Origin: Alphaproteobacteria bacterium
GTDB lineage: Bacteria; Pseudomonadota; Alphaproteobacteria; Reyranellales; Reyranellaceae
Assembly: GCA_010032545.1 (NCBI GenBank)
Contig: RGPT01000007.1
Span: 1-42,966 of the forward strand
Length of the DNA: 42,966 nt
Reading direction: 5' to 3'
The notes under the pieces are model-generated. The model was not told the DNA's origin, made no database searches, and worked only from the letters and a program-made list of their open reading frames with translations. A program made the translations under genes and the position numbers. Shown piece by piece: positions 1-42,966 of this stretch (position 1 is its first letter; each line of letters opens with the position of its first letter).

Positions 1-200
1 AAAGTACCGAAAACACTACGTCTTTTTAATCCAAACCAATTTGTGCGAGGTTCGGTCGGAAAGAGACGGGACGCCTTCAGAGACCGGAAATCGGCCCGTC
101 TGCAGTCTCCGTGGTTTGGTCGACTTCGCTAAACCCCTTTGAATACAAAAGGATTTCGGGCACTCCATCGACGCCAGCGAGAGTTTGCAACGAGGTAATG

Positions 201-291
201 GCGGAGAGGAAGGGATTCGAACCCTCGATAGGGGTTTACCCCCTATAACGGTTTAGCAAACCGCCGCCTTCGACCGCTCGGCCACCTCTCC
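201..291 (-). tRNA. tRNA-Ser (anticodon GCT)
   Basis: The reverse strand folds as a class II serine tRNA. The seven-base acceptor strand (complement of 285-291) pairs with 205-211, the discriminator base is G, and the CCA end is encoded (201-203). The anticodon is GCT (complement of 255-257), so it reads AGC and AGT codons. A long variable arm and a normal T-arm GGTTCGAATCC are present. Serine tRNAs are common integration sites, but no integrase and no duplicated tRNA end is visible. The roughly 200 bases to the left hold no gene that I can support. Confidence 0.96.
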
Positions 292-441
292 GCAGCCCGT
301 TAAGACCCCGGCGATCGAAATATCCACGACGGATGCGGGGCGGTTCTAGCCGGGGGCTCCGGGGGTGTCAAACAAGCCTAGAATTTCGCAAGCGATATCA
401 GGCCCTTGGCTTGCCGGCGCGCGGCATGCGACGCTGCCGGC

Positions 442-1623
442 ATGAGTTCCCCCGCTTACAGTTCCATCCCCAGTTCGATCAACATGCTCCAGCGCCTGGT
501 GGCGTTCGACACCACCTCGCGCAACTCCAACCTGGAACTTATCCAGTACATCCAAGGGTACCTGCGCGACCATGGCGTCAAGAGTACCCTGGTCCCCAAC
601 GAAGAGGGCACCAAGGCCAACCTCTACGCCTCGATCGGGCCCGACGCACCGGGCGGCATCGTGCTGTCGGGCCATACGGATGTGGTGCCCGTCGACGGCC
701 AGGCTTGGGACACCGATCCCTGGACGCTGAGCGAAAAGCCCGACGGCAATCTCTATGGTCGCGGCACGTGCGACATGAAGGGTTTCATCGCCAGCTGCCT
801 GTCCCATGTCCCCGCCTTCCAGCGCGCGCGCCTGAAAGTGCCGATGCATTTCGCCTTCAGCTACGACGAGGAGATCGGCTGCCTCGGCGCCCACGCACTG
901 GTCGAGAAGCTGATAGGCAACGTACCGCGCCCGCAGGCCGTGATCGTGGGCGAGCCCACGATGATGGGCGTGGTCAATGCCCAGAACGCAGGGGGCGGCA
1001 TCGTCGCCACCTTCACCGGCGTCGAAGCCCATTCCTCGATGACCCATCTCGGTGTCAGCGCCATCGCCTTCGCCGGCGACTTCATCCACTGGCTGAACGA
1101 ACTGCAGGTCGAGCTGGCACAACGGAAGCGCACCGATATCGACACTGTGCCCGGCCACACCACGATCAACGTTGGCATCGTGAGCGGAGGTACCGCAGGC
1201 AACATCCTCGCCCGCGAATGCACGCTGCGCTGGGGCTATCGGACGCTGCCCGGCGACGACGCCTGGGAAGTTCAGCGCCGCGCCGAGCAATATGTCGCCG
1301 AATTGCTGCTGCCAAAGATGAAGGCCAAGCATCCTGATGCCAACATTCAGCTGGAGCGACGCTCCTTTGTGCCCGGACTGAAACCCGAGGAGAACGAGGA
1401 AGCAGCCAAGCTCGCCCTGCAATGGACGGGCGGCAACCGTACTTACGCCGTGCCCTACGGCACCGAGGCCGGCATCTTCCGCGGTCACGGCATCCCGACC
1501 GTGATCTGCGGCCCCGGCGACATCTCGCAAGCCCACCAGCCCAACGAGTTCGTCGCCCGCTCCCAGATGGACGCCTGCGATGCCTTCATCGGCAAGATGA
1601 TCGGCTGGGCGGAGCGGCAGTAG
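442..1623 (+). CDS. argE: acetylornithine deacetylase (M20 metallopeptidase family)
   Basis: Predicted cytosolic zinc hydrolase that removes the acetyl group from N-acetylornithine in arginine biosynthesis. The 393-residue protein has the full M20 ligand set: GHTD (H78, D80), the bridging aspartate in YGRGTCDMKG (D111), the catalytic and metal-binding glutamates in YDEEIG (E143, E144), GEPT (E171) and a late histidine in SQAHQPNEF (about H365). The order and length match ArgE better than DapE. I chose the ATG at 442 because the only earlier in-frame start is a TTG giving a basic, Cys-rich extension unlike the family. No strong Shine-Dalgarno is visible. The gene stands alone, with no other arginine genes nearby, and a related amino-acid deacetylase of the same family remains possible. 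Confidence 0.9.
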   Translation: MSSPAYSSIPSSINMLQRLVAFDTTSRNSNLELIQYIQGYLRDHGVKSTLVPNEEGTKANLYASIGPDAPGGIVLSGHTDVVPVDGQAWDTDPWTLSEKPDGNLYGRGTCDMKGFIASCLSHVPAFQRARLKVPMHFAFSYDEEIGCLGAHALVEKLIGNVPRPQAVIVGEPTMMGVVNAQNAGGGIVATFTGVEAHSSMTHLGVSAIAFAGDFIHWLNELQVELAQRKRTDIDTVPGHTTINVGIVSGGTAGNILARECTLRWGYRTLPGDDAWEVQRRAEQYVAELLLPKMKAKHPDANIQLERRSFVPGLKPEENEEAAKLALQWTGGNRTYAVPYGTEAGIFRGHGIPTVICGPGDISQAHQPNEFVARSQMDACDAFIGKMIGWAERQ

Positions 1624-1874
1624 ATCTTCGTTGGACTCCCCCACGACGAACACAGTGCATTCCGAAGCTGTGTCGGCCGGCGACGCAGGATAGGACGGCC
1701 AAGGCCTTCATCCAGCTCGACCAATCGCCTGAGGCGTGGGGCTCGGCCTGTAGGCCTATGCTGGACATTTCGAGGCAGCGCCCCTCGATCTCCTATCGAA
1801 CAGAAAAGAGCCTAGCCACGAAGGATTATCGCACACCCTCTTCATTTTTCTTATCCTGTTAAAAGCCGACCGAT

Positions 1875-1890
1875 GCGTCAAGCTTGACGC
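1875..1890. promoter_or_regulatory. perfect 16-bp palindrome upstream of the FMN dehydrogenase
   Basis: GCGTCAAGCTTGACGC is a perfect dyad ending 30 bases before the start of the alpha-hydroxy-acid dehydrogenase at 1921. It lies in the 297-base gap (1624-1920) after argE, which otherwise holds no gene that I can support. Its place and symmetry suit an operator for a dimeric regulator, or a small leader hairpin. The cognate regulator is unknown. Confidence 0.45.
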
Positions 1891-1920
1891 CGGCCCCGGC
1901 ATGTCGCCCGATCCGTCGTC

Positions 1921-3135
1921 ATGCCCGCCCCGAACGCACGCTTCCGTCACGCCAGTCGCCGGCGTCTCCTGCAATTTCTGGCCGCCAGCCCGCTGCTGGC
2001 CGGCGCCGACGCACTGGCCCAGGTCACCCCCTTTCCAGACAAGGTGATCTCCTCGCCCCAGGAGGCACTGAACGTCTTCGACTTCGAAGCGGCCATGCAG
2101 AAGGCGGTGCCGCCGGCGCACTACGGCTACATGGCAACCGGTATAGATGGCGAAGCGACGCTGCGCGCCAACCGCGAGGGCTTCCAGAAATTTCAGCTCC
2201 GACCGCGACGCCTGGTCGACGTAAGTACGCTCGACCTCCGCATGGAACTGTTCGGCCGCACGTACGCCAACCCGATCGTCATCGCGCCCACCGCCTCCAA
2301 CCGCGCCTTCCATGAGGACGGCGAGATTGCCGTGGCCCGCGCCGCGCGTACCGGCAACCACCTGCAGATGCTGTCGACAGTGGCCACAACCTCGATCGAG
2401 GAGGCGATCGAGGCCCGCGGCCAACCGGTCTGGTTCCAACTCTATCCGACCAACAAATGGGACCTCGGTGACGCGCTTGCCCGTCGTGCCGAAAAGGCCG
2501 GTGTCGAGACGATCGTCGTGACGGTCGATGTGCTGGCGCGGCAGAACTGGGAGACGCTCACGCGGCTGTGGCGCACCGACACCCGTAATTGCGCCTCGTG
2601 TCATGGTTGGGGTCTAAAGAGCTTTGTCGAACGCAAGCCGAACCTCAGCGGGCTCGATATCTCCGGCATCAACAACACGGGCGCCACCACCCTCACCTGG
2701 GATTATCTGAAGCGCCTGCGCGACACGGTGAAGACCAGAATCGTCGTCAAGGGCCTGCTCACGCCCGAGGACGCTCTCCTGGCCGTCGACAACGGCATGG
2801 ACGGCATCGTCGTGTCCAACCATGGCGGCCGCGCCGAGGACAACGGCAGTTCGACCATCGAGGTGCTGCCCGACATCGTCGAAGTGGTCGACGGCCGCAT
2901 TCCCGTCCTGGTCGATTCAGGCTTCCGGCGCGGCACCGACATCGCCAAGGCCCTGGCGATGGGCGCGCGCGGCGTCTGCATCGGCCGCCCCTATCTCTGG
3001 GGCCTCGGCGCCTTCGGCCAGCCCGGCGTCGAGCGCGTGCTGGGATTGTTGCTGCAGGAAACCCGCGCCGCTATGCAGCAACTCGGCGCACCATCGCTGA
3101 AGCATCTCACGCCGGCGATGGTGAAGCGGGCCTGA
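1921..3135 (+). CDS. Tat-exported FMN-dependent alpha-hydroxy-acid dehydrogenase (LldD-like) with a CxxCH motif
   Basis: A 404-residue TIM-barrel flavoprotein of the lactate/glycolate/mandelate oxidase family, which oxidises L-2-hydroxy acids to 2-oxo acids using FMN. Family landmarks are PIVIAPTA (about 119-124), the flavin-contacting K277, the catalytic histidine and substrate arginine in SNHGGR (H301, R304), and the phosphate-binding segment DSGFRRGTDIAKALAMGARG. The N-terminus is a twin-arginine signal (SRRRLLQFLAASPLLAG, residues 12-28), so a folded holoenzyme should be exported. Most LldD proteins are cytosolic and membrane-associated, so this is unusual. CASCH at residues 224-228 matches the heme c attachment motif, suggesting but not proving a flavocytochrome. 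The next gene, a small membrane protein, starts 7 bases after the stop and may be cotranscribed. Confidence 0.85.
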   Translation: MPAPNARFRHASRRRLLQFLAASPLLAGADALAQVTPFPDKVISSPQEALNVFDFEAAMQKAVPPAHYGYMATGIDGEATLRANREGFQKFQLRPRRLVDVSTLDLRMELFGRTYANPIVIAPTASNRAFHEDGEIAVARAARTGNHLQMLSTVATTSIEEAIEARGQPVWFQLYPTNKWDLGDALARRAEKAGVETIVVTVDVLARQNWETLTRLWRTDTRNCASCHGWGLKSFVERKPNLSGLDISGINNTGATTLTWDYLKRLRDTVKTRIVVKGLLTPEDALLAVDNGMDGIVVSNHGGRAEDNGSSTIEVLPDIVEVVDGRIPVLVDSGFRRGTDIAKALAMGARGVCIGRPYLWGLGAFGQPGVERVLGLLLQETRAAMQQLGAPSLKHLTPAMVKRA

Positions 3136-3142
3136 AGCCGGT

Positions 3143-3625
3143 ATGCCGATCGCACTCCTGACTGTTTTCCATACCACCGTCAGCCTGGTGGGAATCGCGT
3201 CAGGGCTCGTCGTCGTGCTGGGCATGCTGGGCGCTCGGCGATTGCCGGGCTTGACCGCCCTCTTCCTCCTGACGACGCTGGCCACCAGCGCGACCGGTTT
3301 CCTGTTCCCGTTCACGCGGTTCGGCCAGGGCCATGCGATCGGCGTTCTGTCACTGGTCGTGCTGGTCCCGACCCTGCTGGGCCTCTATCGCTTTCGGCTG
3401 ACCGGGCCGTGGCGGTGGATCTACGCAGCGGGAGCCGTGACAGTTCTCTGGCTGAACGTCGTCGTCGGCATCGCCCAGATGTTCGGCCGGCTGGCCTTCC
3501 TGCACGCGCTGGCGCCGACGCAGACCGAACCGCCGTTTCGCGTGACCCAGGTCGTCGTGCTGGGTCTCTTCATCGTCCTCGGCGTGTTCGCCGTGCGGCG
3601 CTTCCACCCGGCTGCAACCGCCTAG
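3143..3625 (+). CDS. small integral membrane protein, function unknown
   Basis: A 160-residue hydrophobic protein with four probable membrane helices (roughly residues 5-28, 36-56, 65-84 plus 90-112, and 133-151), short polar loops, and no enzyme motif that I recognise. It starts 7 bases after the alpha-hydroxy-acid dehydrogenase and so is probably cotranscribed. A membrane anchor or electron-transfer partner for that exported flavoenzyme is possible but is inference from position only. The family is not recognised. It converges with the DUF3574 gene, sharing four bases in which the two stop codons overlap. Confidence 0.7.
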   Translation: MPIALLTVFHTTVSLVGIASGLVVVLGMLGARRLPGLTALFLLTTLATSATGFLFPFTRFGQGHAIGVLSLVVLVPTLLGLYRFRLTGPWRWIYAAGAVTVLWLNVVVGIAQMFGRLAFLHALAPTQTEPPFRVTQVVVLGLFIVLGVFAVRRFHPAATA

Positions 3626-3957
3626 ACTCCAGCGCAGACCGCCTGTTCGGTGCCGAACACGACCACGACCAGCAGCTTCGTGCGCTCGCGCAGCGTCCGG
3701 TTCAGCGAGTCGCGCGACTGTCCGGCGACGTTGAGCACGCTCAGGCCATCCGGAAACCGCGGCGTCACCTCGGCCGCCACGAACTCGGCCCACTGCGCCT
3801 CGGTTACTTCGCCGCCACCCTCGATGTCGCGCCCGAAATAGAGGTTTACTTCGAGGGCAGGCTTAAGTGGCGCGGTGCAGGCGGCGGGCGGCGACTGCGC
3901 ACTGGCTGGCGTACCGGAGGCGAGCAGCAGCGCGGCCAACAACACACCCAACCTCAC
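3622..3957 (-). CDS. exported DUF3574-family protein
   Basis: Small secreted protein. After a signal peptide (RLGVLLAALLLASGTPASA), a compact domain with LYFGRDI, GGEVTEAQWAEF, VTPRFPDGLSVLN and a C-terminal hydrophobic strand matches what I know of DUF3574, whose function is unknown. I chose the GTG at 3957 because it places the signal peptide at the very N-terminus. Longer in-frame starts exist at 4032 and at 4098, where an ATG overlaps the upstream GST stop as TGATG. Those extensions, however, translate two GC-rich hairpins and a REP-like palindrome, which looks like untranslated leader. The gene lies downstream of the GST gene on the same strand and may be in its transcript. Confidence 0.7.
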   Translation of the reverse strand: MRLGVLLAALLLASGTPASAQSPPAACTAPLKPALEVNLYFGRDIEGGGEVTEAQWAEFVAAEVTPRFPDGLSVLNVAGQSRDSLNRTLRERTKLLVVVVFGTEQAVCAGV

Positions 3958-3964
3958 CTTGAGG

Positions 3965-4010
3965 CGGCCGCGCAGCGGCCGTCTCGATCCGGGCGGAGTA
4001 GCCTCCGCCC
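3965..4010 (-). other. two strong hairpins in the leader of the DUF3574 gene
   Basis: Two perfect inverted repeats stand one after the other: a 7-bp stem at 3965-3981 (loop GCA) and an 8-bp stem at 3991-4010 (loop TAGC). Neither has a run of T after it on either strand, so they are not typical terminators. They sit between the REP-like element and the preferred GTG start, and may stabilise or attenuate the GST-DUF3574 transcript. Confidence 0.4.
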
Positions 4011-4028
4011 CATGGTGGACCGCGTATC

Positions 4029-4071
4029 CCATGCTTCGAGACGCGCCCTGCGGGCGCTCCTCAGCATTAGG
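4029..4071. repeat. REP-like extragenic palindrome
   Basis: The segment contains the core GCGCCC-TGC-GGGCGC (4043-4057) inside a longer imperfect dyad running from GAGAC to TCCTC, flanked by ATGCTTC and CAGCATTAGG. I associate this sequence type with repetitive extragenic palindromes scattered through alphaproteobacterial genomes. Only one copy was found in this window, so repetitiveness cannot be shown here. It lies between the GST and DUF3574 genes. Confidence 0.55.
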
Positions 4072-4097
4072 TCGTTGGTGAGCTGACAACACGCCCA

Positions 4098-4724
4098 TCA
4101 ATTCAGATACGGCACCGCCATCCCCTTGGTCACGGCAGGGCGGGCGTTGACGATGTCATACCAGCGCTTGACGTTGGGGAAGTCGGCCAGGTTCACGGTG
4201 TGCCACTCGTGGCGCGCCGCCCACGGAAAGATCGACATGTCGGCGATCGTGTACTCGGCGCCGGCCGCGAAGGCATTCCCGGCGAGCTGCTTGTCGAGCA
4301 CGCCGTACAGACGCTTGGCCTCGTCCACGTAGCGCTTCATGCCGTATTCGATTTTGGTGGGCGCGGCGCGCAGGAAGTGGTGCGCCTGGCCCAGCATCGG
4401 CCCGAAGCCGCCCATCTGCCACATCAGCCACTGCAGTGCGTCGTAGCGGCCGGCGCCCTCGGCCGGCAGGAACTTCTTCGTCTTGTCGGCGAGGTAGATC
4501 AGGATCGCGCCCGATTCGAACAGGCTGTAGGGCTTGCCGCCTGGGCCGTCGGGATCGACGATCGCGGGAATGCGGTTGTTGGGGCTGATGCGCAGGAACT
4601 CCGGTTTGAACTGCTCGCCCTTGGAGATGTCGACCTTGTGCACGCTGTAGGGCAGCCCGCACTCCTCCAGCATGATGGAGACCTTGCGGCCGTTGGGCGT
4701 GCCCCAGGTGTGAAGTTCGATCAT
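4098..4724 (-). CDS. glutathione S-transferase family protein, YfcG/YghU-like
   Basis: A 208-residue soluble protein with an N-terminal thioredoxin-like GST domain (residues 1-87) and an all-helical C-terminal domain. The start MIELHTWGTPNGRK, the ISPNNRIPAIVD segment with its cis-proline, and SLFESGAILIYLA for glutathione contact match the YfcG/YghU (nu-type) subgroup. Characterised members act as glutathione-dependent disulfide reductases rather than classical conjugating enzymes. The TPNG segment replaces the usual catalytic Ser/Tyr, as in that subgroup. The AAGGGG before the ATG is a rather distant ribosome-binding site. The DUF3574 gene follows on the same strand. Substrate unknown. Confidence 0.88.
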   Translation of the reverse strand: MIELHTWGTPNGRKVSIMLEECGLPYSVHKVDISKGEQFKPEFLRISPNNRIPAIVDPDGPGGKPYSLFESGAILIYLADKTKKFLPAEGAGRYDALQWLMWQMGGFGPMLGQAHHFLRAAPTKIEYGMKRYVDEAKRLYGVLDKQLAGNAFAAGAEYTIADMSIFPWAARHEWHTVNLADFPNVKRWYDIVNARPAVTKGMAVPYLN

Positions 4725-4765
4725 CTCGGCAATTCCCCTTTATTGCGAATTTTCGACAGGTCCGA

Positions 4766-5422
4766 TCAGGCGAGGCTATCGTCGTCGCCCATGCCCTGGT
4801 CGTACGACGCGGTATCGTAGTCCTCGGGCGCGGCACTCTCCACCATACGACCATCGTCCTGTGCCATCCGACCATCGTCCTGCGCCATCGCCTGCTGCTG
4901 GGCATCGGGCGTAGCACTTGCCGGCGTGGCCGCCGCTTGCTGGCCGAACGGGCCGGGATTGCTGCCCATGAGGCCGCGAATGCCCTCGAACAACAGCGCA
5001 CCACCGGCCACGCCGGCCGCGGTCATCATCGCCGTGCGCAGGAAGCTGCCGCCCGCAGGGGCTGCGGCGGGGGCCGCTGCTGGCGCCACCGCAGCCTGTA
5101 ACGGCGAACGGGATGAGGGCACCGACGCGCGCGGCGCCGGCTGCGTGCCCCAAGGGCTGATCTTTGGCGCGCTACCCAGGAAGCTGCCTGTTGTGGCAGG
5201 TGCGGCAGTCGCCTTGGCCTCGAGTTCGGCGATGCGTTCCTGCGCCGCCTTCAAGGCCTGCTCCTGGACCAGCACCGTCTGCACCAGCAGATAAGGAGCC
5301 GCGGGCTGGCGCGCTACGGAGCCCGAGATCAGCGCTTCGGCCTCAGGGTCGCGCGGCTGCGATGCAAATTGCTGGATCCGGCCGAATAGACCGGAGATGA
5401 GTTCGCGTTCCTGTGCCTGCAT
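4766..5422 (-). CDS. DUF2076-family protein
   Basis: A 218-residue protein whose first 75 residues (QERELISGLFGRIQQF, PRDPEAEALI, QPAAPYLLVQTVLVQEQAL and a short coiled coil ending near IAELEAK) are the hallmark of DUF2076, a family of unknown function. The middle is Ala/Pro-rich and disordered. A glycine-rich hydrophobic stretch (about 128-147, MMTAAGVAGGALLFEGI) could insert in or lie on a membrane, and the tail is acidic. The tail contains a duplicated seven-residue unit (MAQDDGR twice). GGGAGGT seven bases before the ATG supports this start. It sits upstream of the GST gene on the same strand, 41 bases away, so cotranscription is plausible. Confidence 0.85.
   Translation of the reverse strand: MQAQERELISGLFGRIQQFASQPRDPEAEALISGSVARQPAAPYLLVQTVLVQEQALKAAQERIAELEAKATAAPATTGSFLGSAPKISPWGTQPAPRASVPSSRSPLQAAVAPAAAPAAAPAGGSFLRTAMMTAAGVAGGALLFEGIRGLMGSNPGPFGQQAAATPASATPDAQQQAMAQDDGRMAQDDGRMVESAAPEDYDTASYDQGMGDDDSLA
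4848..4889. repeat. 21-bp tandem duplication in the DUF2076 gene
   Basis: Two adjacent 21-base units (4848-4868 and 4869-4889) differ at one base, T versus C, and keep frame. They encode MAQDDGR twice in the acidic C-terminal tail. This looks like slippage or a recent local duplication in a disordered region, and copy number may vary between strains. Confidence 0.85.
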
Positions 5423-5761
5423 GAAAGTACCTCCCGCCCCTCTCGATCAGAGGGACAGGCACGAAGGTGGTTGTCTGTCGGCGAGGCGTCAAGGCCCGCG
5501 GTCGGTGCACCACGATGGCTATCCGGCAAGCAGGAGCGTGCGCTGCTCCTCGGCGTTGATGCCCGGCGTCTCGCGCGGTTCGGCGTCGGCCGGCAATGCA
5601 GGGCGATCATTTCGGTCGCCCCGAAAGAGCAATGATCTGGCACCGAAGCCAGACCATCCGTGCTATCGGGCGAAGCGTTGAATTACTAATGCTTTCATGA
5701 AGGAATTGTTGGCCTGCCGCGATGGTGCCGTGACATTATCCCTACCGGGAGGAATTCCATC
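5423..5761. other. 339-base divergent intergenic region
   Basis: The region lies between the DUF2076 gene (leftward) and the DUF1993 gene (rightward), so it should hold promoters for both. I see no convincing -35/-10 pair and no supportable gene. The only structure is a 6-bp hairpin AGGAGC/GCTCCT at 5532-5550. A clear ribosome-binding site for the DUF1993 gene is at 5747-5753. Confidence 0.5.
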
Positions 5762-6280
5762 ATGGCCATATCGCTCTATGACCTCAGCGTCGCGAACTTC
5801 CTGCAGACGGTCGGTGCCGTCGAGGGTTTCCTCGCCAAGGCCGCCACGCACTTCAAGGAAAAGGGTGTCGACCCGAACGAAGTCGTCGAAGCGCGACTCG
5901 CAGCCGACATGCTGCCGTTCGGGTTCCAGATCCAGTCCGTCGCCCACCACTCGCTGGGAGCCATTCACGGCGTGCAGGCCGGGCAATTCTCGCCGGGCGG
6001 GCTGACGGCCGACACCTACGCCGGACTGCAGAAGATCGTCGCCGACGCGCACGAGGCGCTGAAGAAGCTCTCCCCGGGCGATGTGAACGCACTCGAAGGC
6101 AAGGACGTCACTTTCCAGTTCAAGGACTTCAAGCTGCCGTTCACGGCCGAGAATTTCCTGCTCTCGTTCTCGCTGCCGAACTTCTATTTTCACGCCACCA
6201 CTGCCTACGACATTCTGCGGCACAAGGGCGTGCCACTCGGCAAGCGCGACTTTACTGGCAAGTTGCGGCTGAAGAGCTGA
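5762..6280 (+). CDS. DUF1993-family protein
   Basis: A 172-residue cytosolic protein that matches DUF1993 along its whole length. It starts MAISLYDLSVANFLQTV, then has RLAADMLPFGFQIQSVAHHSLGA cut across helices, and ends with the typical NFYFHATTAYDILRHKGVPLGKRDF segment. The predicted fold is an all-helical bundle related in appearance to DinB-like proteins. The paired histidines in VAHH and the late FHATTAYDILRH could be metal ligands, but the function is unknown. GGGAGGA at 5747-5753 fixes the ATG. The racemase-like gene follows 20 bases downstream in the same direction. Confidence 0.88.
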   Translation: MAISLYDLSVANFLQTVGAVEGFLAKAATHFKEKGVDPNEVVEARLAADMLPFGFQIQSVAHHSLGAIHGVQAGQFSPGGLTADTYAGLQKIVADAHEALKKLSPGDVNALEGKDVTFQFKDFKLPFTAENFLLSFSLPNFYFHATTAYDILRHKGVPLGKRDFTGKLRLKS

Positions 6281-6300
6281 CGTCCTCAGCCAGCGTGCCC

Positions 6301-7002
6301 ATGCACACCAGTCAGAAGCACATTGGCATCGTGGCCTGCTCCGCCGAAGGGGCAGCCCTCTGCTACCGCACGATTTGCCTCGAGGGCGCCGCTTTGCTCG
6401 GGCCCCATGCACATCCCGAAGTGTCGATGCACACGCCGTCGCTCGCCGACTACATGGCCCAAATCCATCGCGGCAACTGGCCGGGCGTGGGCGAGCTGAT
6501 GCTGGCCTCCGCCGACAAGCTCGCCAAGGCCGGCGCCGACTTCCTGATCTGTCCCGATAACACCATCCACCAGTCGCTGCCGTTCGTCGTGCCGCGCTCG
6601 CCGCTGCCCTGGCTCCACATTGCCGAGGTTGCAGCCCAGCATGCTGTCGAACAGGGTTTCCATACCGTCGGCATCACCGGGACGCGCTGGCTGGTCGACA
6701 GCGAAGTCTATCCGGAAAAACTCACGGCGCATGGCCTGAAGTACGTCCGTCCGAGCGTCGCCGAGCGCGACGAATGCAACCGCATCATCATGGACGAGCT
6801 GGTCTGCAGCCGCTTCACGCCAGACTCGGTCGCCTACTTCCAGCAGCTCATCCGCCGCCTGAAGGATCAAGGATGCGATACCGTCGTTCTGGGCTGTACC
6901 GAGATCCCATTGATCATGAACGACGCCAACTCGCCCTTGCCGATCCTCGATTCCACGCGTCTGCTGGCGCGCGCAGCGCTGAAGCGTGCGGTCGGGATCT
7001 AA
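6301..7002 (+). CDS. aspartate/glutamate racemase family protein
   Basis: A 233-residue protein of the PLP-independent Asp/Glu racemase superfamily (two alpha/beta lobes). The protein starts IGIVACSAEGAA after a short polar leader. The first catalytic-loop motif, usually CNT, reads DNT in CPDNTIHQ, while the second cysteine is intact in LGCTEIPLI (about residues 197-205). E. coli YgeA also lacks the first cysteine at this position, so racemase activity cannot be excluded, but a one-cysteine enzyme may have a different substrate or act as an isomerase or lyase. I took the ATG at 6301; a GTG two codons earlier is also possible. It is probably cotranscribed with the DUF1993 gene. Confidence 0.82.
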   Translation: MHTSQKHIGIVACSAEGAALCYRTICLEGAALLGPHAHPEVSMHTPSLADYMAQIHRGNWPGVGELMLASADKLAKAGADFLICPDNTIHQSLPFVVPRSPLPWLHIAEVAAQHAVEQGFHTVGITGTRWLVDSEVYPEKLTAHGLKYVRPSVAERDECNRIIMDELVCSRFTPDSVAYFQQLIRRLKDQGCDTVVLGCTEIPLIMNDANSPLPILDSTRLLARAALKRAVGI

Positions 7003-7007
7003 AGCCG

Positions 7008-8297
7008 TCAGTTCGCCATCGCCTGATAGACGAGGTCGCGCATCAGATACCGGTAGCGCAGGCGAGCAGCCGGCGATTGCATCATGTAGACCACGAACAG
7101 GCGCTCCTTCGGATCGTGCCAGAAATAGGTGCCGAAGGCGCCGCCCCAGTAGTAGTCGCCGGGCGTTCCCGGCAGCGGATTGCGGCCAACGTCGTTGCGG
7201 ACAGCGAAGCCCAGGCCGAAGCCCTGCCCCATGCGGCCGCTGGGCTCGAGCGCCTCGAAGCGGAACATGTCGGCGCCCATCTTGACGTCGGGTGGCAAGG
7301 CATCGGCCGTCATCAGGTCGATGGTCTTGCGCGAGATCAGGCGCACGCCGTCGAGCTGGCCGCCGTTGGCGAACATTTGCAGAAAGCGTGCGTAATCGGC
7401 CGCGGTCGAGACCATGCCGCCGCCGCCCGACCTCCAGGTGAATTTCTCGGTGACTTCGGGAATGGCCGGCAGCTCGTTCTTGGGTCCCTCCTTCATCGGC
7501 CTCGCGCCGCGCGCCTTTTTATCGGACGCGACCTCGAAGGCGGTGTCCCCCATCTTCAGCGGTTTGGTAATGCGCTCCTCGATGAACTTGTCGAGCGGCA
7601 TGCCCGAGGCGACCTCGACGACACGGCCCAGCAAGTCGGTCGACATGGAATATTCCCAGGTCGTTCCGGGCTGGTAGAGCAACGCGAGCTTGGCCAGCTT
7701 GTCGGCCATTTCGGCGTTGGTCTGGCCGCGGTCGGCCGCCTTCATGTCGATATAGGACTGCTTCACCGGATTGGCGCCAACGGCGCCATAGGTCAGTCCC
7801 GAGGTATGCCGCATCAGGTCCTGCACCGTCATTGGCCGCGCCTGCGGCTCGAGGGTGTATTCGACCGTGCCATCGTCCTTCTTCTTCGGCACCGCCACCT
7901 TGGTCTCGGCGAAGGCCGGAACGAACCGGGACACAGGATCGGCCAGGGTGAGCTTGCCCTCTTCCATCAGGATCATCGCCGCCACCGTGACGATCGGCTT
8001 GGTCATGGAGGCGATGCGGAAGATCGTGTCGTTCGTCATCGCCACCTTGGCTTCCTTGTCGCGGAAGCCGAAGGGCTCGAACATGACGATCTTGCCGTTG
8101 CGCACGATCAGCACGACCGCGCCCGGCATCTCGTTGTTCTTGACGCCCTCGTTCAGCCGATCGCTCAGGGTCTTGAGGCGGGTCGACAGGAAGCCGACCT
8201 CCTCGGGCGTCTGCACCTTGGGAATACCCTGAGCAACAGCCGGCAACGCCATGCCGAAGACAAGTGCCGCCGCGGCAGCCGCACGGAATACCGACAT
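7008..8297 (-). CDS. exported serine hydrolase, beta-lactamase class C / esterase family
   Basis: A 429-residue periplasmic serine hydrolase. A signal peptide (about 1-22, ending ALPAVAQ) precedes a beta-lactamase-type transpeptidase fold. It contains the nucleophile motif SMTK (S97, K100) and the second active-site tyrosine in EYSMS (Y216), where the family has YxN. The late region GGAFGTYFWHDP stands where class C enzymes carry KTG. Missing N and KTG residues point to an esterase or D-amino peptidase (EstB-like) rather than an antibiotic-degrading enzyme. ATCTCTCCTCCCG before the gene (reverse GGGAGGAGAG) supports the start. It converges with the racemase gene, 5 bases apart, and lies downstream of the cyclase gene behind a terminator. 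Confidence 0.87.
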   Translation of the reverse strand: MSVFRAAAAAALVFGMALPAVAQGIPKVQTPEEVGFLSTRLKTLSDRLNEGVKNNEMPGAVVLIVRNGKIVMFEPFGFRDKEAKVAMTNDTIFRIASMTKPIVTVAAMILMEEGKLTLADPVSRFVPAFAETKVAVPKKKDDGTVEYTLEPQARPMTVQDLMRHTSGLTYGAVGANPVKQSYIDMKAADRGQTNAEMADKLAKLALLYQPGTTWEYSMSTDLLGRVVEVASGMPLDKFIEERITKPLKMGDTAFEVASDKKARGARPMKEGPKNELPAIPEVTEKFTWRSGGGGMVSTAADYARFLQMFANGGQLDGVRLISRKTIDLMTADALPPDVKMGADMFRFEALEPSGRMGQGFGLGFAVRNDVGRNPLPGTPGDYYWGGAFGTYFWHDPKERLFVVYMMQSPAARLRYRYLMRDLVYQAMAN

Positions 8298-8333
8298 GAT
8301 CTCTCCTCCCGAATTCTTGGTGCCATAGAAGCA

Positions 8334-8361
8334 AAACGCCCCCGCTAGCGCGAGGGCGTTT
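8334..8361 (-). terminator. rho-independent terminator after the cyclase-family gene
   Basis: An 8-bp stem AAACGCCC/GGGCGTTT continues, past one mismatch, into a 3-bp CGC/GCG extension around a TAGC loop. On the reverse strand the stem is followed by TTTTGCTT. It lies 38 bases beyond the cyclase-family stop and just before the serine hydrolase start, so it should separate the two transcripts. Confidence 0.75.
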
Positions 8362-8399
8362 CGCCGCGCGAGCCGCCGTGCGGTCAGGCGGTCGCGACC

Positions 8400-9482
8400 T
8401 TAGGTAACGGCGATGGGTCCGCCGTTCGACCCCGTGGCACCCTTGATGGGAGCCGGCGAGAAGATGTAGGCGAACTGATACTTCTTGTCGGCGATCAACG
8501 CAGTGAAATCGAGATTCTCGTGGTTGAAGATGCCCTGCTTGGCGATCAGCTCGGTATGCACGGCGAAAGCCAGGTCCTTGTTCGGGTTGGGCACCACCTC
8601 GGTCGCCCACTGGTCAGCTCCGGTCAGGCTGATGCCCTTGTCGACGCACCACCGGGCAATCTCGAGGCCGATGCCGGGTTCACCGCTGTTGAACTTGTCG
8701 TTGTTCTTCATCCAGAGCTTGCCCCAGCCGGTGTTGAAGAAGACGGCGTCGCCCTCCTTTACATCGGCCTCATTCATTCCCTGCTTCTGCATGGCAGCGC
8801 GAATGTCGGCGAGCGTGATCTCCTCGCCAGCTTCCAGCATGCGGCCCTTGAGAGCCTCGACATCGAACAGATGGCCGCGCGTAAAGAACGGCTTCACATG
8901 CTCGACGCCGAGCTTGGCCAGTCCATAGGCCGTGGCCATCTCCTGCTCGGTCACACCGTTGTAGTAGCGCATCTCGTTTTTGTCGCCGTCCTTGCCCATC
9001 TGAATGCCGATGTGACCGAGTCCGTCGAACTGCGTGCCGGTCTGGCCGATCTCGGTGGCCAGGAACTCGTCGTGCCAGATCACCTTGTTGGCGCCGAACG
9101 GACCACCCGTCGGCGATCCGGGGATGCGCAGCGTGAATGCGCGCTCGCCGAACTTCGGCATCGCGGACTCATAAGTCCGGCCGATCCGGTAGACCTTGCC
9201 GTCCTTGATCAGCTTGACCGTGTCGAGCGTCTTGGCCGGCGTCATGTAGTTCGAAGCGCCAGCCTGATCGTCCTTGCCCCATTTGGGATGCGGCCACCAG
9301 GGCTTGTCGGAGAGCGCCGGCGCCTGGGCGATCTGCTGCGCGTGGGCTGCACCGGCCACGAGCGTGCCCGCGACGACCGCACCACCAACCAATCCGGCAG
9401 TGAGAAAATTGCGGCGATCCTCGTCAACGGTCTGGGCCGCCTTCTTGAGATCTTCCTTGTCTTGCAGATATCGCGAGTCCAT
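8400..9482 (-). CDS. Tat-exported cyclase-family metal-dependent hydrolase
   Basis: A 360-residue protein with a twin-arginine signal (DRRNFLTAGLVGGAVVAG, about residues 23-41, cleaved near AHAQ) followed by a PF04199 cyclase / kynurenine-formamidase-like domain. The family metal motif HxGTHxDxxxH appears here as TGTQFDGLGH, with the first histidine of the motif changed and the second (in GTH) replaced by Gln, so metal binding may be altered. These long exported members are usually annotated as cyclases of unknown substrate; hydrolysis of an amide or lactone is the general expectation. GGAGGAG just before the ATG at 9482 fixes the start. It is divergent from the COG0523 GTPase gene, with 115 bases between the start codons. 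Confidence 0.83.
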   Translation of the reverse strand: MDSRYLQDKEDLKKAAQTVDEDRRNFLTAGLVGGAVVAGTLVAGAAHAQQIAQAPALSDKPWWPHPKWGKDDQAGASNYMTPAKTLDTVKLIKDGKVYRIGRTYESAMPKFGERAFTLRIPGSPTGGPFGANKVIWHDEFLATEIGQTGTQFDGLGHIGIQMGKDGDKNEMRYYNGVTEQEMATAYGLAKLGVEHVKPFFTRGHLFDVEALKGRMLEAGEEITLADIRAAMQKQGMNEADVKEGDAVFFNTGWGKLWMKNNDKFNSGEPGIGLEIARWCVDKGISLTGADQWATEVVPNPNKDLAFAVHTELIAKQGIFNHENLDFTALIADKKYQFAYIFSPAPIKGATGSNGGPIAVT

Positions 9483-9556
9483 GGACGCTCCTCCTTCATT
9501 GTAGTTTGTTCCGGAACCGTCTCGCCGAGGCAGCCGAGCGTCAAGCCAAAGCGCCA

Positions 9557-9573
9557 ATGTTACTTTGTTACAT
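9557..9573. promoter_or_regulatory. candidate Zur box before the COG0523 GTPase gene
   Basis: ATGTTA-CTTTG-TTACAT is a 17-bp imperfect dyad. Its arms and 5-base spacing match the general Zur core (ATGTTA-N5-TAACAT) at 11 of 12 arm positions. It ends 24 bases before the GTPase ATG, over its likely promoter, and is 74 bases from the cyclase start, so it could repress both under zinc sufficiency. COG0523 genes are often Zur-controlled. I identified this by eye; no matrix score was computed. Confidence 0.55.
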
Positions 9574-9597
9574 ATGCGGAAATGGGAGGCTTGCGAC

Positions 9598-10623
<1,026 letters not shown>

Positions 10624-10629
10624 GGCCCA

Positions 10630-10657
10630 CTCCTCCCGAGCATTCGCCCGGGAGGAG
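10630..10657. terminator. hairpin between convergent GTPase and GST genes
   Basis: A perfect 9-bp stem CTCCTCCCG/CGGGAGGAG with a 10-base loop starts 6 bases after the GTPase stop and ends 11 bases before the GST stop. It has no T-run on either side, so it is only a probable bidirectional terminator or mRNA-end stabiliser. Confidence 0.5.
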
Positions 10658-10668
10658 CGGGACAGACC

Positions 10669-11295
10669 TCAGGCCGCGTCCTGTTGCGGCAGGAGGTCGG
10701 CGTACTTCTTGAAGCCGGGCAGCTTCTCGACCCGGCCCATCCAGGCCTTCACGTTCGCGTAGGGCCCAAGATCGATGGCGCCCTCCTCGGCATAGGCCAC
10801 GTCGCCATAGACGGCGACATCGGCGACGGTCGCCTCGTTGCCGACCAGGAAGGACGAGTTGGCGAGCGCGGCGTCGAGCACCTTCAGCGCGTCGTTGGCG
10901 AGGCCGGTGTAGAGGGCAACGACGTTGTCCTCGGCCTTCATGAAGCCGCGCTTGATGGCGCGGGGCCGGTAGATGTTCGACGCCAGGCGGTCGAACTCCC
11001 AGAACAGCCACTCACGCACGCGCGCCTTCTCCTCGGCGGTCTTGCCGCCCATCTTGCCGAACTTCTCGGCGAGGTGGAGCAGGATCGAGCCCGATTGGCA
11101 GAGCTTGAGGTCGCCATCGACCAGCGCCGGTACCTGGCCGTAGCGGTTGATAGCAAGGTACTCCGGCTGCTTGTGCGCGCCGGCGCGCAGGTCGACATGC
11201 TTGTAGGCGAAAGGCTGCCCCAGCAACGACAGGGCAAGGCCCGCCTTGTAGGTCGGGCCGCTCAGCCAGATCCCGTACAGCGTCATTTTCGACAT
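10669..11295 (-). CDS. glutathione S-transferase family protein
   Basis: A 208-residue cytosolic GST: thioredoxin-like domain 1-80, then a helical domain. Visible landmarks are GIWLSGPTYKAGLAL (the serine or threonine of the first helix is the probable glutathione-activating residue), YGQVPALVDGD with the cis-proline, and QSGSILLHLAEKFG for glutathione gamma-glutamyl contacts. The C-terminal domain keeps FLVGNEATVADVAVYGDV, the usual N-capping box and hydrophobic staple. It is clearly different from the YfcG-like GST at 4.1-4.7 kb. GGAGGAAAAG before the ATG fixes the start. It converges with the COG0523 gene and is divergent from the VOC gene. Substrate unknown. Confidence 0.86.
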   Translation of the reverse strand: MSKMTLYGIWLSGPTYKAGLALSLLGQPFAYKHVDLRAGAHKQPEYLAINRYGQVPALVDGDLKLCQSGSILLHLAEKFGKMGGKTAEEKARVREWLFWEFDRLASNIYRPRAIKRGFMKAEDNVVALYTGLANDALKVLDAALANSSFLVGNEATVADVAVYGDVAYAEEGAIDLGPYANVKAWMGRVEKLPGFKKYADLLPQQDAA

Positions 11296-11394
11296 CTTTT
11301 CCTCCAGTGGTGGGTGAATGGCGCGGCATTAGCACGCCGCCTGCGGGCAAGCATCGCACTTGAGCGTGAGGCCGTTAAGCCTGTATGACCGGGC

Positions 11395-12147
11395 ATGAAA
11401 ATTTCGGCTCGCGACATCGATCATCTCTCGGTCAGCCACACAGACTTCGAGGGCATCGCCACCAGGCTGGAGCAGCTCGGCTTCAAGCTGACGCCGGAAG
11501 GGGTGGAGCCGCGCTGCATCTGCTTCCAGCCCGACAGAGACGACATTCCCAACTACATCGAACTGCTCGCGGGCGACACCACGCGCATTGCCCTGGCGTT
11601 GAACGTGGAGGAACTGGACGGCGAGGAGCGCACGCACGCCTGGGAGACCGAGGACGGCTTCGAGGTCGACGCCGGCGTGGTCGTCGGCGAGACGGGCGGC
11701 CCATTGCCGTGGTTTCCCGTCAAGCACGAGACGCCCGACGCCTTCATGGAACCGGAATGGATCGTCCATCCCAACGGCGCCCTCGGGCTGATGGCAATCC
11801 ATGCGGTAGCCGAAAATCCGCGGGAGACGGCTAAGGCGCTCAAGGCCGCCTGGAACGGCAAGGTCGAGGAGATCTTCGACGGCTGCATGATGGTGAAGGC
11901 TGGCTCCGTGGAACTGCTGATCTGGTCGCCGCTCGCCTACCAGCTCGAATACAAGGCGCTCGAGGTCATGGCGCCGACCGAGCTGCCGGTGGTGGTCGGC
12001 GCCGCGATCGCCATCGAGCGCTCGCGGCCGCTGCAGGCGCTGCTGCGCGCCAACAATATCGCCTTCCAGCTCACCGAAGGCGACCGCGTCCTGGTAGCCG
12101 CGGAACAGTCCGGCGGCCTGATGCTGGAGTTCATGCCGCAGACCTGA
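11395..12147 (+). CDS. VOC-superfamily (glyoxalase-like) protein
   Basis: A 250-residue protein that begins with a beta-alpha-beta unit typical of vicinal-oxygen-chelate proteins (ISARDIDHLSVSHTDFEGIA, RLEQLGFKLTPEG). The acidic motif PNYIELLAG supplies a glutamate in the position of a VOC metal ligand, together with H10 of IDHLS. The middle (WETEDGFEVDAGVVVG, then WFPVKHETPDAFMEPEW) and the second half resemble the Glyoxalase_3 type, in which two VOC modules are fused. The substrate is not evident. No clear Shine-Dalgarno is present. It converges with the lactonase gene, 14 bases apart, and starts 99 bases from the divergent GST gene. Confidence 0.75.
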   Translation: MKISARDIDHLSVSHTDFEGIATRLEQLGFKLTPEGVEPRCICFQPDRDDIPNYIELLAGDTTRIALALNVEELDGEERTHAWETEDGFEVDAGVVVGETGGPLPWFPVKHETPDAFMEPEWIVHPNGALGLMAIHAVAENPRETAKALKAAWNGKVEEIFDGCMMVKAGSVELLIWSPLAYQLEYKALEVMAPTELPVVVGAAIAIERSRPLQALLRANNIAFQLTEGDRVLVAAEQSGGLMLEFMPQT

Positions 12148-12161
12148 CCGGAACGCATGCC

Positions 12162-12929
12162 CTAGAACGCCGGAACCGGCGCCTGGGGCACGTCCTTCCA
12201 GAAGTCGGGGTCGTGGCCGAAGAACAGCCGGGCGCCGCCGCGCTCCAGCGCTTCGAGCCGGTCGAGCGAGGCCAGCATCTGCTCGCGGTCGAAGACGAAG
12301 CGCGGCAGCCGGCGTTCGCGCAGGGTGCGGCAGAAGTAGCAGGCGTCACCCGTCAGCACGATCTCGCCCGCCTCCGTCCGCACTTTCAGCGACTGATGGC
12401 CCGGCGTGTGGCCATAGGTCGGGATGCAGACCACGCTGCCGTCGCCGAACAGGTCGTGCTCGCCTTCGACCTGCTTCACCGGGTGCCCGTGGTCGAAATC
12501 GGCCTTGAAGAAACCGATCTTGGCCGCCGTTTCGGGATCCTGCGCCGCCTGCCACTCGCGCCGCTGCACCACCATGGTGGCGTTGGGGATCAATTCATTG
12601 CCGCCGGCATGATCGAAGTGCAGGTGCGAGTTCACGATGTAGTCGACCTTGCCGGGGTCGCGATCGATCGCTTCCAGTCGCGACTTCACGTCGTCGTCGG
12701 CGCCGTACTGTTCGAAGCCGAAAATACGCGCCACGCGCTCACCGAGGCGGCCGGCGGCGTCGGTCCGACATTGCGGATGCATGCCAGTATCGAATAGGGC
12801 CCGGCCTTTGGGATGTTCGATCACGTACGACGGAATCGGCAGCGCGACCGGCCCGTCCTCGCCCTCGATCATGTCTTTCAGACGGCCGACCAGCCGGCCG
12901 CAGGTCATGGCATAGAGCTTGACGGCCAT
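12162..12929 (-). CDS. metallo-beta-lactamase-fold AHL lactonase-like protein
   Basis: A 255-residue binuclear-metal hydrolase resembling N-acyl-homoserine lactonases (AiiA/AttM/AiiB). The ligand set is complete: HLHFDH (H102, H104, D106, H107), YGHTPGH (H178), TGDACYF (D195, with Y198 matching the AiiA catalytic tyrosine) and FGHDPDF (H239). The spacing DxxY after the bridging aspartate is a feature of lactonases rather than beta-lactamases, so a quorum-quenching or other lactone-hydrolysing role is likely though unproven. GAGGAGG supports the ATG. The gene begins 10 bases after gatB on the same strand, so it probably shares the gatB transcript. No luxI/luxR genes lie in this window. Confidence 0.82.
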   Translation of the reverse strand: MAVKLYAMTCGRLVGRLKDMIEGEDGPVALPIPSYVIEHPKGRALFDTGMHPQCRTDAAGRLGERVARIFGFEQYGADDDVKSRLEAIDRDPGKVDYIVNSHLHFDHAGGNELIPNATMVVQRREWQAAQDPETAAKIGFFKADFDHGHPVKQVEGEHDLFGDGSVVCIPTYGHTPGHQSLKVRTEAGEIVLTGDACYFCRTLRERRLPRFVFDREQMLASLDRLEALERGGARLFFGHDPDFWKDVPQAPVPAF

Positions 12930-12939
12930 AGCGGCCTCC

Positions 12940-14388
12940 TCAGGCGTCGAGCGCCTTCTTCAGGAGCTCATTCACGATCTTGGGGTTGGCCTTGCCGCCG
13001 GTAGACTTCATGACCTGGCCCACAAACCAGCCCATCAGGGTGGGCTTGGCCCTGTAAGCCGTGACCTGGCCTGGGTTGGCCTCGATCACTGCCTTGATCG
13101 CAGCTTCGATGGCGCCGGTATCGGTGACCTGCCGCAGGCCCCGCTCCTCGACCAGGGTGGCCGGGTCCTTACCCGTCTCCTCCATGGCGACGAACAGGTC
13201 CTTGGCGATGCGGCCCGAGATCGTGCCGTCGGCCTGCAGATCGAGCAGCTTGCCGAGATGTTCCGCCGTGATGGGCGACTCGGCGATCGTGGCTCCACGC
13301 CGATTCAGCATCGCGAAGAAATCACCCGTGACGAGCTTCACAGCTTCCTTGGCGTCGCGGCCCTTGGCTACCGTGTCGAACAACGCGGCCGTCTCCTTCT
13401 CCAGCACCAGCACGCCCGCATCATAGGGCGTCAGGCCGTATTCCCTGATGAAGCGTGCTTTGCGCGCATCCGGCAGCTCGGGCAGCGTCTTGCGGATGCC
13501 GTCGACGTACTCCTGCGTCAGCACCAGCGGCAGCAGGTCGGGATCGGGGAAATAGCGATAATCCTGCGCGTCTTCCTTGGAGCGCATCGAGCGCGTCTCG
13601 CCACGACCCGGATCGAACAGGCGCGTTTCCTGCACGATCTTGCCGCCGTCCTCAATGATCTCGACCTGGCGGCGCGCCTCGTACTCGATCGCCTGCTTCA
13701 CGAAGCGGATCGAGTTCACGTTCTTGATCTCACAGCGCGTGCCGAGGTCGGAGCCGGGTTTGCGCACCGAGACGTTGACGTCGCAGCGCATGGAACCCTC
13801 GTCCATGTTGCCGTCGCAGGTCCCAAGATAGCGTACGATCGAGCGCAGCTTGGTGAGGTACGCCGCCGCCTCGTCGGCCGAGCGCATGTCGGGCCGGCTC
13901 ACGATTTCCATCAGCGCCACGCCCGATCGGTTCAGGTCGACGTAGGTCTGGCTGGGATGCTGGTCGTGCATACTCTTGCCCGCATCCTGCTCGAGATGCA
14001 GCCGCTCGATGCCGATCTTCTTCGTGACGCCGCCATCGAGATCGATCTCGACCACGCCTTCGCCCACGATCGGATCCTTGTATTGCGAAATCTGGTAGCC
14101 CTGCGGCAGGTCCTGGTAGAAGTAATTCTTCCGGTCGAAGATCGAGCGCAGGTTGATCTGCGCATTGAGCCCGAGGCCGGTCCGCACCGCCTGCTCGACG
14201 CAGCGCTCGTTGATCACGGGCAGCATGCCGGGCATCGCGGCGTCGACCAGCGAGACCTGTGTGTTGGGGTCGGCGCCGAAGGTAGTCGGAGCGCCTGAGA
14301 AAAGCTTGGCTTCAGAAATGACCTGGGCATGAACTTCCAGCCCAAGGACGATTTCCCAATCGCCGGTTTCACCCTTGATATATGACAT
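12940..14388 (-). CDS. gatB: Asp-tRNA(Asn)/Glu-tRNA(Gln) amidotransferase subunit B
   Basis: Subunit B of the GatCAB complex, which binds misacylated Glu-tRNA(Gln) or Asp-tRNA(Asn) and phosphorylates the acyl group before amidation. The 482-residue protein is full length. It starts [12 protein letters not shown], has [28 protein letters not shown] and the metal/kinase-site region [10 protein letters not shown]. The helical tail domain runs to about 400-480 and ends [17 protein letters not shown], with the YqeY-like C-terminus binding the tRNA elbow. It lies 4.8 kb from gatA on the same strand, so it must have its own promoter or rely on read-through. The lactonase gene follows after 10 bases. 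Confidence 0.97.
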
Positions 14389-14468
14389 GGAAGTCTAAAT
14401 AGGAGTTTGCGAAAGCCCTGTCCATGCTTGGGCCACCACCAATGAAAATGCTCTCTGGGAGGCAAACA

Positions 14469-15358
14469 ATGACTATTCTCCGCCGCCGTTCTGTACTTGT
14501 AGGCGCCGCCGCAGCGACGCTGGGCGCGCCCTCACTCGCGCGCGCGCAAGCCGATTGGCCCAAGGGGGCCATCAAGATCATCGTGCCCTTTCCGCCCGGC
14601 GGCTCGACCGACCCGGTAGCCCGCATTATCCAGGCCAAGATGATCGAAAACTCGGGCTGGAATATTCTCGGACAGCCACATTCCTCAATCCTGCCTTCGC
14701 GACCGGACTGCCGTACAAGGATTCGGAACTCTTCAACGTCATGCAGATCGGGCGTACGCCGCAGGCGATCTGCGCGCACCCGGACCGGCCCTACAAGACC
14801 TTCGCCGAGGTGATCACCGACGCCAAGGCGCGGCCGGGCAAGGTCAATGTCGGCGTGCTCGGCGCCAGCCAGGCGCTGGTGCTGATGACCCTCATCAAGA
14901 AAGAGAACGGCGTCGACCTCAATCTGATCCCCTACAAGGGCGGCGGGCCGCTCAACCAGGACATCCTGGCGGGCGTCACCGACGTCGCCATCGGCAGCCT
15001 GACGTCCTTCAGCCCGCATGTCCGCGCCAACAAGGTCCGGGCGCTGGCCGTGACCGGCGAGAAGCGCACACCGGCGCTCCCGGACACGTCCACGCTCATC
15101 GAGCAGGGCGTCAAGGCCTTCCCCTCCTACTCCTGGTGGGGCGTCTACGCGCCGACCGGCACCCCGCGGCTGCTCGTCGACCGCATGCATGCGGAGATCA
15201 AGAAGGCGGTCCTGGCGCCCGACGTGACGCAGAAGTTCGTCGACCAGTTCAACATGGAAATCCTGACGACCTCGCCCGAGGAGTTCGCCGCCTACCAGAA
15301 GAGCGAACAGGAGCGCTGGTTCAAGGTCATCAAGGACAACGACATCAAGGGCGACTGA
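14469..15358 (+). pseudogene. Bug/TctC-type solute-binding protein gene broken by an internal deletion
   Basis: The gene begins with a good ribosome-binding site (GGGAGG, 14457-14462) and a Tat-like or Sec signal (MTILRRRSVLVGAAAATLGA), followed by the Bug signature IIVPFPPGGSTDPVAR. About residue 60 (near 14665) the homology jumps frame. The first frame ends in nonsense, and the rest of the protein (from about TATFLNPAFATGLPYKD, through GVLGASQALVLM, IPYKGGGPLNQDILAG, to the end) continues in the next frame to 15358. Aligned with the intact Bug protein at 18151-19134, roughly 28-30 residues are missing, including the IDNRAGAGG and PDGYT segments. This is a frameshifting deletion of nearly 90 bases, not one lost base. 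An assembly collapse cannot be excluded. Confidence 0.85.
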
Positions 15359-15389
15359 CCGCTCTCGATGCCGATTGCGCGTGGGCCGC

Positions 15390-17108
<1,719 letters not shown>

Positions 17109-17153
17109 CGTCGTTCCTCCCGGATTTCCGGAAGTGTAACGCAAGTGCGGAGG

Positions 17154-18125
17154 CTAGGAGAGCAGTGTCCGGCGAAAAAACGCCGTCATTTCCTCTCGAA
17201 ACAGCGCGGGCTGTTCGCCCTGCGAGCCAATGGTGGCACCGCGTAGGCCGTAGCCTGCCTTCAGCGCATAGACCGCGAGATCGCGGTCGGTGAGCTTGAG
17301 ATCCGGCTTTCCCTCGGTCGGGTGCAGGAAAGCACCGTCATCGGCCAGATATCCGGTTGGCGCTGCCGGCGAGACGGAAGCCTCGGGAACATGCTGGATC
17401 GGCTCCTCGCGGTCGAAGCTGTGTTCGGCACCGGCAACGATACGGATCGTGGCGTCGGCACCCCGCAGGCGAAGCGCTTGCACATATCCCTGGGCCTGCT
17501 GAGGCGACACCCAGTCGTCCTGATCGCCGACGATGACCCGCACCTCGGTAGCACCGACGTCGGGATCGAGGAACTGGTGACCGCACCAGGGATAGGCCGC
17601 CAGAACCGCCCGCACGCCAAGCGCCCGATCATGCACCGTCTCGCAGAAGAGGCGTGCCACGCCGGTCAGCACCGCCGAGCCCCCGCGACTGTGGCCCTGC
17701 AGGCCGATGCGTGTGCGGTCGAGCGCCGGATGCCCGGCCAGGACGCCGACTGCCGCGGCGACGTCCCAGGCCGAGGCCGCGAACGAGAATTGCGCCTGGT
17801 TGGCCACCGTCGAGGTCACGCCACGTGCACCGAAGGGATCGAGCACGAAGGCCGCGATGCCCATGCCGACCAGGGTTTGAGCATGCTTGAGATGCGATGC
17901 CGCGATGCTCAGACTGCCCGGCACGATAACGACCACCGGCGACTTTCCCTTCGCCTCTGCCGGCAGGAACAACTTGCCGTCGACAGTGACGCGCGGCATC
18001 GCCGTCGGATCGCTGATCGCCTGCCAGTAGTTCAGCGGATTGGCGCTGGGAATGTCGATCGTCTCGCCCCGCACGCCATTGGCGAAGACGACGTCGCGGT
18101 CGCGAAAGCGCTGCGGTGTGCTCAT
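17154..18125 (-). CDS. alpha/beta hydrolase, dienelactone-hydrolase-like
   Basis: A 323-residue alpha/beta-hydrolase without a signal peptide. The nucleophile elbow is GHSRGG (about residues 145-150), the acid is in GDQDDWVSP, and the histidine is in GAEHSFD. The oxyanion-hole region is VVIVPGSLS, and the segment LDPFGARGV is typical of dienelactone hydrolase-like esterases. It starts 25 bases after the Bug gene and ends 45 bases before the amidohydrolase start on the same strand, so the three are probably one operon that imports and hydrolyses an ester or amide. AGGGAAC lies before the ATG. The substrate is not evident. Confidence 0.85.
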   Translation of the reverse strand: MSTPQRFRDRDVVFANGVRGETIDIPSANPLNYWQAISDPTAMPRVTVDGKLFLPAEAKGKSPVVVIVPGSLSIAASHLKHAQTLVGMGIAAFVLDPFGARGVTSTVANQAQFSFAASAWDVAAAVGVLAGHPALDRTRIGLQGHSRGGSAVLTGVARLFCETVHDRALGVRAVLAAYPWCGHQFLDPDVGATEVRVIVGDQDDWVSPQQAQGYVQALRLRGADATIRIVAGAEHSFDREEPIQHVPEASVSPAAPTGYLADDGAFLHPTEGKPDLKLTDRDLAVYALKAGYGLRGATIGSQGEQPALFREEMTAFFRRTLLS

Positions 18126-18150
18126 CGTTCCCTGCCCTGTGCGTGCCGCA

Positions 18151-19134
18151 TCATTCGATGGTTATGTTGCCGTCGCGAACGACCTTGCCCCATTTTCCGA
18201 TTTCCTCGGAGACGAACGCGGCAAAGTGCGCGGTCGGCGCGCCACCCGGCGACGCCCCCTGCTCGAACCAGGCCTTCTTCAGGTCGGCCGAGGCGAATGC
18301 CTTCTCGACCGCGGCCTGCATCCTGGCGATGACTGTAGCGTCGGTGCCGGCGGGGGCCCACAGCCCGTACCACGACAGCGACTCGAAGCCCGTAAGTCCA
18401 GCCTGCGCCGCCGTCGGAATATCGGGGAAGGCCGGCGAACGCTCGGCCGAGAACACCGCGAGCGCCCTCGCCTTGCCGCTTCTAATGTAAGGCGCCGCGC
18501 TGCCGAGGCCCTCGAAGACCGCCGTCACTTCGCCGCTGATCAACGCCGCCGTCGCCGGGCCCGACCCCTTATAGGGAACGTGAGTCATGACGGTGCCCGT
18601 CTTAGCGTTGAAAATCTCACCGGCAAGATGGCGGGTCGTGCCAAGACCGGCCGACCCATAGTTGACCTTGCCCGGATTGGCCTTGCAGTAGGCGATGAAC
18701 TCCTGAAGCGTGTTCGCCGGAATTCCGGGATAAATCACCAGCACGTCCGGGACGGAGGCCACGCTCGTGACCGGGGCGAGGTCCTTCTGCAGATCGTACG
18801 AAAGTTGCTTGTAGGCGGTGACGGCAACGGCGTGATGGACGGAACCGAGGAGAAACGTGTAGCCGTCCGGTTTGGCCTTGGCGACCATGGCGGCCCCTAC
18901 GGTACCGCCTGCTCCGGCGCGATTGTCGATCACGACCTGCTGGCCGAGCTCCTGCGACAGCTTCGCCGCGAAGGGTCGCGCGAAGGTGTCGGTGCCGCCG
19001 CCAGGCGCAAAGGGAATGACCAGCGTGATCGCCCGGGTGGGCCACGCCTGTGCACGGACCATCCCCGGCAGAAGCAGGGACGCTGCGGCGCCCACTATCG
19101 CGGCGCGACGCGCCGGCCCCTTTCCCATCGTCAT
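18151..19134 (-). CDS. Bug/TctC-family tripartite tricarboxylate transporter solute-binding protein
   Basis: A 327-residue periplasmic binding protein. A signal (RRAAIVGAAASLLLPGMVRA) is followed by the family series ITLVIPFAPGGGTDTFAR, VVIDNRAGAGGTVGAAMVAKA, PDGYTFLLGS, and GSAGLGTTRHLAGE with the ligand-loop VPYKGSGPA. Bug proteins bind carboxylates, amides or aromatic acids for TctAB permeases, but none is encoded here, so it must work with a remote permease or act in sensing. GGAGGT five bases before ATG 19134 fixes the start. It heads the block with the alpha/beta hydrolase and amidohydrolase, 97 bases after the gatA stop. It is paralogous to the broken Bug gene at 14.5-15.4 kb. Confidence 0.93.
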   Translation of the reverse strand: MTMGKGPARRAAIVGAAASLLLPGMVRAQAWPTRAITLVIPFAPGGGTDTFARPFAAKLSQELGQQVVIDNRAGAGGTVGAAMVAKAKPDGYTFLLGSVHHAVAVTAYKQLSYDLQKDLAPVTSVASVPDVLVIYPGIPANTLQEFIAYCKANPGKVNYGSAGLGTTRHLAGEIFNAKTGTVMTHVPYKGSGPATAALISGEVTAVFEGLGSAAPYIRSGKARALAVFSAERSPAFPDIPTAAQAGLTGFESLSWYGLWAPAGTDATVIARMQAAVEKAFASADLKKAWFEQGASPGGAPTAHFAAFVSEEIGKWGKVVRDGNITIE

Positions 19135-19231
19135 TGCGACCTCCGTCGTTCGTTCGTCCGCCTACGCATTGGCCATGACGCTTTCATGAACAGAGACTGG
19201 CACGCAGGTGTGCCGATGTCGCTGCGGGAAC

Positions 19232-20704
19232 TCAGTACCCCGCGGGTCGCATGGTGAAAGCCGCCGCCTGTTCCAGCGCGGCAGCGGCACGCAGCATCGT
19301 TTCCTCGTCGAATGCGCGGCCGATCAGCTGCAGACCGAGCGGCAGGCCGTCCTTGTCGAGGCCGGCCGGCACGGAAATGCCCGGAAGGCCCGCCATCGAG
19401 GCCGGAATGGTGAACATGTCGTTGAGATACATGGTCACCGGATCGTCCATCTTCTCGCCGGCGGCGAAGGCCGCCGTGGGCGCGGTCGGCGTCAGCAGCA
19501 CGTCGCACTTTTCGAAAGCCTGGCTGAAGTCGCGGGCGATCAGCGAACGGATCTGCTGCGCCTTCTTGTAGTAGGCGTCGTAGTAGCCGGCCGACAGCAC
19601 GTAGGTTCCGATCAGGATACGGCGGCGTACTTCCTTGCCGAATCCGGCGCCACGCGTGTTCTGGTACATCTCGGCCAGGTCCTTGCCCGGCACGCGCAGT
19701 CCGAAGCGCACGCCGTCATAGCGCGCCAGGTTGGACGAGCACTCGGCCGGCGCCACGATGTAATAGGCGGGCAGTGCATATTTGGTATGCGGCAGCGAGA
19801 CCTCGACCGTCTGAGCTCCAGCTGCCTTGAGCATCTCCATGCCCGTCGACCACAGGGCGACGATCTCCGGCGACGTGCCGTCGACGCGGTACTCCGTTGG
19901 AATGCCGACCTTCATGCCCCTGATGTCGGGGTTACGTGCGGCTGCCGCAAAATCAGGCACGGCACGTGGCGCGGAAGTGGAGTCCTTCGGGTCGTGACCG
20001 GCCATCGCCTGCAGCAACAGCGCAGAATCTTCGACGGTGCGGGCGAAGGGACCCGGCTGGTCGAGCGAGCTGGCGAAGGCCACGACGCCCCAGCGCGAGC
20101 AGCGGCCGTAGGTCGGCTTGAGGCCGACGATGCCGCAGAACGACGCCGGTTGGCGGATCGAGCCGCCGGTGTCGGTGCCGGTGCTGCCTGGTACCATGTA
20201 GGCCGCGACCGCGGCAGCCGAGCCGCCGGACGAGCCGCCAGGGACCAGCTTGCGGTTGTCGCCCCGCCGCTTCCACGGATTCTCGACGCCGCCGAAGTGG
20301 CTGGTCATGTTCGACGAACCCATGGCGAACTCGTCGAGATTGGTCTTCCCGACCATCACCGCGCCCGATTTCCAGAGATTGGCGGTTACCGTGCTCTCAT
20401 ACTGCGGCACGAAGCCCTCGAGGATGTGAGAGCCGGCCGTGGTCTGCACGCCCTCGGTGCAGAACAGGTCTTTAATGGCAAGCGGGATGCCTTCGAGGAG
20501 ACCCGCCTCGCCCTTGGCGCGCCGCGCGTCGGAAGCCGCGGCCATGGTGTGGCCCTTCTCCGGCGTCTCGGTGATGAAAGCATTGAGCCCACGGTGCTGA
20601 TCGAGCTTCGCGAGATGGGCGCCAGCCACCTCGACGGCGCTGACCTCCTTCTTGGCAAGTGCTGTGCCAAGCTGGGCGATGGTCAGGTCGGTGAGCGACG
20701 CCAT
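19232..20704 (-). CDS. gatA: Asp-tRNA(Asn)/Glu-tRNA(Gln) amidotransferase subunit A
   Basis: Glutaminase subunit of GatCAB, from the amidase-signature family; it releases ammonia from glutamine for transamidation of the misacylated tRNA. The 490-residue protein keeps the catalytic Ser-cisSer-Lys set: K78 in IPLAIKDLF, the serines of [11 protein letters not shown] (S158/S159) and the nucleophile in [14 protein letters not shown] (S182). The [21 protein letters not shown]-type segment and the C-terminal [10 protein letters not shown] and [10 protein letters not shown] are typical. It starts 3 bases after the gatC stop, with GGAG inside the end of gatC. In many genomes gatB would follow, but here a catabolic block does. 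Confidence 0.97.
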
Positions 20705-20707
20705 CGT

Positions 20708-21025
20708 CTACTCCACGACCTTGGGAACGGTGAAGAAGCCACCGGCATTCTTGTCCGACATGTCGATATAGACAGCACCGCCCGGCGCATTGGCCAGCAC
20801 CTTGGCCGCAATGCCACCATCGGTCACCTTGTCGGCGCGCAGCGGCAAGGTCACGTCCGAGACGCTCGACAGCGGCTCGACGTTCCGGGTATCGACCTCG
20901 TTCAACTGCTCGATCCAGGCGAAAATGCCCGACAGCTCGCCGGCCAGCGGCGCCAGTTCCTCGTCCGGCACATTCACACGGGCAAGCCGCGCGATGCGTG
21001 CCACAGTGTCTTTGTCGAGCGCCAT
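20708..21025 (-). CDS. gatC: Asp-tRNA(Asn)/Glu-tRNA(Gln) amidotransferase subunit C
   Basis: Small linker subunit (105 residues) that wraps around GatA and GatB and stabilises the complex. The family pattern is clear: helical start VARIARLARVNVPDEEL, LSGIFAWIEQLNEVDT, then the extended segment VEPLSSVSDVTLPLRADKVTDG and the C-terminal FFTVPKVVE. GGAGAT seven bases before the ATG supports the start. It lies 79 bases after the antiporter stop on the same strand and is translationally close to gatA. The operon promoter is probably in that 79-base gap. Confidence 0.96.
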   Translation of the reverse strand: MALDKDTVARIARLARVNVPDEELAPLAGELSGIFAWIEQLNEVDTRNVEPLSSVSDVTLPLRADKVTDGGIAAKVLANAPGGAVYIDMSDKNAGGFFTVPKVVE

Positions 21026-21072
21026 TCCGTTATCTCCAAAGCCCGTAATCGGCGCGGTTGGTAGCCGTTTTG

Positions 21073-21098
21073 CCCTGCGCGATCAACCAATCGCAGGG
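21073..21098 (-). terminator. hairpin after the antiporter gene
   Basis: A 7-bp stem CCCTGCG/CGCAGGG with a 12-base loop lies just beyond the antiporter stop and before gatC on the same strand. The reverse strand has no T-run after the stem, so rho-independent termination is doubtful. Confidence 0.35.
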
Positions 21099-21104
21099 TG
21101 AGCT

Positions 21105-23630
21105 CTAGGAAGCAGCCTTGTTATCGCTCGCGTTCGCAGCGCTCCGCCGCGACGTCACCGCCTCAATCTCGGCGCGAACCTCGGGCCGATGGGCCAGCAA
21201 TTTATTGAAGTCCTTCTTGTAGAGCACCAGGAGGTGGCAGTAGCCGTTGGCCACAACGTCCGCATTGCGCGGCTGGGCGCTGAGCAACCCCATCTCGCCG
21301 AAGAAGTCGCCTTCCTTGAGTGTCACCAACGCGGTTCGGAGGTGGACTGTCACCTCGCCGGCAGCGACGAAGTACATTGCGTCCGGCGTACCGCCGACGG
21401 CAACGACCTTCTCGTCTGGCAGCGCCACCAGCGCACGCAGGCGCTTGCTGACGGCAAAGATCGCTTCGCGGTCGAGCGACGCAAACAACGACACCCGCCC
21501 GATCATGGCGGCCAGCTCGAGACCGAGGTCGAGTGGCGGCCGCTCGCTGATTGCGCCGCGTCGCTCAGCAAGCTTGTCCCGCAAGTCGTTGTAGACTTCG
21601 CGGCTGATGATGCCTTCGCGAAGGCGCCGGGAATACTCCGCCGCTTCGAAGCGGATGGCCGCCCGCTCGAACTGCCGCGCCTCGATCGATTCGGCGTAAC
21701 CGGGATACTGCAAGGAGAGTGCCTTCAGAGCGCTGTCGACCGCTGCCTGGCGCTTGCCGATCACGGCTGCCAGCCGCGTCTCGGCGTCGGCGCCGAGCAG
21801 GTCGGCAACCGAGCTGATGTTGAAGGCCGCCAGCTCCGCGAGCATGCTTTGCGAGACCATCAGGATCTCGAACCGATCCGCGAGCTGCTCGGTCAGCGGG
21901 CCTGCGATTTCGAACCGGCGGTGCAGCCAAAGTGCCGCCCTGAAAGCGAGATCGGGATGCTGGATGTTCTCGAGCCATTGCGCATAGCCCGCCTCGCCAC
22001 GATCCCGAACGGTGTCGATCAGGCGATCAGCCCTTGCCGCCAGCAGCGCCACCATGCGTCGTGACAGGATCTGCTGCTCAAACAGGTCGAGGTAGAGTTC
22101 CTTCTCGCGCGTCGAGAGCGTCACCAGGCCGATCTTGATCCGCTCGTCGATGTCGAGTGCAAGGCTCTCGGGTGCGGGCGTGATCTCGGCGTCGCCGGCG
22201 GAAACAGGATCCACGTCGACGGTCCCGGTGCGTGCGTTCTGCTGCCGCATGATCTGTTGCAGATGGTGGGCGACATTGACGCGAGACAGCGCAAGCACGC
22301 GGTCGCGCAGCGCCAGTTCGAGTCGGCTCAGCTTGTCGAGTCCAAGCACATGCATTACCAGGCCGAGCGTCGTGGCATTGACGAAGAGCGTGAACAGCAC
22401 GAACAGAACAGCGGAGATCGCGATGAAGTCGCGCACGGCTTCCGGCAGCCTCTGGTCGCCGGCGGCGACCATCGCCAGCACGATGGTCACCGCACCGCGC
22501 AGGCCGCCCCAGACGAGGATCGCCTTGTATTGCTTGTTGACCGGCTGGACGAGCTTGGTGGCCTCGAGCACAGGAAGCATGCCGAAAACGACAAGAGCAC
22601 GTGCCAGGAACGCACCCGCGGCGACGGCGACAACGCCCCAGACATAGAGCCAGGTAATCTGCAGCAGAACATTGGCCGCCTGCATCGATGCGAGCACGAA
22701 GATCAGGCAACTCGCCCAGAACTCGAGCTGCATCCAGATCTGGCGCAACGCCGTCCACTGGCGCGGATGAAGATGTGTGGGCCCATAGGCAGCCATCGTC
22801 AGCGCCGCCATGACGACGGAGACAACGCCGGAAACATGGAGATACCGGTCGGCCAGGACGAAGCTCAGGTAACAGAGGCTCACCGTCACCGAAGCAATGG
22901 CGGCGTCCGACTCGCCCAACCGCGGCAGGATCACCATCGCACCGCGCGCCATGATGAACCCCAGCAGCAGCCCGCCAATGAATTCGCGCAGGAACACCGC
23001 GATCGCACCGGTCGGGTCGCTCGCGATCTCCGCCGTCAGGGGATCGCCGAACGAACGCGATACCAGGATCCCCATGAACAGGCCGAAGGCTGCGATGGCA
23101 ACCGCATCGTTCAGGAGCGACTCGCCTTCGGCCAGGATCGACAGCCGCTTGGGCGCACCGACGTCACGGAAAATGCCGATGACCGCGGCCGGGTCGGTCG
23201 TCGAGACGACAGCGCCGAGCAGCAGGCAGACCACGATATCGATCCCTGTGGCCAGATGGACGACACCGGCCACGCAGGCGATGCACACCAGGACCGCCAC
23301 GATGGCCAGCAGCAGCACGGCATGGATCTCGTCCATCAGGCGTCGCACGTCGATGGTGAGGCCAGCGGTGAACAGCAGAGGCGGCAGAAACAGCGGCAGG
23401 AAAACATCGGTGCCGACCTCGAGCTTGTCGAGGCCGACGAAGGCGTCGCCCAGCGCCCCCAACTTCATATCGACGGCAAGTATCCATGACCCGAGAAAGC
23501 CCATTCCCATGCCGGCAATGGCCAGGAGGACGGTGTGCGGCAGGCGGAACCTCTCGGCCAAAGGCACGAGGACGCTGACCACCAGCAGCACCATCGCAAT
23601 CGCCAGAAGCGCGTAGATCGTGTCGGTCAC
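21105..23630 (-). CDS. CPA1-type Na+/H+ antiporter with C-terminal cyclic-nucleotide-binding domain
   Basis: An 841-residue inner-membrane protein. The first 430 residues or so form 11-13 membrane helices of the NhaP/SOS1 (CPA1) antiporter family. They include the unwound-helix TTDPAAVIG, the ESLLNDAVAIAAFGLF motif with the ion-binding ND pair, and WGGLRGAVTIVLAM. A long cytoplasmic region of helices follows. The last 140 residues are a cyclic-nucleotide-binding domain (FASLDREAIFAVSKRL; phosphate cassette GDFFGEMGLL, PRNADVVA). The layout resembles SOS1-type exchangers gated by a cytoplasmic sensor. The start is a GTG with a weak upstream AGG. Likely role is Na+ or K+ export and pH control; the ion and nucleotide are unknown. 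Confidence 0.92.
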   Translation of the reverse strand: MTDTIYALLAIAMVLLVVSVLVPLAERFRLPHTVLLAIAGMGMGFLGSWILAVDMKLGALGDAFVGLDKLEVGTDVFLPLFLPPLLFTAGLTIDVRRLMDEIHAVLLLAIVAVLVCIACVAGVVHLATGIDIVVCLLLGAVVSTTDPAAVIGIFRDVGAPKRLSILAEGESLLNDAVAIAAFGLFMGILVSRSFGDPLTAEIASDPTGAIAVFLREFIGGLLLGFIMARGAMVILPRLGESDAAIASVTVSLCYLSFVLADRYLHVSGVVSVVMAALTMAAYGPTHLHPRQWTALRQIWMQLEFWASCLIFVLASMQAANVLLQITWLYVWGVVAVAAGAFLARALVVFGMLPVLEATKLVQPVNKQYKAILVWGGLRGAVTIVLAMVAAGDQRLPEAVRDFIAISAVLFVLFTLFVNATTLGLVMHVLGLDKLSRLELALRDRVLALSRVNVAHHLQQIMRQQNARTGTVDVDPVSAGDAEITPAPESLALDIDERIKIGLVTLSTREKELYLDLFEQQILSRRMVALLAARADRLIDTVRDRGEAGYAQWLENIQHPDLAFRAALWLHRRFEIAGPLTEQLADRFEILMVSQSMLAELAAFNISSVADLLGADAETRLAAVIGKRQAAVDSALKALSLQYPGYAESIEARQFERAAIRFEAAEYSRRLREGIISREVYNDLRDKLAERRGAISERPPLDLGLELAAMIGRVSLFASLDREAIFAVSKRLRALVALPDEKVVAVGGTPDAMYFVAAGEVTVHLRTALVTLKEGDFFGEMGLLSAQPRNADVVANGYCHLLVLYKKDFNKLLAHRPEVRAEIEAVTSRRSAANASDNKAAS

Positions 23631-23696
23631 TTGCCTAACCTACTCCGGCTGCGGCCCGTGTCGACCCGGGCCGCCTCCCGTCTTATAACCTCGGCA

Positions 23697-24476
23697 ATGG
23701 CCGGCATGGCAGTCTTCATTCATGGCATGTGGGGTATGCCCGACGTGTGGCGAAACTGGCGCGCCTTCGCGGAGGCGCGCGGCTGGCAGACCATGGCGCC
23801 AGCGCTTCGTCACCACGACGCGCCTCCCCTCGAACCGCCAGCAGGGCTCGGCACGACCAGCCTTCTCGACTACGCGGCCGATCTGGAGACCTGCCTGCGC
23901 GCGTTGCCCGAAAAGCCCGTCGTCGTCGGCCATTCGATGGGCGGGTTGATCGCGCTCATGCTCTGTGCCCGCGGCGTGGCGCGCGCCGGCGTCCTGTTGA
24001 CGCCCGCGCCGCCGGCCAGCGTGATCGCGCTCCGCCCTTCCAACATCATGGCCTTCGCACGCATCCAGGCGCGCTGGGGCTGGTGGCGCAAGCCGCACCG
24101 CGCGACACGCGCCGAGGCCTTGTCCCACACGTTCAACACGACCGAGCCTGGTCTTGGCACCGAACTGCATGCCGCATTCGTGCATGAATCGGGCCGCGCC
24201 CTTTTCGAGATCGCGCTTCCCTGGCTCGACCGCACCAAGGCTGCCACCGTCGATGTCCGGAGCGTGACGGTGCCGCTGCTGTTCGTTGCGGCCTACAAGG
24301 ACAGGCTCGTGCCGCCGGGTGTCGTCCGCCGCACCGCCCGCCAGTTCGCGCCGGTGGCGGACTATCGCCAGTACGCTGGCCACGGCCATTGGGTTCCGGG
24401 CCAACCTGGCTGGGACCTGATCGCAGCCGATAGCTTCGCCTGGCTCGATGCCTTGGCCAAGAAGGCGCCCACCTAG
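23697..24476 (+). CDS. alpha/beta hydrolase
   Basis: A 259-residue alpha/beta-hydrolase with the family order. The oxyanion-hole HGMWG is near the start, the nucleophile elbow is VGHSMGG (about residues 81-87), the acid is in AAYKDRLVPP, and the histidine is in YAGHGHWVPG. No signal peptide is present. I chose the ATG at 23697 because the domain begins at once (MAVFIHGMWG). Earlier in-frame codons would add 50 residues overlapping the divergent antiporter gene in the opposite strand. Its stop overlaps the ruvX start by one base (TAGTG), so the two are probably translationally coupled. A lysophospholipase or carboxylesterase is possible; the substrate is unknown. Confidence 0.85.
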   Translation: MAGMAVFIHGMWGMPDVWRNWRAFAEARGWQTMAPALRHHDAPPLEPPAGLGTTSLLDYAADLETCLRALPEKPVVVGHSMGGLIALMLCARGVARAGVLLTPAPPASVIALRPSNIMAFARIQARWGWWRKPHRATRAEALSHTFNTTEPGLGTELHAAFVHESGRALFEIALPWLDRTKAATVDVRSVTVPLLFVAAYKDRLVPPGVVRRTARQFAPVADYRQYAGHGHWVPGQPGWDLIAADSFAWLDALAKKAPT

Positions 24477-24964
24477 TGCCGATCGTCGATTTTACCGGTT
24501 TGCAGGCGCTGCTGGTGCGCGACGGACGACTGATGGCGCTCGATGTCGGCAGCAAGACCATCGGCATCGCCACATCCGACGCGCTCCGCATGCTCGCCAC
24601 GCCGCTCACGACGCTCCGGCGCGCCAGGCTCGCTGCCGATCTGGCCGCCCTTGCCGAGCTGACGCGGAAGCACGAAATCAAGGCTCTGGCGATCGGCCTA
24701 CCGCTCAATATGGACGGCACAGAGGGCCCACGCTGCCAGTCGATCCGCCAGTTCGCGGCCAACATCGCAGCCCATGGACCGCCAGCGCTTGCAACGCTGC
24801 CGATCGTGCTGCAGGACGAGCGCATGAGCACCGCCGCTGTCACGCGCGGTATGATCGACGACTACGACATGAGTCGCGCCAAACGCGCCGAGCGGGTCGA
24901 CGCGGCTGCTGCCGCATGGATCCTGGAATCAGCCCTCGCCAGGCTGCGTCCAAGGCCCGCCTAG
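24476..24964 (+). CDS. ruvX: RuvX/YqgF-type Holliday-junction resolvase-like RNase H-fold protein
   Basis: A 162-residue RNase H-fold protein related to YqgF/RuvX, implicated in pre-16S rRNA 5'-end maturation and proposed as a Holliday-junction resolvase. The first acidic residue is in ALDVGSKTIGIA (D23), the second motif is AIGLPLNMDGTEGP, the third QDERMSTAAV, and the last ERVDAAAAAWIL. The start is a GTG overlapping the upstream alpha/beta hydrolase stop. The C-terminus shares 4 bases with the convergent MauG-type gene. ruvX commonly lies near gatCAB and pyrB in alphaproteobacteria, as here. Confidence 0.94.
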   Translation: MPIVDFTGLQALLVRDGRLMALDVGSKTIGIATSDALRMLATPLTTLRRARLAADLAALAELTRKHEIKALAIGLPLNMDGTEGPRCQSIRQFAANIAAHGPPALATLPIVLQDERMSTAAVTRGMIDDYDMSRAKRAERVDAAAAAWILESALARLRPRPA

Positions 24965-26133
24965 GGACACAGCGGCGGCGGCGACGGGCGCGGCGGCGGA
25001 GCGGCGTCAAGCGAACGAAGGAAGGCCACGAGGTCGCTGCTCTGCCCGGCGGACAGGCCGAGCGCACGGACCAACGGCGTGCCGTCGCTATGCAGCCGGT
25101 CGGGGCTCACCTCGGAGTAGTGCCGGACGACGTCCTCAACCGTGGCCAAACTGCCGTTGTGCATGTAGGCCGCCGACCGCCCGACCTGCCGCAATCCGGG
25201 AACGCGGAACTCGCCGAAATTGCTGTGCAGCCGCCGCACATGCCGCGTGCGCCGCGCGTTGGCGCCAGACGCGTCGTCGTTGTAGCGGCCGAGGAGGTTG
25301 AACGGGCTGTCGGCCAGTGCAGCGATCCCGCCGAGCCGGCCGGCGTCCACTTCGCCCGGACGAACGAAGAACCCGATGCCGATGTCGCCGAACTCGCCGT
25401 TGGTGAAGCGCGGTCCGAAGTGGCAGGCGTTGCAGTTGGCCTCGCCGATGAACAATTTCAAGCCACGTTGCTCGGACTGTCCATAGCGCGCGGCCGCCTC
25501 GCGATCTCCGGCCATCAGGGCGTCGCGGAAGTCGTCAAACCGCGTGCGCGGACTGACCAGCGTCGCCTGAAAGGCGGCCAACGCTTTCGCGGCATTGACC
25601 AGCATCTGCTCGTCATCGCCATCAGGCTTCCTGCCGAAGGCCCGCTCGTAGCCGCAGGCGAGTTCCTTGTCCTCGCGCAGCAGGCGGGCCACGCGCGCGC
25701 TGCTGCCTGCCATCTCCCGAGCATCGAGAATCGGCTTGATGGTATGCGCCCACAGCGAGTCGGCCGCACCGGACCAGCCGAACCAATGGGAGTACCCGAC
25801 GTTCCACAGCGAAGGCGTGCGTCGGTCGAGATCGGCACGCCCCTTCCCCAGGGCACGGCCATCGCTCCAGTCGCGGCCCTCCTGGTGACAGGTAGCGCAG
25901 CTCACGAGGCCATCGCCCGACAGGCGCGCATCGCTAAAGAGGTGTTCGCCCAGCACGATTCCTACGGGCGTAGCCGATACGCGGTTCGAGGGATCGCGCG
26001 CTGGCGGCGGCGGCCACGGCCCGTGCTGGCCGACCAGCCGAATCTCGGCTTCCGACCAGTCGAGCGTTGCCTGCGCCGCAGCAGGCGCGGCCAGCGCTGC
26101 CAGCAGCGCGGTCGTCAGAAGCGCCCGCCTCAC
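24961..26133 (-). CDS. MauG/CcpA-type diheme cytochrome c peroxidase
   Basis: A 390-residue periplasmic protein. A signal peptide (1-21, LLTTALLAALAAPAAAQA) is followed by two c-type heme sites, CATCH (79-83) and CNACH (234-238), in the spacing of bacterial diheme peroxidases and MauG. The family motifs RRTPSLWNVGYSHWFGWSGA, KALAAFQATLVSP and a late FRVPGLRQVGRSAAYMHNGS (possible distal methionine, with the GSLATVEDVV segment) are present. It could reduce H2O2 or oxidise a protein or small substrate at high-valent heme. It ends a leftward operon with the YtkA-like protein, the exported amidohydrolase and a TIGR02466 oxygenase; its ATG overlaps the YtkA-like stop by 4 bases. Confidence 0.93.
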   Translation of the reverse strand: MRRALLTTALLAALAAPAAAQATLDWSEAEIRLVGQHGPWPPPPARDPSNRVSATPVGIVLGEHLFSDARLSGDGLVSCATCHQEGRDWSDGRALGKGRADLDRRTPSLWNVGYSHWFGWSGAADSLWAHTIKPILDAREMAGSSARVARLLREDKELACGYERAFGRKPDGDDEQMLVNAAKALAAFQATLVSPRTRFDDFRDALMAGDREAAARYGQSEQRGLKLFIGEANCNACHFGPRFTNGEFGDIGIGFFVRPGEVDAGRLGGIAALADSPFNLLGRYNDDASGANARRTRHVRRLHSNFGEFRVPGLRQVGRSAAYMHNGSLATVEDVVRHYSEVSPDRLHSDGTPLVRALGLSAGQSSDLVAFLRSLDAAPPPRPSPPPLCP

Positions 26134-26531
26134 TTGATATAGAAATCGTGCGTAAGGCGTTCGATCTCCTCGCCCGCGCGCACATCGATGGAGATCTCCC
26201 AGTGTCCGGCCATGTGAAAGACCAAGCCCTCGGCGCGAAACCTTCCGTCGCCCTTCGCCACGATGCTGGGGTGGTAGTTCATCGCGTGCTTGTGTTCGGG
26301 CATCTGGGCGTCGACCGCGACCAGCTCGCCGGCGGTGCCCGACTTGGTGCAGACGTTGAACACCAGGGCAAACGGCTCACCGACCTCGATACGCAAAGGG
26401 TCGGGGCGAAAGGCGATCATGTAGTGATCGGAGAAGATCACCAATCCGGCGCCGCGTCCAAGGTCGAGCGGACAACCAGCCCATGCGGGGCCGGTGACGA
26501 AAAACGCGACCAGGGCCGCCAGCAGCCTCAT
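26130..26531 (-). CDS. YtkA/FixH-like periplasmic metal-binding protein
   Basis: A 133-residue secreted beta-sandwich protein. After a signal peptide (about 1-18), it shows the YtkA-like pattern: a first strand pair, then AQMPEHKHAMNYHPSI, then GLVFHMAGHWEISIDV. A cluster of His and Met (M77, H80, H82, M84, H87, H106, M107, H110) looks fit for Cu(I) or another soft metal. Two cysteines (C20, C61) may form a disulfide. It overlaps its neighbours by four bases on both sides (the amidohydrolase upstream, the MauG-type peroxidase downstream), so they are surely translated together. A chaperone or electron-transfer role for that peroxidase is inference. Confidence 0.82.
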   Translation of the reverse strand: MRLLAALVAFFVTGPAWAGCPLDLGRGAGLVIFSDHYMIAFRPDPLRIEVGEPFALVFNVCTKSGTAGELVAVDAQMPEHKHAMNYHPSIVAKGDGRFRAEGLVFHMAGHWEISIDVRAGEEIERLTHDFYIK

Positions 26532-27340
26532 TGGCTCCCGCCGAACAGACGATCGCCGTTCTCGTAGGCGATCTTGCGGGCAACGTCAGGAGGCAGGTCC
26601 GCAAGCCACTGCCGCGACCATCGGGCATGCTCGACCACGTAATGCCAGCGCTCGGGCGTAAAGGTATCGGTACCGACCACGAACCGGTCGGGAAATTCCA
26701 GAAATGCCTCGCGCCAACCCGGCGCCACCTTGCCGCCAGAGGCATGCGAGGTGAGGAACGCCAGGTCGCAGTAGAGTTTGGGGTAGCGCCGCAGCATTTC
26801 CCGAATCTTCTCGGGCCGCTCGAAGCCGGAGTGGGCCCACAGAACCTTGGCATCCGGGTCCTGCTGGAAGTGACGCACGACGGCATCGGCGTCGGAATGG
26901 GAATGCAGATAAAGGCCGTACTTCTTGGCGAGCTGGACGACGCCGCGCATGTTGGGCAAGTCGGCATCGGCGCCAAAGATATGAAACTCGCCAATGGCAA
27001 CGTACTTCCGCTTGGAAAGAAGGTCTTCCAGGAACGGCAGGACAGTTGGATCCCGCTGCCAGGTCGACAGCTCTCCGCGCGAGCGGTAGGGCCGCAGTTC
27101 GGGCACGATCACCTGAGGCGCTACATCCTGCAGCATCTTGGTGCCTTCGTTGTTCGAGCTCGACACCATGGCGCGCTTCACGCCCGCCTTCTTCAGGATT
27201 TCCACGACCTCCTTGGGCGGCACGACCGTCCAGGCGTCATGGCTGTAGTGCATGTGCGCATCGAAGATCGGCAGTTCCTGATCGGCATGGGCCACGCCGG
27301 CTGCGACAACCAGTGACAGGGTGGCAAGTGCATGGCGCAT
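26528..27340 (-). CDS. exported amidohydrolase-family (TIM-barrel) hydrolase
   Basis: A 270-residue protein with an N-terminal signal peptide (about 1-19, LATLSLVVAAGVAHA). The HxH-like first motif is FDAHMHYSHDAW. Later come GEFHIFG, the metal histidine region YLHSHSDADAV, AHSGFERP and the late acidic GTDTFTPERW, which together match metal-dependent hydrolases of the amidohydrolase_2 type acting outside the cytoplasm. GGAAG 11 bases before the ATG overlaps the stop of the TIGR02466 gene. It overlaps the YtkA-like gene by 4 bases. The substrate is unknown; its exported state and tie to a heme peroxidase are the notable points. Confidence 0.87.
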   Translation of the reverse strand: MRHALATLSLVVAAGVAHADQELPIFDAHMHYSHDAWTVVPPKEVVEILKKAGVKRAMVSSSNNEGTKMLQDVAPQVIVPELRPYRSRGELSTWQRDPTVLPFLEDLLSKRKYVAIGEFHIFGADADLPNMRGVVQLAKKYGLYLHSHSDADAVVRHFQQDPDAKVLWAHSGFERPEKIREMLRRYPKLYCDLAFLTSHASGGKVAPGWREAFLEFPDRFVVGTDTFTPERWHYVVEHARWSRQWLADLPPDVARKIAYENGDRLFGGSQ

Positions 27341-27351
27341 GCGATCTTCCT

Positions 27352-27999
27352 TCAGGGACGGGACTTTCGAATCCCCGTCTTGAGAGTCCAAGCGTAATTG
27401 AAGCTAATCGAGATGCGCTCGCCGGAAAAGCGCGCCGGCGGTACTTCGTGCCGCAGCCAGCTCTCGAACAGGACCAGGTCGCCGGGCTTCGCCGGGACGC
27501 CCACGAACGAGCGAAAGGCTTCGGGCGCATCGGCGCGCCGGGGCGGCGCGGCCATATGGCGCGATAGCCTGGGGTCCTCGAACTTCAGCGCACCGGCCCC
27601 CCTCGGCACGGCCGCGTAGTAAGTACCGCTGATGAAAGAGGTCGGGTGCAGATGCATCGAATGCGCCACGCCGGCCGGCATGACGTTCGCCCAGCAATCC
27701 GTCATCGCCAGCGCCCGGCTCCGGAGGTCGTAGTGCAGGCTGGTCGCGAACTTCCTTACATAGGGGTCGATACGGCGCCGCAGGCGATCGAACAAGGACG
27801 ACAGCAGATGGAGCCGGTCGAGCGAACCGTAGGACGTGTAGCCGCCCAGATAATGCCGCGACGACCAGCGCCGGCCGGCCCCATCCGAGAGCGCAAGCGA
27901 GCTGCACTCGTCGGCCAGGCTCTGGTTGAAGGCAGGCCAGCCCGGCCGGGTCAGGGACTCGTGGAGGATCAGGGTCGGAAAAAGGGCACGGATCGCCAT
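27352..27999 (-). CDS. TIGR02466-family putative 2-oxoglutarate/Fe(II) oxygenase
   Basis: A 215-residue cytosolic protein. The family marks are FPTLILHES at the start, then WANVMPAGVAHSMHLHPTSF (iron histidines in SMHLHP), SGTYYAAVP, the FEDPR segment, and GDLVLFESWLRHEVPP with the second histidine, then ERISISFNYAW carrying the candidate oxoglutarate arginine. This set defines TIGR02466, a 2OG-oxygenase-like family of unknown substrate. I chose the ATG at 27999; a TTG 6 codons upstream adds little. No clear Shine-Dalgarno. It heads the leftward operon, its stop being 11 bases from the amidohydrolase start, and stands 44 bases from the divergent PhyH-type oxygenase. Confidence 0.86.
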   Translation of the reverse strand: MAIRALFPTLILHESLTRPGWPAFNQSLADECSSLALSDGAGRRWSSRHYLGGYTSYGSLDRLHLLSSLFDRLRRRIDPYVRKFATSLHYDLRSRALAMTDCWANVMPAGVAHSMHLHPTSFISGTYYAAVPRGAGALKFEDPRLSRHMAAPPRRADAPEAFRSFVGVPAKPGDLVLFESWLRHEVPPARFSGERISISFNYAWTLKTGIRKSRP

Positions 28000-28043
28000 A
28001 CCGTGATTATCGGCCAAGCCGGCCGGACGTGCTATTGTTTCGC

Positions 28044-28934
28044 ATGCTCACCGACACGCAAATCGAGACGTATCGCCGCGACGGTTACCTGGTGATCCCC
28101 CGGCTGATCGAGGGCGCACAGCTCGCCGAGCTGCGCGCACTGACCGATCGCATCGTGGCGGATGCCCGCGGCGTGGCGGCCAATGACGAGCTATATGACC
28201 TCGAGCCCAGCCACACGGCGGCGCTGCCCCGGGTCCGACGGCTGAAACCCCTCATTTTCAAGCGCTTCAAGTTCTTCCACGATCTCGTGCGCGAGCCCAA
28301 GATCACCGCCATTCTTCGCCAGTTGCTCGGCCCCGACATCCGACTCTACGGCGGCAAACTCAACATGAAGTCGGCAGGCTACGGCTCGCCGGTGGAATGG
28401 CACCAGGACTGGGCCTTCTACCCTCACACCAACGACGATGTCCTTGCCACTGGCATCTACCTCGACGATTGCGACCTCGCCAACGGGCCTATGATGGTGT
28501 TGCCCGGTACCCATCTCGGCCCGACCTACGACCATCACGCCAACGGTCGCTTCTGTGGTGCCATGGATCCCGAGGCCTGCGATCTCGACTTCGACAAGGC
28601 CGTCCCGCTCATGGGCCCGGCGGGGTCGATGACCATCCACCATGCCCGCCTCGTGCACGGCTCGGCGCTCAACACGTCCAATCAGCAGCGTCGGCTGCTG
28701 CTGCACGAGTATACGGCCGCCGACGCCTGGCCGTTGATGGGCGTGGCCGATTTCGACGACTTCAATGCCCGCATGGTGGTGGGCGAACCCAATGTCGAGC
28801 CTCGCGTCCGGCCGGCGCCGGTGCGCATGCCCTTGCCGCCGGCCGACCACCAGGGATCCATTTACGAGAACCAGCGTGGCGCGGGCCGGCACTTCTTCAA
28901 GACTCACGAGGAGCGCGCCGGCGTTGCCAATTGA
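28044..28934 (+). CDS. phytanoyl-CoA dioxygenase (PhyH)-family oxygenase
   Basis: A 296-residue Fe(II)/2-oxoglutarate oxygenase. The iron triad is WHQDW (H120, D122) and H205 in IHHARLVHGSALN, with the oxoglutarate arginine R216 or R217 in QQRRLLL. It starts TDTQIETYRRDGYLVIPRLI, the usual family N-terminus. Bacterial members hydroxylate fatty acyl-CoA, halogen or amine substrates; the actual one is unknown. The ATG at 28044 is taken over a GTG 5 codons upstream. The gene starts 44 bases from the divergent TIGR02466 gene and overlaps the start of the cytochrome b561 gene by 11 bases. Confidence 0.91.
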   Translation: MLTDTQIETYRRDGYLVIPRLIEGAQLAELRALTDRIVADARGVAANDELYDLEPSHTAALPRVRRLKPLIFKRFKFFHDLVREPKITAILRQLLGPDIRLYGGKLNMKSAGYGSPVEWHQDWAFYPHTNDDVLATGIYLDDCDLANGPMMVLPGTHLGPTYDHHANGRFCGAMDPEACDLDFDKAVPLMGPAGSMTIHHARLVHGSALNTSNQQRRLLLHEYTAADAWPLMGVADFDDFNARMVVGEPNVEPRVRPAPVRMPLPPADHQGSIYENQRGAGRHFFKTHEERAGVAN

Positions 28935-29499
28935 GCGCATACCGCTCGGTGGGCAGAACGCGTTCGGGCCGACTTACCACGCCGCCGCCAAGACGCTGCA
29001 CTGGCTCACTGCCGTGGCGGTTCTGGGCCTGCTTGGCGTTGGCCTCTGGATGACGGGTCTGCAGGTCAGCCTGCTGAAACTCCAAGTCTACAACTGGCAC
29101 AAATGGATTGGCGTCGCAGTCCTCGTGTTGACAGCGCTTCGCTTGTTGTGGCGCTGGCGAAACCCGCCGCCGCCGCTGCCCGATGCTGTAGCGCGCTGGG
29201 AGCGCGCCTTGGCACCCGCCGGCCACAGGGCATTGCTGCTTCTATTACTCGCCATGCCGCTGAGCGGTTGGCTGATGAGTTCGGCCGCGGGCATCAGTGT
29301 TATCTGGTTCGGCATGCTGCCCCTGCCCGACCTGGTGTCGCGCGACACGGCTCTGTTCGAAGCCCTGCGCACCGCACATTTCTGGCTGTCGCGAGCTCTG
29401 ATCGTGGTCGTGGTGCTGCACGTCGCTGCCGTTTTCCATCACGACGTCATACGCCACGACGGCATTTTCCGCCGCATGTGGCTTACCCGGAGAGCTTAA
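28924..29499 (+). CDS. yceJ: cytochrome b561 family protein (YceJ-like)
   Basis: A 191-residue inner-membrane b-type cytochrome with four helices. Heme histidine candidates lie in TLHWLT, NWHKWIG, GHRALLLLLLAMPLSGW and LHVAAVFHHDVIRHD, the standard order for bacterial cytochrome b561. The start is most likely the TTG at 28924 (MPIERIPLGGQ in translation), with GAGGAG 10 bases upstream; no ATG is present before the first helix. It is translated from inside the end of the PhyH-type gene and its stop overlaps the YceI ATG as TAATG. YceJ-YceI pairs recur in bacteria, with a proposed role in quinone-linked electron transfer. Confidence 0.87.
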   Translation: MPIERIPLGGQNAFGPTYHAAAKTLHWLTAVAVLGLLGVGLWMTGLQVSLLKLQVYNWHKWIGVAVLVLTALRLLWRWRNPPPPLPDAVARWERALAPAGHRALLLLLLAMPLSGWLMSSAAGISVIWFGMLPLPDLVSRDTALFEALRTAHFWLSRALIVVVVLHVAAVFHHDVIRHDGIFRRMWLTRRA

Positions 29500-30080
29500 T
29501 GCGCCGTTTGCTGACGATTACCGCCCTCTTGCTCACCAGCCCCGCTCTGGCCGGGCCCCTGGATGTCTGGACGATCGACCAACGCACAAGCTCGCTGGCC
29601 TTCACAGCAACGCAGGTCGGCTCTTTCGTGAATGGAAAGTTCCCCACCTGGAGCGGCGAGATTGTGCTCGATCCGACGGCGCTGGCCGTGGCCCGGATCG
29701 ATATCCGCATCCAGATGCCGGCGGCAACGGCTGGCAACTCCGACGTCGATTCCCTGATGAAGGGCCCCAGTTTCTTCGACGTCCGGAAGTTCCCCGAAGC
29801 CCGGTTTGTCGCCAATTCCGTCGTCGCCTCGGGCGGCGACCGCTACGAAGCGCGCGGCAAGCTCACGATCCGTGACGTCACACGCGATGTCGTACTGCCG
29901 TTTACCCTCACCATCGTCGACGACCCAGCGCGACCCGGCGCCGTGCGCGGCACCGCCCGTGGCAAGCTGCTGATCAAGCGCCTCGATTACGGCGTTGGAC
30001 AGAACGAATGGGCCGGGACCGGCCAGGTCGCCAACGACGTCACGATCGACCTCACCGTCGTGGCCAGTCGCACAAAATGA
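29499..30080 (+). CDS. yceI: YceI-family periplasmic lipocalin-like protein (copy 1)
   Basis: A 193-residue exported beta-barrel. A signal peptide (about 1-18, ITALLLTSPALAG) precedes WTIDQRTSSLAFTATQVGSFVNGKFPTWSG, then DVDSLMKGPSFFDVRKFPEARF, GKLTIRDVTRDVVLPF and the closing strand. YceI proteins bind polyisoprenoid such as ubiquinone-type lipids in the periplasm. The ATG overlaps the cytochrome b561 stop (TAATG). It differs clearly from the second YceI copy 97 bases downstream (VGSF versus APHLGYS in the first motif), so the two are old paralogues rather than a fresh duplicate. Confidence 0.92.
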   Translation: MRRLLTITALLLTSPALAGPLDVWTIDQRTSSLAFTATQVGSFVNGKFPTWSGEIVLDPTALAVARIDIRIQMPAATAGNSDVDSLMKGPSFFDVRKFPEARFVANSVVASGGDRYEARGKLTIRDVTRDVVLPFTLTIVDDPARPGAVRGTARGKLLIKRLDYGVGQNEWAGTGQVANDVTIDLTVVASRTK

Positions 30081-30177
30081 TCGGTCGCGCAGAAGTGATG
30101 GCCGTTTCCAACTGGCAACCGCTGTGCGGCCGGCGATTTCCTCGTCATCGTCCGCGGGCGCATGCTGCCCCATCATA

Positions 30178-30816
30178 TTGAAACGAGACATCTCAATTCT
30201 CAGAAGATTTGCCGTCGCCTTCGCCGCCGTTGCAATCCTGGCGACGGCTGCCCATGCCAAGCCCGTCACGCTGCGGATCGATCCCAGCCACATGTATGTT
30301 GGCTTCACCGCCCCCCACCTCGGCTACTCCATGAGCTACGGCCGCTTCAACGACGTGAAGTGGCAGATCGTGTTCGACAAGGACAATGTCTCGGTGAGCA
30401 AGGTTATGGCCACGATCCAGACCAAGAGCCTCGATACCAACTTCCAGGCTCGCGACACATACCTGAGAAGTGCCGACTTCTTCGACGTGGAAAAGCACCC
30501 GACGATGACCTTCGTCTCGACCGCGATCGAGAAGACGGGCGAGAACACGGGACGGCTTACCGGCAATCTGACGATGCTGGGGGACACTAAGCCCGTGACG
30601 CTGGCCGTGAAGTTCACCCGCATGGCCGAGCAGCCATTGCCGGCCTACAAGAAAGTGCTGACCGCCGGCTTTTCGGCGCAGGGCAAGGTAAAGCGCTCCG
30701 AGTTCGGCATGACCAAGTTCCTGCCGGCCATCCCCGACGAGATTGATATCGTCATCAATCTCGAAGGGGCGCGCTGCGAAGGCGAAGCCGCCGAAGCGCC
30801 GAGCTGCAAATCCTGA
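30178..30816 (+). CDS. yceI: YceI-family periplasmic lipocalin-like protein (copy 2)
   Basis: A second YceI-type protein of about 212 residues. A signal (RRFAVAFAAVAILATAAHA) is followed by LRIDPSHMYVGFTAPHLGYS, SVSKVMATIQTKSLDTNF, the motif RSADFFDVEKHPTMTF, and GNLTMLGDTKPVTLAVKF. Two cysteines close to the C-terminus (RCEGE, SCKS) may form a disulfide. The start is unsure: no ATG fits, so I took TTG 30178, which puts the signal peptide at the N-terminus but lacks a clear ribosome-binding site. It is the last rightward gene and converges with the citrate synthase gene, 9 bases apart. Confidence 0.85.
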   Translation: MKRDISILRRFAVAFAAVAILATAAHAKPVTLRIDPSHMYVGFTAPHLGYSMSYGRFNDVKWQIVFDKDNVSVSKVMATIQTKSLDTNFQARDTYLRSADFFDVEKHPTMTFVSTAIEKTGENTGRLTGNLTMLGDTKPVTLAVKFTRMAEQPLPAYKKVLTAGFSAQGKVKRSEFGMTKFLPAIPDEIDIVINLEGARCEGEAAEAPSCKS

Positions 30817-30825
30817 GCCTTGCCG

Positions 30826-31914
30826 TCAGGCAGCCGGCCGCGGCCCGACATAGCTCGACTGCGGCCGGATGATGCGCCCGCCCTTCTCCTGCTCGAAGAC
30901 GTGGGCGCACCAGCCCGCCACGCGGCCGACCGCGAACAGGGCGGTGAAGGCGCTCCGCGGAACCTCGAGCGCCTCCAGCAGAAGCGCGGTGTAGTACTCG
31001 ACGTTGGTATCGAGCCTGCGGCCCGGCTTGTGCCGGCGTAGTGCCGCGATGGCGCTCTTCTCGACCTCGACGGCGAAGGCGAGACGTCCCGTCGTCTGCG
31101 GCAGGCTCGCCACGGTGTTCTTCAGCACATCGGCACGCGGGTCGCGCACCTTGTAGATGCGATGGCCGAAACCCATCAGGGTCGTGCCTTTGGAAAAGGC
31201 GTCGTCGAACCAGGCGTCGGCGCGATCGAGCGAGCCGATGTCGTCGAACATGTCGAGCACGGGACCGGGGGCGCCGCCATGGAGCGGCCCTTTGAGAGCG
31301 CAGAGCCCCGCCAACACTGACGAGATCAAGCCGGCGTGTGTCGACGCGACGACGCGCGCCGTAAAGGTCGAGGCATTGAAGCCATGGTCGGCAACGGTCG
31401 CGAGATATGTATCGAGACCCATCTCGAAAACGGCATCTGCACGCTGACCACGGATCATGCGCAGCAGATCCTGCGCGGTCGTAAGCGCGGGATCCGGCGC
31501 CAGAGCCGGCTTGCCGTCGGCGGCCCGCAGGAGGGCGGCGAGAAAGACCGGCAAGGCGCCGCAAGCGAGGTAGTGGTGCGGCATCGGATCGGAATCAGCC
31601 ATCATGCCGAGACCGACGCGCAATCCCTCGACCGGCGTCAGGCCTTGGGTCGCCTGCAACAACGCCGGAACCAATACAAATGCCCGTTCCCGGGCCGCAG
31701 CAAGCCCGTCACGGACGGCAGCCGCGTCGCCCCCGCCGGTCCCATAGCCCTCCCACAGCAGGGCAGCCACGCCTTCGAACCCGCGCGCGGCCACCAATTC
31801 CTCGACCGCGTGCCCGCGCACGATCAGCTGACCGGCCTCGCCGTCGACTTCACTCATCACCGTGTCGGCGACGATCACGCCGTCGAGGCCACTGTTCACC
31901 CGTGTCTGCAGCAT
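30826..31914 (-). CDS. citrate synthase / methylcitrate synthase-like protein
   Basis: A 362-residue citrate-synthase-fold enzyme of the short dimeric (CitZ/PrpC-like) type, condensing acetyl- or propionyl-CoA with oxaloacetate. It shows ADHGFNASTFTARV (H177), LHGGA (H212), MGFGHRIYKVRDPRA (H251) and a closing VAGWCAHVFEQ. The third member of the usual His-His-Asp triad is glutamate: NVEYY (E306) instead of NVDFY. GGGGGAT before the ATG supports the start. It is divergent from a fused HTH-citrate synthase. Its promoter carries a 20-bp spacer with a central dyad, suggesting control by that neighbour. A methylcitrate synthase or non-canonical synthase role is possible. Confidence 0.9.
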   Translation of the reverse strand: MLQTRVNSGLDGVIVADTVMSEVDGEAGQLIVRGHAVEELVAARGFEGVAALLWEGYGTGGGDAAAVRDGLAAARERAFVLVPALLQATQGLTPVEGLRVGLGMMADSDPMPHHYLACGALPVFLAALLRAADGKPALAPDPALTTAQDLLRMIRGQRADAVFEMGLDTYLATVADHGFNASTFTARVVASTHAGLISSVLAGLCALKGPLHGGAPGPVLDMFDDIGSLDRADAWFDDAFSKGTTLMGFGHRIYKVRDPRADVLKNTVASLPQTTGRLAFAVEVEKSAIAALRRHKPGRRLDTNVEYYTALLLEALEVPRSAFTALFAVGRVAGWCAHVFEQEKGGRIIRPQSSYVGPRPAA

Positions 31915-31957
31915 CGGATCCCCCTTGTTTGCACGGCCGGGAACGTCGTTCTGATGA

Positions 31958-31995
31958 AATATATTGTCAATCTTGATTGCATTGATCAATATATT
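31958..31995 (-). promoter_or_regulatory. MerR-type promoter/operator of the citrate synthase gene
   Basis: Reading leftward, TTGATC (31989-31984) and TATATT (31963-31958) form a -35/-10 pair with a 20-bp spacer, too long for unaided RNA polymerase. The spacer centre (31973.5) coincides exactly with the centre of the dyad CAATC-TT-GATTG (31968-31979). An outer repeat AATATATTG / CAATATATT (31958-31966, 31987-31995) flanks it. MerR-family activators bind just such dyads inside 19-20-bp spacers. The fused HTH-citrate synthase starts at 31998, beside this site, so autoregulation is also likely. Identified by eye only. Confidence 0.6.
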
Positions 31996-31997
31996 AC

Positions 31998-33203
31998 ATG
32001 GCATTGGAACTTCTGACCTCCAAGGAGGCCGCGCGGCGGCTGGGCGTGTCGGCCGCGACACTCTACGCTTACGTCAGCCGGGGTTACCTGCGCTCCGAGG
32101 CGGTCGATGGCAGCCGCGAGCGGCGCTATCGCGCCGACGACGTCGTCCGCCTGAGGCGCCGGCGCGATGTCGGGCGCAAAGCCGAGTCGATCGCCAATCA
32201 CGCGCTCGACTTCGGCACGCCTGTCCTTGAATCGGCCCTTACGTTGATCGAGGACGGGCGACTCTATTACCGCGGCGTCGACGCCGCCGGGTTGGCGCGC
32301 ACGGCGTCGCTGGAAGACGTCGCCCGCCTGCTGTGGGCGTGCGACGACAAGCCCTTCGCCGCCGCGAATATGCCGCCGCTTACGACGGCACTGCGCCGCG
32401 CCTGGATTGCCGCCGCCACCCTGTCGCCGCCCGATCGCTGCCTCGTGCTGTTGCCGGCCGCGGCCGCGCTCGACCACCCGAGCTGGGTCGAAGACCGCAC
32501 CGCCATGCTGGAGACCGCCGTGCGCGTGCTGCGCCTGCTGACTGCAGCCGTGACGGCCCGGCCGATATCGGCCCTGCCCGTCCACGAACAGCTCGCGACG
32601 GCTTGGCGCGTGCCACCTGACCGCGTGCCGGTGCTGCGCGCTACCCTGGTGCTCCTGGCCGATCACGAATTCAACGCCTCGGCTTTTGCCGCCCGCGTCG
32701 TGGCCTCGACCGGCGCCAACCTCTACGGCGCGACGATGGCGGGCCTGGCGGCGCTGAACGGTCCGCGGCATGGCGGTGCCACACGCCGGGTCGCAGCGAT
32801 GTTCGACGACCTCCGGCACAGCACCGACCTCGATGCCGAACTCGCCCGCAAGCTGCGCGCCCGTGTCTACATCCCGGGCTTCGGCCACCAGCTCTATCCC
32901 GACGGTGATATTCGCGCCGTCACACTGATGGCCGCGTTGCGCGCGGCGATGCCGGACTCGGCCGAACTGGCCTATGCCGACCGGCTGTCGGCCGCGGTCG
33001 AGGGGTTGATCGACCGCAAGGCCAATATCGATTTCGCCAATGTGACAGTCGAGCGCGTGCTCGGCCTTCCCAAGGATTCGGCTCTGGCCCTCTTCCTGCT
33101 CGGCCGCACGGTCGGCTGGATCGCCCATGCCCTGGAGCAGGCCGCGCACGGAGCCTTGATCCGTCCACGCGCCCGCTACACCGGGCCGCGTCCGGGCGCG
33201 TAG
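31998..33203 (+). CDS. HTH-citrate synthase fusion, candidate metabolite-sensing regulator
   Basis: A 401-residue two-domain protein. Residues 5-56 form a MerR/excisionase-type winged HTH (TSKEAARRLGVSAATLYAYV, then RGYLRSEAVDGSRERRYRAD). Residues 75-400 form a citrate-synthase fold with DHEFNASAFAARVVAST (H223), NGPRHGG (H258), GFGHQLYPDGD (H297) and NIDF (D345), thus an intact His-His-Asp triad, closing GWIAHALEQAAHG. It is divergent from the stand-alone citrate synthase and adjoins a MerR-like operator, so a role as transcription regulator that senses acyl-CoA or oxaloacetate, perhaps also catalytic, is likely but unproven. No Shine-Dalgarno precedes the ATG, which lies 2 bases beyond the outer palindrome. 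Confidence 0.88.
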   Translation: MALELLTSKEAARRLGVSAATLYAYVSRGYLRSEAVDGSRERRYRADDVVRLRRRRDVGRKAESIANHALDFGTPVLESALTLIEDGRLYYRGVDAAGLARTASLEDVARLLWACDDKPFAAANMPPLTTALRRAWIAAATLSPPDRCLVLLPAAAALDHPSWVEDRTAMLETAVRVLRLLTAAVTARPISALPVHEQLATAWRVPPDRVPVLRATLVLLADHEFNASAFAARVVASTGANLYGATMAGLAALNGPRHGGATRRVAAMFDDLRHSTDLDAELARKLRARVYIPGFGHQLYPDGDIRAVTLMAALRAAMPDSAELAYADRLSAAVEGLIDRKANIDFANVTVERVLGLPKDSALALFLLGRTVGWIAHALEQAAHGALIRPRARYTGPRPGA

Positions 33204-33265
33204 CGGTTATCCACCAAAACGCCGCCTTGCCCGACCGGCATGCGCGTGCTTAACGTCGCGCTTTA

Positions 33266-34234
33266 GTGACAAAGAAACGCATGGGCCTGCCGAGGCTGCC
33301 CAACCTCCTCGGCATAGAGGGACTTGCTCCCGAGACGATTTCGGGATTGCTCGACCTTTCCGAAAATTACATCGACCAGAACCGATCGATCGACAAGCGG
33401 CGCGACATGCTCGCGGGCCGCACCGTCATCAATCTGTTCTTCGAGAATTCGACGCGAACGCGTACCAGCTTCGAGGTCGCGGCCAAGCGGCTGGGCTCGG
33501 ACGTCATCAACATGGACGTCGCCACCTCGTCGGTGCGCAAGGGCGAGACCCTGCTCGACACGGCGATGACGCTGAACGCCATGCGGCCCGACGCCATCGT
33601 CGTGCGCCACCACGAGTCCGGCGCCGTCAATCTCTTGTCACAGAAGGTCAACTGCGCCGTCATCAACGCCGGCGACGGCCAGCATGAGCACCCGACCCAG
33701 GCGCTGCTGGACGCGCTCACCATCCGGCGACGGCGCGGCAGCCTGCAGGGTCTGCTGGTGGCGATCTGCGGCGACATCATGCACAGCCGCGTCGCGCGCT
33801 CGAACATCCACCTGCTGCAGATCATGGGCGCGCGCGTGCGCGTGGTCGGCCCGCCCACCCTGATGCCGACCGACATCGACAAGATGGGGGTAGAAGTCCA
33901 CTACAGCATGAAGACCGGGCTCAAGGACGTCGACATCGTGATGATGCTGCGCCTGCAGACCGAGCGCATGCAGGGAACCTTCGTGCCCTCGATCAGTGAA
34001 TACTTCCATTTCTTCGGCCTCGACCACGCCAAACTGGAATATGCCAAGCCCGACGCGCTGATCATGCATCCGGGACCGATGAACCGCGGCGTCGAAATCG
34101 ACTCCGAGGTCGCCGACGACCTCGACCGAAGCGTCATCCACGAGCAGGTCGAAATGGGCGTGGCCGTGCGCATGGCCTGCCTGGAGGCGCTGATCGGCGG
34201 GCGGCGCAACGCCCTGGTCGGAGCTGTCGCATGA
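33266..34234 (+). CDS. pyrB: aspartate carbamoyltransferase catalytic subunit
   Basis: Carbamoylates aspartate in the second step of pyrimidine synthesis. The 322-residue protein shows carbamoyl-phosphate motif [11 protein letters not shown] (about 51-61), [30 protein letters not shown] and [11 protein letters not shown]. The ORF opens with a GTG at 33266; an ATG at 33281 that omits five residues (VTKKR) is the rival start, and neither has a strong Shine-Dalgarno. The downstream dihydroorotase-like gene starts 49 bases on. As in Pseudomonas and many alphaproteobacteria, no pyrI is present, so the enzyme probably assembles with the inactive dihydroorotase homologue. Confidence 0.96.
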
Positions 34235-34262
34235 GATGCGTCGTACTCCATAGCGAGCAAGC

Positions 34263-34282
34263 GCCGGGGGCGCGCCCCCGGC
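34263..34282 (+). promoter_or_regulatory. perfect 20-bp GC palindrome just before the pyrC-like start
   Basis: A perfect self-complementary 20-mer (GCCGGGGGCG and its complement) ends one base before the ATG at 34284. It fills the place where a ribosome-binding site should be, so a hairpin in the mRNA would block initiation. It could control translation of the pyrC-like gene after pyrB or mark an attenuator. No T-run follows, so it is not a terminator. Confidence 0.5.
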
Positions 34283-34283
34283 C

Positions 34284-35633
34284 ATGAGCGGCACGATCCA
34301 CAAGACGGCGCAGCCGCATGCAGGCTCCACCGCCTACATCAACGCCCACATCGTCGATCCCGTCGACAGCAACGAATATCGCGGCGCTGTGCTGATCAGC
34401 GACGGCAAGATCGCCGACTTCGGGCCCAACCTGTTCGCCTCGGGCGCGCCCTACGGCATCGAGTCGGTCGACTGCCGTGGCCTGGTTCTGGCGCCGGGGC
34501 TGGTCGATACCCGTGTCCATACCGGCGAACCGGGCGAGGAGCACAAGGAGACGCTGGAGAGCGCAGGCGCCGCCGCAGCGGTCGGCGGCATCACCTCGCT
34601 GGTGTTGCTGCCCGACAACGAACCGCCGTTCGACGATGCTTCGCTGATCGAGTTCGTGGCCCGCCGCGCCCGGCTGATCAAGCTGGTGAACATGTACGCC
34701 TACGGTGCGCTCACGGTGGGACTCGAAGGCAAGGAACTGGCGGAGATCGGCCTGTTGGCCGAGGCTGGCGCGGTGGCCTTCACCGACGCCGACCATGCCG
34801 TGGGCAACGCCCAGGTGATGCGTCGCGCGCTTTATTACTGCAAGGCATTCGACGCCCTGATCGTCCACCTGCCGCAGGAACCAACCCTGTCGGGCGGACA
34901 CATGACCAGCGGCGAGATGGCGACCCGCCTTGGCCTCGCGGGCAATCCGCCGCTTGCCGAGGTCATGATGGTCGAACGCGACATTCGCCTGGTCGAGATG
35001 ACCGGCGGTCGGATGCACCTGGCCAAGATCTCGACCGCGGAGTCTGTTGCGGCCATCGCCGCGGCCAAGGCACGTGGCCTCAAGATCACCTGCGATACAG
35101 CAGCACCCTATTTCGCGCTGAACGATCTCGCCGTCGGCGACTATCGAACCTTCGGAAAACTGGTGCCGCCGCTGCGCGCCGAGCGCGATCGCGCGGCCAT
35201 CGTCGAGGGGCTGAAGAGCGGAGTGATCGATGCCATCGTCTCCGACCACCGGCCACAGGACCAGGACAGCAAGCGCGTTCCCTTCGCCCAGGCGCTGCCG
35301 GGCGGCATCGGGCTCGAAACCCTGCTGCCGATCTCGCTCGAGCTGGTGCACAACGGCCATCTCACCATGCCGCAACTTTTCCAGCGCCTGTCGAGCACGC
35401 CGGCGCAGCTGTTCGGCCTGCCGGGCGGTCGCCTTGCCAAGGGCGCGCCGGCCGATCTCGTGGTGTTCGACGCCGACTTCGCCTGGAAAATCGACCGCAC
35501 CGATCTCTGGAGCAAGACCAAGAACACGCCGTTCGACGAGCGGCCGGTCCAGGGGCGCGTGATGGCCACCATCGTCGCCGGCCGCACGATCTACCGCGAC
35601 GACAGCTTCGTTACCGCCGCCGTGGCGGCTTAG
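34284..35633 (+). CDS. pyrX: inactive dihydroorotase homologue (PyrC'/PyrX type)
   Basis: A 449-residue protein with the dihydroorotase fold, starting YINAHIVDPVDSNEYRG. The metal HxH, usually DLHVHLREPG, reads DTRVHTGEPG (R77 in place of His). The HxxH motif before ST reads MHLAKIST (K248), and the TPHH segment reads TAAPYFALND, so several zinc ligands are lost; H195 and D321 remain. This matches the non-catalytic PyrC' proteins that scaffold class A aspartate carbamoyltransferase, and its place right after pyrB agrees. A functional dihydroorotase must be elsewhere in the genome. The C-terminal NTPFDERPVQG is as in active enzymes. A perfect palindrome sits where its ribosome-binding site would be. 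Confidence 0.85.
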   Translation: MSGTIHKTAQPHAGSTAYINAHIVDPVDSNEYRGAVLISDGKIADFGPNLFASGAPYGIESVDCRGLVLAPGLVDTRVHTGEPGEEHKETLESAGAAAAVGGITSLVLLPDNEPPFDDASLIEFVARRARLIKLVNMYAYGALTVGLEGKELAEIGLLAEAGAVAFTDADHAVGNAQVMRRALYYCKAFDALIVHLPQEPTLSGGHMTSGEMATRLGLAGNPPLAEVMMVERDIRLVEMTGGRMHLAKISTAESVAAIAAAKARGLKITCDTAAPYFALNDLAVGDYRTFGKLVPPLRAERDRAAIVEGLKSGVIDAIVSDHRPQDQDSKRVPFAQALPGGIGLETLLPISLELVHNGHLTMPQLFQRLSSTPAQLFGLPGGRLAKGAPADLVVFDADFAWKIDRTDLWSKTKNTPFDERPVQGRVMATIVAGRTIYRDDSFVTAAVAA

Positions 35634-35722
35634 CCACCGGGGACGGCGCCGGAATTGCCGCCTCGAAACCGCCACTTCGTCTGGTATTGTCGCGGCGTTC
35701 TCACAAATCAGGGCAATCGAAG

Positions 35723-36550
35723 ATGCTTCGAAAGACATTAACTCTTGGCGCAGCGATGATGGCCATCGCCAGCGCCGGTCACGCCCAGACACGCGGCCAG
35801 ACGCGCGAGGACCTTCTCGACGCGCTCACCCGCCATATCCAGATTTGCGGCGAGATCACCGAGCAGCAGGCGAAGCTCGCCTGCTACGACCGCTTGCAGA
35901 CCCAGGTCGGCGGCGTGACGGCGCCCGCCGCCACGACCTCGGCCGCCACGCCAACGCCGCTGCGCCCCGGCAACACGCCGGCGGCCCCGACCGGTCCCTC
36001 GGCCAACCCGTCGACCGGCTCGTCGACCGGCTCGTCGATCAGTTCGACGCCACTCACACCGCAACCGCTGGCGCCGCTGCCGTTGGGCGTGCCCGGCGGC
36101 GGCGTGGCCACGCTGGGCGACACCGCGCCAGCGCCGCTGGGCTCGCCCGGCCAGCCGCAAGACCCCAATGCCGCCTTCGATCCCCGCACCGCGACCCAAG
36201 CGCGCCCGCCCGAGGGGCTACAGCCCAAGCCGCGGCCGCCCGTCCGGCGTACCGGTGCGCGTCCCATTCCCTATTCGGCGACGCCGCAGCCGCTGGTGGT
36301 AATCGGCGCCAACAACCTGACCTACGGCGATTCGCGCTACTGGCAGGTCTCGATCACGCTGACGTCGAACACGCCGCGTCCGCTCGAGACCCAGGCCATG
36401 TGCACCTTCGTGAACGCCGGCCGCCCGATCGAGGACGTCTACTTTGGGCCGGTTACAATCCAGCCCGGCGAGCAGATCAGCACCGAACTGATCGGCCCGC
36501 CGACAACCGCCTATGTCGACTCGACCAACTGCCGGATCGTGAGCCCCTGA
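35723..36550 (+). CDS. secreted Pro/Thr/Ser-rich protein, function unknown
   Basis: A 275-residue exported protein. A signal peptide (about 1-22, LTLGAAMMAIASAGHAQ) is followed by a short domain with ICGEITEQQAKLACYDRLQ (two cysteines that may bond). Residues 60-180 are low complexity, rich in Pro, Ala, Thr and Gly with a repeated STGSS run, and so disordered. The C-terminal 80 residues form a probable beta-sandwich (NNLTYGDSRYWQVSITLTSN, CTFVNAGRPIED, PPTTAYVDSTNCRIVSP). I do not recognise a named family for the C-terminal part. The LACYD motif recurs in alphaproteobacterial envelope proteins. It sits between the pyrBC pair and plsY. Confidence 0.75.
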   Translation: MLRKTLTLGAAMMAIASAGHAQTRGQTREDLLDALTRHIQICGEITEQQAKLACYDRLQTQVGGVTAPAATTSAATPTPLRPGNTPAAPTGPSANPSTGSSTGSSISSTPLTPQPLAPLPLGVPGGGVATLGDTAPAPLGSPGQPQDPNAAFDPRTATQARPPEGLQPKPRPPVRRTGARPIPYSATPQPLVVIGANNLTYGDSRYWQVSITLTSNTPRPLETQAMCTFVNAGRPIEDVYFGPVTIQPGEQISTELIGPPTTAYVDSTNCRIVSP

Positions 36551-36560
36551 GCCGACGCGC

Positions 36561-37154
36561 ATGGTCTCGACGCTGATCCTGCTCTTCGCGCCTTTCCTGC
36601 TGGGCTACCTGCTGGGCTCGATTCCGTTCGGACTGCTGCTGACCCGCGCTGCGGGCCTCGGCGACATCCGCAAGCTCGGCTCCGGCAACATCGGCGCCAC
36701 CAACGTGCTGCGCACTGGCCGCAAGGGCCTGGCGGCCGCCACCCTGCTGCTCGATGCCCTGAAGGGCCTGGTCGCGGTGCTGGTGGCCGACCAGATCGGC
36801 GAACTCGCCGCCGTCGGCGCGGGGGCAGGCGCGGTGCTCGGGCACATGTTTCCGGTCTGGCTTTCCTTCAAGGGCGGCAAGGGCGGGGCGACCGTGCTCG
36901 GCGTCTTCCTGGGCTTGAGCTGGCCGATCGTCGCCGTCGGTGCCGGCGTGTGGCTGCTGGTCCTCGTGACCTTGCGCTATTCCTCGCTGGCCACCCTGCT
37001 TTCCACGGCGCTCGCCGCTGCTTCGGCCTGGTGGCTCTCGCCCCGCCCGGTCGCAATGCTCGCGGCGGTGCTGGTGCTGCTGGTGTGGGCCAAGCACCAC
37101 GAGAATATCCGCCGCCTGCTCGCAGGCAGCGAGCCGAAGATCGGAAAGAAGTAG
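36561..37154 (+). CDS. plsY: glycerol-3-phosphate acyltransferase PlsY
   Basis: Integral-membrane acyl-phosphate:glycerol-3-phosphate acyltransferase, first acylation of phospholipid synthesis. The 197-residue protein has about five to six helices and the three conserved loops: GSGNIGATNVLRTG (residues 41-54), GHMFPVWLSFKGGKGGAT (94-111) and KHHENIRRLL near the C-terminus. It begins 10 bases after the secreted-protein stop. In many alphaproteobacteria pyrB-pyrC-plsY-dprA are contiguous; here a transporter module separates plsY from dprA. The start has no strong Shine-Dalgarno. Confidence 0.96.
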   Translation: MVSTLILLFAPFLLGYLLGSIPFGLLLTRAAGLGDIRKLGSGNIGATNVLRTGRKGLAAATLLLDALKGLVAVLVADQIGELAAVGAGAGAVLGHMFPVWLSFKGGKGGATVLGVFLGLSWPIVAVGAGVWLLVLVTLRYSSLATLLSTALAAASAWWLSPRPVAMLAAVLVLLVWAKHHENIRRLLAGSEPKIGKK

Positions 37155-37241
37155 CAGGCAGGCCCAGCGACGTCGTTGCCGCCGGCCTCGTCAAGCGCGC
37201 GGGTCTGCGTTAGGGTCGCTGCACAACAACTGCAGGAGGCA

Positions 37242-38828
37242 ATGACCATGTTCGTTGCTCGTATCGCCGCCCTCACAGCCGCCACGCTTTGCCTCGTAAC
37301 CGCCGTCGAGGCCAAGACCTTGCGCTGGGCCAGCCAGGGCGATGCCCTCACCCTCGATCCCCATTCTCAGAACGAGGGGCCGACCACGGCCATGAACCAG
37401 CATGTCTACGATCCGCTGATCCAGCGCGACCCCAAGCTCGTCAAGGTGCCGAACTTGGCGCTTTCGTGGAAGCCGATCGCGCCCGACACCTGGGAATTCA
37501 AGCTCAGGCCCGACGTCAAGTTCAGCGACGGCACGCCGTTCACCGCCGACGACGTGGTGTTCAGCTACAACCGCGCGCTGGCGCCGACTTCCGACTTCCG
37601 CGCCTACATCTCGAGCGTCAAGGAAGTGAAGGCGATCGATCCGCTCACCGTACACATCGTCACCAACGGGCCGAACCCGATCCTGCCCGACTACACGACC
37701 AGCATCATGATCATGTCCAAGGCGTGGGCGGAGAAGCACAACGTCACCAAGCCGCAGAGCTACAAGGACAAGGAAGAGACCTATGCGGTGCGCAACGCCA
37801 TGGGCACGGGCCCCTACATGGTGAAGCAGCGCGACCCCGACGTTCGCACCGTGATGACCAAGAATCCGACCTATTGGGGCACCAAGCTATTCCCCAACTA
37901 CCCCGACGAGCTTGTCTACACGCCGGTCAAGGAACCCTCGACCCGCGTTGCGGCGCTGATCTCGGGCCAGGTCGACTTCGTGCTCGACGCGCCGCTGCAG
38001 GACATCGCCCGCATCAAGCAGACGGCCGGGCTGAAGACCGAGGAGACTTCGCAGGTCCGTTCGATCTTTCTCGGCCTCGATATCGGGTCGGCCGAGCTCA
38101 AGTATTCCGACGTCAAGGGCAAGAACCCGTTCGCCGACAAACGCGTTCGTCAGGCCATGTACCAGGCGATCGACATCAACGCGATCAAGGCCAAGGTGAT
38201 GCGCAACTTCGCAGCCCCCGCCGGCTTGATCACATCGCCCGGCGTTCACGGCCACACCGCGGCCCTCGATCAGCGGCTCAAGTACGACGTGGCGGCGGCC
38301 AAGAAGCTGATGGCCGAGGCGGGTTACCCCAACGGCTTCGGCGTCACGCTCGACTGCCCCAACGACCGCTACAACAACGACGAACAGATTTGCCAGGCGG
38401 TGGCCGGCATGCTGGCCCAGATCGGCATCAAGATCGATCTGCAGGCGCGGTCCAAGACGCTGCACTTCCCCAAGCTGCAGAAGAAGGACAGCAGCTTCTT
38501 CCTCCTCGGCTGGGGTGTACCGACCCTCGATTCCCACTATGTCTTTACGTTCCTTTACCAGACAAGCGACGCCGCGAAGAAGGTGGGCAGCTGGAACTAC
38601 ACCGGCTACAGCAACGTCAAGCTCGACGAGCTCGCCGACGCGATGCTGAAGGAGGTCGACCAGACCAAGCGCGACAAGATGGTCGCCGACGCCTGGGCCG
38701 CCGTTGTCGCCGACATGCCCTACCTGCCGCTGCACCACCAGGTGATCGTGTGGGCGATGAGCGACAAGGTGACCATGCCGATCTTCGCCAACGACACGCC
38801 GAACTTCAAATACGCGACGATGAAGTGA
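37242..38828 (+). CDS. ABC transporter periplasmic solute-binding protein, peptide/nickel (family 5) type
   Basis: A 528-residue binding protein. A signal peptide (about 1-22, FVARIAALTAATLCLVTAVEA) is followed by family-5 landmarks: LRWASQGDALTLDPHSQNEG, WKPIAPDTWEFKLRPDVKFSDGTPFTADDVVFSYNR, GTGPYMVKQR, NPTYWG, DKRVRQAMYQAIDINAI and GWGVPTLDSHYVF. It probably binds a peptide, opine or glutathione-like ligand. GGAGG at 37234-37238 fixes ATG 37242 over an upstream frame. It is followed by permease, MFS and permease genes; no ATPase gene follows, so partners must be remote or shared. Confidence 0.92.
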   Translation: MTMFVARIAALTAATLCLVTAVEAKTLRWASQGDALTLDPHSQNEGPTTAMNQHVYDPLIQRDPKLVKVPNLALSWKPIAPDTWEFKLRPDVKFSDGTPFTADDVVFSYNRALAPTSDFRAYISSVKEVKAIDPLTVHIVTNGPNPILPDYTTSIMIMSKAWAEKHNVTKPQSYKDKEETYAVRNAMGTGPYMVKQRDPDVRTVMTKNPTYWGTKLFPNYPDELVYTPVKEPSTRVAALISGQVDFVLDAPLQDIARIKQTAGLKTEETSQVRSIFLGLDIGSAELKYSDVKGKNPFADKRVRQAMYQAIDINAIKAKVMRNFAAPAGLITSPGVHGHTAALDQRLKYDVAAAKKLMAEAGYPNGFGVTLDCPNDRYNNDEQICQAVAGMLAQIGIKIDLQARSKTLHFPKLQKKDSSFFLLGWGVPTLDSHYVFTFLYQTSDAAKKVGSWNYTGYSNVKLDELADAMLKEVDQTKRDKMVADAWAAVVADMPYLPLHHQVIVWAMSDKVTMPIFANDTPNFKYATMK

Positions 38829-38869
38829 GGCCTGGCCGAGTCTGCCGAAACTGAGCGAAGGCCGGCGTC

Positions 38870-39898
38870 GTGCTGGCTTTCATCGTGTCCCGTCTCCTGC
38901 AGTCGCTGGCGGTCATGCTGGCGGTGTCGTTCCTGTGCTTCGTGCTGTTCAACTTCGTGGGCGACCCTGTGAACAACATGGTCGGGCAGGAATCGTCCCA
39001 GGCCGATCGCGAGGAGATGCGGCGCGACCTCGGACTGGAGGATTCCGTGGCGGTGCAGTTCGTGCGCTTCCTCGGCAACGCCGCGACCGGCAATTTCGGC
39101 AAGAGCTATCGCCTCGCCCGGCCGGTCTCCAACCTGATCGTCGAACGCATGCCAGCCACCCTCGAACTGGTGGCGGTCGCGGCCCTGCTGGCGCTGGCGA
39201 TGGGCATCCCTCTGGGTGTCGTGACGGCGTTGCGCCGCAACAGCATCGACAGCGGCGCGATCATGACCTTCTCGTTGGCGGGCGTCGCCATGCCGACCTT
39301 CGTCATCGGCATCCTGCTGATCTATGTCTTCTCGGTCGAATGCAAGAGCTGGGCGCCGGGCATCGGCCTGCCACCCGATTGGTGCTTTCCGTCGTTCGGG
39401 CGTGGCGAGACGGTGAAGCTCGGCTGGTGGAACACCGGACTGCTTACCGCCTCCGGCCTCAAGGCGATCGTGCTGCCCGCCTTCACCCTGTCCCTGTTCC
39501 AGATGACGCTGGTATTGCGCCTCGTGCGCTCGCAGATGCTCGAGGTGCTGCGCACCGACTACATCAAGTTCGCGCGCGCCCGTGGCCTGACCGATCGCGC
39601 CGTGCATTTCAGGCACGCTCTCAAGAACACGCTGCTGCCCGTGATCACGGTGATCGGCATCCAGCTGGGCGGCCTGGTTGCATTCTCGATCATCACCGAA
39701 ACGGTGTTCCAGTGGCCGGGCATGGGCCAGCTCTTCATCCAGTCGGTGCAGTTCGCCGACATCCCGGTGATGGCCGCCTACCTCGTCATGGTCTCGTTCA
39801 TCTTCGTGGCGATCAACTTCTTCGTCGATCTGCTCTATGCCGCCATCGATCCGCGGCTCCGGCTGGATCGCGCGCAACTCGGCACAGCCGGCGGATGA
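38870..39898 (+). CDS. peptide-type ABC transporter permease (OppB/DppB family)
   Basis: A 342-residue inner-membrane permease. The family-typical start (FIVSRLLQSLAVMLAVSFLCFVLFNFVGDPV) lacks a signal. The large periplasmic loop contains a C-P-rich stretch (CKSWAPGIGLPPDWCF) with two cysteines. The EAA coupling loop appears as DYIKFARARGLTDRAVHFRHALKN, and GWPGMGQLF-type WPGMGQLFIQSVQFAD is seen near the end. The start is a GTG 41 bases after the binding protein; no clear Shine-Dalgarno. Its stop overlaps the MFS start by 4 bases (ATGA). It should form the channel together with the OppC-like permease. Confidence 0.92.
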   Translation: MLAFIVSRLLQSLAVMLAVSFLCFVLFNFVGDPVNNMVGQESSQADREEMRRDLGLEDSVAVQFVRFLGNAATGNFGKSYRLARPVSNLIVERMPATLELVAVAALLALAMGIPLGVVTALRRNSIDSGAIMTFSLAGVAMPTFVIGILLIYVFSVECKSWAPGIGLPPDWCFPSFGRGETVKLGWWNTGLLTASGLKAIVLPAFTLSLFQMTLVLRLVRSQMLEVLRTDYIKFARARGLTDRAVHFRHALKNTLLPVITVIGIQLGGLVAFSIITETVFQWPGMGQLFIQSVQFADIPVMAAYLVMVSFIFVAINFFVDLLYAAIDPRLRLDRAQLGTAGG

Positions 39899-41082
39899 CC
39901 TCGACCGCGTCGCGCACCCTGCCTCTGGTTCTGCCCTGGGCCCTGATCGGTGCCGCTTGCCTCGGCTCGTTTGCCGCGACTTCGAGCGGCACAACGCGCG
40001 CGCCATTTCTACTGGAGATGTCTCAGGATCTCGGCGTCAGCATGCCGCTGGTCGCCAACCTCGTGTCGCTGACGGCGACGGCCTGGGGCATCACGTCGGC
40101 GCTGGGCGGCTGGTTGTCCGACCGTATCGGCCGCCGGCCCCTGCTGATCGCCGCGCCCTTCGCACTGGCGCTGTCGCTCCTCGTCCAGGCGTGGGTCGGG
40201 TCGTTTTTCTGGGTCGCGGTGTGGGCCGCGGTCGGCGGCGGCTGTGCCGGCGCCTTCACCGGCGTCATCTTCGCCGAGGTTTCCGGCCGCGTACACGACA
40301 GCCAGCGCGGCCGGGCCCTGGGCTGGGTAATGAGCGGCCAGTCGCTCACGTTGGTCGTCGGCGTCCCCCTTGCGGCGGGCATCGGTGCGCTGATCGGCTG
40401 GCGCGGCTGGCTGGTCTGCGTTGCGGGCCTCTCCCTGGTGGCCTGTCTCAGCCTATTCTTCACCGTCGGGCGCGGTACTGCCGGTCACACCAGACCGACG
40501 GTACGACCGTCGCTGCGCTCGGCGCTTTCGCCACGCGTGCTGGCGCTGCTCACGACCGGTATCGCCGAGCGAATCTGCTACGGGCTGGCGGCCGTCTACT
40601 TCGCGACCTTCCTGCAGGCGACCTACGGCATGTCGTTGGCCGAGATCGCCATCCCGCTCGCCGTGTTCGCGCTCGGCAACGTGGCCGGCACTCTCTTGGG
40701 CGGCCAGATCGCCGATCGCGTGCGCGACCGTCTGATGACCTTCGCCGCCGCCATGGCGCTGTCGGGGGTGGCTGCGCTCTTTCTTTTCATGTGGCATCCC
40801 GGGCCGGCGGTTTCGGTGGCCCTGGGCTTCGTCTACGTGCTGCTAAACGCGCTCGGCCGGCCGTCCTTCATGGCGGCCCTCGCCGCAGTGCCTGAGGACG
40901 TGCGCGGCACGGTCCTGGGCCTGAACGGCACGTCAGCCAGCATCGGCTGGATCGGCGCCGCCGGCCTGGGGGCAGCGATGATCGGCTGGGCAGGCTTCGA
41001 CGGCTTCGGCCCGCTGGCCGCGGCGCTCGCATTGCTGGGGGCCGTCGGCGCGCTTCTCAGTCGGCGGACGGCCGCGTCATGA
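39895..41082 (+). CDS. major facilitator superfamily transporter
   Basis: A 395-residue MFS protein with about 12 helices in two halves. The MFS signature loop 2-3 appears as GGWLSDRIGRRPLL (residues about 66-79), and GQIADRVRDRLMTF in the second half. It resembles drug or sugar-type symporters of COG2814. The ATG overlaps the OppB-like stop and its own stop overlaps the OppC-like ATG (ATGA at both ends), so it is embedded in the peptide-transporter operon and translated with it. That placement between two ABC permeases is unusual. Substrate unknown; perhaps efflux or re-uptake of the same ligand. Confidence 0.9.
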   Translation: MTSTASRTLPLVLPWALIGAACLGSFAATSSGTTRAPFLLEMSQDLGVSMPLVANLVSLTATAWGITSALGGWLSDRIGRRPLLIAAPFALALSLLVQAWVGSFFWVAVWAAVGGGCAGAFTGVIFAEVSGRVHDSQRGRALGWVMSGQSLTLVVGVPLAAGIGALIGWRGWLVCVAGLSLVACLSLFFTVGRGTAGHTRPTVRPSLRSALSPRVLALLTTGIAERICYGLAAVYFATFLQATYGMSLAEIAIPLAVFALGNVAGTLLGGQIADRVRDRLMTFAAAMALSGVAALFLFMWHPGPAVSVALGFVYVLLNALGRPSFMAALAAVPEDVRGTVLGLNGTSASIGWIGAAGLGAAMIGWAGFDGFGPLAAALALLGAVGALLSRRTAAS

Positions 41083-42002
41083 GCGACCACAGCTCGACCT
41101 TCGCCCGCTTTCGCGACAGCGACATGTGGTGGAGTTTCCGCCGTTCGCCGCTCACCATCGCCGCTGCCCTGGTCACGCTGGTCTATTTCGTGGCGGCGGC
41201 CTTCGCGCCGTGGGTGGCCCCGTTCGATCCCTTCGACGTGAAGTCGCTCAACCTGATGGATGCCTTCACACCGCCCGTCTGGAACGACGGCGGCACGGCA
41301 CGGCACCTGCTGGGCACCGACAATCAGGGTCGCGACATGCTGTCGGCCATCCTCTACGGCAGCCGCGTGTCGCTGATGATCGGATTGGCCGCGATCGTGC
41401 TGTCGGTGACGACCGGCGTGCTGCTGGGTCTGCTCGCCGGGTTCCGCGGTGGCTGGGTGGAGGCGGTGATCATGCGGCTGGCCGACATCCAACTCACCGT
41501 GCCGGCCATCCTGATCGCGCTCACGCTTGATGGCGTGGCGCGCGTCGCCCTGCCCAAGGATGTCCACGACAGCGTCGCCATCTGGGTGCTGGTGCTGTCG
41601 ATCGGCTTTGCCTACTGGCCGCAGTTCGCACGCGTCACGCGGGCGACGACTCTGGCCGAAAAGAACAAGGATTACGTCAACGCCGCCCGCATCATCGGCG
41701 TGCCGGGGGCGCGCATCGCCCTCACCCACGTGCTGCCGAACGCCTGGGGGCCGGTGCTGGTGATCGCCACCATCGAGCTGGCGCTGGCCGTGATCGCCGA
41801 GGCGTCGCTCTCCTACCTCGGCGTCGGCATGCCGGCGACCCAGCCATCGCTCGGCACCCTCATCCGCATCGGCAACGCCTTCCTGTTCTCGGGCGAGTGG
41901 TGGATCGTGATGTTCCCGGCGCTGGCGTTGGTGGTTCTCTCGCTCTCAGTGAACCTCCTGGGCGACTGGCTACGCGATGCCCTCAATCCCCGATTGCGCT
42001 GA
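41079..42002 (+). CDS. peptide-type ABC transporter permease (OppC/DppC family)
   Basis: A 307-residue inner-membrane permease. The N-terminal OppC_N segment (WWSFRRSPLTIAAALVTLVYFV, then FAPWVAPFDPFDV) is followed by HLLGTDNQGRDMLSAILYGSRVS, the OppC hallmark, and the EAA loop KDYVNAARIIGVPGARIALTHVLPN. ASLSYLGVGMPATQPSLGTLI is near the end. Its ATG overlaps the MFS stop. No OppD or OppF ATPase gene follows; the next gene is dprA. So the permease pair must recruit an ATPase encoded elsewhere, or the locus has lost it. Confidence 0.93.
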   Translation: MSDHSSTFARFRDSDMWWSFRRSPLTIAAALVTLVYFVAAAFAPWVAPFDPFDVKSLNLMDAFTPPVWNDGGTARHLLGTDNQGRDMLSAILYGSRVSLMIGLAAIVLSVTTGVLLGLLAGFRGGWVEAVIMRLADIQLTVPAILIALTLDGVARVALPKDVHDSVAIWVLVLSIGFAYWPQFARVTRATTLAEKNKDYVNAARIIGVPGARIALTHVLPNAWGPVLVIATIELALAVIAEASLSYLGVGMPATQPSLGTLIRIGNAFLFSGEWWIVMFPALALVVLSLSVNLLGDWLRDALNPRLR

Positions 42003-42003
42003 A

Positions 42004-42032
42004 TTCTACTTATAGTTGTTTTACATTATAAT
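42004..42032 (+). promoter_or_regulatory. AT-rich promoter region before dprA
   Basis: The 53-base gap between the OppC-like permease and dprA is strikingly AT-rich. It has a perfect -10 TATAAT at 42027-42032, 24 bases before the dprA ATG. The best-placed -35 (TTCTAC, 42004-42009, 17-bp spacer) is poor, so the promoter may need an activator. It gives dprA its own start of transcription after the inserted transporter genes. Confidence 0.55.
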
Positions 42033-42055
42033 AATTCACGCATAACGTGGAAGCC

Positions 42056-42966
42056 ATGTTTGACGGCACCCGCACTCTAGACCTGGATCCCCTGGAGCGC
42101 CGCGCCCGGCTGCGCCTGGCACGCGGCACACGCATCGGCCCTGTCACCTTCCACGAGGCGCTTGCGCATTACGGATCGGCACGGGCCGCCTGCTCCGAAC
42201 TCCCTGCCTGCGCCGAGGCCGACATCGACCGCGAAGAAGCGCGCCTCGCCCGCGCCGGCGGCCAGTTTCTGGTGGCGGGCGACGCAGCCTACCCTGCCGC
42301 CTTGGCCGCCGTGCCCGGAGCACCGCCGGTGCTGTCGGCTCTCGGCGATCTGGCACTCCTCGGCCGGCCATGCCTGGCGCTGGTCGGCGCGCGGGACGCT
42401 TCGTTGGCCGCCAGACGCTTTGCCGGCGAGCTGGCAACAACTCTGGGCACCGCCGGCTTCGTGCTCGCCTCGGGACTTGCCCGCGGTATAGATGCCGCAG
42501 CACATGAAGCTGCACTCGCCACCGGCACCATTGCCGTCCTGGCAGGCGGCATCGACCAGATCTATCCACCGCAGAACGCGGTGCTGCACCGGGCGATCGC
42601 GACGCGGGGCCTGATCCTGAGCGAATCGCCGGTCGGCACGCCACCCGTCGCGCGCGCGTTTCCGCGCCGCAATCGCATCGTGAGCGGCCTTTCGGCGGGC
42701 GTAATCGTGATCGAAGCAGCTGCGCGGTCGGGTTCGCTGATCACCGCCCAGCGCGCCACCGAACAGGGCCGCGAGGTCTTTGTGGTGCCGGGCTCACCGA
42801 TGGATCCACGATATGCTGGGTCAAATAGCCTTATTCGGGATGGGGCTATATTGGTGCGCGACGCCAACGATATTCTGGATGTTTTGGGCCGCCCGCCCGC
42901 CCCGGCCCAACCCCTTGACCGGAAAGGGCAAAATCGGCCTGGCAGCGACACCGGCAAGGTGCTCGA
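42056..42966 (+). CDS. dprA: DNA-processing protein DprA (3' end beyond window)
   Basis: Single-strand DNA-binding Rossmann-fold protein that loads RecA onto incoming DNA in natural transformation. The first 303 residues are in the window. A helical N-terminal domain (about 1-70) is followed by the DprA core with LALVGARDASLAARR, LASGLARGIDAAAHEAAL, VLAGGIDQIYPPQN, FPRRNRIVSGLSAGVIVIEAAARSGSLITAQ and FVVPGSPMDPRYAGSNSLI. The linker to the C-terminal winged-helix domain has begun when the sequence ends. It starts 53 bases after the transporter, with its own AT-rich promoter. The usual partners pyrB, pyrC and plsY lie upstream. Confidence 0.95.
   Translation, partial: MFDGTRTLDLDPLERRARLRLARGTRIGPVTFHEALAHYGSARAACSELPACAEADIDREEARLARAGGQFLVAGDAAYPAALAAVPGAPPVLSALGDLALLGRPCLALVGARDASLAARRFAGELATTLGTAGFVLASGLARGIDAAAHEAALATGTIAVLAGGIDQIYPPQNAVLHRAIATRGLILSESPVGTPPVARAFPRRNRIVSGLSAGVIVIEAAARSGSLITAQRATEQGREVFVVPGSPMDPRYAGSNSLIRDGAILVRDANDILDVLGRPPAPAQPLDRKGQNRPGSDTGKVL

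Follow-up and report, generated by a model that had tools for sequence, protein, structure and literature searches.

The locus analysed here raises the question of why a citrate synthase should carry a DNA-binding head, and what such a protein does next to a second citrate synthase gene. In the window (the whole 42,966-nucleotide stretch of DNA that was analysed), a gene coding for a helix-turn-helix (HTH) domain fused to a citrate synthase (CS) domain (called HTH-CS hereafter; product P0002, start at 31998) and a gene coding for a stand-alone CS (product P0001, start ATG at 31914) form a divergent pair with 83 bp between them (Table 1). A sequence-only reading of this DNA had proposed a metabolite-gated switch, in which the fusion senses a ligand through its enzyme fold and activates the neighbouring gene in the manner of MerR proteins by untwisting its promoter. 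Our comparison of related loci retains the first half of this proposal: the fusion very probably serves as a regulator that acts on the shared intergenic region, as a conserved site tracks HTH-CS. Untwisting of the MerR type did not hold up as the general mechanism.

Table 1. Features of the divergent locus (positions in the window)
Feature	Position	Strand	Basis or remark
CitA-type citrate synthase gene P0001, 362 aa, divergent target	30826..31914	-	NF009005/PRK12350
HTH-citrate synthase fusion gene P0002, 401 aa, proposed regulator	31998..33203	+	Pfam domains
Conserved predicted operator, 28 bp	31966..31993	+	comparison of upstream regions
Half-site A, GTCAA	31966..31970	.	overlaps proposed CS −35; conserved A/B pairs
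Half-site B, TTGAT	31973..31977	.	conserved A/B and B/C pairs
Half-site C, ATCAA	31985..31989	.	one base closer to B in matching loci of five other phyla
Proposed CS −35, TTGACA	31965..31970	-	TTGA[CT] is half-site A on the opposite strand
Proposed CS −10, GACGTT, 17-bp spacer	31942..31947	-	A2/T6 peak at spacer 17
−10 of the sequence-only reading, TATATT, 20-bp spacer; possible genus-specific alternative	31958..31963	-	A2/T6 in 9/15 genus clusters
Possible HTH-CS −35, TTGTCA	31964..31969	+	placed by its 17 bp from CAATAT; overlaps operator, not independent
Possible HTH-CS −10, CAATAT	31987..31992	+	A2/T6 at offset; overlaps half-site C

The two genes of the pair

P0001 is a CitA-type synthase, with a score of 392.6 bits against NF009005/PRK12350 (curated cut-off 332). 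The solved structure closest to it in sequence is 2c6x, citrate synthase 1 of Bacillus subtilis, and a printed alignment of the two places a Glu at the position expected for the catalytic Asp in both proteins.

The product of the divergent gene proved to be, as the sequence-only reading had stated, a MerR-type HTH followed by a full citrate synthase domain. Residues 5-56 of P0002 match Pfam MerR_1 and HTH_17, both above cut-off, and the head reaches 34.5 bits against PF13411 (cut-off 21.6), which identifies an N-terminal MerR-type winged helix. Residues 73-391 match PF00285 with 215.2 bits (cut-off 27). P0002 is below the cut-off of every matching NCBIfam enzyme model, its head scores 27.4 bits against TIGR01764 (cut-off 28.8), and PADLOC returned only a match of the head domain to mad1. 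The AF2 model (mean pLDDT 86.5) has methylcitrate and citrate synthases as its best structural matches (top Z 33.8, many tied). Residues 59-75, the linker between head and putative sensor in which we looked for a MerR dimerization helix, have pLDDT values below 50. Since the large domain fills the match list of the whole protein, the head was folded alone; its matches include Xis (Z 8.2), SoxR (Z 8.0) and BldC (Z 7.5), tied with others. Foldseek ranked SoxR first at E 4.4e-3 and gave no match for the head with E < 0.001.

Citrate synthase domains were matched four times in the genome (4.59 Mb, 567 contigs), and two of these matches are the divergent pair. With a possible methylcitrate synthase role of P0001 in view, we looked for other Prp proteins: the genome codes for a PrpB on contig C546 (433.5 bits, above cut-off), and all four citrate synthase matches are found on other contigs; no PrpD over its cut-off was detected in this genome. 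The nine nearest named relatives among the matches listed have 73-87% identity, and five of them are labelled Reyranella. Neighbours of the pair between 28029 and 37154 include a dioxygenase-like ORF and a YceI-like protein, both below family cut-offs, and, downstream, pyrB, a dihydroorotase gene and plsY.

A conserved putative operator upstream of the fusion gene

We found HTH-CS matches (E ≤ 1e-50) in 69 of 75 genomes of the family. The divergent pair is present in 66 of 70 family loci; the exceptions are one locus that ends at a contig end (L012) and three paralogues without the pair (L072-L074). The gap measures 81-89 bp in 63 of the 66 pairs (start codons were set by alignment, and lengths are approximate in a few), with the same block directly before the HTH-CS start. 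Comparison of upstream regions defined there a predicted operator of 28 bp, with the pattern [GA]TCAAT.TTGATT......ATCAATATA at 31966-31993 and the consensus, indexed from the G at 31966, [GA]TCAAT.TTGAT[TC]......ATCAA[TC].TA. It comprises three half-sites: the A/B and B/C pairs are inverted, and A and C repeat directly at a distance of 19 bp.

Of 191 distinct regions preceding HTH-CS, taken from 208 loci, 182 contain the site with a score of at least 16/20, compared with 3/955 dinucleotide shuffles and 0/151 coding stretches, a frequency well above chance; for this count identical upstream regions were removed, and the consensus was drawn partly from the loci then scored. The 208 loci, like the 166 HTH-CS rows used below, include near-copies and repeats (G431, for instance, corresponds to L102, L187 and L235, and the window locus itself is present twice, as L005 and L184). 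Most loci are related, and the counts are not of independent events.

Fresh tests of the operator are thus limited to the beta, gamma and other-phylum loci scored with a consensus derived from alphaproteobacteria. At a threshold of 15/20, and among the 80 named loci, which are the best 80 of at least 588 confirmed, that consensus matches 31/31 alpha, 33/33 beta and 7/7 gamma loci, and one locus of an unclassed proteobacterium. The eight loci of the same set in Acidobacteriota, Actinomycetota, Chloroflexota, Deinococcota and Gemmatimonadota score 9-13 at the original spacing (0/8 match), and seven of them score 18-20 when B and C are brought one base closer, a variant admitted after these loci had been seen. 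L157 has no site at either spacing, the sole such locus among these best 80 of at least 588. The site was also present in eight of nine newly fetched HTH-CS loci, the ninth ending at a contig end, and the paralogous fusions L072, L073 and L074 (34-37% identity) have it ~60 bp upstream at the one-base-shorter spacing. A search of the window genome at the original spacing returned exactly one site with at most three mismatches.

Between A and B, the four inner pairs are kept in 97-100% of loci and the outermost one in 25-49%. The B/C pairs hold in 93-100% of the 116 loci from outside the genus, except for the outermost (0.60), and in 0.28-1.00 of loci within it. Complete A/B dyads occur in 14/57 genus, 56/116 other and 4/12 shorter-spaced loci, and complete B/C dyads in 2/57, 66/116 and 4/12, respectively. 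The sequence-only reading had singled out a smaller dyad, CAATC-TT-GATTG (31968-31979), as the regulatory element. Its five pairs are intact in 2/57 genus, 7/116 other and 1/12 shorter-spaced loci; alignment of orthologous intergenic regions, the check then suggested, therefore revealed a larger conserved operator and not the dyad as it had been drawn. Lack of dyad conservation among orthologues, which that reading had named as a refutation, thus applies to its own dyad and leaves the whole operator unaffected.

Three family loci have longer intergenic gaps, of 154 bp (L019), 763 bp (L022) and 764 bp (L027). The full site stays beside the CS gene in all three, and a partial site is found beside HTH-CS, with A/B matches of 11, 9 and 9 of 11, respectively; a match of 9 was reached by 12 of 812 control windows. 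This arrangement is what would be expected if both genes were controlled.

Two other candidate elements were discarded. A palindrome with TATA flanks, its centre between the two −10 elements, is complete in only 12/57 genus, 6/116 other and 0/12 shorter-spaced loci, and BldC-like 9-bp direct repeats were noticed, by eye, solely in members of the genus.

The conserved site follows the fusion through changes of target

We analysed the genes facing HTH-CS in 110 loci (the best named loci of at least 588, plus those of phylum genomes, with a few repeats and the window locus itself included). A divergent CS gene is present within 400 bp in 53 of them. The remaining 57 comprise 40 loci with a CoA-transferase III gene, 10 with prpB, one with a CitMHS transporter gene and six without an assigned neighbour. 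Targets were assigned by tblastn and representatives named by Pfam and NCBIfam, the representative PrpB scoring 411.1 bits (cut-off 354.4). Six of the ten prpB loci, which are those among the matches listed, belong to named Lysobacterales genomes, and an extra CS-type gene lies behind prpB in five of the ten (the sequence stretch is too short in some others). In two alpha loci the same kind of CoA-transferase faces HTH-CS (L220, by eye; L225, by Pfam). A DUF2332 gene does so in L221 and L223 (by eye) and L224 (by Pfam), with a cupin-like ORF in between in L223. The operator is thus present with five kinds of divergent neighbours, namely genes for CitA-type CS, CoA-transferase III, PrpB, a citrate transporter and DUF2332 proteins.

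In the CoA-transferase III proteins of L122 and L130, the first half of the Pfam profile matches the second half of the protein, and these two enzymes may be circularly permuted.

HTH-CS matches were obtained in 41 of 385 genomes of the class (E ≤ 1e-50) and 51 of 398 genomes of the phylum (E ≤ 1e-70). A CS partner with at least 49% identity is encoded in 31 of the 385 class genomes, and all 31 also have HTH-CS. Ten of the 41 class genomes with HTH-CS lack the partner, although in at least one of them (G221) the locus ends at a contig end. Upstream of six CS genes from genomes without HTH-CS (three genera) the site was absent (0/6), with shuffle-like scores of 13-15; these are distant synthases of 37-40% identity, not orthologues. 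In a tree of HTH-CS proteins we counted at least four changes of target among 77 rows with a named target, three being the least possible, and 11 if the seven rows without a target are counted. This tree was built from 86 rows by a quick method, with 30 of its 84 inner branches open, and L144 and L210 were left out of the count. On these comparisons, the site follows the HTH-CS fusion and not the synthase. As the same site is found beside the fusion across several phyla, before genes of small-acid metabolism, HTH-CS very probably works as a gene switch.

An intact citrate synthase pocket as a putative sensor

We next examined residue conservation in the 166 HTH-CS rows. In the head, L15, L22, Y23, S27, R28 and Y44 have a conservation of 1.00. 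In the body, H223, H258, R306, R370 and R389 are present in 166/166 rows, D345 in 165/166 and H297 in 161/166. The alignment thus places in HTH-CS the catalytic His/His/Asp and the oxaloacetate-binding arginines of the citrate synthase superfamily, roles that we take to be those assigned by alignment and the numbering of pig citrate synthase. Both the head and the body are strongly constrained. Five rows (four genomes) have lost H297 and retain the pocket arginines, suggesting that the wider constraint acts on binding rather than on turnover. The synthases encoded on the partner side have a Glu in place of the catalytic Asp in 95 of 101 cases, and the fusion keeps the Asp. The remaining six comprise five PrpC-type genes and, at L086, a distant neighbour of 29% identity.

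In the HTH-CS of one genome (L101/L195), a Gln replaces the catalytic His, and neither the operator nor a synthase neighbour was found at that locus; it is perhaps a decaying or retargeted copy.

Our preferred reading, to which we give a probability of about 0.58, is that HTH-CS is a one-component regulator that uses an intact citrate synthase pocket as its sensor and probably represses both itself and its neighbour. The operator, its link with HTH-CS, the swapping of targets, the intact pocket and the 17-bp −10 pattern described below come from the comparison of loci. We infer DNA binding by HTH-CS, the geometry of its dimer, the identity of its ligand and repression in preference to activation, as follows. 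The winged helix would bind the three TTGAT-like half-sites of the operator between the two divergent genes. Half-site A would lie on the −35 of the neighbour, and the probable −10 of HTH-CS would coincide with half-site C; with this placement, the bound protein would most likely repress both genes. The citrate synthase domain would serve as both dimerization unit and sensor. The citrate synthase fold undergoes ligand-driven closure, as is known for the family. Binding of oxaloacetate and/or acyl-CoA, or of citrate or 2-methylcitrate, would close the fold, shift the paired heads and change DNA binding. Repression would thereby be relieved or altered, and the neighbour would be expressed when the pool of its substrate or product calls for it.

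The enzyme fold may plausibly act as a sensor, because the pocket residues are near-invariant and most target genes belong to acyl-CoA, methylcitrate or citrate metabolism: four of the five kinds of target, namely citrate synthase, CoA-transferase, PrpB/PrpC and the citrate transporter, handle such compounds, which fits the pocket. Against the regulator reading stands the retention of the catalytic residues, with which an active enzyme would be compatible. In a bolder version, which we put forward tentatively, HTH-CS would be a flux-reading trigger enzyme, a working (methyl)citrate synthase whose catalytic open or closed state sets DNA binding, the pair of head and operator having been kept across six phyla while targets were exchanged several times.

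Promoter geometry and direction of control

We compared promoter positions in clusters (<60% identity), dropping loci that score <15 (L012, L022, L027, L100, L101 and L157); the group of other CS genes also counts L086, with a neighbour that matches at just 29%. As TTGA[CT] is half-site A read in reverse, conservation of the proposed −35 is not independent of the operator, and only the −10 counts. With a 17-bp spacer, A2 and T6 of the −10 are present in 11/15 genus, 24/52 other CS, 16/24 CoA-transferase and 4/4 prpB clusters. Nearby spacers mostly give 0-0.17, the exceptions being 0.33 at 16 bp (CoA-transferase), 0.27 at 18 bp (genus) and 0.50 at 19 bp (the four prpB clusters). The value of just 24/52 in CS clusters outside the genus counts against the 17-bp promoter, as does a poor overall match of its −10 to TATAAT (means of 2.00-3.00 of 6). 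Mean matches for the 20-bp versus the 17-bp −10 are 3.80 versus 2.00 in the genus, 2.50 versus 2.15 for other CS, 1.96 versus 2.71 for CoA-transferase and 1.00 versus 3.00 for prpB clusters. A hexamer 15 bp from the TTGATC −35 has A2 and T6 in 12/15, 31/52, 14/24 and 0/4 clusters, respectively, and overlaps half-site A; 17 bp from TTGATC they occur in 8/15 genus clusters. A consensus scan of the locus for sigma-70 sites with spacers of 16-18 bp returned none, so both readings of the CS promoter rest on comparison and not on strong matches. The CS promoter of the window is best read as TTGACA (31970-31965), a 17-bp spacer and GACGTT (31947-31942).

On the HTH-CS side, A2 and T6 are present at the −10 offset in 0.66-0.80 of clusters, and a Shine-Dalgarno-like motif is absent before HTH-CS in 56 of 57 same-genus loci. 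With a −10 at 31987-31992, the ATG at 31998 would be leaderless. HTH-CS probably has its −10 at CAATAT, letters that also belong to the operator, and a leaderless message.

The same geometry could be used for activation without distortion of the spacer: the regulator would sit on B and C upstream of the 17-bp −35, aid RNA polymerase and repress its own gene. With the 17-bp promoter, the implied start would be ~46 bp downstream of the centre of the B/C dyad, and the weak −10 is like those of activated promoters. However, half-site A would lie on the −35 itself, and the A-B spacing is fixed in all groups while that of B-C varies by one base, two features that would better suit occlusion. We consider activation of this kind doubtful.

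Less probable still is the mechanism of the sequence-only reading, in which a MerR-type activator would untwist a CS promoter with a 20-bp spacer around a central dyad. The elements themselves are there: TTGATC (31989-31984) and TATATT (31963-31958) lie 20 bp apart on the minus strand, and this promoter shares its centre, 31973.5, exactly with the dyad. SoxR and other MerR proteins are among the matches of the head, the 20-bp −10 has its A2 and T6 in 9/15 genus clusters, and within the genus this −10 surpasses the 17-bp position in its TATAAT match. Outside the genus, however, the frequency falls to 5/52 other CS, 1/24 CoA-transferase and 0/4 prpB clusters, whereas the 17-bp pattern is found in all four groups, and the central dyad is seldom intact (see above). 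Among the clusters compared, the predicted placement of an operator inside a 19-20 bp target spacer, as for classical MerR proteins, is frequent in the genus of the window and rare elsewhere. We thus discarded the 20-bp promoter as a general mechanism, given that the 17-bp pattern is shared across targets; the genus may use the 20-bp form as well or instead, and untwisting is possible there.

It is also improbable that HTH-CS is mainly an enzyme, or forms mixed oligomers with the Glu-bearing CS partner, with DNA binding as a side activity or for autoregulation only. The nearly complete set of catalytic residues, the Glu of the partner-side synthases and the fact that none of the 385 class genomes has the CS partner (at least 49% identity) without HTH-CS are consistent with that view; the fusions without a CS partner, those with the same operator beside unrelated targets and the five rows devoid of H297 argue against it. 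Finally, binding of HTH-CS to the 28-bp site is predicted, so the site might belong to another regulator and lie here by chance, but this is hardly credible given its single copy in the window genome, its tracking of HTH-CS through at least four target changes and across phyla, and its absence upstream of CS in six genomes of three genera without HTH-CS.

Relation to known systems

If the preferred reading is correct, a regulator derived from citrate synthase would read the acyl-CoA/oxaloacetate branch point directly. Its operator is defined, its target genes are several and its fold itself suggests candidate ligands; it could be a starting point for tools that sense acetyl-CoA or propionyl-CoA, and would change the annotation of genes for HTH-citrate synthase fusions. 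Enzyme-derived regulators as such are known. In the open-licence literature searched, we found no characterized HTH-citrate synthase regulator and no precedent for a complete citrate synthase as a regulator with a cross-phylum operator and swapped targets. A protein named citrate synthase-like, sco5831, appears in a table of one article (PMC7324645).

A comparative analysis from 2012, devoted to propionate and malonate regulation in proteobacteria, may, reportedly, have predicted a regulator at prpB genes of Xanthomonadales. PrpR of Xanthomonas citri is a repressor encoded upstream of prpB, with the motif GTTGCAA-N2-TTGCAAC (PMC12153269). HTH-CS at prpB has the same type of position and a different motif.

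Like the classical MerR regulators SoxR, BmrR and CueR, HTH-CS has an N-terminal winged helix followed by a C-terminal domain, which varies among such proteins. It differs from them in that this domain is a complete citrate synthase and in the 17-bp spacer of the promoter pattern found across its targets, the promoters of classical MerR targets having 19-20 bp (PMC5859096). The closest single-domain folds to the head are those of Pukovnik Xis (Z 8.2) and BldC (Z 7.5). BldC is described as devoid of effector and dimerization domains and as binding direct repeats (PMC5859096). For HTH-CS, binding of direct repeats as head-to-tail multimers would find mixed ground in the operator: the conserved A/B and B/C half-sites are inverted, and A and C form a direct repeat.

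The pair itself recalls citR-citA of Bacillus subtilis, in which a CitA-type synthase gene is divergent from that of a dedicated regulator. CitR is a LysR-type protein, not one based on citrate synthase. P0001 has 2c6x of that organism as its nearest solved structure by sequence and shares its Glu at the Asp position. HTH-CS itself shares the fold of PrpC and GltA (Z 33.8 with the methylcitrate synthase of Mycobacterium tuberculosis) and their active-site residues, and it is set apart from them by its additional DNA-binding head and by scores below the NCBIfam enzyme cut-offs.
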